Assembly (NCBI GenBank): GCA_016873115.1
Contig: VGYB01000012.1
Coordinates: forward strand, 1 to 51,110
Reading direction: 5' to 3'
Length of the DNA stretch: 51,110 nt
Origin: Planctomycetota bacterium
GTDB lineage: Bacteria > Planctomycetota > Phycisphaerae > Phycisphaerales > SM1A02
In this document: one piece after another, positions 1 to 51,110 of the stretch
How the letters are laid out: each line of letters starts with the position of its first letter
How positions within the stretch are numbered: position 1 is the stretch's first letter
Made by a program: the position numbers and the translations under genes
Notes under the pieces: model-generated
Told to the model about the DNA's origin: nothing
Database searches by the model: none
The model's input: only the letters and a program-made list of their open reading frames with translations

Positions 1-212
1 GTGGCGGCGAATCACGCGCGGTCCGAGATGGAACCGGCGCCATGCGCGCGTACTCCGACATGGTGTACGGCGTACGCAAGAACGACGAGCAGTACCGCAC
101 AGCATGCAAAGACGTGCTGCTGCAGTACTGCAAACTTGACACCCTCGCCATGGTCATGGTGTGGGTGCATTGGAGTTCTGGTCAGAAAATTCAACCGAAA
201 GTAGGCGCATGA
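1..212 (+). CDS. C-terminal end of a DUF2779-family protein (5' truncated by window edge)
   Basis: The reading frame is open from the first bases (codons in phase with position 3) to a TGA at 210-212. The peptide contains RDGTGAMRAYSDMVYG and then LLQYCKLDTLAMVMVW, which is the characteristic C-terminal end of DUF2779 proteins, a family usually linked to RecB/PD-(D/E)XK-like nucleases. Only about 69 residues lie in the window, so the catalytic part, start and promoter cannot be seen. The stop overlaps the ATG of the next gene (ATGA at 209-212), suggesting translational coupling. Assignment rests on recalled family motif similarity. Confidence 0.7.
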   Translation, partial: GGESRAVRDGTGAMRAYSDMVYGVRKNDEQYRTACKDVLLQYCKLDTLAMVMVWVHWSSGQKIQPKVGA

Positions 213-799
213 TGTCCAACGAAGTCGATGGCAACCAGATTCTTCACCCATTCGGCCCCTTTGATCTGGTTGTGAGTCCATACAGACGCGGCGGGCGGAG
301 GGTGGATGTCAAGCGGTCTAAGTCCGCAATCCTCTCCCGAATCCAAGAGATGCAGGCCGAACAAAGCGGGCTTTGCGGAGACCTGAGCCGCAAAAATGGA
401 CTCTACGTCTTTGCAATCAAAACTCCGGGAAGAGATGGTCCAATCAGGCCGTACTACGTGGGCAAGACAGACAAGCAAGGTCTGCTAGAAGAGGCGTTCG
501 GTCCACACCAGCAGACGGCCTACAACCACGCGGTCTGCCTCGCCAAAGGCGCACCCGTAATGTACTTCATCGCTCCGGGAGGCAATAAGACAAAGCTCAA
601 GAGGCAACTCGTGATTGATTGGGAGCGTATCTTGATTTACCTCGCATACTCCGCGAACATCGATCTCTGTAACACCCATCACGTCCCCAGCACTGTGAGA
701 ATCGAGGGAGTGCGCCTACTCAGGCACCAAGGTAATCACTCCCGTGGGCAGGCAAATCGGACCGCGGCAACTGAGTTGAACAAACTCTTTGATCTCTGA
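209..799 (+). CDS. putative GIY-YIG-like protein
   Basis: A 196-residue protein starting MMSNEVDGNQ. The ATG at 209 overlaps the upstream stop, which is why it is preferred over an in-frame ATG at 161 inside the DUF2779 gene. GLYVF (about residue 66) and, about 18 residues later, YYVGKT resemble the two beta-strand signatures of the GIY-YIG nuclease fold. The usual downstream catalytic Arg and Glu cannot be placed with confidence, so nuclease activity is not claimed. The C-terminus is basic (RGQANR). Coupling to a DUF2779 gene suggests a joint function in nucleic-acid processing or defence; that is inference. Confidence 0.6.
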   Translation: MMSNEVDGNQILHPFGPFDLVVSPYRRGGRRVDVKRSKSAILSRIQEMQAEQSGLCGDLSRKNGLYVFAIKTPGRDGPIRPYYVGKTDKQGLLEEAFGPHQQTAYNHAVCLAKGAPVMYFIAPGGNKTKLKRQLVIDWERILIYLAYSANIDLCNTHHVPSTVRIEGVRLLRHQGNHSRGQANRTAATELNKLFDL

Positions 800-835
800 A
801 TAGTTGCAGGTTGCTCTGCTAGCGGTCGCGCCGAC

Positions 836-1048
836 ATGCACTCAAACTTCGTCCGCAGCTTCAAGGGCAAGGTCCAGTTTCTCCTGCCACCGGCCGGCAC
901 GCCGTACTGCTCGTTCGGTGCCGACGCGGTGTCGGCCGTCGTGCAGGGTGACAACGTGATCGTGCAGTGCGACGACGGACGCACCCAGGTCTGGAAGATC
1001 AACCCGAGCGGCAAGTCGGTGGTGGGGCCGGTGAAGACAATCCGGTGA
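836..1048 (+). CDS. 70-aa hypothetical protein, copy 1 of a paralogous pair
   Basis: A short protein (MHSNFVRSFKGK...) ending VWKINPSGKSVVGPVKTIR. It closely matches the 70-aa protein at 2156-2368: both share GADAVSA(V/I)VQGD, VQC.DGRTQ(V/I)WKINPSG and a GP(V/I)(K/R)(T/S)IR tail, with more divergence in the first third. Conservation of protein sequence between two copies supports a real gene. Alternating hydrophobic and polar residues suggest a small beta-rich soluble domain; there is no signal peptide or membrane segment. Family and function are not recognised. Confidence 0.6.
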   Translation: MHSNFVRSFKGKVQFLLPPAGTPYCSFGADAVSAVVQGDNVIVQCDDGRTQVWKINPSGKSVVGPVKTIR

Positions 1049-1390
1049 GGCCGCGCCGAGCCACGGTGCCGTTCAGCGGGCTGCGGCAGCCCTGCTGCAA
1101 CTTCCGCAACGACAGCTCGCGCCCGGCGTGAGTCACCCGCGCAGAGCAGCCCCCAATTCGTGCAAGATCGGCGAACCACTTTCATGGTTTTCGTGCTCGC
1201 AGGTAGACGGGACTAGATCGATCCCAGCACCATTGCCGTGTGTACTGGTCTCCGTAGGTGAGTCTGGGGCAACTCAAGGATGCGCACGATGGCGGCTCGG
1301 ATCTGCTCTTCGTTCATTGGCATCGCCAACGGCCTCCGGGGAAACCGCGAATCCTACAATCCGTCACAACGGACGGGACTCGTCGCGGCG
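1049..1390. other. intergenic stretch with no convincing plus-strand gene
   Basis: Between the first 70-aa gene and the tandem duplication I see no plus-strand gene. A 146-codon plus-strand frame from 1128 has arginine/serine-rich composition typical of a spurious GC-rich frame and shifts in meaning through the duplication. The only candidate is the short minus-strand ORF at 1213-1323. Confidence 0.5.
1213..1323 (-). CDS. possible 36-aa small ORF or gene remnant
   Basis: A minus-strand frame of 36 codons begins MPMNEEQIRAAIVRILEL and ends at TAG (1213-1215). Its composition is more protein-like than the surrounding shadow frames. A GGAGG lies about 10 nt before the ATG and a TAGGAT hexamer lies further upstream. 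It could be a genuine small protein or the 5' remnant of a decayed gene. No family is recognised. Confidence 0.3.
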   Translation of the reverse strand: MPMNEEQIRAAIVRILELPQTHLRRPVHTAMVLGSI

Positions 1391-1638
1391 GTCGGGCCGA
1401 TCGGTTCCGCGCACGCCGCGAGCCCTCGCCGTGAAGAGGCATGACACATGGGGCCCACGAGACTTTCCGAATTCCTTCGTCAGGCGCGCGAGTCGGCCGG
1501 ACTTCGTCCCGGCGGTCGGGCCGATCGATTCCGCGCACGCCGCGAGCCCTCGCCGTGAAGAGGCATGACACATGGGGCCCACGAGACTTTCCGAATTCCT
1601 TCGTCAGGCGCGCGAGTCGGCCGGACTTCGTCCCGGCG
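1391..1638. repeat. 124-bp near-perfect tandem duplication
   Basis: The segment 1391-1514 is repeated head to tail at 1515-1638. The only difference I found is one base (ATCGGTTCC against ATCGATTCC). The unit contains the upstream region, the GAAGAGG ribosome-binding site and the first ~22 codons of the XRE gene that starts at 1572. The upstream copy therefore carries a second ATG (1448). Because 124 is not a multiple of three, translation from that ATG is thrown into another frame at the junction. Near-identity implies a recent event. Confidence 0.9.
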
Positions 1639-2093
1639 AGTTGGCGCTGCGGGCCGGCTGGAAGAGCGGCGAAGTCGGGGGCAACTTCATCGCGAAGCTC
1701 GAGCGCGACGGCGACACCGTCGCCTCGGACGCGGAGATCGGCCGGATCGCGAGTGCCCTCGCGATCTCTCCGGAGAAGGTCGCCACGCTTGAGAGCGATG
1801 AGCGGCGCAACGCGCGGGCAGCATGGGAGGCATGGGCTCGCGAGCCGGTCCCGATCTCACTCATGGTGCGCATGATGCCAACGGTGTGGCAGCGCATCTC
1901 CATTCCCGATGGTTTGACGGATCGGAGCGACATCCTGTCTTGGGCCCGCGACCACCCAACCTATTCAAGACTCGTCCGCTGCCTGGTGTGGAGCCGCACA
2001 GAGTCGACGTATCTTCGCGAGGACGGATCGTCGTACGATGCCCGCTCGGGATTCGGGGATCCCGATGCCGGACCGGGGACCTCGATTCGGTAG
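1572..2093 (+). CDS. small XRE-family (helix-turn-helix) transcriptional regulator
   Basis: A 173-residue protein. Residues 1-55 resemble the Cro/CI-type HTH: LSEFLRQARESAGLRPGELA, then GGNFIAKLERDGDTV, then IGRIASALAISPEKV. The rest (EAWAREPVPISLMVRMMPTVW...) has no recognised domain. Translation starts at the ATG preceded by GAAGAGG with 8-nt spacing. The promoter region and first codons are duplicated upstream (1391-1638), so an out-of-frame decoy start lies 124 bp away. It sits between two genes for paralogous 70-aa proteins and may regulate them; this is inference from position. Confidence 0.7.
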   Translation: MGPTRLSEFLRQARESAGLRPGELALRAGWKSGEVGGNFIAKLERDGDTVASDAEIGRIASALAISPEKVATLESDERRNARAAWEAWAREPVPISLMVRMMPTVWQRISIPDGLTDRSDILSWARDHPTYSRLVRCLVWSRTESTYLREDGSSYDARSGFGDPDAGPGTSIR

Positions 2094-2155
2094 TGCCCGC
2101 AAGCCGGCCGTCCATTCGCCGCAGGCCATCTTCCTCTCTTCACGGGGTCTTCCTC

Positions 2156-2368
2156 ATGCGCCAGAACGTCGTTCGCGTCGTCAACGGCAAGGTCCAGTTG
2201 CTGCTGCTCCCAACCAGCACGCCCGTCCACATCTTCGGGGCCGACGCGGTTTCGGCCATCGTGCAGGGCGACACGGTCGTGGTGCAGTGCAAAGATGGCC
2301 GAACGCAGATCTGGAAGATCAACCCCAGTGGAACATCAGTATCAGGACCGATCCGCAGCATTCGATGA
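2156..2368 (+). CDS. 70-aa hypothetical protein, copy 2 of a paralogous pair
   Basis: The protein MRQNVVRVVNGK... is the same length as the 836-1048 protein and shares its central and C-terminal blocks (FGADAVSA, VVVQCKDGRTQIWKINPSG, GPIRSIR). The ATG at 2156 is chosen by alignment with the paralog; the open frame extends upstream to 1823, but that part overlaps the XRE gene in another frame. Function unknown. The pair enclosing a regulator suggests a duplicated cassette. Confidence 0.6.
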   Translation: MRQNVVRVVNGKVQLLLLPTSTPVHIFGADAVSAIVQGDTVVVQCKDGRTQIWKINPSGTSVSGPIRSIR

Positions 2369-2435
2369 AGTCAGCCATCCGCGATCGGGGCGAGCACTTC
2401 CGGACAGGGCGGAGCGAGGATGTGCAAGGTGACGC

Positions 2436-3080
2436 TCAGTGGCCCGCCGCGGCCATCGGCCCCTTGATCCACACCGCTGCGAGCGCCAAGCCGATGCCCG
2501 CGAGGATCTGGATCGTGAAAGCGAGGTTGAAGGCTCCGGTGTAGGTAGCGCCCTCGTGACCGAAGCACTGACTGATCAGTCGTCGGATGGGGTGCCGATC
2601 CAAGCCCTGGCTTGAGTCACGCTTCCCTCGAACCTTGCCTTCATCAACCTGCATCACGCGGTCTGTGGCAACGAAACATGGATCCGACTCAAGCTCTCTC
2701 AACGCGCGCCGTGCCGTCGACACCAACCGACAGCTTCGAATGTCAACGATGCAGAAGACCAGTCCCATGGCGACATGGACAAACCCCATGGCCACCACAA
2801 GTTGCCAAGGACACTTCTCGAAGGCAACGATGGACCCCGTGATCGCAGCGGCAGCCACGATGGCGTAGAAGTTGAAGGATTTCATGCGTTGGTCGGCCGC
2901 ATGACTGAACAGTTGAAGGAGGTACTCCTGCCTGCCCAGTCGTACGTCGAGGTCGAATCTTCGAAGCTCCAATTCCAACTCGCGTTGCCCCACGCTGGGT
3001 TCATCACCGTCGTTTTGGGCCTCACATCGCGGTCCTGAGGCTTCCACGGGGTCACGCGATACACTCTGTTCAGTGCTCAT
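2436..3080 (-). CDS. hypothetical membrane protein
   Basis: A 214-residue protein. Its acidic N-terminal half (QRELELELRRFDLDVRLGRQEYLLQLF) is probably helical or coiled. Three hydrophobic segments follow, near residues 70-85 (FYAIVAAAAITGSIVAF), 93-113 (LVVAMGFVHVAMGLVFCIV) and 183-205 (FNLAFTIQILAGIGLALAAVW), with a charged cytoplasm-like linker between the second and third. No family is recognised with confidence. A TAAACT hexamer ends 6 nt before the ATG, so its mRNA is probably leaderless. It is divergent from the 3164 gene. Confidence 0.65.
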   Translation of the reverse strand: MSTEQSVSRDPVEASGPRCEAQNDGDEPSVGQRELELELRRFDLDVRLGRQEYLLQLFSHAADQRMKSFNFYAIVAAAAITGSIVAFEKCPWQLVVAMGFVHVAMGLVFCIVDIRSCRLVSTARRALRELESDPCFVATDRVMQVDEGKVRGKRDSSQGLDRHPIRRLISQCFGHEGATYTGAFNLAFTIQILAGIGLALAAVWIKGPMAAAGH

Positions 3081-3086
3081 GATTTG

Positions 3087-3092
3087 AGTTTA
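3087..3092 (-). promoter_or_regulatory. -10-like hexamer TAAACT
   Basis: TAAACT on the minus strand ends 6 nt before the ATG of the 2436-3080 gene. The expected transcription start would fall on or next to the start codon. No clear -35 is visible. Confidence 0.45.
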
Positions 3093-3150
3093 GCACCAGA
3101 CGCTCCCGGATCTGACCGTCGCAACAAGTCCTTTGTGCGGACGAGTTCGA

Positions 3151-3156
3151 TACCCT
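3151..3156 (+). promoter_or_regulatory. -10-like hexamer TACCCT
   Basis: TACCCT lies 7 nt before the ATG at 3164, with no Shine-Dalgarno between. This is the same spacing as at many other operon-first genes in the window. Confidence 0.45.
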
Positions 3157-3163
3157 TCCCCCC

Positions 3164-3670
3164 ATGCCGTCCGACCTCGATCTCACCTTTGATGTGGTGT
3201 TCACGGATGCCTCGAAACTCAAGGAGCTCGTTGCGTCGCTCGCGCGGACCAGCGACGAAGAGATCGACTACCAACTCGAGGCCCATCTGGAAGCCTTGAC
3301 GGCGTCCCTCTCCGAGCGGACCGCAGCCACGATGACCGCGCTGGCCAAGCGCAAGAAGAGCATGACTGACCTCGGCACTGCCCTACGGACGGTCTGGCTC
3401 GAGGGTGATGTCCCGCGGTGCGGTGCCGAGCTCAAGGTCCGCGCGGCTGAAGCGCTCGGGGCATGGAGCGCTGCCTCCAAGGAGCCGAAGGCAGACATCG
3501 TGAAACGTCTCAAGTCAAAGCGATTTGAGCACCGGATGTGGGCAGCGCGGGCAGTTCGCGCCGCAGATTGGGTCGACGCGGACAAACTGCTCGCACCCTT
3601 GGCGACCGATCCGTACGAAGACGACAACGGCTTCTTCTTGGTGCGGGAAGCCGCCGGTTTCCACGACTGA
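3164..3670 (+). CDS. hypothetical protein with HEAT-like helices
   Basis: A 168-residue soluble protein. The C-terminal two thirds have HEAT-like helical repeats: LKVRAAEALGAWSAASKE, then KRFEHRMWAARAVRAADWVD, then LVREAAGFHD. There is no signal peptide or membrane segment. The start is supported by a TACCCT hexamer 7 nt upstream. HEAT-like scaffolds usually bind proteins; no partner can be named. It is followed 76 bp later by the Skp-like gene. Confidence 0.6.
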   Translation: MPSDLDLTFDVVFTDASKLKELVASLARTSDEEIDYQLEAHLEALTASLSERTAATMTALAKRKKSMTDLGTALRTVWLEGDVPRCGAELKVRAAEALGAWSAASKEPKADIVKRLKSKRFEHRMWAARAVRAADWVDADKLLAPLATDPYEDDNGFFLVREAAGFHD

Positions 3671-3746
3671 ACGACGGCAACCGCGGGCCTGGCTGGGACA
3701 CTCCGCCGCCCCATGCCCCCCGCCACCGCGGACTAGCATCGGCATC

Positions 3747-4463
3747 ATGAAGCTTCCCAGCGCCATCGTGGCCGGTGCCTGCGCCGGCGCCGTCGCCAGC
3801 CTGCTCGTCACCGCCCTGCCCGCGCGCACCGTCGTCGCGGATGCCGTGCCCGCCACGGACCTCGGGCCGGCCGACCGCCTGCTGCTCTCGGGCACCGACG
3901 GCAAGGAACCGCTGGCGATCGTCAACCGCAACGGTGCCCCCGGCTGGGGGCAGGGCGCGCGCGCCTGGAACATCGGCGCACTGCATGTGAGCAAGATCCT
4001 GAACAAGGTGATCGAGGGCGAGCGCTACGCAACTGAGCGCGACGCGGTCGCCGAGGAGGAGCGCAAGGGCCGCGAGGACTTCGACCGCCGCTTCGCCGAA
4101 CTGCGCGACAAGTACGGCCAGATCAAGCCCGACAGCCCCGAGCGCGCCGAAGCTGAGCAGGCGATCGGCGCCTTCCGCCAGGAGTTCGAGATCTGGTCGC
4201 GCGGCATGCGCGAAGCGCAGGCCAAGCTCTTCTCCGAGCAGTACGACCGCGCCTACAAGGACCTGCGCGAAGCCACGCAAGTCGTGTCCGATCGCCAGGG
4301 CATCGACCTCGTGCTGCGCTTCATCCCCCCTGCCGATGCGCTCGAGCCCGGCGAACCCGCGAGCGTCTTCCTGCAGCTGCAGGCGCGCACCTTCGTGACC
4401 ATGCCTGAGTCGATCGACCTCACGCAGGATGTCGCCAAGGAACTCAACATCACCCTCGACTGA
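3747..4463 (+). CDS. OmpH/Skp-family periplasmic chaperone-like protein
   Basis: A 238-residue protein with a signal-peptide-like N-terminus (MKLPSAIVAGACAGAVASLLV...). The central part is a long charged helical/coiled-coil stretch (ERDAVAEEERKGREDFDRRF ... IGAFRQEFEIWSRGMREAQA), followed by a short strand-rich ending (GIDLVLRF, ARTFVTM, DLTQDVAKELN). This is the OmpH/Skp architecture of periplasmic holdases for outer-membrane proteins. The ATG at 3747 follows TAGCAT by 7 nt. It is followed 11 bp later by a second protein of similar layout, so the two are probably co-transcribed. Confidence 0.65.
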   Translation: MKLPSAIVAGACAGAVASLLVTALPARTVVADAVPATDLGPADRLLLSGTDGKEPLAIVNRNGAPGWGQGARAWNIGALHVSKILNKVIEGERYATERDAVAEEERKGREDFDRRFAELRDKYGQIKPDSPERAEAEQAIGAFRQEFEIWSRGMREAQAKLFSEQYDRAYKDLREATQVVSDRQGIDLVLRFIPPADALEPGEPASVFLQLQARTFVTMPESIDLTQDVAKELNITLD

Positions 4464-4474
4464 CAGGAACCACC

Positions 4475-5230
4475 ATGCGCGCCATGACCTTGGTCGTCAC
4501 CACCCTCACCGCGGCCCTTGCATTCGGATTCGCTTGGGGGCTCGTGTCGACTGACGCGACGGCGAACACTACGCCCGCTGATCCGCCCGCACCCGCCAAG
4601 GCCGCCGCGACCGGCGCCATCGGCTGCGCCGATGCACGCAGCGTGATGCAGGCCTACCTCTACCGCGACTCGACGCTCGAAGCGATGACCGCGGCGCTCG
4701 ATGCGAGCGACGACCGTTGGCAGAAGGCCAACGACGCGTTCCTGAAGGCGCAGCGCGAAGCGTTCTCCAGCGGCGAGGACGGCCCGAGCGAAGACCAATG
4801 GAAGGCCGTCGAGGTCGCGCGACTGGGCCTGCTTGAGGTGCACCAAGCGATCAGCGAGTCCTTCGACAAGGTGCTCAGCGAGCGCGCCCGATCGGCACAG
4901 CGCGATGTTTCGGCCGCCATCGAGCGCGTGGCCCAGGCCCGCGGCTGCTCGGCCGTGCACCAGCGCAGCGCGCTCTGGGGGCGTGAACTTCCCGACGACG
5001 AGTACACCGACACCTTCGAGGAGTCCTCGCTGCTCTGGGCCGAGGGGCTGATCGAACTCAACGACGACCTGCTCAAGGATCTCGGGCTGCCGCGCGATGC
5101 GCTCGAGCCGAAGTCCCCCCAGGCCGATCGCGTCGAAGCGCTCTTCGCGCGCTTCCAACTGATGACGACCGTGCAGCCGCCTGAGCTCCCTGAACACGAC
5201 GACGACGCGCCGGCCGACCCGGACATGTGA
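4475..5230 (+). CDS. secreted helical protein, possible second Skp/OmpH-like paralog
   Basis: A 251-residue protein with a signal peptide (MRAMTLVVTTLTAALAFGFAWG). A long alpha-helical region follows (ADARSVMQAYLYRDSTLEAM ... VHQAISESFDKVLSERARSA), with an acidic tail ending DDDAPADPDM. It lies 11 bp after the Skp-like gene and has an AGGA ribosome-binding site, as expected for the second gene of an operon. Skp-like assignment is weaker than for its neighbour and rests on context and helical character. Transcription converges with lipB. Confidence 0.55.
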   Translation: MRAMTLVVTTLTAALAFGFAWGLVSTDATANTTPADPPAPAKAAATGAIGCADARSVMQAYLYRDSTLEAMTAALDASDDRWQKANDAFLKAQREAFSSGEDGPSEDQWKAVEVARLGLLEVHQAISESFDKVLSERARSAQRDVSAAIERVAQARGCSAVHQRSALWGRELPDDEYTDTFEESSLLWAEGLIELNDDLLKDLGLPRDALEPKSPQADRVEALFARFQLMTTVQPPELPEHDDDAPADPDM

Positions 5231-5272
5231 TCGCGGTTCCCACACGCCGGCGCGTGCCGTCACCGATCTGCA

Positions 5273-5971
5273 TCAGGTCGGATTGGTTGCGGCGCGTGCG
5301 CGGGCAAGCAGCTCGGCCACCTGCCGCTGCGCCTGCTTGGCGAGTTCTTCGCGCACCGCGGCGAAGCTCGGGCACGATGCACCGAGCTCGGCCGCCATGC
5401 TCGTGACGGGCCGACCCACGAGCCCGCACGGCACGATCAGCCCGAAGTGCGACAGATCGGGCGCAACATTCAAGGCCAGCCCATGCATGGTCACATACCG
5501 GCTCGCACGCACGCCGAGCGCGCAGATCTTGCGAAGTGGTTCAGGCCCGACCCAGACGCCGGTGGCCGTGGCATCGCGCTCGCCCGCGATGCCGAAGCTC
5601 GCGAGCGTGCCCAGCACGATCGCCTCGAGCAGGCGCATGTGGCCATGGATCCCGATGCCGAGCCGGTTGAGGTCGAAGATCGCATACGCGACCAGTTGCC
5701 CCGGGCCGTGGTAGGTGATGTCGCCGCCACGATCGGTCTCGCGCACGCTCACGCCGGCGCGCTCGAGCATGTCGGGCGTGGCGAGCAGGTTCGCGGCCGC
5801 TCCTGACCGGCGCGAGACCGTGACCACGGGATCATGCTCGAGCAGGAGCAGGTGCATCGGCTCCGCGGGGCCGCCGTCACGGGCGGCGACCACGCGCGCA
5901 TGGAGTGCGCGCTGCTCGGCGAGCGCCTCGTCGTAGCCGATGCGGCCCAGATCGTGGATCATGGGTTCCAT
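5273..5971 (-). CDS. lipB: octanoyl-[acyl-carrier-protein]:protein octanoyltransferase (lipoate biosynthesis)
   Basis: LipB moves octanoyl from octanoyl-ACP to lipoyl domains, the first step of de novo lipoate assembly. The 232-residue length fits. Visible motifs: RGGDITYHGPGQLVAY (His/Gly-rich site), RKICALGVRASRYVTMHGLALNV with the conserved Lys, and IVPCGLVGRPVTSM with the acyl-carrying Cys. Start at 5971 (MEPMIHDLG) is supported by TAGACT 11 nt upstream; an alternative ATG is at 5962. It is divergent from lpxA with 37 bp between starts. No lipA is seen nearby. Confidence 0.93.
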   Translation of the reverse strand: MEPMIHDLGRIGYDEALAEQRALHARVVAARDGGPAEPMHLLLLEHDPVVTVSRRSGAAANLLATPDMLERAGVSVRETDRGGDITYHGPGQLVAYAIFDLNRLGIGIHGHMRLLEAIVLGTLASFGIAGERDATATGVWVGPEPLRKICALGVRASRYVTMHGLALNVAPDLSHFGLIVPCGLVGRPVTSMAAELGASCPSFAAVREELAKQAQRQVAELLARARAATNPT

Positions 5972-5982
5972 GACGGTGCCGG

Positions 5983-5998
5983 AGTCTACGACTACAGT
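5983..5998. promoter_or_regulatory. back-to-back divergent -10 elements of lipB and lpxA
   Basis: Minus-strand TAGACT (5983-5988) lies 11 nt before the lipB ATG. Plus-strand TACAGT (5993-5998) lies 10 nt before the lpxA ATG. Only 4 bp separate them, so the two RNA polymerase footprints overlap and the promoters should be mutually exclusive. Confidence 0.45.
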
Positions 5999-6008
5999 CC
6001 GGCGGTCC

Positions 6009-6803
6009 ATGATCCACCCCAGCGCAGTCATCGAGGGCAACATCACCATCGGCGAGGGCTGCGAGATCGGCCCCCACTGCACGATTCGCGGCACCGTCAC
6101 GCTCGGAGCGGGCAATCGCCTGATCGCCGGCGTGCACCTGTCGGGCCCGCTCACGATGGGCGAGGGCAACCTCATGTTCCCCGGCTGCTGCCTGGGCTTT
6201 GCGCCGCAGGATGTCGGGTTCCCCTGGGACAAGCCGGGAGCGGGCCTTGAGATCGGCAGCCACAACACCTTCCGCGAGAATGTGGCGATCCACCGGGGCA
6301 AGACCGACCAGCCCACGCGCGTGGGCCATCACACCTACTGGATGAGCTGCTCGCACGCCGGGCACGACTGCCAGGTGGGCGACCGCTGCATCATCGGCAG
6401 TGGATCGCTGCTCGCCGGCCATGTCGAGCTCGCCGACCGCGTGCTCATGTCGGGCAACACGAGCCTGCACCAATTCGTGCGCGTGGGCACGGGTGCCATG
6501 CTCGGCGGCCATGCCGGCAGCGTGCGCGATGTCCTGCCCTGGTTCACGGTGACTGCGATGAACTATTGCGGCAGCGTGAATGTCGTGGGCCTGCGCCGCA
6601 ATGGCTTCACGGTCGAGCAGATCGACACGGTGCGCTGGATCTACCGCACGCTCTGCCTCTCGCGCAGCCTGCCGAGTGCGCGCGTGGCGGCCGTGCGCGA
6701 GCGCGCCGGCGATCCCCTGGTCGACGAATACCTGCGCTTCATCGATGCCTCCAAGCGCGGACTCTGCCTGCGCGGCGGCCGCCGCACCAGCGACGAGGGG
6801 TGA
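6009..6803 (+). CDS. lpxA: acyl-ACP--UDP-N-acetylglucosamine O-acyltransferase (lipid A biosynthesis)
   Basis: This 264-residue left-handed beta-helix protein matches LpxA length (E. coli about 262). Hexapeptide repeats start at once (IHPSAVIEGNITIGEGCEIG). GHHTYWMSCSHAGHDCQVG aligns with the catalytic His region of LpxA (AHIAHDCTVG in E. coli). LAGHVELADRVLMSGNTSLHQFVRVG and the C-terminal helical part (VGLRRNGFTVEQIDTVRWIY) are also LpxA-like. It performs the first step of lipid A synthesis in the cytoplasm, implying an LPS-bearing outer membrane. It is divergent from lipB and followed 20 bp later by the metallohydrolase gene. Confidence 0.88.
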   Translation: MIHPSAVIEGNITIGEGCEIGPHCTIRGTVTLGAGNRLIAGVHLSGPLTMGEGNLMFPGCCLGFAPQDVGFPWDKPGAGLEIGSHNTFRENVAIHRGKTDQPTRVGHHTYWMSCSHAGHDCQVGDRCIIGSGSLLAGHVELADRVLMSGNTSLHQFVRVGTGAMLGGHAGSVRDVLPWFTVTAMNYCGSVNVVGLRRNGFTVEQIDTVRWIYRTLCLSRSLPSARVAAVRERAGDPLVDEYLRFIDASKRGLCLRGGRRTSDEG

Positions 6804-6808
6804 GGGCC

Positions 6809-6814
6809 TACACT
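6809..6814 (+). promoter_or_regulatory. -10-like hexamer TACACT
   Basis: TACACT sits 9 nt before the ATG at 6824, between lpxA and the metallohydrolase gene, suggesting the latter has its own promoter. Confidence 0.4.
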
Positions 6815-6823
6815 CCCCACGCC

Positions 6824-7693
6824 ATGGACGGCGCCCAGCTCTCGATCACGATGCTCGCCAGCAGCTCGAGCGGAAACGCCGCCATCGTGCAGTTCGGGTC
6901 GCTCACGCGGCGCGTCGTCCTGCTCGACGCCGGCTTGAGCCCGCGACGCGTCCGCGAGGGGCTCCTAAACCGCTGCCCACCCGGCACCGAACTCGGCGCG
7001 ATCCTGCTCACGCACCTCGACGGCGACCACTGGCACCGCGGTTGGTCCGCGCAGTTGGCTCGCCACGGCGTGCCGGTCCTCCTGCGAGCAGCGCATTGCG
7101 CAGGTGCCCTCGCACTCGGGATCCCGCGCGCGTGCCTGACGGTGATCGAGGGCGAGGCCGCACTCGGCGGACACCTGCGCGTACGCGCGGTGCGGACACC
7201 GCACGATGAGGATGGCAGCACCGCCTTCATCCTCGAGACGCCCGCAGGCCGCATCGGCTGGGCCACCGACCTCGGCACCGTGCAGGATGAACTCATCGAG
7301 GCGCTCGCCGGCGTCGACCTGCTGGGCATCGAATGCAACTACGACGAACGGTTGCAACGCGAGAGCAAGCGCCCCTGGCACCTCAAGCAGCGCATCATGG
7401 GCGGGAACGGCCACCTGTCGAACGACCAGGCGATGGACGCACTCGATCGGATCCGCGCAGTCGCCGATCCCGCGGCGATCGGGCTCCTGCACCTGTCGCG
7501 CGACTGCAACTGCCCCCACCTGGTGTCTCGGCTCCTGGCATCGCGGCACGCCGATCTGGCCGATCGCACCGTGATCGCGCGTCGCAGCGGACCAAGCCCT
7601 GCACTTCGGTTCACTCGCTCCAGCGCACGGCCGGTCGCTGCAGGTCACCCAAGGCCTGCTCATGCATGGCCCGCCACGCGGGTGCCTGCGTGA
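6824..7693 (+). CDS. YycJ/WalJ-like MBL-fold metallohydrolase
   Basis: A 289-residue metallo-beta-lactamase-fold protein. It opens ITMLASSSSGNAAIVQFG, which is typical of the YycJ family. The metal motif is LTHLDGDHW, followed by GWATDLGTV, IECNYDERL, KQRIMGGNGHLSNDQA and LLHLSRDCNCPHL, all in YycJ order. YycJ-like proteins are thought to be nucleases or phosphodiesterases; substrate is unknown here. The last ~27 codons overlap the 3' end of the opposite-strand gene (7611-8354) by 83 bp and read like unselected sequence, so the C-terminus may have been extended by loss of an earlier stop. Confidence 0.8.
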   Translation: MDGAQLSITMLASSSSGNAAIVQFGSLTRRVVLLDAGLSPRRVREGLLNRCPPGTELGAILLTHLDGDHWHRGWSAQLARHGVPVLLRAAHCAGALALGIPRACLTVIEGEAALGGHLRVRAVRTPHDEDGSTAFILETPAGRIGWATDLGTVQDELIEALAGVDLLGIECNYDERLQRESKRPWHLKQRIMGGNGHLSNDQAMDALDRIRAVADPAAIGLLHLSRDCNCPHLVSRLLASRHADLADRTVIARRSGPSPALRFTRSSARPVAAGHPRPAHAWPATRVPA

Positions 7694-8354
7694 GCCAACC
7701 GCCGATGCGGCGACCATCCTCATCGATCGGGACCAGAAGCGGCATGCCGGGCGGCAACTCCTCCATCGGTGCCATCACATCCTGCACCGCACGACCTGCC
7801 TCGTCGAACTGCCGATAGACCTGGCTCGGCCCATGCTCGGCATCGCGCACCTCGAGTCCGGGCACGACCAGGTCATCACGGTCGATCCACCACGCCACGG
7901 TCGAACCCGGCAACACCGGTGTGCCGGGCTGCATGCACGCCAGCGTGCCGCATGGTTCGCCAAGATCGGGCTCCGGCACGATGAAGCGACCCGGCCCGGG
8001 CCACACCGCCTCGCGGCATCCAGCCTGCTGCGAACGATCGACCGCCAGCCGTGCATCGTCGACGATGTCCGCGATCTCGTGGGGGGCCTCGCTGCCCCAC
8101 ACGCCCACCAATCGCTCGACGGCAGCATCGATCGTCGCGCGCGCATGGTCACGGCACCACGGGCGCTCGCGCGGAGGCACGGAGGTGAGTTCGCCGAGTG
8201 CGTGCGTCACCGCCTGCAGCTGGATCAGCCACGGCAGGCTCGCCCGCGCACGCCCCGCGTCACCCTGCTCGGGCCAGGACCGACTGGCAGCGGCCCACTC
8301 GGTCCAACGACCGATCAGGCCAGCCCACGCCACGCTGCGGAACTCCGGATCCAT
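7611..8354 (-). CDS. hypothetical protein
   Basis: A 247-residue protein starting MDPEFRSVAWAGLIGRW. The start is chosen because TACGCT ends 6 nt upstream; an in-frame ATG at 8378 would lie upstream of that hexamer. Residues 1-120 are helical and Trp-rich. The second half looks beta-rich (GRFIVPEPDLGEPCGTLA, GSTVAWWIDRDDLVVPG, PPGMPLLVPIDEDGRRIGGW). No signal peptide, membrane segment or known motif. Its 3' end overlaps the convergent metallohydrolase gene by 83 bp. Confidence 0.6.
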   Translation of the reverse strand: MDPEFRSVAWAGLIGRWTEWAAASRSWPEQGDAGRARASLPWLIQLQAVTHALGELTSVPPRERPWCRDHARATIDAAVERLVGVWGSEAPHEIADIVDDARLAVDRSQQAGCREAVWPGPGRFIVPEPDLGEPCGTLACMQPGTPVLPGSTVAWWIDRDDLVVPGLEVRDAEHGPSQVYRQFDEAGRAVQDVMAPMEELPPGMPLLVPIDEDGRRIGGWLTQAPAWRAMHEQALGDLQRPAVRWSE

Positions 8355-8360
8355 CGGGAA

Positions 8361-8396
8361 AGCGTAGCGATCCTGCACCGATGGCTGCGCTACCCT
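8361..8396. promoter_or_regulatory. divergent -10-like hexamers between the 7611-8354 gene and purF
   Basis: Minus-strand TACGCT (8361-8366) is 6 nt before the ATG at 8354. Plus-strand TACCCT (8391-8396) is 11 nt before the purF ATG at 8408. Confidence 0.45.
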
Positions 8397-8407
8397 CCTT
8401 GCCTTCC

Positions 8408-10324
8408 ATGAGCGATGAACTGACCCACGAATGCGGCATCGCGGCGGTCCGCCTCAAGCACCCGCTGGAGTGGTACCGCGAACGCCACGGCGATCCGCTC
8501 TGGGGCCTGCGCCGCCTCTACCTGCTCATGGAGAAGCAGCACAACCGCGGCCAGGATGGTGCAGGGATCGCGAGCGTGCGCTTCGACATGCCCGCGGGCG
8601 ACGAGTACCTGACGCGCCGACGCAACGCCACGCGCAATCCGATCGAGCGCATCTTCGAGGAGGCCACCGGTCCGGCACGCGAACTTGGGGCGCATGCACT
8701 GGCCACGATGCCCATGCTGGAACTCAAGCGCGCCATGCCGATGCTGGGCGAGGCCATGATCGGGCACCTCCGCTACGGCACGCACGGCGGCCGAGGCCAG
8801 TCGATCTGCCATCCCTTCATCCGCCGCCACAGCGTGGCGGCTCGCACGCTGGCGCTGTGCGGCAACTTCAACATGACCAACGCTCCGGAGCTCTTCGAGA
8901 CGATCGTGAGCTACGGCGTGCACCCTGTGGGCGCGAGCGATACGGGCGTCGTGCTCGAGAAGGTCGCGCACTCGATCGACCGTGAGCACAACCACCTCCG
9001 CGCAGCCATGGGCGCGGGCTCGCTGCGCAACCTCGAGGGCATCCAACTGGTGGAGGAAAGTGCGCGACAGGTCAACTGGAAGCGCGTGCTCGAGTGGGCC
9101 GCCGAGCACTTTGACGGGGGCTACGTGCTCGCGGGCCTCGTGGGCAGTGGCGACCTGTTCGTGTGCCGGGACCCCAACGGGATCCGACCTGCCTTCTTCC
9201 TCGAGACCGACGAGGTCGTGGCCGTGGCGAGCGAGCGCCCGGCACTGGCTGGTGTCTTCGAAGTCGACGATGTGCTGGTGCGGCCCCTGCCCCCCGGCCA
9301 TGCACTCACCGTTGGCCGCGACGGCACCGTGCGCTGCGAGCGCTTCGCGCCCGAGCGCCCGCTGCGCCAATGCTCCTTCGAACGCATCTACTTCAGCCGC
9401 GGCAACGACCGCGACATCTACCTCGAACGCAAGGCACTCGGCCGCAATCTGGCGCCCATCGTGCACCACGCGCTCAACCGTCGGCTCGAGGAAGCGGTGT
9501 TCAGCTTCATCCCCAACACCAGCGAGAGCGCCTACATCGGCCTCATCGAGGGGATCGAGGCGATCCAGCGCACGCACCACGCCGATCTGGCCTGGAGCCT
9601 GCTGCAGTGCGGCGAGCTCACGCGCGACCGGCTCGAGTTCCTGATGGATGTCCATCCGCGTGCCGACAAGGTCGCCCACAAGGACCAGAGGCTGCGCACC
9701 TTCATCACGCATGATGCGGCGCGCAAGGACCTGGTCAGCCATGTCTACGACATCACGCGCGGCACCGTGAATCCGAACGACACGCTCGTCGTGATCGATG
9801 ACAGCATCGTGCGCGGTACCACGATGCGCGACTCGGTCATCACGATGCTCTCGCGCCTGGGGCCGGCGCGCATCATCGTCGCCAGCAGCGCTCCGCCCAT
9901 CATGTACCCCGACTGCTACGGGATCGACATGAGCCACCTCGGTCGCTTCATCGCCTTCGAAGCTGCGGTGAACCTGGTCACCGCACGCGGCCAGGGCGCG
10001 GTGCTCGACGAGATCGAGGACGCGTGCCGCGCACAGGCCGACCGGCCGGCTTCGGCGATGCGCAACCATGTGAAGCGGCTCTACGACCTCGTCACGCATC
10101 AGGACCTGTGCGGGGAAGTCGCGCGACTCATCACGCCGCGCGGTGTCTCGTGGGCCGGAACCGTGGAAGTCGTCTACCAGACCGTCGAGGGACTCCGCCA
10201 AGCCATGCCCAACCACACCGGCGACTGGTACTTCACGGGCGACTACCCCACGCCGGGTGGTTACCGGGTCCTGAACCGCGCCTTTCTGAACTGGCGCGGC
10301 GGCATCGATGGCCGGGCCTACTGA
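8408..10324 (+). CDS. purF: amidophosphoribosyltransferase-like class II glutamine amidotransferase
   Basis: A 638-residue protein, longer than E. coli PurF (about 505). It starts MSDELTHECGIAAVRLKHPL: the CGI nucleophile would be exposed by removing an 8-residue propeptide. An Ntn-type glutaminase domain follows (EKQHNRGQDGAGIASVRFD, HLRYGTHGGRG, LCGNFNM), then FVCRDPNGIRP. The phosphoribosyltransferase signature TLVVIDDSIVRGTTMRDSV is near residue 460. Insertions relative to E. coli recall the Bacteroidetes/planctomycete form. The role would be phosphoribosylamine formation, first step of purine synthesis. PRPP- and glutamine-binding features are present; purine function is inferred from family. 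Confidence 0.82.
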   Translation: MSDELTHECGIAAVRLKHPLEWYRERHGDPLWGLRRLYLLMEKQHNRGQDGAGIASVRFDMPAGDEYLTRRRNATRNPIERIFEEATGPARELGAHALATMPMLELKRAMPMLGEAMIGHLRYGTHGGRGQSICHPFIRRHSVAARTLALCGNFNMTNAPELFETIVSYGVHPVGASDTGVVLEKVAHSIDREHNHLRAAMGAGSLRNLEGIQLVEESARQVNWKRVLEWAAEHFDGGYVLAGLVGSGDLFVCRDPNGIRPAFFLETDEVVAVASERPALAGVFEVDDVLVRPLPPGHALTVGRDGTVRCERFAPERPLRQCSFERIYFSRGNDRDIYLERKALGRNLAPIVHHALNRRLEEAVFSFIPNTSESAYIGLIEGIEAIQRTHHADLAWSLLQCGELTRDRLEFLMDVHPRADKVAHKDQRLRTFITHDAARKDLVSHVYDITRGTVNPNDTLVVIDDSIVRGTTMRDSVITMLSRLGPARIIVASSAPPIMYPDCYGIDMSHLGRFIAFEAAVNLVTARGQGAVLDEIEDACRAQADRPASAMRNHVKRLYDLVTHQDLCGEVARLITPRGVSWAGTVEVVYQTVEGLRQAMPNHTGDWYFTGDYPTPGGYRVLNRAFLNWRGGIDGRAY

Positions 10325-10342
10325 CCCGAGACTCCGCGTCGC

Positions 10343-10371
10343 TTGACACCCGACGCCGTTTGCTGTGCAAT
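10343..10371 (+). promoter_or_regulatory. sigma-70-type promoter of rpsD
   Basis: Consensus -35 TTGACA (10343-10348), 17-bp spacer, and TGCAAT (10366-10371) as -10. The rpsD ATG follows 24 nt later. It is one of the few places in the window with a consensus -35. Confidence 0.6.
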
Positions 10372-10395
10372 CGCCGATTCCCCGGTCGAGAACAT

Positions 10396-10998
10396 ATGGC
10401 ACGCTACACAGGTCCAAAGGTCCGTCTCTCCCGCCGCGTGGGTGTCCCCATTGCGGATACCCCGAAGCACACCGCCAAGCGTCAGTTGACGCCCCCGGGT
10501 CCGCACGGTTTCCGCGGCAAGCGCCCGAAGCCCTACGGCATCCGCCTCGATGAGAAGCAGAAGCTCAAGTTCCACTACTGCGTGATGGAGCGCCAGTTCC
10601 GCCGCATGCTGGCGGAAGCCGGCGCAAGCAAGGGCAACACCGGCGAGGTGCTGCTGCAGATGCTCGAGCGTCGTCTGGACAATGTCGTGCGCCGCGCCGG
10701 CTTCGGCCGCACCATCTGGGCGGCCCGCCAGATGGTGGCCCACGGCCATGTGCTCGTGAACGGCAAGAAGGTCGACCGCCCGTCGTTCCCGGTGAGCCCC
10801 AACGACATCGTCTCGATCAAGAAGGAGAATGTCCAGAAACTCGTTCGCGAGACCATGGAATCGCTCGCCGGCCATCTCACGCCGGGCTGGATCGAAGTCA
10901 ACCCCGCCGAACTGACGATCAAGGTGCTCGTGCTCCCCTCCTCGGAGCAGGTCCCCTTCGACGTCAACACCAACTTCATCGTCGAGTTCTACCGCTGA
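10396..10998 (+). CDS. rpsD: 30S ribosomal protein S4
   Basis: S4 binds 16S rRNA early in 30S assembly. The 200-residue protein begins MARYTGPKVRLSRRVGVPI. It contains the S4 RNA-binding domain (MLERRLDNVVRRAGFG, ARQMVAHGHVLVNGKKVD) and ends NTNFIVEFYR, typical of S4. The N-terminus has no CxxC zinc motif. It is encoded alone here, not with the rpsM-rpsK-rpoA cluster, has its own promoter and is followed by a strong hairpin. Confidence 0.97.
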   Translation: MARYTGPKVRLSRRVGVPIADTPKHTAKRQLTPPGPHGFRGKRPKPYGIRLDEKQKLKFHYCVMERQFRRMLAEAGASKGNTGEVLLQMLERRLDNVVRRAGFGRTIWAARQMVAHGHVLVNGKKVDRPSFPVSPNDIVSIKKENVQKLVRETMESLAGHLTPGWIEVNPAELTIKVLVLPSSEQVPFDVNTNFIVEFYR

Positions 10999-11020
10999 AC
11001 CCGGCGACATCCGCAAGCCC

Positions 11021-11051
11021 GAGGGCGTGGACGAGTTCCGTCTGCGCCCTC
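11021..11051 (+). terminator. stem-loop downstream of rpsD
   Basis: GAGGGCGTGGACG and CGTCTGCGCCCTC form a 13-bp stem (two G-U pairs) around the loop AGTTC. It begins 23 bp after the rpsD stop. The following tract (GTCCGTTCCC) has few T residues, so an intrinsic terminator or mRNA-protecting hairpin is likely rather than certain. Confidence 0.55.
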
Positions 11052-11116
11052 GTCCGTTCCCACGATAGATTGCAAGCCCTGCAGGCCACGCCGCCTGCCC
11101 TTCGAGGCCCAGAACC

Positions 11117-13054
11117 ATGTTGAAGCTCTTCCGCAAGAATCAGCGCGTCGTCAGCATCGCCATGGCAGGGTTCATGATCCTGCTGCTCATCTCGTGGCTG
11201 CTGACCGACAGCAGCACGAACATCGTCGACAACCTGCGCATGAACACGACCACCTGGGCCGTGTCCGACGGCGAGTCGATCTCGGCCAGCGAGCTCAACG
11301 ACACCATCGCCGAGATGCGCGTCCTCGAGGGTCTGGGTGACCGGATGATCGCCGGCATGGGCGTGCTCAATGAGCCCGGCTACTGGTACCTCCTGATCAA
11401 GGAAGCCCACGCGTCCGGTCTCGTCCCCCCTCAGCAGGAGACCATGCGCGAACTCGCCACGACGCGGATGCCCGACGGCGTCACGCCCGAGGGCTTCGTC
11501 GCCATGCTGGCCTCGCGCGCCCAAGCCAGCCAGGAAACGGTGCTGCGGACGCTCTCCAACCTCACCGGGGTGCGCCGCCTGATCGCCCTCGTCGCGAGTG
11601 CGGGCCGCATCAGCGACGAGCGCATGCGCCGCGCCGCCGCCGAAATGACGATGACGATGGACGGCGATCTGCTGATCCTCGATGCCGGCAAGATTGCAGG
11701 CATCGATGCTCCCGCGCCCGAGGCCGCCGCTCTCGAGGCACACCTCAAGGCGCACGGCAACACCGAGAAGGGCAAGGGCGAGAAGGGATTCGGCTACCGC
11801 CTGCCCAACCAGCTCAAGCTCGAGTGGATCGTCATTCCCGCGGCCACGATCAAGGCCAAGCTCGAGCAGAGTGCCGCACTCTCCAATGTCGAGTTGCGCA
11901 AGTACTGGATCGAGCACGAATCCGAGTTCAAGGCCAAGGAAGCACTTTCATCCACGCCGATGACCTTCGAGGTCCAGCGCGAGGCCGTGCGCGAGAAGGT
12001 GCTCGGCCAGCTGCTCGACGCCGAACTCGCTGCGATCTCGAAGTTCGCCACGGACCGCGTGCAGATGGACCTCCGCAGCGTGCCCAGCGCGGGCGGCTAC
12101 TGGACGCTGCCGGCCGACTGGTCATCAAAGGCCATCACCCTCGCGGCACTGGGTCAGGAACTCGCCCAGCGCTTCAGCATCGATGCTCCGGCGGTACAGA
12201 CCTCCGGCGAAGGCTGGATCGAGATCGAGGACATCGCCGCGATCCCGGGCATCGGCACGGCGGCGAGCAAGCGCGTTGGCGCCAGCGATGTGAAGGTGCA
12301 GCAACTTGCGTCGGCGCTCAAGGAGTTTGGTGGCTCGCCCACGCTGCCTACGCAGCGTGGCGTGGCGTTCCCCACGCTCGCCGATCCCACCTCGCGCGAC
12401 CTCTTCGTGGTCCGCGTGAGCGATGCCCAGGCCGCCCGTGGCGCAACCGCCGTGGATGAAGTCCGCGCCGACCTCGAAGCCGACCTGAAGCGTGTGGCGG
12501 TCTACGACATCCTCGCCACTCGCCTCGATGCCCTGCGCCAGACGGCCGCCACCGAGGGCTTGGGTGCCGTGGGCGTCTCCTACGGCGCCGTGTCGCAGCC
12601 CTTCCAGGCACTGAGCGAGGTCAACCCCCAGTTCCTGCAGTTCGGCATGCGCATGGGCATGGCGATCCCCGGCCTTGGCAATGACGAGACCGCCATGAGC
12701 GCACTCGTGAAGGCCGCCATGGCGCTGCCGACCGACAAGCCCGTGTCCGATGTTCCCGCGGCCGACCGCACCGTCGTGGTGGCGTTGCCAGACCGCCTTG
12801 CGGTCATGGTTGCGCAACTGCGCGGCATCGATCGCATGGACCGCGCCGAGTACGAGACCCTGGCCGCCGGCGGTCGCCTGCGCGGCATCGCCATGCAGGA
12901 CGAAGTGAAGGACATGCAGGAGCTCTTCTCCTACGCGGCGCTCAAGCGCCGGCACAACTTCACGACCATGGGCGAGGTGGTTGCGGTGCCCGCCGTGGCC
13001 GATCCGGGCACGCTTGGCACCACCGAAGGCCTCGGGACGGAGGGTTCCAAGTGA
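11117..13054 (+). CDS. SurA/PpiD-like membrane-anchored periplasmic folding factor
   Basis: A 645-residue protein. It has a short cytoplasmic start (MLKLFRKNQRVV), one membrane anchor at about 13-33 (SIAMAGFMILLLISWLLT) and a long periplasmic part. The region AVSDGESISASELNDTIAEM resembles the SurA_N beginning of PpiD/SurA proteins, followed by long helices with VRRLIALVASAGRISDERMR and LRKYWIEHESEFKAKEA. I cannot find a clear parvulin PPIase signature, so it may be chaperone only. GAGG lies 9 nt before the ATG. It is translationally coupled (GTGA) to the tRNA-binding gene. Confidence 0.6.
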   Translation: MLKLFRKNQRVVSIAMAGFMILLLISWLLTDSSTNIVDNLRMNTTTWAVSDGESISASELNDTIAEMRVLEGLGDRMIAGMGVLNEPGYWYLLIKEAHASGLVPPQQETMRELATTRMPDGVTPEGFVAMLASRAQASQETVLRTLSNLTGVRRLIALVASAGRISDERMRRAAAEMTMTMDGDLLILDAGKIAGIDAPAPEAAALEAHLKAHGNTEKGKGEKGFGYRLPNQLKLEWIVIPAATIKAKLEQSAALSNVELRKYWIEHESEFKAKEALSSTPMTFEVQREAVREKVLGQLLDAELAAISKFATDRVQMDLRSVPSAGGYWTLPADWSSKAITLAALGQELAQRFSIDAPAVQTSGEGWIEIEDIAAIPGIGTAASKRVGASDVKVQQLASALKEFGGSPTLPTQRGVAFPTLADPTSRDLFVVRVSDAQAARGATAVDEVRADLEADLKRVAVYDILATRLDALRQTAATEGLGAVGVSYGAVSQPFQALSEVNPQFLQFGMRMGMAIPGLGNDETAMSALVKAAMALPTDKPVSDVPAADRTVVVALPDRLAVMVAQLRGIDRMDRAEYETLAAGGRLRGIAMQDEVKDMQELFSYAALKRRHNFTTMGEVVAVPAVADPGTLGTTEGLGTEGSK

Positions 13055-13443
13055 GCGACCCCCTGCCGCAGATTGCCTTCGACCACTTTGCCAAGATCGA
13101 CCTGCGCGTGGCCACGGTGCTGAGTGCCGAGCCACACCCCAACGCCGACAAGCTGCTCAAGCTCCGCCTCGACGACGGCACGCCTGAGGGCCGTCAGGTG
13201 TGCGCGGGCATCAAGGCGTGGTACGACCCGGCGAGCCTCGTCGGCAAGCAGGTCGTGATCGTGGCCAACTTGGAGCCGCGCACGCTTCGTGGCGAGATCA
13301 GCCACGGCATGATCCTGGCGGCGAGCGACCTGAAGGCCGACGCGGCCCCTGCGGCCGAGGGCGCCAAGCCCGGCCCCGAGGAACGCAATGTCGTCGTGCT
13401 TGCGGTCGAGAAGCCGGTCAAGGCCGGCAGCCGCGTCAGCTGA
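13051..13443 (+). CDS. free-standing MetRS-beta/CsaA-type tRNA-binding (EMAP) domain protein
   Basis: A 130-residue protein of a single OB-fold tRNA-binding domain: FDHFAKIDLRVATVLSAEPH, NADKLLKLRLDDG, VCAGIKAWYDP, VVIVANLEPRTLRGEISHGM, ending VEKPVKAGSRVS. This matches the C-terminal domain of methionyl-tRNA synthetase (also called MetG beta) and stand-alone relatives. The GTG start overlaps the upstream TGA (GTGA, 13051-13054) and follows GGAGG by 8 nt, so it is coupled to the SurA-like gene. It may assist a MetRS lacking this domain. Convergent with ileS. Confidence 0.85.
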   Translation: MSDPLPQIAFDHFAKIDLRVATVLSAEPHPNADKLLKLRLDDGTPEGRQVCAGIKAWYDPASLVGKQVVIVANLEPRTLRGEISHGMILAASDLKADAAPAAEGAKPGPEERNVVVLAVEKPVKAGSRVS

Positions 13444-13535
13444 CGCGCGCTCGGGCGGCGTCGCCCAATGAGGACCGCCTGCCATCACGCGACCGTGCCG
13501 ATCACTCGGCGACCTTCACCGATTCCTTGGGTCCA

Positions 13536-16367
13536 TCACGCCACGCCCACGGCAGCCGCATCGCGGTCGCTGAGCATGCCGCCATCGGAACGCTGACGCA
13601 CGGTGCCGTCGCGACGCCATGAGCGATCGCAGCGAGGCTCCTGGCGCAGATCGACGATCGACACCGTGCCTGGTCCGCCCAGCATGACGCGCGACACGCC
13701 GCAGAGATCGGCGAGGTCACTTTGGACCGACGCCAAGGCAGGGAGCGCACCGGGGAGTTCGGCGTCGATGCCGCTGCCGATCGCGACGCCCGCGTCGAGC
13801 GGATTCTCGATGCCCGCGGCCTTGGCCTCTTCGAGCGCCTTGAGGGCGCGTTCGCGCACGGCGAAGGCCGCATCCCACGCACCGTGGCGCGCCACCGTGC
13901 CGAGATCGACATGCCTCGAGGCCAGCACGCTCATTGCCGGTGAGCCTCCGTGCAGTGCGGTCCACGCCTCATCGGCCGTGTGCGGCAGGATCGGCGCGAG
14001 CAGCTGGCAGAGCACCGTCACGGCATCGTGCATGACCTGCTGCGTGCGGCGGCGGCGGGCGGCATCGCGCACATCGCAGTAGAGCCTGTCCTTGGTCGCG
14101 GCGCAGTAGATCGCGGAGAGCGTCTCGTTGCAGAAATCGAAGATCGCCACATGCGCGGCGCGGAAGTCGTACGCCGCGTAGGCGCCGCGCACCGTCGCCT
14201 GCAGCGCGGCGAGCTCGGCGAGCGCCCAGCCGTCGATCGACTCGGGCTCGACCGCAACCCGCTGGCCCGGCACGAAGCCCTCGAGGTTCGAGAGCAGGAA
14301 GCGGATCGTGTTGCGCACCTTGCGGTAGCTCTCGCCGGCGAGGCGGAAGTACTCGAGGTCGATCTTGATGTCGCCGTCGTATGGCACGCTGCTCACCCAC
14401 CACCGCGCGACATCGGCGCCGCAGTCCTTGAGCAGCACCGCCACATCGAGGGCATTGCCGAGGCTCTTGGACATCTTCAGGCCATCCTTGTCGACCAAGA
14501 AGCCGTGCGTCAGGAGCGTGCGGAAGGGCGGCTCGCCCGTGACCGCGAGCGCGGGCAGCAGCGAGAGCTGGAACCACCCGCGGTGCTGGTCGCTGCCTTC
14601 GAGGTAGAGCTCGCTCGGGAAGCCGATGCCGCGCGTGCGCAGGACCGAATGCCAGCTGCTGCCGGCCTCGAACCAGACATCGAAGATGTCGTTGCCCTTG
14701 GTGAGCGTGGACACCTCGAGGCCCGCAGGCGCATCGGCATCCTTCGCGGCGTCGTAGCCGGCCAGGAGGTCCTGCGCCGAGAGTTGGAACCAGGCATCGC
14801 TGCCCTTCTGCGCGAAGACCGCGGCGACCGCGCGGATGGTCGCCGCCGTCATGAACGCGCTGCCATCGGGGCGCAGGAACGCCGGGATCGGCAGGCCCCA
14901 CGACCGCTGACGGCTGATGCACCAGTCGGGGCGGTTCTCGAGCATGCCGCGCATGCGGTTGCGGCCCCAATCGGGCACGAAGGTGACCCGGTGCTCGACG
15001 GCATCGAGCGCGAGCTGGCGCAGCGTGCGGCCACCACGCTTGACAGGCCGGTCGACGCCGATGAACCACTGTTCGGTCGCGCGGAAGATGACCGGCGTCT
15101 TGCTCCGCCAGTCGTGCGGGTACGAGTGCGTGATCGTGTGGTCGAAGACCAGATGCCCGCTCTCGCGCAGGTGCTCGGTGACCTTGGCGTTGGCGTCCCA
15201 CACGCTCAGCCCGCGCAGCCACTCGGGCACGGTGTCGTCATAGGTGCCATCGTCGCGCACCGGGCAGTAGGTCGGCAGGCCTTCCTTGAGGCCCGTTCGG
15301 CAGTCCTCGGTGCCGTGGCCGGGTGCGGTGTGCACCAGACCCGTGCCATCCTCGAGCGTGACATACTCCGCCGCGACCACGCGTCCCGAACGCGCACAGA
15401 ACGGATGCCGATAGGCCAGGCCCACCAGCGCGGCACCATGGCACTCGGCGACCAGGCGGATCTTCTCGGCCTTGATCGTCGCGGCGACCTTCGGCCAGAG
15501 TTCCGCGGCGACGATGCTGAGCGCGCCGTCGTGCTCGACCAGCGCGTAGCGATGCCGCGGATGGCACGCGATCGCCAGGTTGGCCGGCAGCGTCCACGGC
15601 GTGGTCGTCCAGATCATCAGGCACGGGGTCTGGTCGATCTCGCAGCCGAAGACGCGCTCGGCGGCCTCGCGGTCCTCGAGCTCGAAATCCACATAGACCG
15701 AGAGATCCTGCCGGTCCTCGTATTCGAGTTCGGCCTCGGCGAGCGCCGTGCGGTTGGCGATCGACCAGTGCACCGGCTTCAGGTCGCGGTAGACGACCCC
15801 CTGCTCGACCATGCCTGCGAAGACCTCGAGCGTGGCGGCTTCGTACGCAGGCTGCATGGTGGCGTAGGGATGCGCGTAGTCGGCGAAGGTCAAGAGCCGC
15901 TGCATCTCCTCGCTCTGGAGCTTGGTGAACTTCTCGGCGTAGGCGGCGCACTCGCGACGGATCGCCATGCGGCGCACGTCGGGCGCGAGCGTCTCGAGCT
16001 TCTCGGCCTTGCCCCCCTTGACGATCTCGGTCATCACCTTGTGCTCGATGGGCAGGCCGTGGCAATCCCAGCCCGGCACATAGTGCACGCGGTGGCCCTC
16101 GAGGATGCGGCTGCGCACGACCAGATCCTTGAGGACCTTGTTCAGCATGTGGCCCACATGGATGTTGGCGTTGGCGTAGGGCGGGCCATCGTGGAAGACG
16201 AACGGCTCGGCGCCATCGCGCGCACCCATGATGCGATCGAAGGCGCCGCCTTCCTTCCACGCCTTGAGGGTCTGCGGCTCCGCCTGGGCCAGGTTCGCCT
16301 TCATCGCGAAGCCGGTCTTGGGCAGGTTCAGCGTGCTGCGGTAGTCACGGGCGGTCGATTCCGTCAT
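13536..16367 (-). CDS. ileS: isoleucyl-tRNA synthetase
   Basis: A 943-residue class I synthetase charging tRNA-Ile. PPYANANIHVGHMLNKVLKD (about residue 65) carries the HIGH-type motif. The CP1 editing domain has WTTTPWTLPANLA. LKMSKSLGNALD (about 630) is the KMSKS loop. An anticodon-binding domain follows. The C-terminus reads EPRCDRSWRRDGTVRQRSDG and ends AAVGVA; the usual four-cysteine zinc finger is reduced to one Cys. TAGGAT lies 9 nt before the ATG. A 902-codon antisense frame opposite it is a GC-content shadow. Confidence 0.96.
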   Translation of the reverse strand: MTESTARDYRSTLNLPKTGFAMKANLAQAEPQTLKAWKEGGAFDRIMGARDGAEPFVFHDGPPYANANIHVGHMLNKVLKDLVVRSRILEGHRVHYVPGWDCHGLPIEHKVMTEIVKGGKAEKLETLAPDVRRMAIRRECAAYAEKFTKLQSEEMQRLLTFADYAHPYATMQPAYEAATLEVFAGMVEQGVVYRDLKPVHWSIANRTALAEAELEYEDRQDLSVYVDFELEDREAAERVFGCEIDQTPCLMIWTTTPWTLPANLAIACHPRHRYALVEHDGALSIVAAELWPKVAATIKAEKIRLVAECHGAALVGLAYRHPFCARSGRVVAAEYVTLEDGTGLVHTAPGHGTEDCRTGLKEGLPTYCPVRDDGTYDDTVPEWLRGLSVWDANAKVTEHLRESGHLVFDHTITHSYPHDWRSKTPVIFRATEQWFIGVDRPVKRGGRTLRQLALDAVEHRVTFVPDWGRNRMRGMLENRPDWCISRQRSWGLPIPAFLRPDGSAFMTAATIRAVAAVFAQKGSDAWFQLSAQDLLAGYDAAKDADAPAGLEVSTLTKGNDIFDVWFEAGSSWHSVLRTRGIGFPSELYLEGSDQHRGWFQLSLLPALAVTGEPPFRTLLTHGFLVDKDGLKMSKSLGNALDVAVLLKDCGADVARWWVSSVPYDGDIKIDLEYFRLAGESYRKVRNTIRFLLSNLEGFVPGQRVAVEPESIDGWALAELAALQATVRGAYAAYDFRAAHVAIFDFCNETLSAIYCAATKDRLYCDVRDAARRRRTQQVMHDAVTVLCQLLAPILPHTADEAWTALHGGSPAMSVLASRHVDLGTVARHGAWDAAFAVRERALKALEEAKAAGIENPLDAGVAIGSGIDAELPGALPALASVQSDLADLCGVSRVMLGGPGTVSIVDLRQEPRCDRSWRRDGTVRQRSDGGMLSDRDAAAVGVA

Positions 16368-16376
16368 GGGACCGCG

Positions 16377-16382
16377 ATCCTA
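16377..16382 (-). promoter_or_regulatory. -10-like hexamer TAGGAT of ileS
   Basis: TAGGAT on the minus strand is 9 nt before the ileS ATG (16367), downstream of the 59-aa gene's stop (16395). Confidence 0.4.
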
Positions 16383-16394
16383 CCCCGGACGGGG

Positions 16395-16574
16395 TCACTC
16401 CTCGGGCTCGTCGCCCGGCTTGACCGCCTCGTCGAGGTACTCCTGGAACGCCGCCATGTTGTAGGAAAGGAAGCAGAAGACATGGTGAACCGTGAACCAC
16501 TCCAGATCCTTCGGGTCCTTGGGCACATCCTGGCGGATGCGATTGAGTTCAGCGAGCAGGCGTTCGGCCTTCAT
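16395..16574 (-). CDS. 59-aa hypothetical protein
   Basis: The protein starts MKAERLLAELNRIRQDVPKD and contains WFTVHHVFCFLSYNMAAFQE, ending in an acidic tail KPGDEPEE. It is small, soluble and helical, with no recognised family. The start is supported by TATCCT 7 nt upstream (16582-16587); the longer open frame to 16691 runs into the His-rich end of the ZIP gene region. It precedes ileS on the same strand. Confidence 0.6.
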   Translation of the reverse strand: MKAERLLAELNRIRQDVPKDPKDLEWFTVHHVFCFLSYNMAAFQEYLDEAVKPGDEPEE

Positions 16575-16608
16575 GGCCTGCAGGATAGACCGCTCACGCA
16601 GACTGGGC

Positions 16609-17559
16609 TCAGTGATCGTGGCCCTCGTGGCTGCCGTGATCGTGGCCCTCGTGGCTGACCGCCGCACCGTGGTCGTGATCGGCATGGCCATGCAGGGTGG
16701 ATTCGAGCCTGGACAAGCCCCAGGCCAGCAGGATGCCGCCCATGAGCGCAGCCGTCAGCTTGAGCCGGTCGTGCCGGTGGAACTGCACCTCGGGCAGCAG
16801 ATCACTGCACGCGATGCACAGGAAGACGCCCGCGCTGAAGGCCAGGGCGAGTGCAGTGACCTGCGGATCGTGACGCACCCCGGCCATGAAGAGGAACGCC
16901 CCCACAGGCATCACGAGCGAGAACAGCACCTGGATCACGAGAGCCTTGCCGGCATCCACGCGGTCCTGCCGCAGAAGCGTTGCCAAGGTCATCGCATCGA
17001 AGGGCTTGTGGGCCACGATCACGAGCAGCGTGCCGAGCCCTGCGAGCCAGCCAGCGCTCGATTCAGCCTGCACGCTGGCCGCAAGAGCCACGCCCTCCAT
17101 CAGGCTGTGCACCGTCAGGCCCAGAAGCGCGCCCATCCAGCCCAGACGGGGCGCACGAGTGTGCGCATCAGCGTGGGGGTGCGGCGCATGCTCATGCTCG
17201 TGATCACAGGTGTGCGCCACATGACCACAGCTGCCACCACGGCAGTCGCCGGCAACGGCGTGCTCGTGGGCATGGAACGGGGCGAAGCGCTCCAGCACAA
17301 AGAGCGCCATGAAGCCGATCACCGCCCAGAGCATGACCTCGTTGGCCGATGCGCCGCGGCCGTGGACCCCGAGCGCGTGCGGCAGCAGGTGGAAGAAGAC
17401 AATCCCCAGGATCATGCCGCTCACGGCACTCAGCACCATCTGCAGTGGCGTATGGGCCAAACGACGGGTCCCGATCCACGCCCCGAGCAGGCTCGCTGCA
17501 ACGACAAGCGCAGCCTCGACGGCGAGCACGGTGGATGGGGCGGCAGCGAGTGTCGGCAT
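16609..17559 (-). CDS. ZIP-family divalent metal transporter with histidine-rich loop and tail
   Basis: A 316-residue inner-membrane protein with about eight hydrophobic segments. Conserved ZIP features include FFHLLPHALG near residue 48 and LGLTVHSLMEGVALAASV (HS/N-xxEG metal-site helix) with a later HKPFDAM. The cytoplasmic-loop region is His-rich (HTCDHEHEHAPHPHADAH), and the C-terminus repeats HEGHDHGSHEGHDH. It most likely imports Zn or related metals. The start at 17559 (MPTLAAAPSTVLAVEAALVV) sits just downstream of the tRNA-Ala hairpin. Confidence 0.82.
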   Translation of the reverse strand: MPTLAAAPSTVLAVEAALVVAASLLGAWIGTRRLAHTPLQMVLSAVSGMILGIVFFHLLPHALGVHGRGASANEVMLWAVIGFMALFVLERFAPFHAHEHAVAGDCRGGSCGHVAHTCDHEHEHAPHPHADAHTRAPRLGWMGALLGLTVHSLMEGVALAASVQAESSAGWLAGLGTLLVIVAHKPFDAMTLATLLRQDRVDAGKALVIQVLFSLVMPVGAFLFMAGVRHDPQVTALALAFSAGVFLCIACSDLLPEVQFHRHDRLKLTAALMGGILLAWGLSRLESTLHGHADHDHGAAVSHEGHDHGSHEGHDH

Positions 17560-17586
17560 GGGGACTTCCGAGGGCACTTCCGGAAC

Positions 17587-17617
17587 GACTCGGGCGCCGC
17601 AGAGCGACGCCCGAGTC
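17587..17617 (-). terminator. hairpin downstream of tRNA-Ala
   Basis: GACTCGGGCG and CGCCCGAGTC form a perfect 10-bp stem with an 11-nt apical region that can add three more pairs (CGC/GCG). It starts 4 nt after the tRNA 3' end on the minus strand and 28 bp before the ZIP start codon. A U-tract is poor (GTTCCGG follows). Confidence 0.5.
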
Positions 17618-17620
17618 AAG

Positions 17621-17693
17621 TGGACTGGATGAGACTCGAACTCACAACCTCCTCGATGCGACCGAGGCGCTCTACCAATTGAGCTACCAGCCC
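17621..17693 (-). tRNA. tRNA-Ala (anticodon CGC)
   Basis: A 73-nt cloverleaf. Acceptor GGGCTGG/CCAGTCC with the G3-U70 pair that specifies alanine, D-arm GCTC-AATTGGTA-GAGC, anticodon stem CCTCG/CGAGG with loop GTCGCAT (anticodon CGC, unusual G at 32), variable loop AGGTT, T-arm GTGAG-TTCGAGT-CTCAT, discriminator A. CCA is not encoded. Confidence 0.93.
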
Positions 17694-17778
17694 AGCGGGG
17701 CGGGAAGTATAACGGGATCGGCCCCACCAAGACGCTGCAATAACCCCCCTGGAGCACGGAACGCGAGCAGCCAGCCGC

Positions 17779-17784
17779 TACCCT
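17779..17784 (+). promoter_or_regulatory. -10-like hexamer TACCCT of mutS
   Basis: TACCCT precedes the ATG at 17801 by 16 nt. It lies directly before an upstream in-frame TTG (17786), which makes that TTG an unlikely start. Confidence 0.4.
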
Positions 17785-17800
17785 CTTGTGCGTGGAGAAG

Positions 17801-20404
17801 ATGGCACCCCAGGCACCTGCGCCGAACCGCGACACGCCCGCCATGCGGCAGCACGCTCACTTCAAGGCGCGCTATCCCGACTGCCTGCTCTTCTTCCGCA
17901 TGGGGGACTTCTACGAGCTCTTCGACGACGACGCCGTGACCGCGCACCAGGCGCTCGGCATCACGCTCACCGAGCGCACCAGCGGGATACCGATGGCTGG
18001 TGTCCCCTTCCACAGCGCCGAGACCTACCTGCGCCGGCTCGTCGAGGCTGGCTTCCGCGTGGCCGTGTGCGAGCAGGTCCAGGATCCGAAGGAAGCCAAG
18101 GGCGTGGTCGAGCGCGATGTGCGGCGTGTGATCACACCGGGCACGCGCGTGGACGAGAGCCTGCTCGACGACGGCACCAGCAACCGCATGGCCGCCCTCT
18201 GCATGCAGGGCGCGACGGCAGCGATCGCCGCGGTCGAACTCTCGACCGGCGAGTTCTCGCTGCGGATCGTCCCCGTCGGGCATGTGGCCGACGACCTGCT
18301 GCGGCTGGGCGTTGCTGAACTGCTCATCGAGGAAGCCGATGACGAATCCACGCGCGAACGGCTGTCCGCGATGGTCCGCGTCATCGGCGCTGCACGGACG
18401 GAACGCCCCGGTTGGTACTTCCGCGCCAAGGAAGCCGCGGAGGCGTTGTGCGCGCACTACCGCACCGGGACGCTGGCGGGCTTCGGTCTTGATGCGGATG
18501 GTGCCCCGGCGCGCGCGGCGGGTGCGCTGCTGCGCTATCTCCACGAGGCGCAGGGTCCCGAGTCGCTCCGCCATCTCCGGGCGCCGTCGATCGTGGAGTC
18601 GGATGCCGTGCTTGCCATCGATGCCACGAGCCTCCGGAGCCTGGAACTCGAGCGCACCGCGCGATCGGGCCAGACCGCCGGCAGCCTGGTCCACTCGATG
18701 CAGCGATGCCGGACAGGCATGGGCCGGCGGCTCCTGAGGGACTGGCTCTGCGCCCCGCTCGCCCGGCGAGCGCCGATCGCCCTGCGGCTCGATGCCGTGG
18801 CGGCGCTCGCCCAGGATGCGCGCGCCAGGGCCGTGCTTGGCGAGGCGCTCGATGGCGTACAGGACATCGCTCGCATGCACGCACGCATCGCCATGGGCCG
18901 CGCCACGCCTCGCGACCTGGCGGCACTTGCGCGATCGCTTGCACGCTGCAGCGAGATCGCGGTCGCGTGTGCGGGTACGCCAGCCCTCCTGCCGTTCGCG
19001 CAGCCGATGACCGATGCCCTGCCGGCAGTGCACGATCTGGCGATCCGGCTTGCGGCGCAGTGCGTGGACACGCCGCCATCGCACCTTCGCGAGGGCGGGC
19101 TCTGGCTCGATGGCATCGATGGCGAACTCGATGAAGCACGGCTCCTGCAACGCGATGCCAACGCGTGGCTGGCGCGATACCAAGCCGAGCTCATCGAGCG
19201 CTCGGGGATCGACACGCTCAAGACCGGCTACAACCGGGTGTTCGGCTACTACATCGAGTTGTCATCGGCGCAGGCCGGGCGTGCGCCGGAGTGGCTGATC
19301 CGCAAGCAGACGCTGCGCAACGCCGAGCGCTACACGACCCCCGAGCTCAAGGAGTTCGAGCACAGGGTGCTCACGGCCGAGGCCCGTGCCATCGAGCGCG
19401 AACAACGACTGTTTGCGGAGGCGTGCACGATGCTGGCGGAGCATGGTGCGGCGATCGCGATCATCGCCGAGTCGATCGCTGCGCTCGATGTGCTGCGCTC
19501 GTTCGCGGCGGTGGCGACCGAGTCGGGTTGGACCAGACCGGAACTCGTCGACGGCACCGTGCTGAGCATCGACCAGGGCCGCCACCCTGTCCTGGAGGGC
19601 GTGCTCCGTGAGCGCTTCGTGCCCAACGACTGCCGGCTCGGGCACGATGGCGGCGCGCGACTGGCGCTGATCACCGGTCCCAACATGGCGGGCAAGAGCA
19701 CCTACATCCGTCAGTGCGCGCTCATCGCGCTGCTGGCGCATGCGGGCAGCTTCGTCCCCGCCCATCGGGCGGTCGTCGGGCTCGCCGATCGCCTCTTCAC
19801 ACGCATCGGTGCGAGCGATGAGCTCCACTCGGGCCAGAGCACCTTCATGGTCGAGATGACCGAGACGGCGGCGATCCTGAACGCCGCCACCGGCCGGAGC
19901 CTCGTGATCCTTGATGAGATCGGCCGGGGCACGAGCACGCTCGATGGGCTGAGCCTGGCCTGGGCGATCACGGAAGCGTTGGCGGATCGCGGCTGCCGCA
20001 CCCTGTTCGCCACGCACTACCACGAGATCACCTCGCTCGCGGATGAGCGCAGCGACATCACCAACCTGCATGTCGCCGTGAGGGAGTGGAAGGACGAGAT
20101 CGTCTTCCTGCACCGGATCGAGCCGGGCCGGACCGATCGCAGCTACGGGATCCATGTTGCGCAACTCGCAGGCGTGCCGCGCCCCACGGTTGAGCGGGCC
20201 CGTGCGATCCTTGCCGCCCTCGAGGCGGGGCACGCTGCCCCGATCCGACCCGAGGCAGCCGCCCAAGGCGAGCAACTCTCGCTCTTCACCCAGTACCTGC
20301 CGCATCCGGCGCTCGATCGCCTGCGTGGGATCGATCTCGATCGTCTGACGCCACTGCAGGCCTTTGACCTGCTGCGCGACCTGCAGCGCGATTCACGCGG
20401 CTAG
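17801..20404 (+). CDS. mutS: DNA mismatch repair protein MutS
   Basis: An 867-residue mismatch-recognition ATPase. The N-terminus has the mismatch-binding FRMGDFYELFDDDA motif (Phe-x-Glu wedge). Connector, lever and clamp domains follow (TGYNRVFGYYIELS). The ATPase has Walker A ITGPNMAGKSTYIRQ (about residue 625), GASDELHSGQSTFMVEM and Walker B LVILDEIGRGTSTLDG (about 700). The C-terminus has LSLFTQYLPHPALDRL. The ATG at 17801 with a nearby GGAG is preferred over the TTG at 17786. No mutL is seen here. Confidence 0.97.
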   Translation: MAPQAPAPNRDTPAMRQHAHFKARYPDCLLFFRMGDFYELFDDDAVTAHQALGITLTERTSGIPMAGVPFHSAETYLRRLVEAGFRVAVCEQVQDPKEAKGVVERDVRRVITPGTRVDESLLDDGTSNRMAALCMQGATAAIAAVELSTGEFSLRIVPVGHVADDLLRLGVAELLIEEADDESTRERLSAMVRVIGAARTERPGWYFRAKEAAEALCAHYRTGTLAGFGLDADGAPARAAGALLRYLHEAQGPESLRHLRAPSIVESDAVLAIDATSLRSLELERTARSGQTAGSLVHSMQRCRTGMGRRLLRDWLCAPLARRAPIALRLDAVAALAQDARARAVLGEALDGVQDIARMHARIAMGRATPRDLAALARSLARCSEIAVACAGTPALLPFAQPMTDALPAVHDLAIRLAAQCVDTPPSHLREGGLWLDGIDGELDEARLLQRDANAWLARYQAELIERSGIDTLKTGYNRVFGYYIELSSAQAGRAPEWLIRKQTLRNAERYTTPELKEFEHRVLTAEARAIEREQRLFAEACTMLAEHGAAIAIIAESIAALDVLRSFAAVATESGWTRPELVDGTVLSIDQGRHPVLEGVLRERFVPNDCRLGHDGGARLALITGPNMAGKSTYIRQCALIALLAHAGSFVPAHRAVVGLADRLFTRIGASDELHSGQSTFMVEMTETAAILNAATGRSLVILDEIGRGTSTLDGLSLAWAITEALADRGCRTLFATHYHEITSLADERSDITNLHVAVREWKDEIVFLHRIEPGRTDRSYGIHVAQLAGVPRPTVERARAILAALEAGHAAPIRPEAAAQGEQLSLFTQYLPHPALDRLRGIDLDRLTPLQAFDLLRDLQRDSRG

Positions 20405-20413
20405 GCTTCCCCC

Positions 20414-20980
20414 ATGATCGATCCACCCTTCCTGCGTTCGAAGCACGGTGCCGGTGCGCCATACGGCGACTATGTCCGGTCGAGCCCGCAGCACGAGGCC
20501 GCCTGGCGCTCCGTCGAGGCGCGCGTGAAGCTCTCCGAGGCGCAGCGTGCCCTCGTCGGTGGCTTCACCCGGCGGATCAACATGATCTGCCTGAGCGGCA
20601 TGTGGTGCGGCGACTGCTCGGCGCAAGGCCCGATGCTGCATGCGATCGCCGCGGCATCGCCAATGGTCGATCTGCGCTGGCTCGACCGTGATGTGCACGC
20701 CGATCTCTCCAATCAGGTGCGGATCTGCGGCGGGCTCAGGGTGCCCACGGTGATCTTCGCGAACGAGGACTTCGAGTTCCTGTCGCTGCAGGGCGATCGC
20801 ACGCTGTCGCGTTACCGCGCCATCGCGGCGCGCCAGTTCGGCGCCAGCTGCCCCCTGCCCGGTGCTCGCGTGGCCGATGATGAACTCGCGGCCACGCTCC
20901 AGGACTGGGTCGATGAGTTCGAGCGCGCGCACCTGATCGCGCGCCTGAGCCCGCGCCTGCGGTCCAAGCACGGCGACTGA
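20414..20980 (+). CDS. thioredoxin-fold protein with WCGDC active site
   Basis: A 188-residue cytoplasmic protein. NMICLSGMWCGDCSAQGPML (about residue 56) carries a redox-type CxxC at the expected helix start. LRVPTVIFANEDFEFLSLQG supplies the cis-Pro region of the thioredoxin fold. No signal peptide. It starts 10 bp after mutS, with TAGGCT 6 nt before the ATG overlapping the mutS stop codon, so it may have its own promoter as well as read-through. Substrate unknown; resembles thioredoxin-family thiol-disulfide proteins of the YbbN/ResA-like size range without a clear subfamily. Confidence 0.75.
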   Translation: MIDPPFLRSKHGAGAPYGDYVRSSPQHEAAWRSVEARVKLSEAQRALVGGFTRRINMICLSGMWCGDCSAQGPMLHAIAAASPMVDLRWLDRDVHADLSNQVRICGGLRVPTVIFANEDFEFLSLQGDRTLSRYRAIAARQFGASCPLPGARVADDELAATLQDWVDEFERAHLIARLSPRLRSKHGD

Positions 20981-20988
20981 CCGCGCGG

Positions 20989-22194
20989 TCAGCGCAGCTT
21001 CAGGGTCACCAGCGCGATCACCACGGCGACGGCGCTCACGATGTAGGAGCGCGTGACGATCTGCGTCTCGGCCCACCCCCGCATGTGCAAGCCGTGGTGG
21101 ATCGGCGTGCCCGGGAAGATCCGGCGTCCTGTCCCGTACTTGCGCTTGGTCCACTTGAACCAGCTGACCTGGATCATCACCGTCGAGACTTCGATGACAT
21201 AGACCGCGCCGATGACCGGCAGCAGCAGCTCGTTGCGGGTCACGACACCGATCAATCCCATGAGCGCACCGAGTGCAAGCGAGCCGGTGTCGCCCATGAA
21301 GACCCTCGCGGGGGGGGCGTTGAACCAGAGGAATCCCAGCGTGGCTCCCGCCATCGACCCTGCGAGCACCATGAGCTCCGCCGACCCCGGCACATAGGGC
21401 ACCAGCAGGAAGTAGGCCGTGTTCGCGTGACCCGAGATGTAGGCCAGCACCATGAGCGCGAAGCTCGTGATGACCATGTTGCCGCCCGCGAGCCCATCCA
21501 TGCCATCCGTGATGTTCACGGCATTCGAGAAGCCGGTCATGAAGAACGCGCAGAGCACGGCAAATGCTCCTGTGCCCAGCACGATCACGCTCGGTGCCAG
21601 ATCCAGGCGCAGGCCCACGAAGTCCTTGATGGCCGTCGGCGGATAGGTCCGCTGCAGCGGCAGGTTGAGCACATGCGCATCGGGCAGCTTCGCGGCCTTG
21701 TAGACGAAGTAGCCCACGACCAGGCCGAGCCCGATCTGGAAGACCAGCTTCTCCCAGCTGTACAGGCCATCGCGCGAGCCGGGCTTGCGCCGGCTCGAGG
21801 TCAGCTTGAGCCAGTCATCGATCGCACCCACGCCGCTCATCCACACCAGCACGATCAGTGAAATCTGGATGTAGCGGTTGAACCAGACATCGGCCAGGAG
21901 CGCCGTGGTCACCAGAATGCTTCCGCACAGGAAGATCCCCCCCATCGTCGGCACGCCGCTGCGTCCCTGCATCAGGCGATTGATCTCCTCGTGTCCGAAC
22001 TCGGCGGTGTCGCCGATCTTCTTTCGCTGCAGCCAGGCGATCACGCTCGGCCCCTGCCAGAGCGCGAGCGAGAAGGAGACCAGCACTGCGGCGAAGGCGC
22101 GGAACTCGACCTGCCACATGATGCCGACGATCCAGCGCAGGAGGGGGATCGAGTCGAGCTTGTCCTGGAATTCAACGACGATGTTGTAGAGCAT
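20989..22194 (-). CDS. mraY: phospho-N-acetylmuramoyl-pentapeptide-transferase
   Basis: MraY makes lipid I from UDP-MurNAc-pentapeptide and undecaprenyl phosphate in the inner membrane. The 401-residue protein has about ten hydrophobic segments, GAIDDWLKLT (catalytic Asp pair), NITDGMDGLAGG and APPARVFMGDTGSLALGA. The usual PIHHHxxxxGW motif reads PIHHGLHMRGW, with the third His replaced by Gly. Start MLYNIVVEFQ at 22194 is 38 bp after murF. Last gene of the def-to-mraY operon; murD, ftsW and murG do not follow. Confidence 0.95.
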   Translation of the reverse strand: MLYNIVVEFQDKLDSIPLLRWIVGIMWQVEFRAFAAVLVSFSLALWQGPSVIAWLQRKKIGDTAEFGHEEINRLMQGRSGVPTMGGIFLCGSILVTTALLADVWFNRYIQISLIVLVWMSGVGAIDDWLKLTSSRRKPGSRDGLYSWEKLVFQIGLGLVVGYFVYKAAKLPDAHVLNLPLQRTYPPTAIKDFVGLRLDLAPSVIVLGTGAFAVLCAFFMTGFSNAVNITDGMDGLAGGNMVITSFALMVLAYISGHANTAYFLLVPYVPGSAELMVLAGSMAGATLGFLWFNAPPARVFMGDTGSLALGALMGLIGVVTRNELLLPVIGAVYVIEVSTVMIQVSWFKWTKRKYGTGRRIFPGTPIHHGLHMRGWAETQIVTRSYIVSAVAVVIALVTLKLR

Positions 22195-22232
22195 GCCCTG
22201 TCCCTGACCCGACCCGCGGGCCGATCCTCCGT

Positions 22233-23639
22233 TCAACCCGCCATGAGCGGCGCCGTGCGCAGTGCCGGCAGCACGCGCTCGACCGCTGATCCCCTGCTGC
22301 CCTTCAGCAGCACCGCATCGCCTTCGGCGAGCGCCGCAGCGATCGAGGCTGCCGCACCGCCATCGAGCGAATCGATCCATTCGACATCAAGCCCGGCCTC
22401 GCGCGCGGCATTGGCGCTGAAACGGCTGCGCGGCCCGATGAACCATGCGCGGTCACCCCGCTCCAGGACCGAGGCCGCCACGCGGCCGACCTCCTCGTGC
22501 AGGGTGCGCTCGGCATCGCCGAGTTCGAGCATGTCACCGAGCACGACCACGCGCCGCGGTGCTCCTGCCGCCACCTCGGCAAAGGTGCGCAGCGCTGCCG
22601 CAACCGCATCAGGGTTGGCGTTGTAGGCATCGTTGAAGACCTCGACCGTACCGATCCTCTCGCGCACCATGCGCATCTCGGAGGGTTCGACCGTGGACAG
22701 CCCGCGTACCACCTGCGCAGGCGTCAGGCCGCGATCAAGGCCCATGCCGAGCGCGGCGAGCGCATTCATGGCGTTGTAGATGCCCGGCAGCTGGAGTTCG
22801 AACTGCACGAGTTGGCCATGGACCCGTGCCGTCACGAGCTGCACCTCAGGATGCTGCTCGCGCGAGACCAGCCGCACATTGCGTGCCGCATCGGTCCCGA
22901 AGGTGATCACGCGAAGGTCACATCGCCCAAGTTCCGCAAGGGCCCGCATCAGCGGTGCGCTGTCGCCATTGACGATCACCGGCGCGCACGCAGGAAGGCC
23001 GTCGGCGATGCTCACCTTCTCGGCCGCGATTGCGTCGAGCGAGCCCATGCCACCGAGGTGCGCGCGGCCGACCATGGTGATGACGGCGGCATCCTGCTCG
23101 GCGATCGTCGACAGATGACGGATCTCCCCGGGATGGTTCATGCCCATCTCCAGGAGCAGGAAGTCATCGCCGTGGTTAGCCGACAGCATGGTGAGCGGCA
23201 CGCCGATCGCATTGTTGAAGCTCTTGGGGCTGCTCGTGCCGCGCTGCTGCTGCGACAGCACACCGTGGAGGAGGCGCCGCGTCGTCGTCTTGCCGCTTGA
23301 TCCGGTGATCCCGATCGTGAACGGCGAGACCTCCGCGCGCCACGCCGTGGCGAGCCGCTGCAGCGCGACGAGCGTGTCGTGCACGAGCAGCGTGGGTACC
23401 GAGGGCGTGAACCCATCGGGGAACCTCGACACGATCAGCGCCGCCGCACCGGCGGACTGTGCCGAACCGAGGTAGTGGTGCGCATCGTGCCGTTCGCCGA
23501 CGAGCGCAAGGAAAGCGCACCCGTCCAGCGAGACGCGCGTGTCGGTCCCGATGCCGGCCAGCGGTTCCCCACAGCGTGGCGGCCCGACCCATCGACCGCC
23601 GGTGGCGCTGGCCATCGCATCATGCGAGAGGAACGTCAC
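22233..23639 (-). CDS. murF: UDP-N-acetylmuramoyl-tripeptide--D-alanyl-D-alanine ligase
   Basis: MurF adds D-Ala-D-Ala to the UDP-MurNAc-tripeptide. The 468-residue protein has P-loop IGITGSSGKTTTRRLL (about residue 110), NNAIGVPLTML, LLLEMGMNHPGEI, FNDAYNANPDAV and the C-terminal LLKGSRGSAVERVLP, all typical. Its ATG overlaps the murE stop (ATGA, 23636-23639), so translation is coupled to murE. Confidence 0.96.
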   Translation of the reverse strand: MTFLSHDAMASATGGRWVGPPRCGEPLAGIGTDTRVSLDGCAFLALVGERHDAHHYLGSAQSAGAAALIVSRFPDGFTPSVPTLLVHDTLVALQRLATAWRAEVSPFTIGITGSSGKTTTRRLLHGVLSQQQRGTSSPKSFNNAIGVPLTMLSANHGDDFLLLEMGMNHPGEIRHLSTIAEQDAAVITMVGRAHLGGMGSLDAIAAEKVSIADGLPACAPVIVNGDSAPLMRALAELGRCDLRVITFGTDAARNVRLVSREQHPEVQLVTARVHGQLVQFELQLPGIYNAMNALAALGMGLDRGLTPAQVVRGLSTVEPSEMRMVRERIGTVEVFNDAYNANPDAVAAALRTFAEVAAGAPRRVVVLGDMLELGDAERTLHEEVGRVAASVLERGDRAWFIGPRSRFSANAAREAGLDVEWIDSLDGGAAASIAAALAEGDAVLLKGSRGSAVERVLPALRTAPLMAG

Positions 23640-25159
23640 GCGAGTGCTCCTTCCTGGATGGCGGCACGCGCCACGAGCGCAGCCTTGGCCACGATACGGT
23701 CATCGAAGGGATGCTTGACCGTGCCGATGATCTGGTAATCCTCGTGACCCTTGCCCGCGATGAGTACCACATCACGCTCACGGGCCTCGGCCACGGCGGC
23801 ATGGATCGCCGCCGACCGATCCGTCACACGATGCACGACGGCGGCCGTGCCCGACGGCACGCCGGTCATGATCTGATCGACGATCGATTCGGGCGCCTCG
23901 GTACGCGGGTTGTCGCTGGTCACCACGACCACATCACTGTGGTCGCAGGCCACGCGCGCCATGCGTGGGCGCTTGGTGGGATCGCGGTCTCCGCCGCAAC
24001 CGAAGACGGTGATCAGCCGGCCGCCGGGCTCGAGCACGGCCTTCAGCGCCTTACAGACATTGAGCAGCGCGTCGTCAGAATGTGCATAGTCGACGACCAC
24101 CGCAAATGGATCGCCCGGTGCCGTGACCGGCTCGAGCCGGCCCGGTGGTGCTGCGCAGGTGGCGAGCGCCCGCTCAATCAGGGTCCCGTCGATGCCGCCT
24201 GACCACGCCGCAGCCACGGCCTGCAGTGTGTTCATCGTGTTGTGCCGCCCCGTGAATGGCAAATCCGCCTCGATGCGCCCCCAAGGCCCGATCATTCGCA
24301 GCCGCATGTTTCCCACGCCCACGCGCAGTTCCTGTGCGCTGGCGGTGGCCCGCGGGCTGCGCACGCTGCATCGGATGACATTGGCACGGCAGTCACGCAG
24401 CATGCGCTCGTGGGCGGGATCGTCTGCATTCACCACCGCCGTGGCGCACGGGTCGAGCCCGGCGAAGAGGTTCGCCTTGGCGCTCGCGTAAGCGTCCATC
24501 GAGCCGTGGTAGTCCAGGTGGTCGCCGGTCAGGTTCGTGAAGATGCCGCAGCCGAACCGCAGCGCGGCCACGCGGCCCTGGTGGAGTGCGTGGCTGCTCG
24601 TCTCCATCACGGCGCCGTCGCAACCGTTGGCCACCATGCGCGCAAAGGTCGCGCTGAGTTCGATCGCTCCAGGCGTGGTGAGGTCGCTGGCCACGGTCCC
24701 TGCCCCATCATCGGTCTCGACCGTGCCGATGAGTCCGCAGCGCCGCCCCGCCATGCGCGCGATGTGCCGGAAGAGGTAGGTCGTCGTGGTCTTGCCATTG
24801 GTGCCGGTGATCCCGACCAACCGCAACCTGCGACTGGGGAATCCCTGGAAGGCCTCGGCCATCCACGGCAGGAGCGCGGCGGCATCCTTGGTGCCCGGCT
24901 GCGCGGCGTCACCTCGCGCAGCGAGCCACGCCACACCCTCGATCGGCTCCACGCCAGCGTCGGCGAGCACGGCCACGGCACCCTTGGTGATGGCATCCTG
25001 GATGAACGCACGGCCATCTCCGTGGACACCTGCTCTGGCGACGAAGAGCGCACCGGGCCTCACCTGGCGCGAGTCATCCGCGAGCGATGCGATCTCGACC
25101 TCGCCGCCTGCGACCAAGGTCACCCCATCGACTGCCTTCACGAGCGCACTCACCTGCAT
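23636..25159 (-). CDS. murE: UDP-N-acetylmuramoyl-L-alanyl-D-glutamate--2,6-diaminopimelate ligase
   Basis: MurE adds the third residue of the peptidoglycan stem. The 507-residue protein has VGITGTNGKTTTTYLFRHI (about 117), DLTTPGAIELS, METSSHALHQGRV, FTNLTGDHLDYHGSM and VDYAHSDDAL. The motif SDNPRTE (DNPR) is the hallmark of meso-DAP-specific enzymes rather than Lys-specific ones. The start MQVSALVKAV is chosen because GGAGG lies 9 nt upstream. It begins 118 bp after queA, the largest gap in the operon. Confidence 0.96.
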   Translation of the reverse strand: MQVSALVKAVDGVTLVAGGEVEIASLADDSRQVRPGALFVARAGVHGDGRAFIQDAITKGAVAVLADAGVEPIEGVAWLAARGDAAQPGTKDAAALLPWMAEAFQGFPSRRLRLVGITGTNGKTTTTYLFRHIARMAGRRCGLIGTVETDDGAGTVASDLTTPGAIELSATFARMVANGCDGAVMETSSHALHQGRVAALRFGCGIFTNLTGDHLDYHGSMDAYASAKANLFAGLDPCATAVVNADDPAHERMLRDCRANVIRCSVRSPRATASAQELRVGVGNMRLRMIGPWGRIEADLPFTGRHNTMNTLQAVAAAWSGGIDGTLIERALATCAAPPGRLEPVTAPGDPFAVVVDYAHSDDALLNVCKALKAVLEPGGRLITVFGCGGDRDPTKRPRMARVACDHSDVVVVTSDNPRTEAPESIVDQIMTGVPSGTAAVVHRVTDRSAAIHAAVAEARERDVVLIAGKGHEDYQIIGTVKHPFDDRIVAKAALVARAAIQEGALA

Positions 25160-25277
25160 CGTTTCGTCCTCCGTGACGTGTCGCAAGCCTACCGCGCGCC
25201 ACCAGTCGCGCTCGTGGTTCCATCGGCTCGGCATACGACTTTCCGACGGGAATTCCCACCGATCCCACACCCCCTCC

Positions 25278-26342
25278 TCACGGCAGGATGAGCATGCAGT
25301 CGCCGTAGGAGTAGAACCGGTATCCCTCTCGCCGGGCGGCGGCGTAGATCGACTTCAGGCGTTCGAGCCCGACCATCGCACCCACGAGTGCCAAGAGCGT
25401 GCTCCGGGGGAGGTGGAAGTTGGTCAAGAGCCCATCCACCAGCCGGAACCCGTGGCCGGGCGCGATCAGGAGCCGGGTGTCGAACTCGCCCGCCCGGGGT
25501 GGCACAGGCAGGCTCTCCAGGACGCGCACGCTCGTCGTCCCCACGGCGATCACGCGACCACCGGCCGTACGGGTCGCGCACACCGCCTCGAGCGACCCGT
25601 GCTCGATCCGGCACCACTCCGCATGCATGGGGTGCTCATCAAGCCACTCGGTCTCGACTGGCTTGAATGTGCCAAGACCCACCTGGAGTTCGACGCTTGA
25701 CCACCCAACGCCCTGCTGACGAAGGAGTTGCAGGAGGGCGGGCGTCAGGTGCAGCCCGGCCGTCGGTGCGGCCACGCTCGGACGGCTCATGGCCTGCGCG
25801 TAGACGGTCTGGTAGCGGTCACGGTCGAGCGCCTCGTCGACCGACTCGTGCCGCTCACGCCGTGCGTCCAGGATGTACGGCGGCAGCGGCGCCCGGCCCA
25901 CGCGCTCCAGGATCGGCGTCGGCGCATCGGGGAAATCGATCACCCACGACTCGCCCCGGCGCTCGCGGGCGACCACCACGGCCCGCTCCCCCGTTGTACC
26001 CCGCAGTTCGATCCGATCCCCCGGCCGAAGCCGCTTGGCGCCCTTGACGAGCGCAGTCCAGGCACGATCACCCACCGGGGCCACGAAGAGCCCCTCGACC
26101 GCGCGCGAGTCACCAAGCCGCACGGCCTCGAACCGGACCGGGGCGACCTTGGTGTGGTTGGCGACAAGCAGGTCGCCCGCGGCCAACCATTTCGGCAGGT
26201 CGCTGACCCTCGCGTGCACCACCTCTGCGCCTGAACGACGCACGATCATCATGCGAGCACTGTCGCGCGGCTCCGCTGGCACGGTCGCCACGCACGCCGG
26301 GTCGAGCGGATAGTCAAGTTCGTCAGTACGCAGCCGGTGCAT
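25278..26342 (-). CDS. queA: S-adenosylmethionine:tRNA ribosyltransferase-isomerase (queuosine synthesis)
   Basis: QueA transfers and isomerises ribose from SAM onto preQ1 at position 34 of tRNA to make epoxyqueuosine. The 354-residue protein has DLLVANHTKVAPVRF, the central SRPSVAAPTAGLHLTPALL, VGLGTFKPVE, HAEWCRIEHG and LLTNFHLPRSTLLALVGAM, ending FYSYGDCMLILP, all family hallmarks. It overlaps fmt by 20 bp. In other bacteria queA often neighbours tgt; here it sits in a translation/cell-wall operon. Confidence 0.97.
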   Translation of the reverse strand: MHRLRTDELDYPLDPACVATVPAEPRDSARMMIVRRSGAEVVHARVSDLPKWLAAGDLLVANHTKVAPVRFEAVRLGDSRAVEGLFVAPVGDRAWTALVKGAKRLRPGDRIELRGTTGERAVVVARERRGESWVIDFPDAPTPILERVGRAPLPPYILDARRERHESVDEALDRDRYQTVYAQAMSRPSVAAPTAGLHLTPALLQLLRQQGVGWSSVELQVGLGTFKPVETEWLDEHPMHAEWCRIEHGSLEAVCATRTAGGRVIAVGTTSVRVLESLPVPPRAGEFDTRLLIAPGHGFRLVDGLLTNFHLPRSTLLALVGAMVGLERLKSIYAAARREGYRFYSYGDCMLILP

Positions 26343-27276
26343 GGGGCTCGCTCGTCAGGGTCGCCCTCGTCCACCGCCTGCCGCGCATGAGATCGGCCAA
26401 CGGCATGGGCCTGCCACCGGGCAGTTGAGCCTCCAGCACATCGATCGCGCCCTCGCCGCATCCGACCACGCCGCTGGTCGCCACGCTGCCCACCGGCAAC
26501 ATCGCATCGACCGCGCGGCAGCGCAGCAGCTTGATCGGCATCGGTTCGTGTCCCTCGCCGGTGATGGTGCAGTCGGTCCCGGGCCAGGGCGACAGGCCGT
26601 TGATGCGGGCGCTTGCCACCCGCGCCGTGCCGCCAAGTTCAACCCACGCATCCGCCCGCGAGAGCCTTCGCGCGCGTGAGGCCATCGACTCATCCTGGGG
26701 TTCCCCCTGCGCCGTACCCGCGAGCAAGTCCTGCACGACACCCACCATCGCGGATACGCCCAGTTGGGCCAGCCGATCGTGCAGATCGCCGCTGGTCTCG
26801 CTGTTGCCGACCGTGGTCGTGGCGCGCGCGTAGATGAGACCGGCGTCCATGCTTGGTGCGATCGAGATCACCGTGACGCCAACCTCGTCGTCACCGGCCA
26901 TCACGCTGCGCTGGATGGGCGCTGCCCCACGCCACCGTGGCAAGAGCGACCCGTGCAGGTTGCAGGCCACGCGCCCCGACAAGACGGCCGGCGAGAGCTT
27001 CTGTCCGAAGGCAATCACCGCAAGCGCAGCGATGCGTTCGCGCTCCAGCAGCTCGATCCACTCCGGCGCATTGATGTCTTCGGGTTTGATCGAGCGAAGC
27101 CCCGCACGCGCCGCCCACGCACCCACCGGCGTGGGCTCGAGCACTCGGCCGCGGCCAGCGGGCCGATCGGGCTGCGTGACGACCAGGGACACCTCGATCC
27201 CAGGCGTGCTGGCCAGCGCCGAAAAGCTCGGGATCGCAAACGCTCCCGAACCCAAGAGCGCCACTCGCGAGCTCAC
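26323..27276 (-). CDS. fmt: methionyl-tRNA formyltransferase
   Basis: Fmt formylates initiator Met-tRNA. The 317-residue protein has LLGSGAFAIPSF, VTQPDRPAGRGRVLEPTPV, VIAFGQKLSP, the catalytic CNLHGSLLPRWRGAAPIQ and ISIAPSMDAG, plus a C-terminal OB domain. A GTG start (27276) overlaps the def stop as GTGA, so def and fmt are translationally coupled, the classic pairing of formylation and deformylation. Confidence 0.96.
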   Translation of the reverse strand: MSSRVALLGSGAFAIPSFSALASTPGIEVSLVVTQPDRPAGRGRVLEPTPVGAWAARAGLRSIKPEDINAPEWIELLERERIAALAVIAFGQKLSPAVLSGRVACNLHGSLLPRWRGAAPIQRSVMAGDDEVGVTVISIAPSMDAGLIYARATTTVGNSETSGDLHDRLAQLGVSAMVGVVQDLLAGTAQGEPQDESMASRARRLSRADAWVELGGTARVASARINGLSPWPGTDCTITGEGHEPMPIKLLRCRAVDAMLPVGSVATSGVVGCGEGAIDVLEAQLPGGRPMPLADLMRGRRWTRATLTSEPHAPAAY

Positions 27277-27791
27277 CGGCCCTCCTCGAACGCTTCCTCA
27301 AGATCCCTCAACGCACGGCGGGCAGCCAACCGATCGATCGGCGACATCCAATCCGTGATCAGACGGCCTTCGAGATGATCGTGCTCGTGCAGCCAGCATC
27401 GACCCATGAGTCCGCTGTCTTCGAGTTCGAACCGCTCGCCATCGATCCCGGTGGCCTCGATCCGGACATGCGAGGGTCTCCGAACGTTGACGCTGATCCC
27501 CGGCAGGCTCAGGCAGCCTTCCTCGCGCACCGCGACCGGACCATCGGCCGCAATCAGGCATGGATTGATGTACGCGCGGGCTGGGAAGTCCTCGTGCTTC
27601 TCGGTCACGAAGATCCGGAGCGAACGACCGACCTGCGGCGCTGCCAGGCCCAGCCCTTCCTCCTTGCGCATGATCGCGTACATGTCTTCGATGAGCGCTC
27701 TGATGCCTGCGTCAACGGCCGCCACGGGCTCGGCCCGTCGCTTCAGGACGGGGTCGGGGTACCTCACGATGTCATGGCCTCGACTCGGCAC
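27273..27791 (-). CDS. def: peptide deformylase
   Basis: Def removes the N-formyl group from nascent proteins using a bound metal. Motifs: EEGLGLAAPQVG, REEGCLSLPG and CWLHEHDHLEG (HExxH, with His in place of the usual Met). The start is uncertain: there is no ATG. GTG at 27791 (PSRGHDIVRYPDPVLKRR) is preferred because TACCAT ends 6 nt upstream, matching the leaderless pattern of the window; GTG at 27767 and 27818 are alternatives. First gene of def-fmt-queA-murE-murF-mraY. Confidence 0.93.
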   Translation of the reverse strand: MPSRGHDIVRYPDPVLKRRAEPVAAVDAGIRALIEDMYAIMRKEEGLGLAAPQVGRSLRIFVTEKHEDFPARAYINPCLIAADGPVAVREEGCLSLPGISVNVRRPSHVRIEATGIDGERFELEDSGLMGRCWLHEHDHLEGRLITDWMSPIDRLAARRALRDLEEAFEEGR

Positions 27792-27797
27792 GGGCCG

Positions 27798-27847
27798 ATG
27801 GTAACGCTCGATGGACACTCCCCCCGATGATCCGTCGTGGATACACT
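27798..27847. promoter_or_regulatory. divergent -10-like hexamers between def and the TPR gene
   Basis: Minus-strand TACCAT (27798-27803) is 6 nt before the GTG of def at 27791. Plus-strand TACACT (27842-27847) is 19 nt before the GTG at 27867 of the TPR gene and lies inside the coding region if the GTG at 27837 were used instead. Confidence 0.4.
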
Positions 27848-27866
27848 CCCCCATCCGAGACCGCCA

Positions 27867-29321
27867 GTGATCCTGCCCTGGAAGAAATCCGACCCGCCAC
27901 CGGCCTTCGTGGCCGATCCCGCGAAGGCCGCCGTCTACGCCGAAAAGGCGCGCGAAGCCATGCGCAAGGGTGAGTGGACCTACACGCTCACCATGTTCGC
28001 GATGTCGGTGAAGTTCGACCCCAACAACCTGATGGTCCACACCGAGATGTACGACGCCGCCATGGCCCACTACAACGCCGGCGGCAAGTCGGCAGCCAGC
28101 AGCGACATCAAGATGATCGACGGCAGCGGGTTGGTCGATCGCTTCGCGGTCAGCCAGTACCAGTGGTTCTGCAACATCCGTGATGTGGCCTTGGCCCTCT
28201 CGTGCATCGAGTCGGCCGCCAAGGCGGGCCTCCCCGACTTCGGCCAGTGGGCGGCCAAGAGTGTGCTGGGCGCCGTGAATCTGGCGCAGAGTGCCAAGCC
28301 CAACAAGAAGCTCTGGCTGCGTGCGAAGGATGCCTTCGCAGGCGTCGAGGCTTGGGAGCAGGCCCTGCAGTGCGGCGAAGCCGCTCTGGGGATGGATGCG
28401 AGCGACGGTGCGTTGCAGTCGGAGTTGCGCCAGCTCCAGGCCGCACTGGCCATCAAGCGAGGCGGCTACAACGAGAATCTGGGCAAGGAAGGCGCGTTCC
28501 TGACCCGTGTGAAGGATGCCGAAAAGCAGGCCGAACTCCAGGCCGCCGACAGCCTCTCCGGTTCGGGTGGCAAGGACCAACTCCAGTTGGAGGTGGCCAA
28601 GCGCGAGTTTCAGGAGAATCCCCAGTCACCTGAGGCCGTCCTGAAGTACGCGCAACTGCTGCGACGCTCCGGCACGCCCGAGGGCGAGGCCCTGGCCATC
28701 GAGGTCTACACCACCGGCTTCAAGAACATCGGCGAGTACCGCTTCAAGATGGAAGCGGACAACATCCGCATCCTGCGGGCACGCCGAAAGCTCGAGGCGA
28801 TCAAGGCCGCGGCGGATGCAGGCGATGCCAAGGCCGCCGTGCAGCATGCCACGGGCCTCAAGCAGGTGCAGGAGTTCGAAGCCGCCTGCTTCGCCGAGCG
28901 TGCCTCGAAGTACCCGACCGATCGCGCCGTCAAGTACGACCTCGGTCGCCTGCTCTTCGAACTCGGGCGCTACGAGGACGCCATGAAGAGCCTTCAGGAA
29001 GCCAAGGACGAAGGCAAGTACCGCGTCATCGCGGCCCACCTGCTCGGCAAGTGCTTCGTCCAGGAAGGTTGGCACAACGAGGCGGTCGGCGAGTTCAGGG
29101 AAGCCCTGGCCGCGCTCGATGTGACGACCAACGAGCGGGAGATGGACATCCGCTACGACCTCATGGTCACGCTGATTGAGCTCGCTCGGGCCGAGAAGAG
29201 CATCCAGCACGCGAAGGATGCGCAGGAACTCTGCTCGGCAATCCTGCGCAAGGACATCGGGTTCCGCGACATCCGCGCGCGCCGCAAGGAGACGGACGAG
29301 CTCGTCCGCCAACTCTCCTGA
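27867..29321 (+). CDS. tetratricopeptide-repeat-like protein
   Basis: A 484-residue soluble protein. TPR-like helix pairs are seen near the N-terminus (VYAEKAREAMRKGEWTYTLT) and more clearly in the C-terminal third (VKYDLGRLLFELGRYEDAMK, IAAHLLGKCFVQEGWHNEAV, YDLMVTLIELARAEKS). The middle has long helices rich in Lys, Glu and Ala. No catalytic motif. The GTG at 27867 is preferred because a -10-like TACACT lies at 27842-27847; GTG at 27837 would add 10 residues. It ends 7 bp before kdsB. TPR proteins are scaffolds; partner unknown. Confidence 0.75.
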   Translation: MILPWKKSDPPPAFVADPAKAAVYAEKAREAMRKGEWTYTLTMFAMSVKFDPNNLMVHTEMYDAAMAHYNAGGKSAASSDIKMIDGSGLVDRFAVSQYQWFCNIRDVALALSCIESAAKAGLPDFGQWAAKSVLGAVNLAQSAKPNKKLWLRAKDAFAGVEAWEQALQCGEAALGMDASDGALQSELRQLQAALAIKRGGYNENLGKEGAFLTRVKDAEKQAELQAADSLSGSGGKDQLQLEVAKREFQENPQSPEAVLKYAQLLRRSGTPEGEALAIEVYTTGFKNIGEYRFKMEADNIRILRARRKLEAIKAAADAGDAKAAVQHATGLKQVQEFEAACFAERASKYPTDRAVKYDLGRLLFELGRYEDAMKSLQEAKDEGKYRVIAAHLLGKCFVQEGWHNEAVGEFREALAALDVTTNEREMDIRYDLMVTLIELARAEKSIQHAKDAQELCSAILRKDIGFRDIRARRKETDELVRQLS

Positions 29322-29328
29322 GCCGACG

Positions 29329-30069
29329 ATGGCTTCCCCACGCATCGCCGCCGTCATTCCCGCACGCTTCGCGAGCACCCGTTTCCCGGGCAAGCCGCTC
29401 GCTGACCGGACCGGTCGACCGCTGATCCAGCATGTGATCGAGCAGGCGCGGACCTGCCCCAGCCTGTCGCGGATCATCGTGGCCACCGACCACGACGGCA
29501 TCGCTGCCGCCGCTCGCGCCTGCGGCGCCGAAGTCGCCATGACCCGTACGGACCATCCCAATGGGACGAGCCGGATCGCGGAGGTCGCCCAGAGCCTCGA
29601 CGCCGAGGTCATCGTGAACATCCAAGGTGATGAGCCCCAGCTCGAGCCCGAGCTCATCGAGCGCACGGTGGCCGCGTTGCTCGCCGATCCCGGTGCTCCC
29701 ATGGCAACCCTCGTCTCCCCGTTCGCGCCGGGCGAGGATCCGCACAACCCCAATGTCGTGAAGTGCGTGGTGGGCGTGAATCGCCGGGCGCTCTACTTCA
29801 GCCGCAGCCTCGTGCCCTCCGTGCGCTCGCAACCTGCGGTCGCGCCGTGGAAGCACATCGGCCTCTATGTCTACCGACGCGAGTTCCTGCCGGTCTTCGT
29901 GTCGCTCCCGCCATCGCCGCTGGAACGGTGCGAAAGCCTCGAACAACTCCGCGCCCTCGAACACGGTCACGCGATCGCCGTGGCCTTCGGGACCGCGGCC
30001 TTCCAGGGCATCGACACGCCAGAGCAGTACGAGGCCTTCGTGGCGCATTGGCGCGCCACGCACGGCTGA
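29329..30069 (+). CDS. kdsB: 3-deoxy-manno-octulosonate cytidylyltransferase
   Basis: KdsB activates Kdo as CMP-Kdo for the LPS inner core, consuming CTP. The 246-residue protein has AAVIPARFASTRFPGKPLAD, VATDHDGIAAAA, TRTDHPNGTSRIAEV, VNIQGDEPQLEPELI, WKHIGLYVYRREFL and FQGIDTPEQYEAF, all diagnostic. It starts 7 bp after the TPR gene and is probably co-transcribed with it. With lpxA it supports a Kdo-containing LPS. Convergent with the aminopeptidase gene, with only 3 bp between stops. Confidence 0.96.
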   Translation: MASPRIAAVIPARFASTRFPGKPLADRTGRPLIQHVIEQARTCPSLSRIIVATDHDGIAAAARACGAEVAMTRTDHPNGTSRIAEVAQSLDAEVIVNIQGDEPQLEPELIERTVAALLADPGAPMATLVSPFAPGEDPHNPNVVKCVVGVNRRALYFSRSLVPSVRSQPAVAPWKHIGLYVYRREFLPVFVSLPPSPLERCESLEQLRALEHGHAIAVAFGTAAFQGIDTPEQYEAFVAHWRATHG

Positions 30070-30072
30070 GCC

Positions 30073-32616
30073 TCAACCGATCTCCTTCAGCCAACCCTTG
30101 GCTGCCTCGCGCATCGATGGGCGGCGGTCGCTGCCGGCCATGCGCTCGAGCCGTTCGCGCGCTTCGACCAGTTTCAGCCGAGCGCACTGGCTCGCCGCTG
30201 CTCGGGCCGCGCGCTCCTCGTGATCGTCGATCATGGCCACGAGCTCGGCAATCACGGCACGGCGCTCGGCCTCCTGCTCGGCAGGCGGCAGGTTGGCGGC
30301 CAGGGCACGGATCGCGGTCGGGCGCATGCGGTCAAGGTTCCCCAGCGCGGCAAGGGTCCGGATCGCCGGAAGTGCCGCGGGTACCGGCACCTCGGCAAGC
30401 GCGTCAAGCGCCGCGGTCCGGACCCTCTCGCTGCTCGACTCGATCGCCAACGCATCGACCAGCGCCGACCGAGCGGCATCACCCTGGTCGCCCCAGCGCT
30501 CCTTCATGGCCACGAGCGCACCGATCGCTGCCGCCTTGCACGCGGGGCTGCCATCGTTGCGGACAAGATCCACCGCCCTCACGACGGCGGCAGGCGTGGT
30601 GTCCTGCGCAAGCCGCTCGATCGCTGCGCGCCGGATGCGTGGATCGCTCGCTGCCCGCGCGATGTCGGCGTTCGCCGGGACACCTGTGAACTCGGCCAGC
30701 ACCTGCATCGCGATCTCCCGTGATGCTGGGGTGCCGAGCGAGAACAGCGACTCGACGGCATCCTGGCGCTCGGTCCATCGCCGCGCAGGATCGCGCACGA
30801 TCGCATCGAGTGCCTTCGCCACGCCCGGCTCATCGCGCGTGCCGAGCGCCTGGATCCCCTGCCGACGGCACGCTGCATTGGGGCCCTTCATCGCCTGCTC
30901 AAGCCACCATGCGGTGGGCATCTCGATCGTGGCGGTCTTCAGCACGGCCACACGCGGGTCGACCGCGACGAGCACCGGCGGTCCGTCGAGTTCCCAGGAG
31001 CGGGTCGCCGACTTCTCACGGGTCTCGATGGCGAGCATGCGCTCGCTGCCGGCGGTCCGGACGAGGATCGGCAGCGTGAAGCGGAACGCGGGCCGCTTCT
31101 CATCGATCGTCTGCACCTGCTCCATCGTGACCGTGAGTGTTCGCTTTGCCCCGTCCCATGTGGGCACGACCTTGAGTTCAGGAGTGCCGGGACGCATGCA
31201 CCACTGGTCGAAGAACCACTCGAGCGAGAGCCCGCTGGCCTCCTCCAGGCACGTGCGGAAGTCATCCGTCTCGACCGTCTGCAGCCCGAACCGCTTCATG
31301 TACGTCTGCACGCCCGCAAAGAACACGCGGTCGCCGAGCATCTCGCGGAGCATGTGCAGGATGCTCGCTCCCTTGGGATAGGGATTCGCCAGACGCGAGA
31401 AGGTCTCGCCAGGATCACGCCAGCACTTGGAGCACATGGCCTCGTGCGGCACATCCACCCGGTCGCGCCGGGCCACGCGCGCATTGTCGAGCACTTCGTC
31501 GTAGTAGCCATCGGTGCCGTCACGGCGCTCGAACCACAGGTTCTCGCAGTAGGTTGCCCAACCCTCGTTCAGCCAGAGGTGATCCCAGCTCGTGCAGGTG
31601 ATGTAGTCACCCGTCCACTGGTGGCCGAGCTCGTGGGCGATGAGGCTTTCGTAGTCGCTGTCGCGTGCGGCGGCTTCGCTCAGCCAAGCCCCGGGCAGCA
31701 GGCTGGTCACGCTGGTGTTCTCCATGCCACCGGCACCGAAGTTGCGCACGATGAGCTGGTCGTAGCGTGCCCACGGATACGGCGTGCCGAAGTGACCCGC
31801 GAGCACCTCGATCATCTCGTCGGTGCGGTCATAGGTGCGGTGGATCTCCTCCGCATGGCCGGGCAGCGCCCAGACCTGCATCGGGACGCCGGAGCGCGGA
31901 TTGGGCAACGCGGTGCGCTCGAAGGTGCCGGCCACCAGACTCACCAGATACGCCACATGCGGCTTGTCCTGGAGCCAGTGCCAGGTTTCTCGGCCGTTGG
32001 AAACACCATGCGACACGAGCTTGCCGTTGCCGCTCGCGCTGACTCCCGCAGGCACGTCGATCACGAGCTCGGTCGTCAGACGCTCGTTGGGGGAGTCATG
32101 GCACGGGAACCAGAAGCGGTTCGACTCGGGCTGCCCTTGCGTGTGGACCTCGGCCGGGTACGCCTTCGGATCGGGGCCGGCGGGTGTGAAGGTCATGCCA
32201 TCGATCGGATCCGTGCACGAGTACATCGTGACGAGCGTGGTCCACGCATCACCGAGCGGTGCCGCGAAATGCAGGAAGAGCGACGAGCCATCGTGCGACC
32301 ATTCGATGGGCTTGCCCTGACCGTCCACGACGGAGGCGATCGCCAGCCCGGGCGCATCGAGCCGCAGGCCGCGCACCGGCACGCCGATGGGACGCACGGT
32401 CATCGTCTGCTTCGCGGTGAAGGCGCGGTCCTCAAGGCGCTCGAACCGGAGCTCAAGCTTCATGTGCCCGTAGTCCACCAAGCGATCGGGCGGGTACACG
32501 CGAAGGTCGCGGCCCGTGGACACATCCACCTCGGGCATCGGAGCAGGCGGCTGTCGACGCTGCACGGGAGTGATGGCAACGGCTGCTGAGCACAGAACGA
32601 GGGCAATGACTTGCAT
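30073..32616 (-). CDS. secreted M1-family zinc aminopeptidase with C-terminal HEAT repeats
   Basis: An 847-residue protein with a signal peptide (MQVIALVLCSAAVAITPV). It has the M1 fold: GAGGMENTSV (GxMEN exopeptidase motif, about residue 296), HELGHQW (about 328) and LWLNEGWATY (third zinc ligand). After about residue 560 come HEAT-like repeats (RRQGIQALGTRDEPGVAKAL, AAIGALVAMKERWGDQGDAA, RTAALDALAEVPVPAALPAI), a known M1 add-on. It probably trims peptides in the periplasm or outside. TACCCT ends 6 nt before the ATG, fixing the start at 32616. Confidence 0.9.
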   Translation of the reverse strand: MQVIALVLCSAAVAITPVQRRQPPAPMPEVDVSTGRDLRVYPPDRLVDYGHMKLELRFERLEDRAFTAKQTMTVRPIGVPVRGLRLDAPGLAIASVVDGQGKPIEWSHDGSSLFLHFAAPLGDAWTTLVTMYSCTDPIDGMTFTPAGPDPKAYPAEVHTQGQPESNRFWFPCHDSPNERLTTELVIDVPAGVSASGNGKLVSHGVSNGRETWHWLQDKPHVAYLVSLVAGTFERTALPNPRSGVPMQVWALPGHAEEIHRTYDRTDEMIEVLAGHFGTPYPWARYDQLIVRNFGAGGMENTSVTSLLPGAWLSEAAARDSDYESLIAHELGHQWTGDYITCTSWDHLWLNEGWATYCENLWFERRDGTDGYYDEVLDNARVARRDRVDVPHEAMCSKCWRDPGETFSRLANPYPKGASILHMLREMLGDRVFFAGVQTYMKRFGLQTVETDDFRTCLEEASGLSLEWFFDQWCMRPGTPELKVVPTWDGAKRTLTVTMEQVQTIDEKRPAFRFTLPILVRTAGSERMLAIETREKSATRSWELDGPPVLVAVDPRVAVLKTATIEMPTAWWLEQAMKGPNAACRRQGIQALGTRDEPGVAKALDAIVRDPARRWTERQDAVESLFSLGTPASREIAMQVLAEFTGVPANADIARAASDPRIRRAAIERLAQDTTPAAVVRAVDLVRNDGSPACKAAAIGALVAMKERWGDQGDAARSALVDALAIESSSERVRTAALDALAEVPVPAALPAIRTLAALGNLDRMRPTAIRALAANLPPAEQEAERRAVIAELVAMIDDHEERAARAAASQCARLKLVEARERLERMAGSDRRPSMREAAKGWLKEIG

Positions 32617-32622
32617 GGGGAC

Positions 32623-32628
32623 AGGGTA
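32623..32628 (-). promoter_or_regulatory. -10-like hexamer TACCCT of the aminopeptidase gene
   Basis: TACCCT on the minus strand ends 6 nt before the ATG at 32616; no Shine-Dalgarno. It is part of the small palindrome AGGGTATCCCT. Confidence 0.45.
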
Positions 32629-32659
32629 TCCCTGCGCTTGAAATCGCAGACCTTGCCGC

Positions 32660-32689
32660 TTGTTTCCGGGAGCGTCACTGCTGTACGCT
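32660..32689 (+). promoter_or_regulatory. promoter of pyrG
   Basis: TTGTTT (32660-32665), 18-bp spacer, TACGCT (32684-32689). The pyrG ATG follows only 5 nt later, so the message would be leaderless. Confidence 0.45.
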
Positions 32690-32694
32690 TGGTT

Positions 32695-34545
32695 ATGCCC
32701 CCTACCGATGACCAGCCCGCGCAAGACTGCGCCGACTGCGGCTTTCTGAGCCAGTTCGGCACCTCAAGCGAGGCCAGCACCGAGCACTACTCGCCGGCAC
32801 CGTCGGGCTACCAGCGCGGCATCACCAAGTTCGTCGTCGTGATCGGCACCGTCATGAGCGGCTTGGGCAAGGGCATCTTCAGTTCATCGCTCGCGAAGCT
32901 GATCCAGGACAAGGGCCTCTCCGTCGCTCCGATCAAGATGGAGGGCTACCTCAACATCGACAGCGGAACGCTGAACCCCTTCCGCCACGGCGAGGTGTTC
33001 GTGCTCGATGACGGGCTCGAGACCGACATGGACCTCGGTACCTATGAGCGCCTGCTCGACCAGAACCTGTCGCGCAAGAACTTCGTCACCGCGGGCCAGG
33101 TCTACACGCGGATCCTCGAGCGCGAGCGCCGCGGCGGCTATCTCGGCCGCGATGTGCAGATGATCCCCCACGTCACCGGCGAGGTGAAGATGAAGCTGCG
33201 TGAGCTCGCCATGAATGGCCCGCGCGGAAAGCAACTCGATGTGGTGTTCGTCGAGGTCGGTGGCACCGCCGGCGACTACGAGAACGGCTTCTACATCGAG
33301 GCGCTGCGCGAACTGGCGTTCGAGGAAGGCCCGGGCAGCACCTGCTTCGTGGCGCTGACCTACATCCTCGAGCCCTCGATCCTGGGCGAGCAGAAGTCCA
33401 AGGCGGCGCAGCTCGGCATCAAGCGCCTCATGGAAGCGGGCGTGCAGCCCAACATCGTGGCCTGCCGCGCCAAGAATCCCGTCACCGACAAGGTGATGGA
33501 GAAGATCGCGATGTTCAGCAACGTCCCGCTGAAGCGAATCTTCTCGATGCACGATCGCAGTTCGATCTACTCGATCCCCGATGCCATGCGCCAGGCGGGC
33601 CTCGACCGCGAGATCCTCTCGATCCTGTCCATGCACGATCGGGTCGACCCGGCCCGCGAGGACCGTGCGCGCGCATCGTGGAACATGTTCACGACCAAAC
33701 TGCAGGCCGATCGCCAGCACGCCGTCACGATCGGCCTCGCCGGCAAGTACTCGGCGCTTCGCGATGCCTACGCGAGCATCGAGAAGGCACTCGAGCATTG
33801 CAGCATCGAACTCGGCGCGAAGATGGATGTGCGCTGGCTCGAGACAAGTGACATCGCCTCGGCCTCGGATGCGGCGAAGACCTTCGAGGGCATCGACGGG
33901 ATCATCGTGCCGGGCGGCTTCGGCAGTCGCGGCGTCCAGGGCAAGATCCTCGCGGTGCAGTGGGCCCGTGAGTCGAAGACTCCGTTCCTCGGCATCTGCC
34001 TGGGCTTCCAGGTCGCCGTGATCGAGTACGCGCGCAATGTCCTGGGCATGGCCCATGCCGACAGCACGGAGTTCAGCCCAACCTCCACGCACCCGGTGAT
34101 CAGCGAGCTTCCGGAGCAGAAGCGTCTGGAGGGGATCGTCGGCGGCACGATGCGCCTTGGAGCGCAGGATGTGCAGCTCACCGCGGGCAGCCTGGCGAGC
34201 TTCCTCTTCAGCGGCGCAACCAGCATCCGCGAGCGATTCCGCCACCGGTACGAGGTGGATCCTTCGTTCATCACGCAACTCACCGCAGGCGGCCTCCTCT
34301 TCAGCGGTCGCCATCCCACGCAACCGATCATGCAGGTGCTCGAATTGCCGGTCTCTGCGCATCCGTACTTCATCGGCGGCCAGTTCCATCCCGAGTTGAC
34401 CAGCCGACCCGTGCGCCCGCAACCGATGTTCATGGGTCTGGTGGCGGCAGCGATCGCGCGCAAGAGCCCCGAGTTCGCCACGACCGCCCTTGGACGCCGC
34501 TGGCTTCGCAGTGCGTCGACCGCAACGGCAGGTGCTGGAGCCTGA
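32695..34545 (+). CDS. pyrG: CTP synthase with N-terminal extension
   Basis: CTP synthase aminates UTP to CTP with ATP and glutamine. The 616-residue protein has about 40 extra residues before the synthetase domain (PPTDDQPAQDCADCGFLSQF...). The synthetase motifs are variant: VIGTVMSGLGKGIFSSSLAK and IKMEGYLNIDSGTLNPFRHG instead of the usual GGVVSSLGKG and KxDPYxNxDPGTMSP. The glutaminase domain keeps FLGICLGFQ (nucleophile Cys about 433) and GGQFHPELTSRP. It also feeds kdsB with CTP. Divergent from the aminopeptidase gene. Confidence 0.94.
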   Translation: MPPTDDQPAQDCADCGFLSQFGTSSEASTEHYSPAPSGYQRGITKFVVVIGTVMSGLGKGIFSSSLAKLIQDKGLSVAPIKMEGYLNIDSGTLNPFRHGEVFVLDDGLETDMDLGTYERLLDQNLSRKNFVTAGQVYTRILERERRGGYLGRDVQMIPHVTGEVKMKLRELAMNGPRGKQLDVVFVEVGGTAGDYENGFYIEALRELAFEEGPGSTCFVALTYILEPSILGEQKSKAAQLGIKRLMEAGVQPNIVACRAKNPVTDKVMEKIAMFSNVPLKRIFSMHDRSSIYSIPDAMRQAGLDREILSILSMHDRVDPAREDRARASWNMFTTKLQADRQHAVTIGLAGKYSALRDAYASIEKALEHCSIELGAKMDVRWLETSDIASASDAAKTFEGIDGIIVPGGFGSRGVQGKILAVQWARESKTPFLGICLGFQVAVIEYARNVLGMAHADSTEFSPTSTHPVISELPEQKRLEGIVGGTMRLGAQDVQLTAGSLASFLFSGATSIRERFRHRYEVDPSFITQLTAGGLLFSGRHPTQPIMQVLELPVSAHPYFIGGQFHPELTSRPVRPQPMFMGLVAAAIARKSPEFATTALGRRWLRSASTATAGAGA

Positions 34546-34565
34546 ACGCCGTCCTGCCGCAGCGG

Positions 34566-34595
34566 TTGCAGGAGTCGACCACTGGCCCGTACACT
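34566..34595 (+). promoter_or_regulatory. promoter of tRNA-Met
   Basis: TTGCAG (34566-34571), 18-bp spacer, TACACT (34590-34595). The mature tRNA begins 13 nt after the hexamer. As the downstream product is a tRNA, this is the best evidence that TACACT acts as a -10 in this genome. Confidence 0.55.
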
Positions 34596-34607
34596 CCTCG
34601 ACCCTTC

Positions 34608-34681
34608 GCCGATGTAGCTCAGCTGGTTAGAGCGTTGGATTCATAACCCGAAGGTCGGCGGTTCGAGTCCGCCCATCGGCA
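34608..34681 (+). tRNA. tRNA-Met (anticodon CAT), elongator type
   Basis: A 74-nt cloverleaf. Acceptor GCCGATG/CATCGGC, D-arm GCTC-AGCTGGTTA-GAGC, anticodon loop TTCATAA, T-arm GGCGG-TTCGAGT-CCGCC, discriminator A. The anticodon stem lacks the three G-C pairs and the 1-72 mismatch of initiator tRNA. A lysidine-modified tRNA-Ile(CAT) cannot be fully excluded. CCA not encoded. Confidence 0.93.
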
Positions 34682-34703
34682 TTGCCCCCTCCGCGCGGCG
34701 GCC

Positions 34704-34805
34704 TCACCGCCAGGAACGCAGCACCAGGACGAGCAGCGCGAGCAGGCCCGTGACCAGCCACAGGGCCACATACACGCGGAAGAGACGTCCCTGGCGCATC
34801 CACAT
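34704..34805 (-). CDS. 33-aa small membrane protein ORF
   Basis: The ORF encodes MWMRQGRLFRVYVALWLVTG followed by a Leu/Val-rich stretch and RSWR: a basic start, one transmembrane helix (about residues 11-29) and a basic end. A strong ribosome-binding site, GGGAGG, lies 6 nt before the ATG, unusual for a chance ORF. It sits between tRNA-Met and tRNA-Arg, on the same strand as and 16 bp after tRNA-Arg. No family is recognised. Confidence 0.45.
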   Translation of the reverse strand: MWMRQGRLFRVYVALWLVTGLLALLVLVLRSWR

Positions 34806-34821
34806 CACGACCTCCCGAGAA

Positions 34822-34895
34822 CGCCCGATGCGCGATTTGAACGCGCGACCTCCAGTTTAGGAAACCGGTGCTCTATCCAGCTGAGCTAATCGGGC
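34822..34895 (-). tRNA. tRNA-Arg (anticodon CCT)
   Basis: A 74-nt cloverleaf. Acceptor GCCCGAT/ATCGGGC, D-arm GCTC-AGCTGGATA-GAGC, anticodon stem CCGGT/ACTGG with loop TTCCTAA (anticodon CCT), variable AGGTC, T-arm GCGCG-TTCAAAT-CGCGC, discriminator G. CCA not encoded. Confidence 0.94.
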
Positions 34896-34933
34896 AGGAT
34901 GACTGACTCGAAGCACGGGGGACCACCCCCGGG

Positions 34934-35053
34934 TCACTGGTCCCTGTACCTGCCACCGGAGCCACCGTCGGCCTTGGACTGCGCGAAGTAGAGCGCGCAC
35001 CAGAAGGCGAGGAACAAGACCCAGGCGAGATTGGCAAGCAGGACGGGAATCAT
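34934..35053 (-). CDS. 39-aa small membrane protein ORF
   Basis: MIPVLLANLAWVLFLAFWCA followed by LYFAQSKADGGSGGRYRDQ: one transmembrane helix (about 3-23) and a hydrophilic Gly-rich tail. AAGGA lies 5 nt before the ATG (35053). It overlaps the 3' end of the upstream secreted-protein gene by 4 bp, so it may be translationally coupled. It lies before tRNA-Arg on the same strand. Confidence 0.5.
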   Translation of the reverse strand: MIPVLLANLAWVLFLAFWCALYFAQSKADGGSGGRYRDQ

Positions 35054-36474
35054 CGGGTTCCTTTGGCTGGACCGGAAGCATACTCCGCGGCCCGCCAGAG
35101 CGGCACGGACCAAGTGCGGCCCGCCTCCCACGGCCCGGACTCGAGCAGCATGGCGAAGGAGTCCGCCACGCACCAGGGGCCCTCGTTGCGGCTGACCACC
35201 CGCGCACGGATCGTCAGGGGAAGTTGGATCGCCGGAGGGGCCAGAGGCGCACGATCCGACAGCGCGCGGACCTCAAACCACGGCTCACCGTCGCGCCAGA
35301 CGATCCCCCCCTCCCACCACCGCTCACCGTCGGCTGGCGCCATGCGCCGAGCCGGATCGCCCACGAAGAGGAAGCCATCGCGGTCCCACAGCGCACCGAT
35401 GCGGCGCTGGCGGTCCTCGCCGACCTCATCCATCCATGCCGCGCACGCAGCCTCGAAGTCCCGGCGGGAACTGCGGTCGAAGGCCTCGACGACCCGGGTG
35501 AGGTCCTCCGGATGGGTGCGCTGCATGCGCGCGAGCATCTCTTGGCGCGACCACTGCGCGGCCTCGGCCAGCGACCACCTGCCGGGCTCATCCATGAACC
35601 ACCTTGCACATCCCCAGCCAGCACGGCCATCCCAGGTCACGCTTGCGTAGCCAGCGAGCTGGTCGACGCCACCCGCATCGAGCAGCGCCATCGCCAGGCA
35701 ATCCTCGTCGCGAAGATGCGCCATCAGGCAATTGCCCGCGGCGAGCATGGCCTTGCTCCGGGTGCTGCGGATCGGTGTCTCGATGCCCTCGAGATCCCGC
35801 ACCCAGAGCTCACCCCGACGCGGCACCACGCGGCCACTGGGATACGAGTAGCCCAGCAGCCAACGCATCTCATTGCTGCGCCCGCTGGTGAAGATCAGGT
35901 CGGCCCAGTCGGAGGACCACTCCTGCGCGAACGAGCGGCTCTGCTCGGTGCTCCGGGTTTCGATGGTCCATGCGCCACCGTCGCGTCGATGCACCTCGCC
36001 CTGCACGCCTTCGCTGAACCATGTCGCGCGCACGAAGGCCGATGCCGGAAGCGGCGTCGTTCCCAGTGCGGCCGTCAGCACCACGGGATCCGTTCGCTGC
36101 GCGATCCGCATCGCCACCTCGGGCGAAGGCCCTGTCACGATGCCCCACGAGACATCCTCGAAGGGATCGCCATCGATGGCACGGAACGCCCGTTGCCATG
36201 CTGCAGACGGTGCGCGGCCCCCTTCACCGGGCATCGCCACCACGATGGCGTGATCGGTGCCACCCGGTGCGACCATGCTCACACATTCGGCGGGCCCACA
36301 CGCTGCGATCGACCATCCGCGAGTCGTGGCTGCTGTCCGGACGACTGCAGCCCATGCGGCGTCATCCAAGCACGCCCGGCTCGCCAGCACGATGCCGCGC
36401 GGAGTCGGCGGCATGCCGTCGCCAGTCCCCTGCACTCCGAGTGCCATCATGAGGATGAAGGCCGCGTTGCCCAT
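35050..36474 (-). CDS. secreted hypothetical protein
   Basis: A 474-residue protein with a signal peptide (MGNAAFILMMALGVQGTG). The start at 36474 is supported by TAGGAT 7 nt upstream; an ATG at 36501 would overlap the divergent gene. Blocks such as DLIFTSGRSNEMRWLLGYSY, AAGNCLMAHLRDEDCLAMAL, GVDQLAGYASVTWDGRAGWG and RWSLAEAAQWSRQEML loosely recall gingipain/caspase-like (C25) folds, but I cannot place a catalytic His-Cys pair with confidence. Function unknown. It is co-oriented with the 39-aa ORF. Confidence 0.65.
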   Translation of the reverse strand: MGNAAFILMMALGVQGTGDGMPPTPRGIVLASRACLDDAAWAAVVRTAATTRGWSIAACGPAECVSMVAPGGTDHAIVVAMPGEGGRAPSAAWQRAFRAIDGDPFEDVSWGIVTGPSPEVAMRIAQRTDPVVLTAALGTTPLPASAFVRATWFSEGVQGEVHRRDGGAWTIETRSTEQSRSFAQEWSSDWADLIFTSGRSNEMRWLLGYSYPSGRVVPRRGELWVRDLEGIETPIRSTRSKAMLAAGNCLMAHLRDEDCLAMALLDAGGVDQLAGYASVTWDGRAGWGCARWFMDEPGRWSLAEAAQWSRQEMLARMQRTHPEDLTRVVEAFDRSSRRDFEAACAAWMDEVGEDRQRRIGALWDRDGFLFVGDPARRMAPADGERWWEGGIVWRDGEPWFEVRALSDRAPLAPPAIQLPLTIRARVVSRNEGPWCVADSFAMLLESGPWEAGRTWSVPLWRAAEYASGPAKGTR

Positions 36475-36477
36475 GCG

Positions 36478-36487
36478 TACGATCCTA
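36478..36487. promoter_or_regulatory. overlapping divergent -10-like hexamers
   Basis: Plus-strand TACGAT (36478-36483, 9 nt before the ATG at 36493) overlaps minus-strand TAGGAT (36482-36487, 7 nt before the ATG at 36474). The two starts are only 18 bp apart. Confidence 0.4.
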
Positions 36488-36492
36488 CGACG

Positions 36493-37881
36493 ATGGAGCA
36501 TTGGATCCTCATCAACGACCTCCTGATGGTGACTGGCGGGCTCCTGCTGCTCCTGGCAGGCGTCCTGGCCCAGCGCGCCTGGCGAGGCCGGCTCGTGACA
36601 TGGAGCCCGTGCTGCCGACGATGCGGCTTTGACCTCCGCGGCCATGCGGGCAGCTCGTGTCCCGAGTGTGGGGCCGATCTGGGTCGGGCAGGCGCCGTGA
36701 CCGAGGGATTGCGCCATCATCGACTCAGACTCCTGACCGGTGCGGGTGCCCTCGCCGTGCTTGCGGCCGGCATGGTGGTCTCAGCACGCTTCAGCTTGCC
36801 CGTCCACGCGTGGACCTGGTGGCTCGACCATCGACCCGTCTGGGCCATGGAGAGCGTGCTGCGCCATCAGGACCAACTCGCCTGGCAGGAGATCCAGGAC
36901 CGGGATCGGGTCGGCACGCTGTCGGATGCCGACCTACGGTCCGTGCTCGCCCTGGCGATGGAGCTTCCGACCTACTCCGGGAAGTTCGTCACGCCCAGCT
37001 GGGCTTGGCTCATCAACCAGCATGCGGTCGGGCGCGTGAGCACCGACGCGCTCAAGCCGATCGTGCTCCGTGCCCTTGAATCCATGGAGATCGGGTTGGG
37101 CATCGCTCCTGCGGGTCAACGGGCCGGAGGGTTGGTGCAGATCACCGCCCGCCATGATGTCGAACCCATGGCGGGGGAAGTCGACGAGGCCGAGTTGCTG
37201 GCCGTCGAGGCCAACCTCGACGGCACATGGGTGCCGCTCAAGCTCGAGCGGCAACAGCCGTTGCGCAACGGCCGGATCCTCCTCTCGAGCGGCACCATCG
37301 GTGTCAGGGCACCCGATCGACTCGGTCCCTGTGCGTTGCGCGCGACGATCCGTCTCATCGCGCGTGAGTCAGCGGCGAGCCTCTTCAGCCAAGGGGCCGT
37401 GGTAGCGGAGTGCGAACGGGTGGTTCCCCTCGGCACGCTCCGCGTGCTCGACCCAAAGGCAACCTTCGGGCTCGGTGCGCACGACGAGACCTTCCGAGCG
37501 CGGGTGCACGCGCTCGTGATCCAACTGGTCGGCAGCTTCACCCCTCGTGTCGGCAGTTCGGGACGGTCCCGAGCGAGTGGATCGAGCGCCTTGGCAACGA
37601 ACGAGGGATTCGACTTCGACATCGAGGGAGCGCAAGGCGATCGGGTCGTGCCACTCGGGCAGGTGTCCTGCATCGGAGGGCTGCAGTCGACCATGCTGGT
37701 GGGACGAGCGGGCATCGATCCCAACCAGCCGTGGATCCTGCGGCTTGTGCCGCGGCTCGACCGCATCGAGGCGCAACTCACCGAGCCCACCCGCATCTAC
37801 GACAGCATCATCGAGATCCCCCGTGGGCCGATCGATGCCCCCGAAGGTGATCGCAGCGAGCGCGGAGGCGACCCACCATGA
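36493..37881 (+). CDS. membrane protein with zinc-ribbon motif
   Basis: A 462-residue protein. A transmembrane helix lies at about 7-24 (NDLLMVTGGLLLLLAGVL), followed by a zinc ribbon (CCRRCGFDLRGHAGSSCPEC) and a second helix near 80-98 (LTGAGALAVLAAGMVVSARF). The rest is a large domain, probably periplasmic and beta-rich after residue 200 (GLVQITARHDVEPMAGE, NGRILLSSGTIGVRAP). The CxxCGxDLRG-CPECG arrangement is common in planctomycete membrane proteins of unknown role. Its stop overlaps the trmL start (ATGA). Confidence 0.7.
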   Translation: MEHWILINDLLMVTGGLLLLLAGVLAQRAWRGRLVTWSPCCRRCGFDLRGHAGSSCPECGADLGRAGAVTEGLRHHRLRLLTGAGALAVLAAGMVVSARFSLPVHAWTWWLDHRPVWAMESVLRHQDQLAWQEIQDRDRVGTLSDADLRSVLALAMELPTYSGKFVTPSWAWLINQHAVGRVSTDALKPIVLRALESMEIGLGIAPAGQRAGGLVQITARHDVEPMAGEVDEAELLAVEANLDGTWVPLKLERQQPLRNGRILLSSGTIGVRAPDRLGPCALRATIRLIARESAASLFSQGAVVAECERVVPLGTLRVLDPKATFGLGAHDETFRARVHALVIQLVGSFTPRVGSSGRSRASGSSALATNEGFDFDIEGAQGDRVVPLGQVSCIGGLQSTMLVGRAGIDPNQPWILRLVPRLDRIEAQLTEPTRIYDSIIEIPRGPIDAPEGDRSERGGDPP

Positions 37882-38417
37882 CCGAAGCGGCCCCCTGCCC
37901 GCTCATTGAGCCCACGCTCAACGTGGTGCTCTTCCAACCGCAGATTCCCAACAACACCGGCAACATCGGCCGGACCTGCATGACCACGCGGTGCCGGCTC
38001 CACATCATCCATCCGATCTCCTTCTCGATGGACGAGAAGGCCAGGCGCCGGGCCGGGCTCGACTACTGGCACTTGGTCGATTGCCGAGAGCATGCTTCGT
38101 GGGAGGCGTTTCTGGACCTGGAGCACCCCCGGCGACTCTGGCTCTACACCACGCGTGCCACGCGCGTGCACTGGGACGCCGACCTCCGCCAGGGCGACTA
38201 CCTGCTGTTTGGCCAGGAGAACGGCGGCGTCCCCGAGTGGCTGCACCAGTGGGTCGCCGCCACGCACGGCCCCGAGTCTCGGCTCACCCTCCCGATGGTG
38301 GCGGATCCGCAGGCCAGGAGCCTGAATCTGGCCACTGCGGCTGCATGCGCCATCTTCGAGGGCGTGCGGCAAATGAAAGTCCGCGGTGCGTCGCCCTACC
38401 CGATCTCCAGCACCTGA
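37878..38417 (+). CDS. trmL: tRNA (cytidine(34)-2'-O)-methyltransferase
   Basis: A 179-residue SPOUT-class enzyme that 2'-O-methylates the wobble base of certain tRNA-Leu using SAM. Motifs: NVVLFQPQIPNNTGNIGRTC, GLDYWHLVD, YLLFGQENGGVPEWL and LPMVADPQARSLNLATAAAC (trefoil-knot SAM site). The ATG overlaps the upstream stop (ATGA, 37878-37881), so it is coupled to the zinc-ribbon gene. An unrelated pairing by function, suggesting shared transcription only. Confidence 0.93.
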   Translation: MTEAAPCPLIEPTLNVVLFQPQIPNNTGNIGRTCMTTRCRLHIIHPISFSMDEKARRRAGLDYWHLVDCREHASWEAFLDLEHPRRLWLYTTRATRVHWDADLRQGDYLLFGQENGGVPEWLHQWVAATHGPESRLTLPMVADPQARSLNLATAAACAIFEGVRQMKVRGASPYPISST

Positions 38418-38474
38418 AGGACAGATCGATCCATCAGGGTCATGTTTGGCGGATCGATTCCGGCAGCCCAGCCG

Positions 38475-38480
38475 TATACT
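38475..38480 (+). promoter_or_regulatory. -10-like hexamer TATACT
   Basis: TATACT upstream of the prepilin-like gene. An ATG at 38489 lies 8 nt downstream, but the prepilin leader begins at the ATG at 38579, which has its own GAGG site. The message may therefore have a ~90-nt leader, or the protein an extra 30 residues. Confidence 0.4.
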
Positions 38481-38578
38481 CCCCCCGGATGAGCGTGACG
38501 AGGCATCGGCCCGTCGCCGTCCTTGCCCTTGGCATGGATCGTCGCCGGGTGTCTGGCCCGCAACGCCCCGAGGAACCC

Positions 38579-39538
38579 ATGACGAAGCACCACACCGCAC
38601 GCGCCTTCTCACTGACCGAACTTCTGGTCGCCATCGGCATCATCGTGATCCTGATCGGCCTGCTCCTGCCGGCGCTGGGCAAGGTGTCGGCGCGCGCGAA
38701 GGTCGCGCAGACCCAGAGCCTGATGAACGAGTTCTCGAAGGCCTGCGACGCGTTCTACCAGGAGTGGGGCTACTACCCCGGCATCGTGCCCGAGAGCGTG
38801 CTCGCCGGGACCACAAGCCCGGCCATCACCGGCACGCAGAATGCGATGCTGCACCTGATGGGTGGCGCCGTGCGCGATGATGATCCGGCGTATGCCGGTT
38901 ACATCGGCAATGTGCTCACCTTCAACGATGGCACGCGGACGGTCCAGATCAAGGTCGACGCGACCAAGATCGGCCGCGGCACCCGTGTGGAGGGCAAGGA
39001 CCGTCCCTCGTACTTCACACCCAAGGACAGCGATCTCGGCGAACTCGAGAACCCGACCGATTCGCTCGTCAACTACGCGGGCATTCCGCACTTGAAGGAT
39101 GCGTGGGGCAAGCCGATCGTGTACCTGCGCACCCTGCGCGGCACGGGCCCGCTCATGGGTACGGGCTCGACTGCGGTCGCCATGCTCAACACCAAGCCGC
39201 AGTTCGTGAGGCTGACGGGTGACTCGTACTTCCGTGCGGAACCGCAGACGACCACCAACGATCCGGTGAAGTACAGCGTGCTCAACAACACCACCAACGG
39301 CACGCAGCTGCTTGCAGCGCTGATGCGCCACCCCGGCTTCGGCACCTTCACCAACGCACTGACTGATCCCCTCAACGGCACGGCAAAGGGCAAGTACTAC
39401 CTCTTCTCCCCTGGACCTGATGGCATCTTCTTCAGCACGACCGATGGCCCAGGTGTCACGCCATTCACACTGCTCCAGTACACCGTGCCCAACCTGGTCA
39501 CCGAGTACGACGATGTCGTCGTGACCGGTGGCGGCTGA
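38579..39538 (+). CDS. prepilin-like (type II secretion/type IV pilin N-terminal) protein
   Basis: A 319-residue protein with a prepilin-type N-terminus: MTKHHTARAFSLTELLVAIG, then a hydrophobic helix IIVILIGLLLPALGKVSARA. The peptidase cut would be before Phe (A|F-S-L-T-E), with the conserved Glu at mature position 5. The C-terminal body includes YLFSPGPDGIFFSTTDGPG, similar to the SxGPDG endings of planctomycete pseudopilins. GAGG lies 5 nt before the ATG. A frame extension to the ATG at 38489 is possible. It is followed by a hairpin terminator. Confidence 0.82.
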   Translation: MTKHHTARAFSLTELLVAIGIIVILIGLLLPALGKVSARAKVAQTQSLMNEFSKACDAFYQEWGYYPGIVPESVLAGTTSPAITGTQNAMLHLMGGAVRDDDPAYAGYIGNVLTFNDGTRTVQIKVDATKIGRGTRVEGKDRPSYFTPKDSDLGELENPTDSLVNYAGIPHLKDAWGKPIVYLRTLRGTGPLMGTGSTAVAMLNTKPQFVRLTGDSYFRAEPQTTTNDPVKYSVLNNTTNGTQLLAALMRHPGFGTFTNALTDPLNGTAKGKYYLFSPGPDGIFFSTTDGPGVTPFTLLQYTVPNLVTEYDDVVVTGGG

Positions 39539-39600
39539 TCCAGCGCAGGATCATTCGTGAACACCGCACGATCCTGATTGCGCACAATCCATCAACGACA

Positions 39601-39628
39601 GCGGCGCAGCCCACTCGGGCTGCGCCGC
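39601..39628. terminator. bidirectional hairpin between convergent genes
   Basis: GCGGCGCAGCCC and GGGCTGCGCCGC form a perfect 12-bp stem with an ACTC loop. It lies between the prepilin-like gene (ends 39538) and the convergent Spy-like gene (ends 39654) and could serve both strands. U-tracts are short on both sides. Confidence 0.7.
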
Positions 39629-39653
39629 GTTGCTTCATGCGTGATGCGATCGA

Positions 39654-40343
39654 TCACTCGGGGAAGTCGACCGGCTTGTCGGCTGGCGGAGCAGCCGGCT
39701 TGTCACCGGGCTCACCCGCAGGCGGCTTGCCGCCACCGGGACGCTTGCCGCCGGGTCCGCCGGGACCACCCGGCCCGCCCTGCCCACGACCCTTGCCCGC
39801 GCCGCCCTTCTCAGCGGCTTCCTTCTTCATGGCTTCCATCTTGGCCTTGACGGTCGTCTGCTGGTCAGCCGTGAGCACGCCCATGACGGTCGCCTGGAAC
39901 TCCTCGGGCTTCGGTGCACTCTCGCGGAGCTTGGCCATCTCTTCCTTCAGTGCTTCCATCGCCTTTGGGTCGGAGTCGCCCGACTGACGGGCCGCCATCA
40001 TCTTCTTCATGAGTTCCTCCATCTTGGGCTGGAACTCCTTGGCCTTGGCATCGAACGCCGTGCGCGCAGCATCGATCTTCTGCTTCTGGTCAGGCGTGTA
40101 GGTGCCTTCAACGGTCTTCAGCGCCTCGTTGAACATGCGGTGCTGGATCATCAAGCCATCAGCACCAGCCCTGCGGCCCATACCCTCACGGCCACCGGGG
40201 CGACCGCCCTTCTGGCCATCCTTCGCGCCGTCCCTGGCAGGTGCGTCGCCCTTGGGCGGGGCATCCTGCGCGATGGCGGGGAGACTGACGAGGGCAGCGG
40301 CCAGGAGGGTCGCCGCAACGGGTAGGTATCGATTCAAGAACAT
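39654..40343 (-). CDS. secreted Spy/CpxP-like protein with Gly/Pro-rich tail
   Basis: A 229-residue protein with a clear signal peptide (MFLNRYLPVAATLLAAALVSLPAIA). The helical core has KTVEGTYTPDQKQKID, EEMAKLRESAPKPEEFQATV and VLTADQQTTVKAKME, matching the LTxxQ repeats of Spy/CpxP periplasmic chaperones. The C-terminal ~55 residues are collagen-like and Pro-rich (GQGGPGGPGGPGGKRPGGGK, then PPAGEPGDKPAAPPADKP). GGAAAG lies 10 nt before the ATG, and TATCCT at 40382-40387 may be the -10. Confidence 0.7.
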   Translation of the reverse strand: MFLNRYLPVAATLLAAALVSLPAIAQDAPPKGDAPARDGAKDGQKGGRPGGREGMGRRAGADGLMIQHRMFNEALKTVEGTYTPDQKQKIDAARTAFDAKAKEFQPKMEELMKKMMAARQSGDSDPKAMEALKEEMAKLRESAPKPEEFQATVMGVLTADQQTTVKAKMEAMKKEAAEKGGAGKGRGQGGPGGPGGPGGKRPGGGKPPAGEPGDKPAAPPADKPVDFPE

Positions 40344-40452
40344 GCTGTGCTCGCTTTCCGGGGCGTGGCCCCTGTGTCGGAAGGATATTGGCGGAGCATC
40401 GGCCTCGGGGACAGCCAATCGTGAAAGCCCTACCATTTGCCCCCCTGGTGCC

Positions 40453-41553
40453 ATGACCATCCTGACCCCCGATCTCGTCACGCAGGCCCTCCGAACGGTC
40501 AATGACCCGGAGTTGCACAAGGATCTCGTGACGCTGGAGATGGTCAAGGGCGTCAGCGTCGAGGGCAACGCCGTGACCGTGTGCATCGAACTCACCACGC
40601 CGGCCTGCCCGATGAAGGACCGCATCCGCAACGATGTCACGGAAGCGATCATTGCGAAGGCTGCATCGATCGGTGCCACCACCCCGACCGTCACGGTCGA
40701 CTTCACGGCCGAGGTCCGCCGACCGAACCAGAAGGCCCGCGAGGGCGGCAACCCACTTCCGATGGTGAAGCAGGTGATTGCCGTCGGCGCAGGCAAGGGC
40801 GGCGTCGGCAAGAGCACCATCAGCGTGAACCTTGCCGTCGCGCTCGCACGCATGGGCGCCAAGGTGGGTTTGCTCGATGGCGACATCTACGGCCCGAGCC
40901 TCCCCACGCTGCTCGGCCTCGATGAACTCGGCGCCACGGCCCGCGGGAACATCCTGATGCCATTCGAGGTCCACGGCATCAAGGCGATGACCATCGGCAA
41001 GCTCGTCGATCCCGAGAAGGCACTGGTCTGGCGTGGACCGATGGCGCACGGTGCCTTCAAGCAACTCGCCACGCAGACCGACTGGGGAGCGCTCGACTAT
41101 CTCATCATCGACCTGCCGCCGGGCACGGGCGATGTGCCGCTGACGCTCGCACAGCTCCTGCCGGTGACCGGTGCGGTCATCGTCTGCACCCCGCAGCGCG
41201 TGGCACAGGACGATGCCCGGCGTGCCGTGCGCATGTTCGAGGGGCTTGGGATCGATGTGCTCGGCGTCGTCGAGAACATGAGCTACTTCATGGGCGACGA
41301 CGGCAAGGAGTACGACCTCTTCGGCCGCGGCGGCGCCGAGATGATGGCCCAGCAGATGGGCCTGCCCTTCCTGGGCAGCTTGCCGATCCACATGGCCCTG
41401 CGCAAGAACTCCGATGCCGGCACGCCGCTGGCGAACTGGGATGTGCCTGCGATGGGGCACCAGCTCGATGCGATGGCACAAGCACTCGCTGGCCAGGTGA
41501 GCGTGGCCAGCCTTCGCAGCCAGTTCGTGCAGCCCACGATCAGCGTGCGCTGA
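40453..41553 (+). CDS. Mrp/ApbC-family P-loop ATPase (Fe-S cluster carrier type)
   Basis: A 366-residue protein. Residues 1-95 form the N-terminal MIP18/DUF59 domain (LRTVNDPELHKDLVTLEMVK, TTPACPMKD). The ATPase follows: AVGAGKGGVGKSTISVNLAV (deviant Walker A), LLDGDIYGPSLPTLLG, LIIDLPPGTGDVPLTLAQ and VVENMSYFMGDDGKEYDLFG. Members usually carry a CxxC after NMSxF that bridges a 4Fe-4S cluster in the dimer; here that site reads MGDDG with no cysteine. Start MTILTPDLV at 40453; a TACCAT hexamer lies 16 nt upstream. Confidence 0.9.
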   Translation: MTILTPDLVTQALRTVNDPELHKDLVTLEMVKGVSVEGNAVTVCIELTTPACPMKDRIRNDVTEAIIAKAASIGATTPTVTVDFTAEVRRPNQKAREGGNPLPMVKQVIAVGAGKGGVGKSTISVNLAVALARMGAKVGLLDGDIYGPSLPTLLGLDELGATARGNILMPFEVHGIKAMTIGKLVDPEKALVWRGPMAHGAFKQLATQTDWGALDYLIIDLPPGTGDVPLTLAQLLPVTGAVIVCTPQRVAQDDARRAVRMFEGLGIDVLGVVENMSYFMGDDGKEYDLFGRGGAEMMAQQMGLPFLGSLPIHMALRKNSDAGTPLANWDVPAMGHQLDAMAQALAGQVSVASLRSQFVQPTISVR

Positions 41554-42978
41554 TCAGCAGTGCGCCCGGTCCGCCGGCGCACCGCATGTGACCGGCAGCC
41601 CGCGGCCAGCCCATGGCCAGTAGCCGCCGCGGAGATTGCTCACCCGGTATCCATGCCGCTTGAGGTACGCGCACGCCCGCGCACTGCGACTGCCGCTGCG
41701 GCAGTAGGCAATCAGCTCACGATCCTTGGGCAGGTCAGCCAAGCGATCGGGCAGCTGGCTGAAGGGCGCGAAGATGGCATCAGGCAAGTGCCCGGCCTCG
41801 AACTCACCGCAGAGCCGTACATCGACGAACGCAGCACCGCCTGACCAGCGACGGTGGGCTTCGGCAACGCCGATGTCCTCGATCCCGTCGGCATCGAAGA
41901 CATCCTCGGGGATCGCATCGAACTCATCGGGCGTGGTCCAGCCCGCGAACTCGTCGATGCCAACCCGGAAGAGGATGCGAACGGCGCTCTCCAACTCCTC
42001 CGGCTCGCAGACGACGAGGACCGCATCACCGGGCTCGAGGTAGCTGCCGGCTGCGTTGGCAAAGTGACGGTCGAGCGGCGCGCTGATCGAGCCGGGCAGG
42101 AAACCCTCGCAGAAACGGCTCCACGCGCGGCAGTCGATCACCACATTCGCCGGCTTGGCGGCAGCGTGCATGAAGCGTGCTGCATCGAGCCGATCCGGCA
42201 ACCGCAGATCACCGCTCGCCCCCTCCAGATTCCGGCGTTTCACCCGCACGAAGTAGGCGGGCGGATCCGGCAGGCCGCGGAGCACCTTGTCCATGAATGC
42301 ACCATCGTCACCCGCCGCACGGAGGCTGCCGTTGATCTGACGCTCGATCCGGAGGCTCGACTGCGGCAAGGCGCAGATCGACCTGCCGCACAGGCTGCCT
42401 GCCGTGTGGCCGGGCAGGATGCGGACCTCATCGGGCATGTCGGCGAGCCGACGAAGTGCCTGCTGCAGCTCGCGTGCGTTGCGCTCGAGTTCCAGGCGAT
42501 CACCCGAGCGCGTGCCGAGATCGGGGCGGCCAACCTCTCCTGCGAAGAGGAAATCTCCCGTGAGGATCGCGCGCACGGCACCCTCGGCGTCGACCAGCTC
42601 GAACGAGAGGCTCTCGCGCGTGTGTCCCGGCGTGTGCAGCACACGCACGAGCACGCCACCGATCCGCAGTTCGTCGCCATCGCCCACCGAGGTCGTGCGC
42701 CCAGAGCACGCCGCGACCCAGGCAGGCACCGTGCCCTCGCGGCTGAGGTAGCCATGCACACCGTGCCGTTCGACGAGTTGGCGCAGCCCGCTCACGAAGT
42801 CGGCATGCAGATGCGTGTCCGCTGCGGCGATGATGCGCAGCCCTGCCTGCTCGGCCGCCCTCAGTGCGCGGTCCACGTCACGCGCACAGTCGAACACGAT
42901 CGCCTCGCGCGAGACCGGGCAGCCCACGAGATAGGCCGCCTGCGACAGCGACTCGTCATGGATGCGTCGAAGCAGCAT
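41554..42978 (-). CDS. persulfide dioxygenase-like MBL protein fused to two rhodanese domains
   Basis: A 474-residue protein. Residues 1-235 are an ETHE1/PDO-type metallo-beta-lactamase domain: DTHLHADFVSGLR, LHTPGHTRESLSF, ILTGDFLFAGEVGRPDL, RILPGHTAGSLCG. A first rhodanese-like domain (about 270-350) has VVIDCRAWSRFCEG and a non-canonical VVCEPEE site. A second (about 365-460) has FVDVRLCGEFEAGHLPDAIF and the active-site loop AYCRSGSRSA. It probably oxidises or transfers sulfane sulfur. TACGAT is 7 nt before the ATG. Its stop directly abuts the convergent Mrp gene. Confidence 0.88.
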   Translation of the reverse strand: MLLRRIHDESLSQAAYLVGCPVSREAIVFDCARDVDRALRAAEQAGLRIIAAADTHLHADFVSGLRQLVERHGVHGYLSREGTVPAWVAACSGRTTSVGDGDELRIGGVLVRVLHTPGHTRESLSFELVDAEGAVRAILTGDFLFAGEVGRPDLGTRSGDRLELERNARELQQALRRLADMPDEVRILPGHTAGSLCGRSICALPQSSLRIERQINGSLRAAGDDGAFMDKVLRGLPDPPAYFVRVKRRNLEGASGDLRLPDRLDAARFMHAAAKPANVVIDCRAWSRFCEGFLPGSISAPLDRHFANAAGSYLEPGDAVLVVCEPEELESAVRILFRVGIDEFAGWTTPDEFDAIPEDVFDADGIEDIGVAEAHRRWSGGAAFVDVRLCGEFEAGHLPDAIFAPFSQLPDRLADLPKDRELIAYCRSGSRSARACAYLKRHGYRVSNLRGGYWPWAGRGLPVTCGAPADRAHC

Positions 42979-42985
42979 CGCGCGG

Positions 42986-42991
42986 ATCGTA
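42986..42991 (-). promoter_or_regulatory. -10-like hexamer TACGAT
   Basis: TACGAT on the minus strand ends 7 nt before the ATG of the persulfide dioxygenase-like gene, within the 27-bp gap after kbl. This suggests the gene has its own promoter. Confidence 0.4.
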
Positions 42992-43005
42992 CGGTCGTCC
43001 GCGGT

Positions 43006-44229
43006 TCAGGCGAACTCACGCTTGAGCTGCGCGAGGCCCCTGAGCAGGGCATCGATGTGCTCAGGCCTGTGCGCCGCCGAGACCTGCACCCGAAGCCGCG
43101 CGTGGCCTTCGGGCACCACCGGATAGCCGAAGCCGATCACGAACACGCCCAAGTCGAGCAGTCGACGGCTCATCGCGATGGCCTTGGCCGTGTCATGCAC
43201 GATGATCGGGCAGATCGCGGTCGAACTCTTGAGGACTTCGAAACCAACCCCAGCGATCCCCTGCCGCACCGCCGCCACATTGTGACGCAGCCGCTCGACG
43301 CGCTCGGGATCCTGCATCAGCACCTCGATCGCCTTGTCGGCGCTGCAAGCGATCGTCGCAGGCAGCGCGTTGGAGAAGAGCGTGGGTCGGCCGCGCTGCA
43401 CCAGGAGATCCGTCGCCGCGCGGCTGCCGCAGATGTATCCACCCGCACCGCCCCCGAGCGCCTTGCCCAGCGTTCCGGTGAAGTAGTCCACCCGCGAGGC
43501 CGCCAGGCCCCAGTGCTCGTGGGTCCCTCGGCCAGTCCGACCCATCACGCCCGTGCCGTGGCTGTCATCCACGACCAGCTTGGCACCGAACTCGTCACAG
43601 AGCGCGCGGATCCCCGGCAGGTCGCCCAAGTCGCCTTCCATGCTGAAGACGCCGTCGGTCACGACCCACGCCGTGCCCGTGACCTCGGGGTTGGCGCGCG
43701 CCTCGGCAAGCTTGGCACGCAGCGACGCGAGGTCACTGTGGCGATAGACGGTCTTGTGCAGGCCCTTCTTGATGACCGCTGCGAGCCGGATGCCATCGAT
43801 GATGCTGGCATGGTTGAGCTCGTCGCTGATGATGATGTCGCCCGGCTCGCAGAGCGTGGGGAAGATCGCCTCGTTGGCGTTCCAGCAGCTCGTGAAGGTG
43901 TAGGAACTCTCGACCCCGTAGAAGTCGGCAATGCGGCGCTCAAGCCGCTCATGGCAATCGAAGGTGCCGCAGATGAAGCGCACGCTCGCCGTACCCGCGC
44001 CGTATCGACGCAGGCCCTCGATGCCGGCCTCGACCACCCGTGGGTCGTTCGCCAGGCCCAGGTAGTTGTTGCTGCAGAAGCACGCCACTTCACCGAATCC
44101 GCGCAGGCGGACGGTGGCGTCCATCGGCCCCTCGATCATCTGCAGGACCTTGAGCTGGCCGCTGTCGCGCAGGCCCTTGAGGATCGTTTCGGTGCGGGAT
44201 TCGAAGGCGTTCACGGCCAAGGTCGTCAT
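43006..44229 (-). CDS. kbl: glycine C-acetyltransferase (2-amino-3-ketobutyrate CoA ligase)
   Basis: A PLP enzyme that splits 2-amino-3-oxobutanoate with CoA to glycine and acetyl-CoA. The 407-residue protein has FCSNNYLGLANDPRVVEAG, GTASVRFICGTFDCHERLER, SDELNHASIIDGIRLA, VVDDSHGTGVMGRTGRGTHE and the PLP-Lys loop FTGTLGKALGGGAGGYICG. Pairs with the threonine dehydrogenase directly upstream on the same strand. TAGAAT ends 6 nt before its ATG, so it may also have its own promoter. Confidence 0.95.
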   Translation of the reverse strand: MTTLAVNAFESRTETILKGLRDSGQLKVLQMIEGPMDATVRLRGFGEVACFCSNNYLGLANDPRVVEAGIEGLRRYGAGTASVRFICGTFDCHERLERRIADFYGVESSYTFTSCWNANEAIFPTLCEPGDIIISDELNHASIIDGIRLAAVIKKGLHKTVYRHSDLASLRAKLAEARANPEVTGTAWVVTDGVFSMEGDLGDLPGIRALCDEFGAKLVVDDSHGTGVMGRTGRGTHEHWGLAASRVDYFTGTLGKALGGGAGGYICGSRAATDLLVQRGRPTLFSNALPATIACSADKAIEVLMQDPERVERLRHNVAAVRQGIAGVGFEVLKSSTAICPIIVHDTAKAIAMSRRLLDLGVFVIGFGYPVVPEGHARLRVQVSAAHRPEHIDALLRGLAQLKREFA

Positions 44230-44235
44230 GGCCGG

Positions 44236-44241
44236 ATTCTA
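44236..44241 (-). promoter_or_regulatory. -10-like hexamer TAGAAT of kbl
   Basis: TAGAAT on the minus strand ends 6 nt before the kbl ATG, with no Shine-Dalgarno, inside the 88-bp gap after the threonine dehydrogenase gene. Confidence 0.45.
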
Positions 44242-44317
44242 GCGGTGGAGTTCACCGTGACTCGACCAGAAGCCACGAGACACCAAAGCCCGTGCTCCAT
44301 GCACCCTGGCGCGCGAC

Positions 44318-45385
44318 TCAGCCGTAGCGTGCCCGCACGGCCGGGACGAGATAGTCACGGAAGGCCTCGTCGAAGCCGTGGATCGGTGCCCAGCCCCAAT
44401 CACGGCGTGCGGCCGAGTCATCGAGATCCATCGGCCAACTGTCCACGATGCGCTGGCGTGCCTCGATGGGCGCGTAGTTGATCTCGGCGCGCGGGAAGAA
44501 CTCGCGCACCTTCTCTTCCATCTGCGCAGCCGTCGGCGCGAAGGCCGTGGTGTTGTAGACCTGTTGGGACAGTCGTGAGCGCGGCGCCTGCGCCAGATGC
44601 ACGAGGGCGCGCACGGCGTCAGGCATCGTCATGAACGAGATGCGTGAATCGGGCCGCACGAAGCATGTGTAGGGCTTGCCCTGTGCGGCGGCATGGAGCA
44701 TTTCCGGCCCGTAATCGCTCGTACCGCCCATCGGCACCGTGTCGGCAGAAATGATGCCCGGGAACCGGATCGAGCGGAAGTCGACCCTGGCGGTGCCGCG
44801 ATCGGCGTCCAGCAATCGATAGTGCCGCATGTAGTAGCGGCCCATCTCCTCGACGGCGCGCTTGTTCAGGCCGTACATCGTGATCGGGTCACCGCACTCA
44901 TCCTCGCGCACCACGCCCGCGGCGATCTTGGCTGCGAGCGACTCGACGCCGTACGCGGCGATCGTGCTCGGGAACATGAAGGACACGTCGTGACCGCGAC
45001 GGCGCGCGGCGTCGGCCGCCAGCTTCAGGAGCGTGCAGCTGCCCATGACATTGACCGAGAGCGCGAGTTCGGGATTGCGCTCACCGCTCGAGGAGAGCAG
45101 CGCTGCGAGGTGCCACACCTCGCCGATGTCATGCTTCGAGGCGAGCGCCTGCACGAACTCAGAGTCGGCCACGCTCCCGCAGTACGCATGGGTCGAGGCA
45201 GCGACGGCCTCGCCGTGCAGTTCACGAAGATCGACCGACACGATCTCGCGCTGTCCGCCCCACTGGGCGTGCAGGTGCTTGAGCAGCGCGTGGCCCATCT
45301 CTCCGCTGGCTCCGGTGACGAGGATTGCACCGGTCATGGTGGTGGCGCGTGTGGATGACTTCGGTTCGGTCATGGTGCTCGACAT
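44318..45385 (-). CDS. SDR-type L-threonine 3-dehydrogenase
   Basis: A 355-residue extended SDR. ILVTGASGEMGHALLKHL is the NAD-binding Gly motif. EVWHLAALLSSSGERNPELA, MFPSTIAAYG and the catalytic ITMYGLNKRAVEEMG (YxxxK) follow, then FRSIRFPGIISADTVPMGGT and SDYGPEMLHAAAQGKPYTCF, which match SDR-type threonine dehydrogenases. With kbl it forms the threonine-to-glycine plus acetyl-CoA pathway. This is not the zinc MDR enzyme of E. coli. TACACT lies 11 nt before the start, with a GGGGGA site between. A shorter start at MTEPKSS is possible. Confidence 0.87.
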   Translation of the reverse strand: MSSTMTEPKSSTRATTMTGAILVTGASGEMGHALLKHLHAQWGGQREIVSVDLRELHGEAVAASTHAYCGSVADSEFVQALASKHDIGEVWHLAALLSSSGERNPELALSVNVMGSCTLLKLAADAARRRGHDVSFMFPSTIAAYGVESLAAKIAAGVVREDECGDPITMYGLNKRAVEEMGRYYMRHYRLLDADRGTARVDFRSIRFPGIISADTVPMGGTSDYGPEMLHAAAQGKPYTCFVRPDSRISFMTMPDAVRALVHLAQAPRSRLSQQVYNTTAFAPTAAQMEEKVREFFPRAEINYAPIEARQRIVDSWPMDLDDSAARRDWGWAPIHGFDEAFRDYLVPAVRARYG

Positions 45386-45396
45386 GGGATCCCCCG

Positions 45397-45402
45397 AGTG
45401 TA
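45397..45402 (-). promoter_or_regulatory. -10-like hexamer TACACT of the threonine dehydrogenase gene
   Basis: TACACT on the minus strand is 11 nt before the ATG at 45385, in the 30-bp gap after the TIM-barrel gene. Confidence 0.4.
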
Positions 45403-45415
45403 TGAGCAGGCGGCG

Positions 45416-46423
45416 TCAGGCTCCGCAGCCCAACCGCGCCAGAAGCTCCCGGGTCGCCTTGATGCCATCGGGCTCCGACAGCCTGCCACCCTCGTACTCG
45501 ATGCCGATCCAGCCGGAGTACCCGGCTGCACGGACCAGCCCCAGCATCCTCGGATAGTCGATCTTCGTTTCGTTGCCCTTGGCGTCGAAGTCGTAGCTCT
45601 TGGCACTCACGGCCTTGGCGAAGGGCATCAGGTCCTCGACTCCCCGGTAGCGGTCGTACTCGTAGAAGTTGCCGAAGTCCGGCAAGGTCCCGCAGTTGTC
45701 CATGCCGACCGACTTGATCACGCCAGCGAGCCAGTCGCCATGGCTCGACATGCCGCCATGATTCTCGACGATCACATTCAGCCCCAGCGGCTTGGCCACC
45801 TCGGCGAGCCGACGGAGGCCGTCGGCACTCAGCCGAGCCTGCTCGGCACGCTCACCATCGCTCTGCGCGTTGACGCGGATGGAGTGGCAGCCCAGGTGCT
45901 TGGCGAGGTCGAGCCACGCCCGGTGGTTGTCGACGGCCTTGGCGCGCTTGGCTCCGTCAGGATCGCCCAGCGCACCCTCGCCATCGCACATGATGAGCAC
46001 GCTCGTCACCCCGGCATCGCTGCAACGGCGCCGAAGGTCCTCGGCGAATCCATCCTTGCCCAACAGGTCCCGGTAGAAGCCGTTGACATACTCGACGCCG
46101 CGGATCCCGTAGTCCCGTGCGGCAACGACCGGGAAATCGAGCGGTTTGACGGTGCCGGCAAAGAGCGACTTGTGCAGGCTCCACTGCGCGAGCGAGATCC
46201 GCATGGGCTTGGCGTCCTTGTCGTTCGGCTTGGCGGCGATGGCCGGATCCTGCATCGCTCCCCACGCCGCGCTGCCGAGCGCCGCCACCGCAACGCCCGC
46301 GCCGAGCACGGCCCGACGCCCCGCCAGGTCCCGTGACGCAGCGCCTGTCACGGCGCCGCCCGCACCACGGCTTCCCATGCCATGCACGCCTGCCCCGGAA
46401 CCAAGGTTGCCTGTGTTGTCCAT
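45416..46423 (-). CDS. Tat-exported sugar phosphate isomerase/epimerase-like TIM-barrel protein
   Basis: A 335-residue protein. A Gly-rich N-terminus leads to a twin-arginine-like signal (AGRRAVLGAGVAVAALGSAA). The body is a xylose-isomerase-like TIM barrel: ISLAQWSLHKSLF, GIRGVEYVNGFYRDL, HSIRVNAQSDGERAEQA, GLNVIVENHGGMSSHGDWLA, GWIGIEYEGGRLSEPDGI, with a probable Glu/His/Asp metal site. Substrate unknown. The ATG at 46423 is chosen because GGAGG lies 8 nt upstream; starts at 46438/46441 lack one. It follows guaA by about 20 bp in the same operon. Confidence 0.82.
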   Translation of the reverse strand: MDNTGNLGSGAGVHGMGSRGAGGAVTGAASRDLAGRRAVLGAGVAVAALGSAAWGAMQDPAIAAKPNDKDAKPMRISLAQWSLHKSLFAGTVKPLDFPVVAARDYGIRGVEYVNGFYRDLLGKDGFAEDLRRRCSDAGVTSVLIMCDGEGALGDPDGAKRAKAVDNHRAWLDLAKHLGCHSIRVNAQSDGERAEQARLSADGLRRLAEVAKPLGLNVIVENHGGMSSHGDWLAGVIKSVGMDNCGTLPDFGNFYEYDRYRGVEDLMPFAKAVSAKSYDFDAKGNETKIDYPRMLGLVRAAGYSGWIGIEYEGGRLSEPDGIKATRELLARLGCGA

Positions 46424-46445
46424 CGTCGGCTCCTCCATCACCCGT

Positions 46446-48017
46446 TCATTCCCACTCGATCGTGGCCGGCGGCTTGCTGCTGATGTCGTACACCACCCGA
46501 TTCACGCCGCGCACTTCGTTGATGATCCGGTTGCTGATGCGGCCGAGCACCTCGTAGGGCAGGTGTGCCCAGTCGGCGGTCATGAAGTCCTCGGTCGTCA
46601 CGGCACGCAGCGCGACGACATTGTCGTAGGTCCGCCCATCACCCATCACGCCCACGCTTCGCACAGGGAGCAGCACCGCGAAGACCTGGCTCGTGCGGTC
46701 GTAGAGCCCGGCGGCCCGGATCTCCTCGAGCAGGACCGCATCGCACGCGCGGAGCAGGTCGAGTTTCGCCGGCGTGACATCGCCCAGCACGCGCACGGCA
46801 AGGCCCGGCCCCGGGAACGGGTGCCGCCAGACCATGTCGCGCGACAGTCCAAGCACCTCACCCAGACGGCGCACCTCGTCCTTGAACAGCATGCGCAGCG
46901 GCTCGACCAGTTCGAAGCCAAGTTGCTCCGGAAGGCCGCCCACATTGTGGTGCAGCTTGATGTTGGCGGCGGTGCCCGCATGTCCGTGGCCAGACTCGAT
47001 CACATCGGGATAGAGCGTGCCCTGCGCGAGGAACCGCACATCGCCATCCACGCCCGCAGCCGCCTGCTTGAACACATCGATGAATCGATGTCCGATGCGG
47101 CGGCGCTTCTCCTGCGGCTCGTCGATGCCCGCAAGATCACCGAGGAACTCCCGGCTCGCATCGACCACGCGCAGATCCACGTCGAAGTGGCTGCGGAAGG
47201 TCCGCTCGACGAGTTCGCGCTCACCACGGCGCAGCAACCCGTTGTCGACGAAGATGCAGGTGACCTGCGAACCGATCGCCCTGGCCAGGAGCGCCGCGAC
47301 CACGCTGCTGTCCACGCCGCCGGAGAGCCCGCAGATCACCCGCGACGAGCCCACGACGGAACGGATCCGCTCGCACTCCGCCTCCATGAAGTCAGCCATG
47401 GTCCACGAACCGGTGCATCCACACTCGCCGTACAGGAAGTTCCGCAGCAGATCGCGCCCCTGCGGCGTGTGCGTGACCTCGGGGTGGAACTGCACGCCCC
47501 AGAATCGCTTGCCGGCGTGGCGCACGGCGGCGTTGGGGCATGTCGAGGTGCTGGCCAGCACCTTGAACGATGACCCGAGCCCGGTCACCTGGTCACCATG
47601 GCTCATCCAGACCGTGGCGCGCGAGGGCATGCCCTTCATCAAGTCGGCCCCGTCGCCAACATCGATCTCAGCCCGACCGAACTCGCGATGGCTCGCCGAC
47701 ACCACGGTGCCACCGAGCATCTGGCAGCCCAACTGCATGCCGTAGCAAATGCCCAGCACCGGCACGCCCAGGTCGAAGAGGCCCGGATCGCAGCGTGGCG
47801 CACCCTGCTCATTCACGCTTGCCGGACCACCCGAGAGGATGATTCCCTTCGGGGCGTATGACCGAAGCTCCTTGAGCGATGCATCGGGGCGAACGAGCAC
47901 GCTGTACGCACCCGCCTCGCGAACCCGACGCGCGATCAACTGCGCAAACTGGCTGCCGAAGTCGAGGATCAGGATGGTGTCGGTCGTGAGCGCCGAGGGC
48001 TTGAGCGTGGCCGTCAT
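46446..48017 (-). CDS. guaA: GMP synthase (glutamine-hydrolysing)
   Basis: GuaA converts XMP to GMP. The 523-residue protein has the class I glutaminase [31 protein letters not shown] (nucleophile Cys about 91) and [13 protein letters not shown]. The PP-loop ATP site is [45 protein letters not shown] and the terminal [11 protein letters not shown] complete the synthetase and dimer domains. A TAGACT hexamer at 48066-48071 may be its -10, giving a ~45-nt leader. The TIM-barrel gene follows closely. Confidence 0.97.
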
Positions 48018-48065
48018 GGTTGGGGTCGTCCAGGCCCGGCCGATGGACGGTCCGGGAAACGGGCG

Positions 48066-48071
48066 AGTCTA
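48066..48071 (-). promoter_or_regulatory. -10-like hexamer TAGACT upstream of guaA
   Basis: TAGACT on the minus strand, 48 nt before the guaA ATG and just after the dprA stop. No clear -35. Confidence 0.3.
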
Positions 48072-48074
48072 CCC

Positions 48075-49043
48075 CTACCGCTCGCCAAGCGACCATGTCT
48101 CGCGGAAGCTCAGCGCCGCCAAGACGAGGCCCGCCTTGAGGCCCGTGACCGAGCAGAGCTGGTCAGGGTCCAGGGGAGCCCCTCCCTCCGACTCGGCCAG
48201 TTGGATGCGCGCCACGGCATCGGCCAACTCAGGTCGGAGGCTGGACGGTGGAGGCCCCCGCCGGCACGCTGCCAGCAGCCCGGGCGCACCACCAAGCGCC
48301 TGAACGACCTCATTCGAGTTGGTCACCAGCGTTGCCCAACCCTCGCGGATCATGCGGTGGCAGCCGGCGGCACCCGGGGCATCGACCCGACCAGGAACGG
48401 CCAGGACCTCGCGTTGGCGCCCATCGGCCGCGAGTCGGGCCGTGATCATGGCGCCGCTGCTGAGTCCAGCCTCGACGACCACCACCCCGACGCAAAGACC
48501 CGCCAGGATCCGATTGCGGCGCGGGAAGTGATGGGCCAACGGCTCCGCATCGCACGGCAGCTCCGTCATCACGCAGCCGCCGGCCTCGACGATGGCACTC
48601 AGCAGGCTGGTGTGCTCAGGCGGGTAAGGCACCCCGAGCCCCGAGCCGATCACGGCCACGGTTGCGCCACCCACCCTGAGCGCGCCACGATGGGCTGCCG
48701 CATCGATGCCCCGAGCGGCCCCGCTGACGACCGTGAGCCCGGATTGGGCCAGATCGGCCCCAAACTTCCCCGCCACATCCAGTCCGTACGCGCTGGCCCG
48801 TCGGCTCCCGACGATCGCCACGCACGGCGCACCCACGGCGGCCGCCGAGCCGCGGACCCACAGGGCCCGCGGCGGATCATCAACCTGCCGCAGCGCAGCT
48901 GGCCATTCCGGATCGGTCGGAAGCAGCACGGTCCCGCCAACCTGATGGAGGCGGTCGAGTTCTCGTTCGGCACCTCCCACCCAATCAGGAGGCAGCACGC
49001 GACTCAGGCAGTCCGTGGTCAGGTCGTCGAGGTCACTTGGCAC
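48075..49043 (-). CDS. dprA: DNA-processing protein DprA
   Basis: DprA loads RecA on incoming single-stranded DNA during natural transformation. The 322-residue protein has the Rossmann-like core: CVAIVGSRRASAYGLDVAGK, VSGAARGIDAAAHRGAL, VIGSGLGVPYPPEHTSLL, HHFPRRNRILAGLC and VVVEAGLSSGAMITARLA. A C-terminal winged-helix-like part follows (LDPDQLCSVTGLKAGLVLAA). It uses a GTG start that overlaps the upstream membrane-protein gene by 25 bp. A prepilin-like gene exists in the window but is not adjacent. Confidence 0.93.
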   Translation of the reverse strand: MPSDLDDLTTDCLSRVLPPDWVGGAERELDRLHQVGGTVLLPTDPEWPAALRQVDDPPRALWVRGSAAAVGAPCVAIVGSRRASAYGLDVAGKFGADLAQSGLTVVSGAARGIDAAAHRGALRVGGATVAVIGSGLGVPYPPEHTSLLSAIVEAGGCVMTELPCDAEPLAHHFPRRNRILAGLCVGVVVVEAGLSSGAMITARLAADGRQREVLAVPGRVDAPGAAGCHRMIREGWATLVTNSNEVVQALGGAPGLLAACRRGPPPSSLRPELADAVARIQLAESEGGAPLDPDQLCSVTGLKAGLVLAALSFRETWSLGER

Positions 49044-49591
49044 GCCGCCACGGTAGTGGCGCCGTCACCAGGCTCCGCAGAAACCGCAGGAACTTCGCTG
49101 CCTTCCCCCAACTCGCCGCGACGCCGGGGTGCCGTCATCACGAGGCCGACGAAAATGCACATGATGCCGCCGCCCATGACCCACAGGCGCGTGCGCCCGA
49201 GCGCCCAGCGCGACAGCAGGCTGTCGCGGAACGGCTCCGCCACGAAATCGCTGGCGGGTATGGAGCCCTCGATCCACTCGGTGATGGGCACGGTCGCGCT
49301 CTCGGCGCGCACGATCGGCACCTCGCCCTCGGGCAGCAGGTTCAGTTGACTCACAGCCAGCCGGCGCAGGAGCGTCGGGTCGCCGTCCTTGACGCGCGCT
49401 GCGAAGTCGTCGTACGCCCCAGCCACCGCCTCGGACCGGGCGACCAAGTGCTGCATCTGGGCAAGCTGCTGCTCACCCTGATGGAACTTGGCCTGCTCCG
49501 GTATCACCACCGCCCCAAAGACGAGTCCCAGCCCAGCCAGCAGGTACATCCAGCCCGGGTCGATCTCAAAGAGCGGCTGCGTCGAAGCCAT
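49019..49591 (-). CDS. hypothetical membrane protein
   Basis: A 190-residue protein with two transmembrane helices, at about 14-31 (WMYLLAGLGLVFGAVVIP) and about 137-155 (LWVMGGGIMCIFVGLVMTA). The loop between (AKFHQGEQQLAQMQHLVARS ... LLRRLAVSQLNLLPEGEVPI) is helical, probably periplasmic. The start at 49591 is supported by GATACT 6 nt upstream. Its 3' end overlaps dprA by 25 bp, indicating co-transcription. No family recognised. Confidence 0.65.
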   Translation of the reverse strand: MASTQPLFEIDPGWMYLLAGLGLVFGAVVIPEQAKFHQGEQQLAQMQHLVARSEAVAGAYDDFAARVKDGDPTLLRRLAVSQLNLLPEGEVPIVRAESATVPITEWIEGSIPASDFVAEPFRDSLLSRWALGRTRLWVMGGGIMCIFVGLVMTAPRRRGELGEGSEVPAVSAEPGDGATTVAACQVTSTT

Positions 49592-49657
49592 GCAGCGAGT
49601 ATCGGACAACCGCCGCCGATTCCGACACTTTCGAGCAGGGCTTCGCTGGCTCGGTCC

Positions 49658-49717
49658 CGCGACTCAGCCCGCGGCCGGAGGGCCGCGACTCAGCCCGCGG
49701 CCGAAGGGCCGCGACTC
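49658..49717. repeat. 26-bp GC hairpin repeat, two tandem units, at the 3' end of mdh
   Basis: Two 26-bp units (49666-49691 and 49692-49717) of AGCCCGCGGCC-G(G/A)AG-GGCCGCGACTC, preceded by a partial unit (CGCGACTC). Each unit folds as CGCGGCC/GGCCGCG with a GGAG or GAAG tetraloop. The mdh stop codon (49716-49718) lies at the edge of the second unit. It may act as an mRNA 3' stabiliser or terminator for mdh. The same family is found upstream of mdh. Confidence 0.85.
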
Positions 49718-50678
49718 AGCCGAGTTCGGGTGCCAGATTCCGGACGACCCCGACGAGGTCCTTCACGTGCTGGGCGCTCTCGTTGAAGAGTTTGGTCTCG
49801 TTGGCGTTCAGTTGCAGCGGCACCACGCGCTCCATGCCATTCTTGCCGAGCACGCACGGCACGCCGACGAAGTAGCCCTTGCCCTTCTGGCCGGGGGCCA
49901 CACCGAACTCATCCTCGCAGTACGCCGCGCAGGGAATGATGCGCTTCTTGTCCTTCACGATCGCCTCGACCATCTGGATCGTGCCCGAGGCGGGCGCGTA
50001 GTAGGCGCTGGTGCCCATGAGCTGCACGATCTCGCCCCCACCGACCTTCGCGCGCTGCATGCAGGCGTCGATCTTCTCCTTGGAGAGCAGCATCTCGATC
50101 GGGATCCCGTGCACGCTGGTGAAGCGCGGCAGCGGCACCATGTCGTCGCCGTGACCGCCGAGCAGCAGCGCCTGGATGTCCTCGACGCTGCAGCCGAGTT
50201 CCATGGCGAGGAACGCGCGGAAGCGCGCCACATCCAGCGCACCGGCTTGGCCGAGGATGCGGTTGGTCGGGAAGCCGCTGGCCTTCCATGCGGTGTAGAC
50301 CATCGCGTCGAGCGGGTTGCTCACGATGATCATGATCGAGTTCGGGGCGTACTTCGCCACATTCTGGGCGACCTCCTTGACGATCTTGACGTTGGTCGCG
50401 ATCAGGTCGTCACGGCTCATGCCCGGCTTGCGCGGGATGCCCGCGGTGACCACCACGACATCACTGTCGGCGATGTCGGCGTAGTCCTTGGTCCCGGTGA
50501 TCGTGCAGTCGAAACGCTCGATCGGGGCGCACTCGTAGAGGTCGAGGGCCTTGCCCTTGGCGACACCTTCGTTGATGTCGAGGAGGACGACATTGCCCAG
50601 TTCCTTGCTTGCGGCCCAGACGGCGCAGGATGCTCCGACGTTGCCAGCACCAATCACGGAAATCTTCGCTCGACGCAT
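49716..50678 (-). CDS. mdh: malate dehydrogenase (LDH-like type)
   Basis: A 320-residue NAD-dependent dehydrogenase of the LDH/MDH family. AKISVIGAGNVGASCAVWAA is the dinucleotide fold. VTAGIPRKPGMSRDDLIATN carries the substrate-binding loop; its Arg pair (GIPRKPGMSR) indicates malate rather than lactate. IIVSNPLDAMVYTAWKASGF, GQAGALDVARFRAFLA and LLGGHGDDMVPLPRFTSVHG (catalytic His) follow. It runs in the TCA cycle. The start at 50678 (MRRAKISVIG) has GGAG about 12 nt upstream and TATGAT at 50707-50712. Flanked on both sides by hairpin repeats. Confidence 0.95.
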   Translation of the reverse strand: MRRAKISVIGAGNVGASCAVWAASKELGNVVLLDINEGVAKGKALDLYECAPIERFDCTITGTKDYADIADSDVVVVTAGIPRKPGMSRDDLIATNVKIVKEVAQNVAKYAPNSIMIIVSNPLDAMVYTAWKASGFPTNRILGQAGALDVARFRAFLAMELGCSVEDIQALLLGGHGDDMVPLPRFTSVHGIPIEMLLSKEKIDACMQRAKVGGGEIVQLMGTSAYYAPASGTIQMVEAIVKDKKRIIPCAAYCEDEFGVAPGQKGKGYFVGVPCVLGKNGMERVVPLQLNANETKLFNESAQHVKDLVGVVRNLAPELG

Positions 50679-50706
50679 GATGTGTGGTCTCCAGTTGAGG
50701 GGCAGG

Positions 50707-50712
50707 ATCATA
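50707..50712 (-). promoter_or_regulatory. -10-like hexamer TATGAT of mdh
   Basis: TATGAT on the minus strand, 28 nt before the mdh ATG, with a GGAG ribosome-binding site between. The repeat array begins about 60 bp further upstream. Confidence 0.4.
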
Positions 50713-50773
50713 GCCACGGTTCGCAGCCACACACGGGATCCGCTGGCACGGCTCATTCTGTGGCAAGGCGCAC

Positions 50774-51099
50774 AGCCCGCGGCGGGAGCGCCGCGCTCGC
50801 CACCCGTCGATCCGCGATGCCTTGCTCGCGGCCGGAGGGCCGCGACTCAGCCCGCGGCGGGAGCGCCGCGCTCGCCACCCGTCGATCCGCGATGCCTTGC
50901 TCGCGGCCGGAGGGCCGCGACTCAGCCCGCGGCGGGAGCGCCGCGCTCGCCACCCGTCGATCCGCGATGCCTTGCTCGCGGCCGGAGGGCCGCGACTCAG
51001 CCCGCGGCCGAAGGGCCGCGACTCAGCCCGCGGCCGAAGGGCCGCGCTCGCCACCCGTCGATCCGCGATGCCTTGCTCGCGGCCGAAGGGCCGCGACTC
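50774..51099. repeat. 75-bp tandem hairpin-repeat array upstream of mdh
   Basis: Units of 75 bp start at 50774, 50849 and 50924 and read as identical. A 26-bp short unit follows (50999-51024), then a fourth 75-bp unit (51025-51099). Each 75-bp unit has two hairpins with 7-bp stems and four-base loops, separated by CTCGCCACCCGTCGATCCGC and GATGCCTTGC. In units 1-3, hairpin 1 is CGCGGCG-GGAG-CGCCGCG and hairpin 2 is CGCGGCC-GGAG-GGCCGCG. In unit 4 both are CGCGGCC-GAAG-GGCCGCG, so stem changes are compensated. The array ends 11 bp before the window edge. There are no unique spacers, so it is not CRISPR. Confidence 0.92.
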
Positions 51100-51110
51100 A
51101 GAATGCGCCG

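Follow-up and report, generated by a model that had tools for sequence, protein, structure and literature searches.

Tandem repeats directly behind a bacterial tRNA gene are known from the rtT region of Escherichia coli tyrT, whose units are 178 bp long. The hairpin array described here resembles rtT in its tandem arrangement behind a tRNA gene, although the rtT units are longer, unrelated in sequence and from another phylum. A gene end followed closely by several neighbouring hairpins, as in our array, is also characteristic of the hairpin-cluster intrinsic terminators, for which a U-trail is held not to be necessary (Gupta and Pal, 2021; PMC8355165); as far as the accessible text of that article goes, these clusters are mostly of two hairpins and are not described as repeats, whereas the array consists of near-identical, partly homogenised tandem copies, up to nine in number. 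The array further shares a GC-rich hairpin at a gene end, and the lack of a U-tract, with the U-less "I-shaped" terminators of mycobacteria; these are single structures, in contrast to the multiple hairpins of the array, and their function is disputed, as is U-less termination in GC-rich bacteria, for and against which the available portion of the same source cites work (PMC12288462). REP and BIME elements are likewise intergenic palindromes of 20–40 bp, sometimes in tandem, and roles in termination and RNA stability have been proposed for them in the excerpts available (PMC2817692; PMC3733652), as we propose for the array; REP sequences usually exceed 100 copies per genome, according to the same excerpts (PMC2817692). 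Unlike these elements, the array occurs at few loci, is accompanied by no Y1 transposase and has no fixed GTAG/CGTC tag. No account of homogenised tandem terminators behind bacterial tRNA genes was found among the titles and abstract openings listed by the literature searches, which is not proof of their absence in print.

The window, i.e., the whole stretch of 51,110 nt that was analyzed, is the entire contig C12 of a draft genome (G000; 2.36 Mb, 87 contigs) of a Planctomycetota bacterium. At its right end, the intergenic gap between tRNA-Ile(GAU) and mdh is occupied by an array of GC-rich hairpins; the sequence and Tandem Repeats Finder bore out the original prediction of four 75-bp units plus one of 26 bp, with bounds, in plus-strand coordinates, at 50,774–50,848, 50,849–50,923 and 50,924–50,998 (75 bp each), 50,999–51,024 (26 bp) and 51,025–51,099 (75 bp). 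The features are as follows, the names mdh and, further below, greA being assigned from Pfam matches:

51,104–51,110, minus strand: 3′ end of tRNA-Ile(GAU), truncated where the contig stops; the complete gene lies in the end region of contig C25 (L002:1425-1498).
50,774–51,099, minus strand: array between tRNA-Ile and mdh, with three 75-bp units, one 26-bp unit and one 75-bp unit.
Within the array, minus strand: H1, first hairpin of each 75-bp unit, TCGCGGCC-CTNC-GGCCGCGA.
Within the array, minus strand: H2, second hairpin of the 75-bp units, CGCGGCG-CTCC-CGCCGCG, with the H1 core in its place in the tRNA-adjacent unit.
50,999–51,024, minus strand: 26-bp single-hairpin unit, of the same type as in the array 3′ of mdh.
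50,707–50,712, minus strand: TATGAT, a -10-like box before mdh, conserved in the seven genus genomes read; a candidate promoter, found by eye.
49,716–50,678, minus strand: mdh, lactate/malate dehydrogenase family (Pfam Ldh_1_N and Ldh_1_C).
49,657–49,721, minus strand: second array, in which the 26-bp unit occurs 2.5 times; the mdh reading frame stops at the TGA of the first unit.

The first hairpin of the array, with an 8-bp GC stem and a 4-nt loop, begins 7 nt 3′ of tRNA-Ile. A known Rfam RNA was rejected, as the only matches in the window to Rfam 15 at gathering score were three tRNAs and the array matched none of its families. A coding repeat was also rejected: long frames cross the array on both strands, yet the 26-, 28-, 49- and 76-bp periods found in the genus break the frame. 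At the other side of the window, positions 1,376–1,638 hold a 124-bp tandem duplication (2.1 copies, 97% alike) that covers an ATG and the beginning of a reading frame.

The repeat exceeds what chance would give: the pattern GAGTCGCGGCCNNNNGGCCGCG had 12 matches in G000, and none when reversed. It was present in nine of 101 genomes, which are all nine of the genus (G000 included), and neither the exact pattern nor its reversed control occurred in the other genomes of the family (0/52) or of the order (0/40; 0/92 together). An exact scan of genome_contigs with GAGTCGCGGCCCTNCGGCCGCGAG retrieved nine stretches, from contigs of this genus only; this collection holds one genome per species, with 84,980 species per its description and contigs of at least 3,000 bases, and possibly does not include G000. 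To judge from the isolate names, the genus comprises lake or pond organisms. The covariance-model search of the genome and its relatives put forward in the original prediction was run with Infernal's stricter filters and a model built from 47 distinct units; hits to E 0.01 lay only 3′ of tRNA-Ile, 3′ of greA and, in G000, 3′ of mdh, each genus genome having one to three such loci. None of the 52 non-genus genomes in this search reached E 0.01 (best 0.0195), and since such genomes also yield weaker hits, those above this threshold were judged to be due to chance.

All nine genus genomes searched contain the hairpin, behind tRNA-Ile and/or greA. The array follows tRNA-Ile in the seven genomes with a readable junction (none is readable in G001 and G004) and lies directly 3′ of the greA stop codon in eight of nine, G005 having another sequence there; in G000, a gene for an FG-GAP/UnbV_ASPIC protein lies past the greA array and converges on it. 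Unit number varies by species, from one to nine head-to-tail copies per array. Elsewhere, the slot behind tRNA-Ile contains a hairpin with a T-run in G024, from another genus of the family, a long GC hairpin in G032, a short spacer only in G009, and nothing alike that was noted in G013. At the mdh end, an ordinary hairpin followed by a T-rich tail takes the position of the G000 array in four of five other genus members; G003 lacks such a hairpin. The sequence around the mdh stop is GGCTGAG in G005, G006 and G008, GGTTGAG in G007 and GGCTGAT in G003; the junction of the G000 array at the mdh stop is also GGCTGAG. Because this motif is common to three of these stops and the junction, it is a fair guess that the array was copied to mdh via the short shared homology.

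From 70 candidate hairpins, four were dropped by score and one by hand (a different hairpin on the greA side of G005), and the remaining 65 (47 distinct; five from the alternative contig C25) can be aligned gap-free, each with a stem of 8 bp and a loop of 4 nt. Paired cells amounted to 93.9%, versus 91.0% in shuffles, and double-change cells to 9, versus 2.1, with none of 500 shuffles reaching either observed value; however, the number of stem pairs with any double change, three, was reached by 66 of 500 shuffles; the covariation that the original prediction called for is thus indicated by the cells but not by the pairs. The clear double change between species replaces G-C by A-U at columns 6/21; it is seen behind greA in G006 and G008, the former also having a G-U form. 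Their greA genes are 92.9% identical and resolution of the gene tree is poor, so this could be one event or two. These comparisons support the view that pairing is kept between species, a pattern that template switching from one arm to the other could mimic without any selection. A structured RNA array, another option named in the original prediction, is conceivable on these data. The whole array folds better than all of 100 dinucleotide shuffles (z -3.30); for a lone 75-bp unit, 14 of 200 shuffles were as good (z -1.43) and the minimum-energy fold opens H1.

Within the window, the GGAG/GAAG loops match the original description, and so does the difference between GCGGCG/CGCCGC and GCGGCC/GGCCGC, which affects one hairpin of the last unit; the reading of this difference as a compensatory change is not supported. 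In the tRNA-adjacent unit, H2 holds the H1 core including its loop, and the stem change appears better explained by the H1 core having overwritten the neighbouring H2 than by compensation; genuine double changes are those behind greA in G006 and G008. Homogenisation between units, which had been proposed as the other possibility, is supported. Since G002 carries the same G-closed H2 as the window array, the two hairpin types are old. Likeness among greA units was 0.828 within and 0.767 between genomes (0/2,000 shuffles), in a test that omits G003, with one unit, and G005, with none. For tRNA-Ile units the values were 0.805 and 0.781 (247/2,000 shuffles), and 0.879 and 0.862 when only the first type was used (108/2,000), both differences not significant in a test omitting C25. 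Homogenisation across the genome was rejected, because greA and tRNA-Ile units are no more alike in the same genome (0.732, six genomes) than in different ones (0.735, 30 pairs). Homogenisation is local and partial.

As in terminators, the array places a GC-rich hairpin directly behind a gene end. Nevertheless, 64 of the 65 units have zero to two T in the eight bases behind the stem, and one has four; because this test for a U-tract failed, the array is not classed as a canonical intrinsic terminator. Half of the tRNA ends in G000 (22/44) have a hairpin of -12 kcal/mol or lower starting within 20 nt, and 19 of these 22 show at least two T in the next eight bases; only tRNA-Ile shows none. The nearest parallel lies at tRNA-Ala(TGC), which is followed by a U-tailed terminator in two to three tandem copies in six of the nine genus genomes, the exceptions being G002 (one copy), G005 (none) and G001, where the locus is cut by the contig end and terminator pieces start another contig; in G000 the tandem unit, a U-tailed terminator of 40 bp, is present in 2.7 copies (L224:7117-7222, in G000:C4). 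These units are 0.976 alike within and 0.909 between genomes (2/2,000 shuffles), and a scan for perfect stems of at least 7 found like tandem hairpins at none of 21 tRNA-Ala loci from outside the genus. Because tandem U-tailed terminators occur behind tRNA-Ala in the same genus, we conclude, from sequence comparison, that gene-end hairpins are multiplied in the genus whether or not they have a tail.

No like hairpin pairs were found in 260 kb of contigs C1 and C2, and in a sample of 344,579 bases, which includes loci picked for arrays, they were located only behind tRNA-Ile, tRNA-Ala, tRNA-Met and mdh. Those behind tRNA-Met in G000 (contig C70, L218:4731-4786) form two 28-bp units, TTGAG-stem-CTCC-stem-GAA, with the stem GTGCCGCC/GGCGGCAC; they have the layout of the greA units with a different stem, precede a separate ordinary terminator and are missing at this tRNA in the other genus members read (0/4). 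Rho is encoded in all six genus genomes searched, which makes a Rho-assisted end, with the hairpins as a barrier, conceivable.

Several explanations were weighed for the array. That all of it is an assembly artefact, as the original prediction cautioned, might be thought because contig C25 of G000 also ends inside the array, in a version with a different unit order: the ends of C12 and C25 overlap in tRNA-Ile and the first units and then disagree, by either strain variation or mis-assembly. Since the contigs that meet in the array disagree, unit number and order in G000 are uncertain; the doubt is confined to these, and the existence of the array itself is not in question, with other genus genomes carrying arrays inside contigs, including a 455-kb contig of G003, which leaves an artefact hardly credible. 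A REP/BIME-like element spread by a RAYT transposase, also suggested at the outset, is a very improbable source: the array does consist of palindromes of 20–40 bp between genes, with copies at unlinked loci and GTAG before the stem of one unit (the first behind tRNA-Ile in G006), but there are one to three loci per genome, GTAG precedes one and CGTC two of the 65 units, compared to 45 preceded by TGAG, and Y1_Tnp (PF01797) was found in none of the nine draft genomes of the genus, versus five of 14 control genomes. The latter extends to the genus the absence of a RAYT-type transposase first noted in the window; with copy number, tag and transposase all failing, this candidate was rejected.

The units could also be sites for a nucleoid protein, gyrase or a regulator of mdh, and both their regularity and the conservation of their sequence between two unlinked loci would agree with a DNA array bound by protein; we consider this improbable, as the arrays track gene 3′ ends and not the promoters of a common regulon, and as the double changes alter the sequence yet keep the pairing. 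A more serious alternative, though we still think it unlikely, is a neutral palindromic minisatellite, in which hairpin-prone DNA is multiplied by replication slippage and template switching, is tolerated at gene ends and stays complementary in its arms through the copying of one onto the other in quasi-palindrome repair. The fast change in unit number and spacer while greA remains 87–98% identical among genus members, the H2 in the window that H1 has overwritten, the GGCTGAG shared at the mdh stop and the loss of the array in G005 are all as expected from such a process. However, arm-to-arm copying would not favour the G-U pairs and single-arm changes that occur, the same two slots are filled across the genus, and the U-tailed terminator at tRNA-Ala has been multiplied too.

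The array is real, limited to the genus, and a tandemly multiplied gene-end hairpin, which probably works like a terminator or RNA-end barrier. Its hairpins would fold one by one as the RNA exits the polymerase, and end transcription and/or block 3′ exonucleases; the upstream transcript would thus gain a defined end, and the mdh promoter or the gene converging on greA would be insulated. Because the units have no U-tract, termination by them is put forward as a putative activity, and the end would be of the hairpin-cluster or Rho-assisted type. Slippage or unequal recombination would add, remove and partly homogenise copies, and the move to mdh would have been by the short shared GGCTGAG and not by a transposase. 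This gene-end reading is favoured by the position behind tRNA-Ile and greA, the hairpins in the same slot of G024 and G032, the tRNA-Ala parallel, the pairing and the likeness of greA units. Counter to it are the missing U-tract, the fold of the lone unit, the non-significant likeness of tRNA-Ile units and the shuffles for double-change pairs, as well as the tRNA-Met pair placed before a separate terminator, the lack of a greA array in G005 and of such a hairpin at mdh in G003.

We offer only tentatively, as a rather doubtful extension, that the genus ends some of its transcripts by tail-less hairpin arrays acting as clusters, with pairing under selection, and possesses a mechanism for multiplying gene-end hairpins at several unlinked loci (tRNA-Ile, tRNA-Ala and greA, and in G000 also mdh and tRNA-Met). 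If true, these loci would represent a comparable series in which terminators arise, are amplified and evolve partly in concert, with no transposase taking part. One hairpin in one to nine copies would make a natural dosage series for testing U-less termination, accompanied in the same genus by a multiplied U-tailed tRNA terminator, and the arrays illustrate how gene-end signals could multiply without a transposase.

Separately, parts of the 3′ region of tRNA-Met, its terminator among them, are found again at L227, L233, L235 and L237 (G007:C3), L229 and L234 (G003:C7), L230, L232 and L236 (G002), and L231 (G008), with the four recurrences of G007 lying within 11 kb. These parts may be either a dispersed terminator cassette or attachment-site-like repeats.
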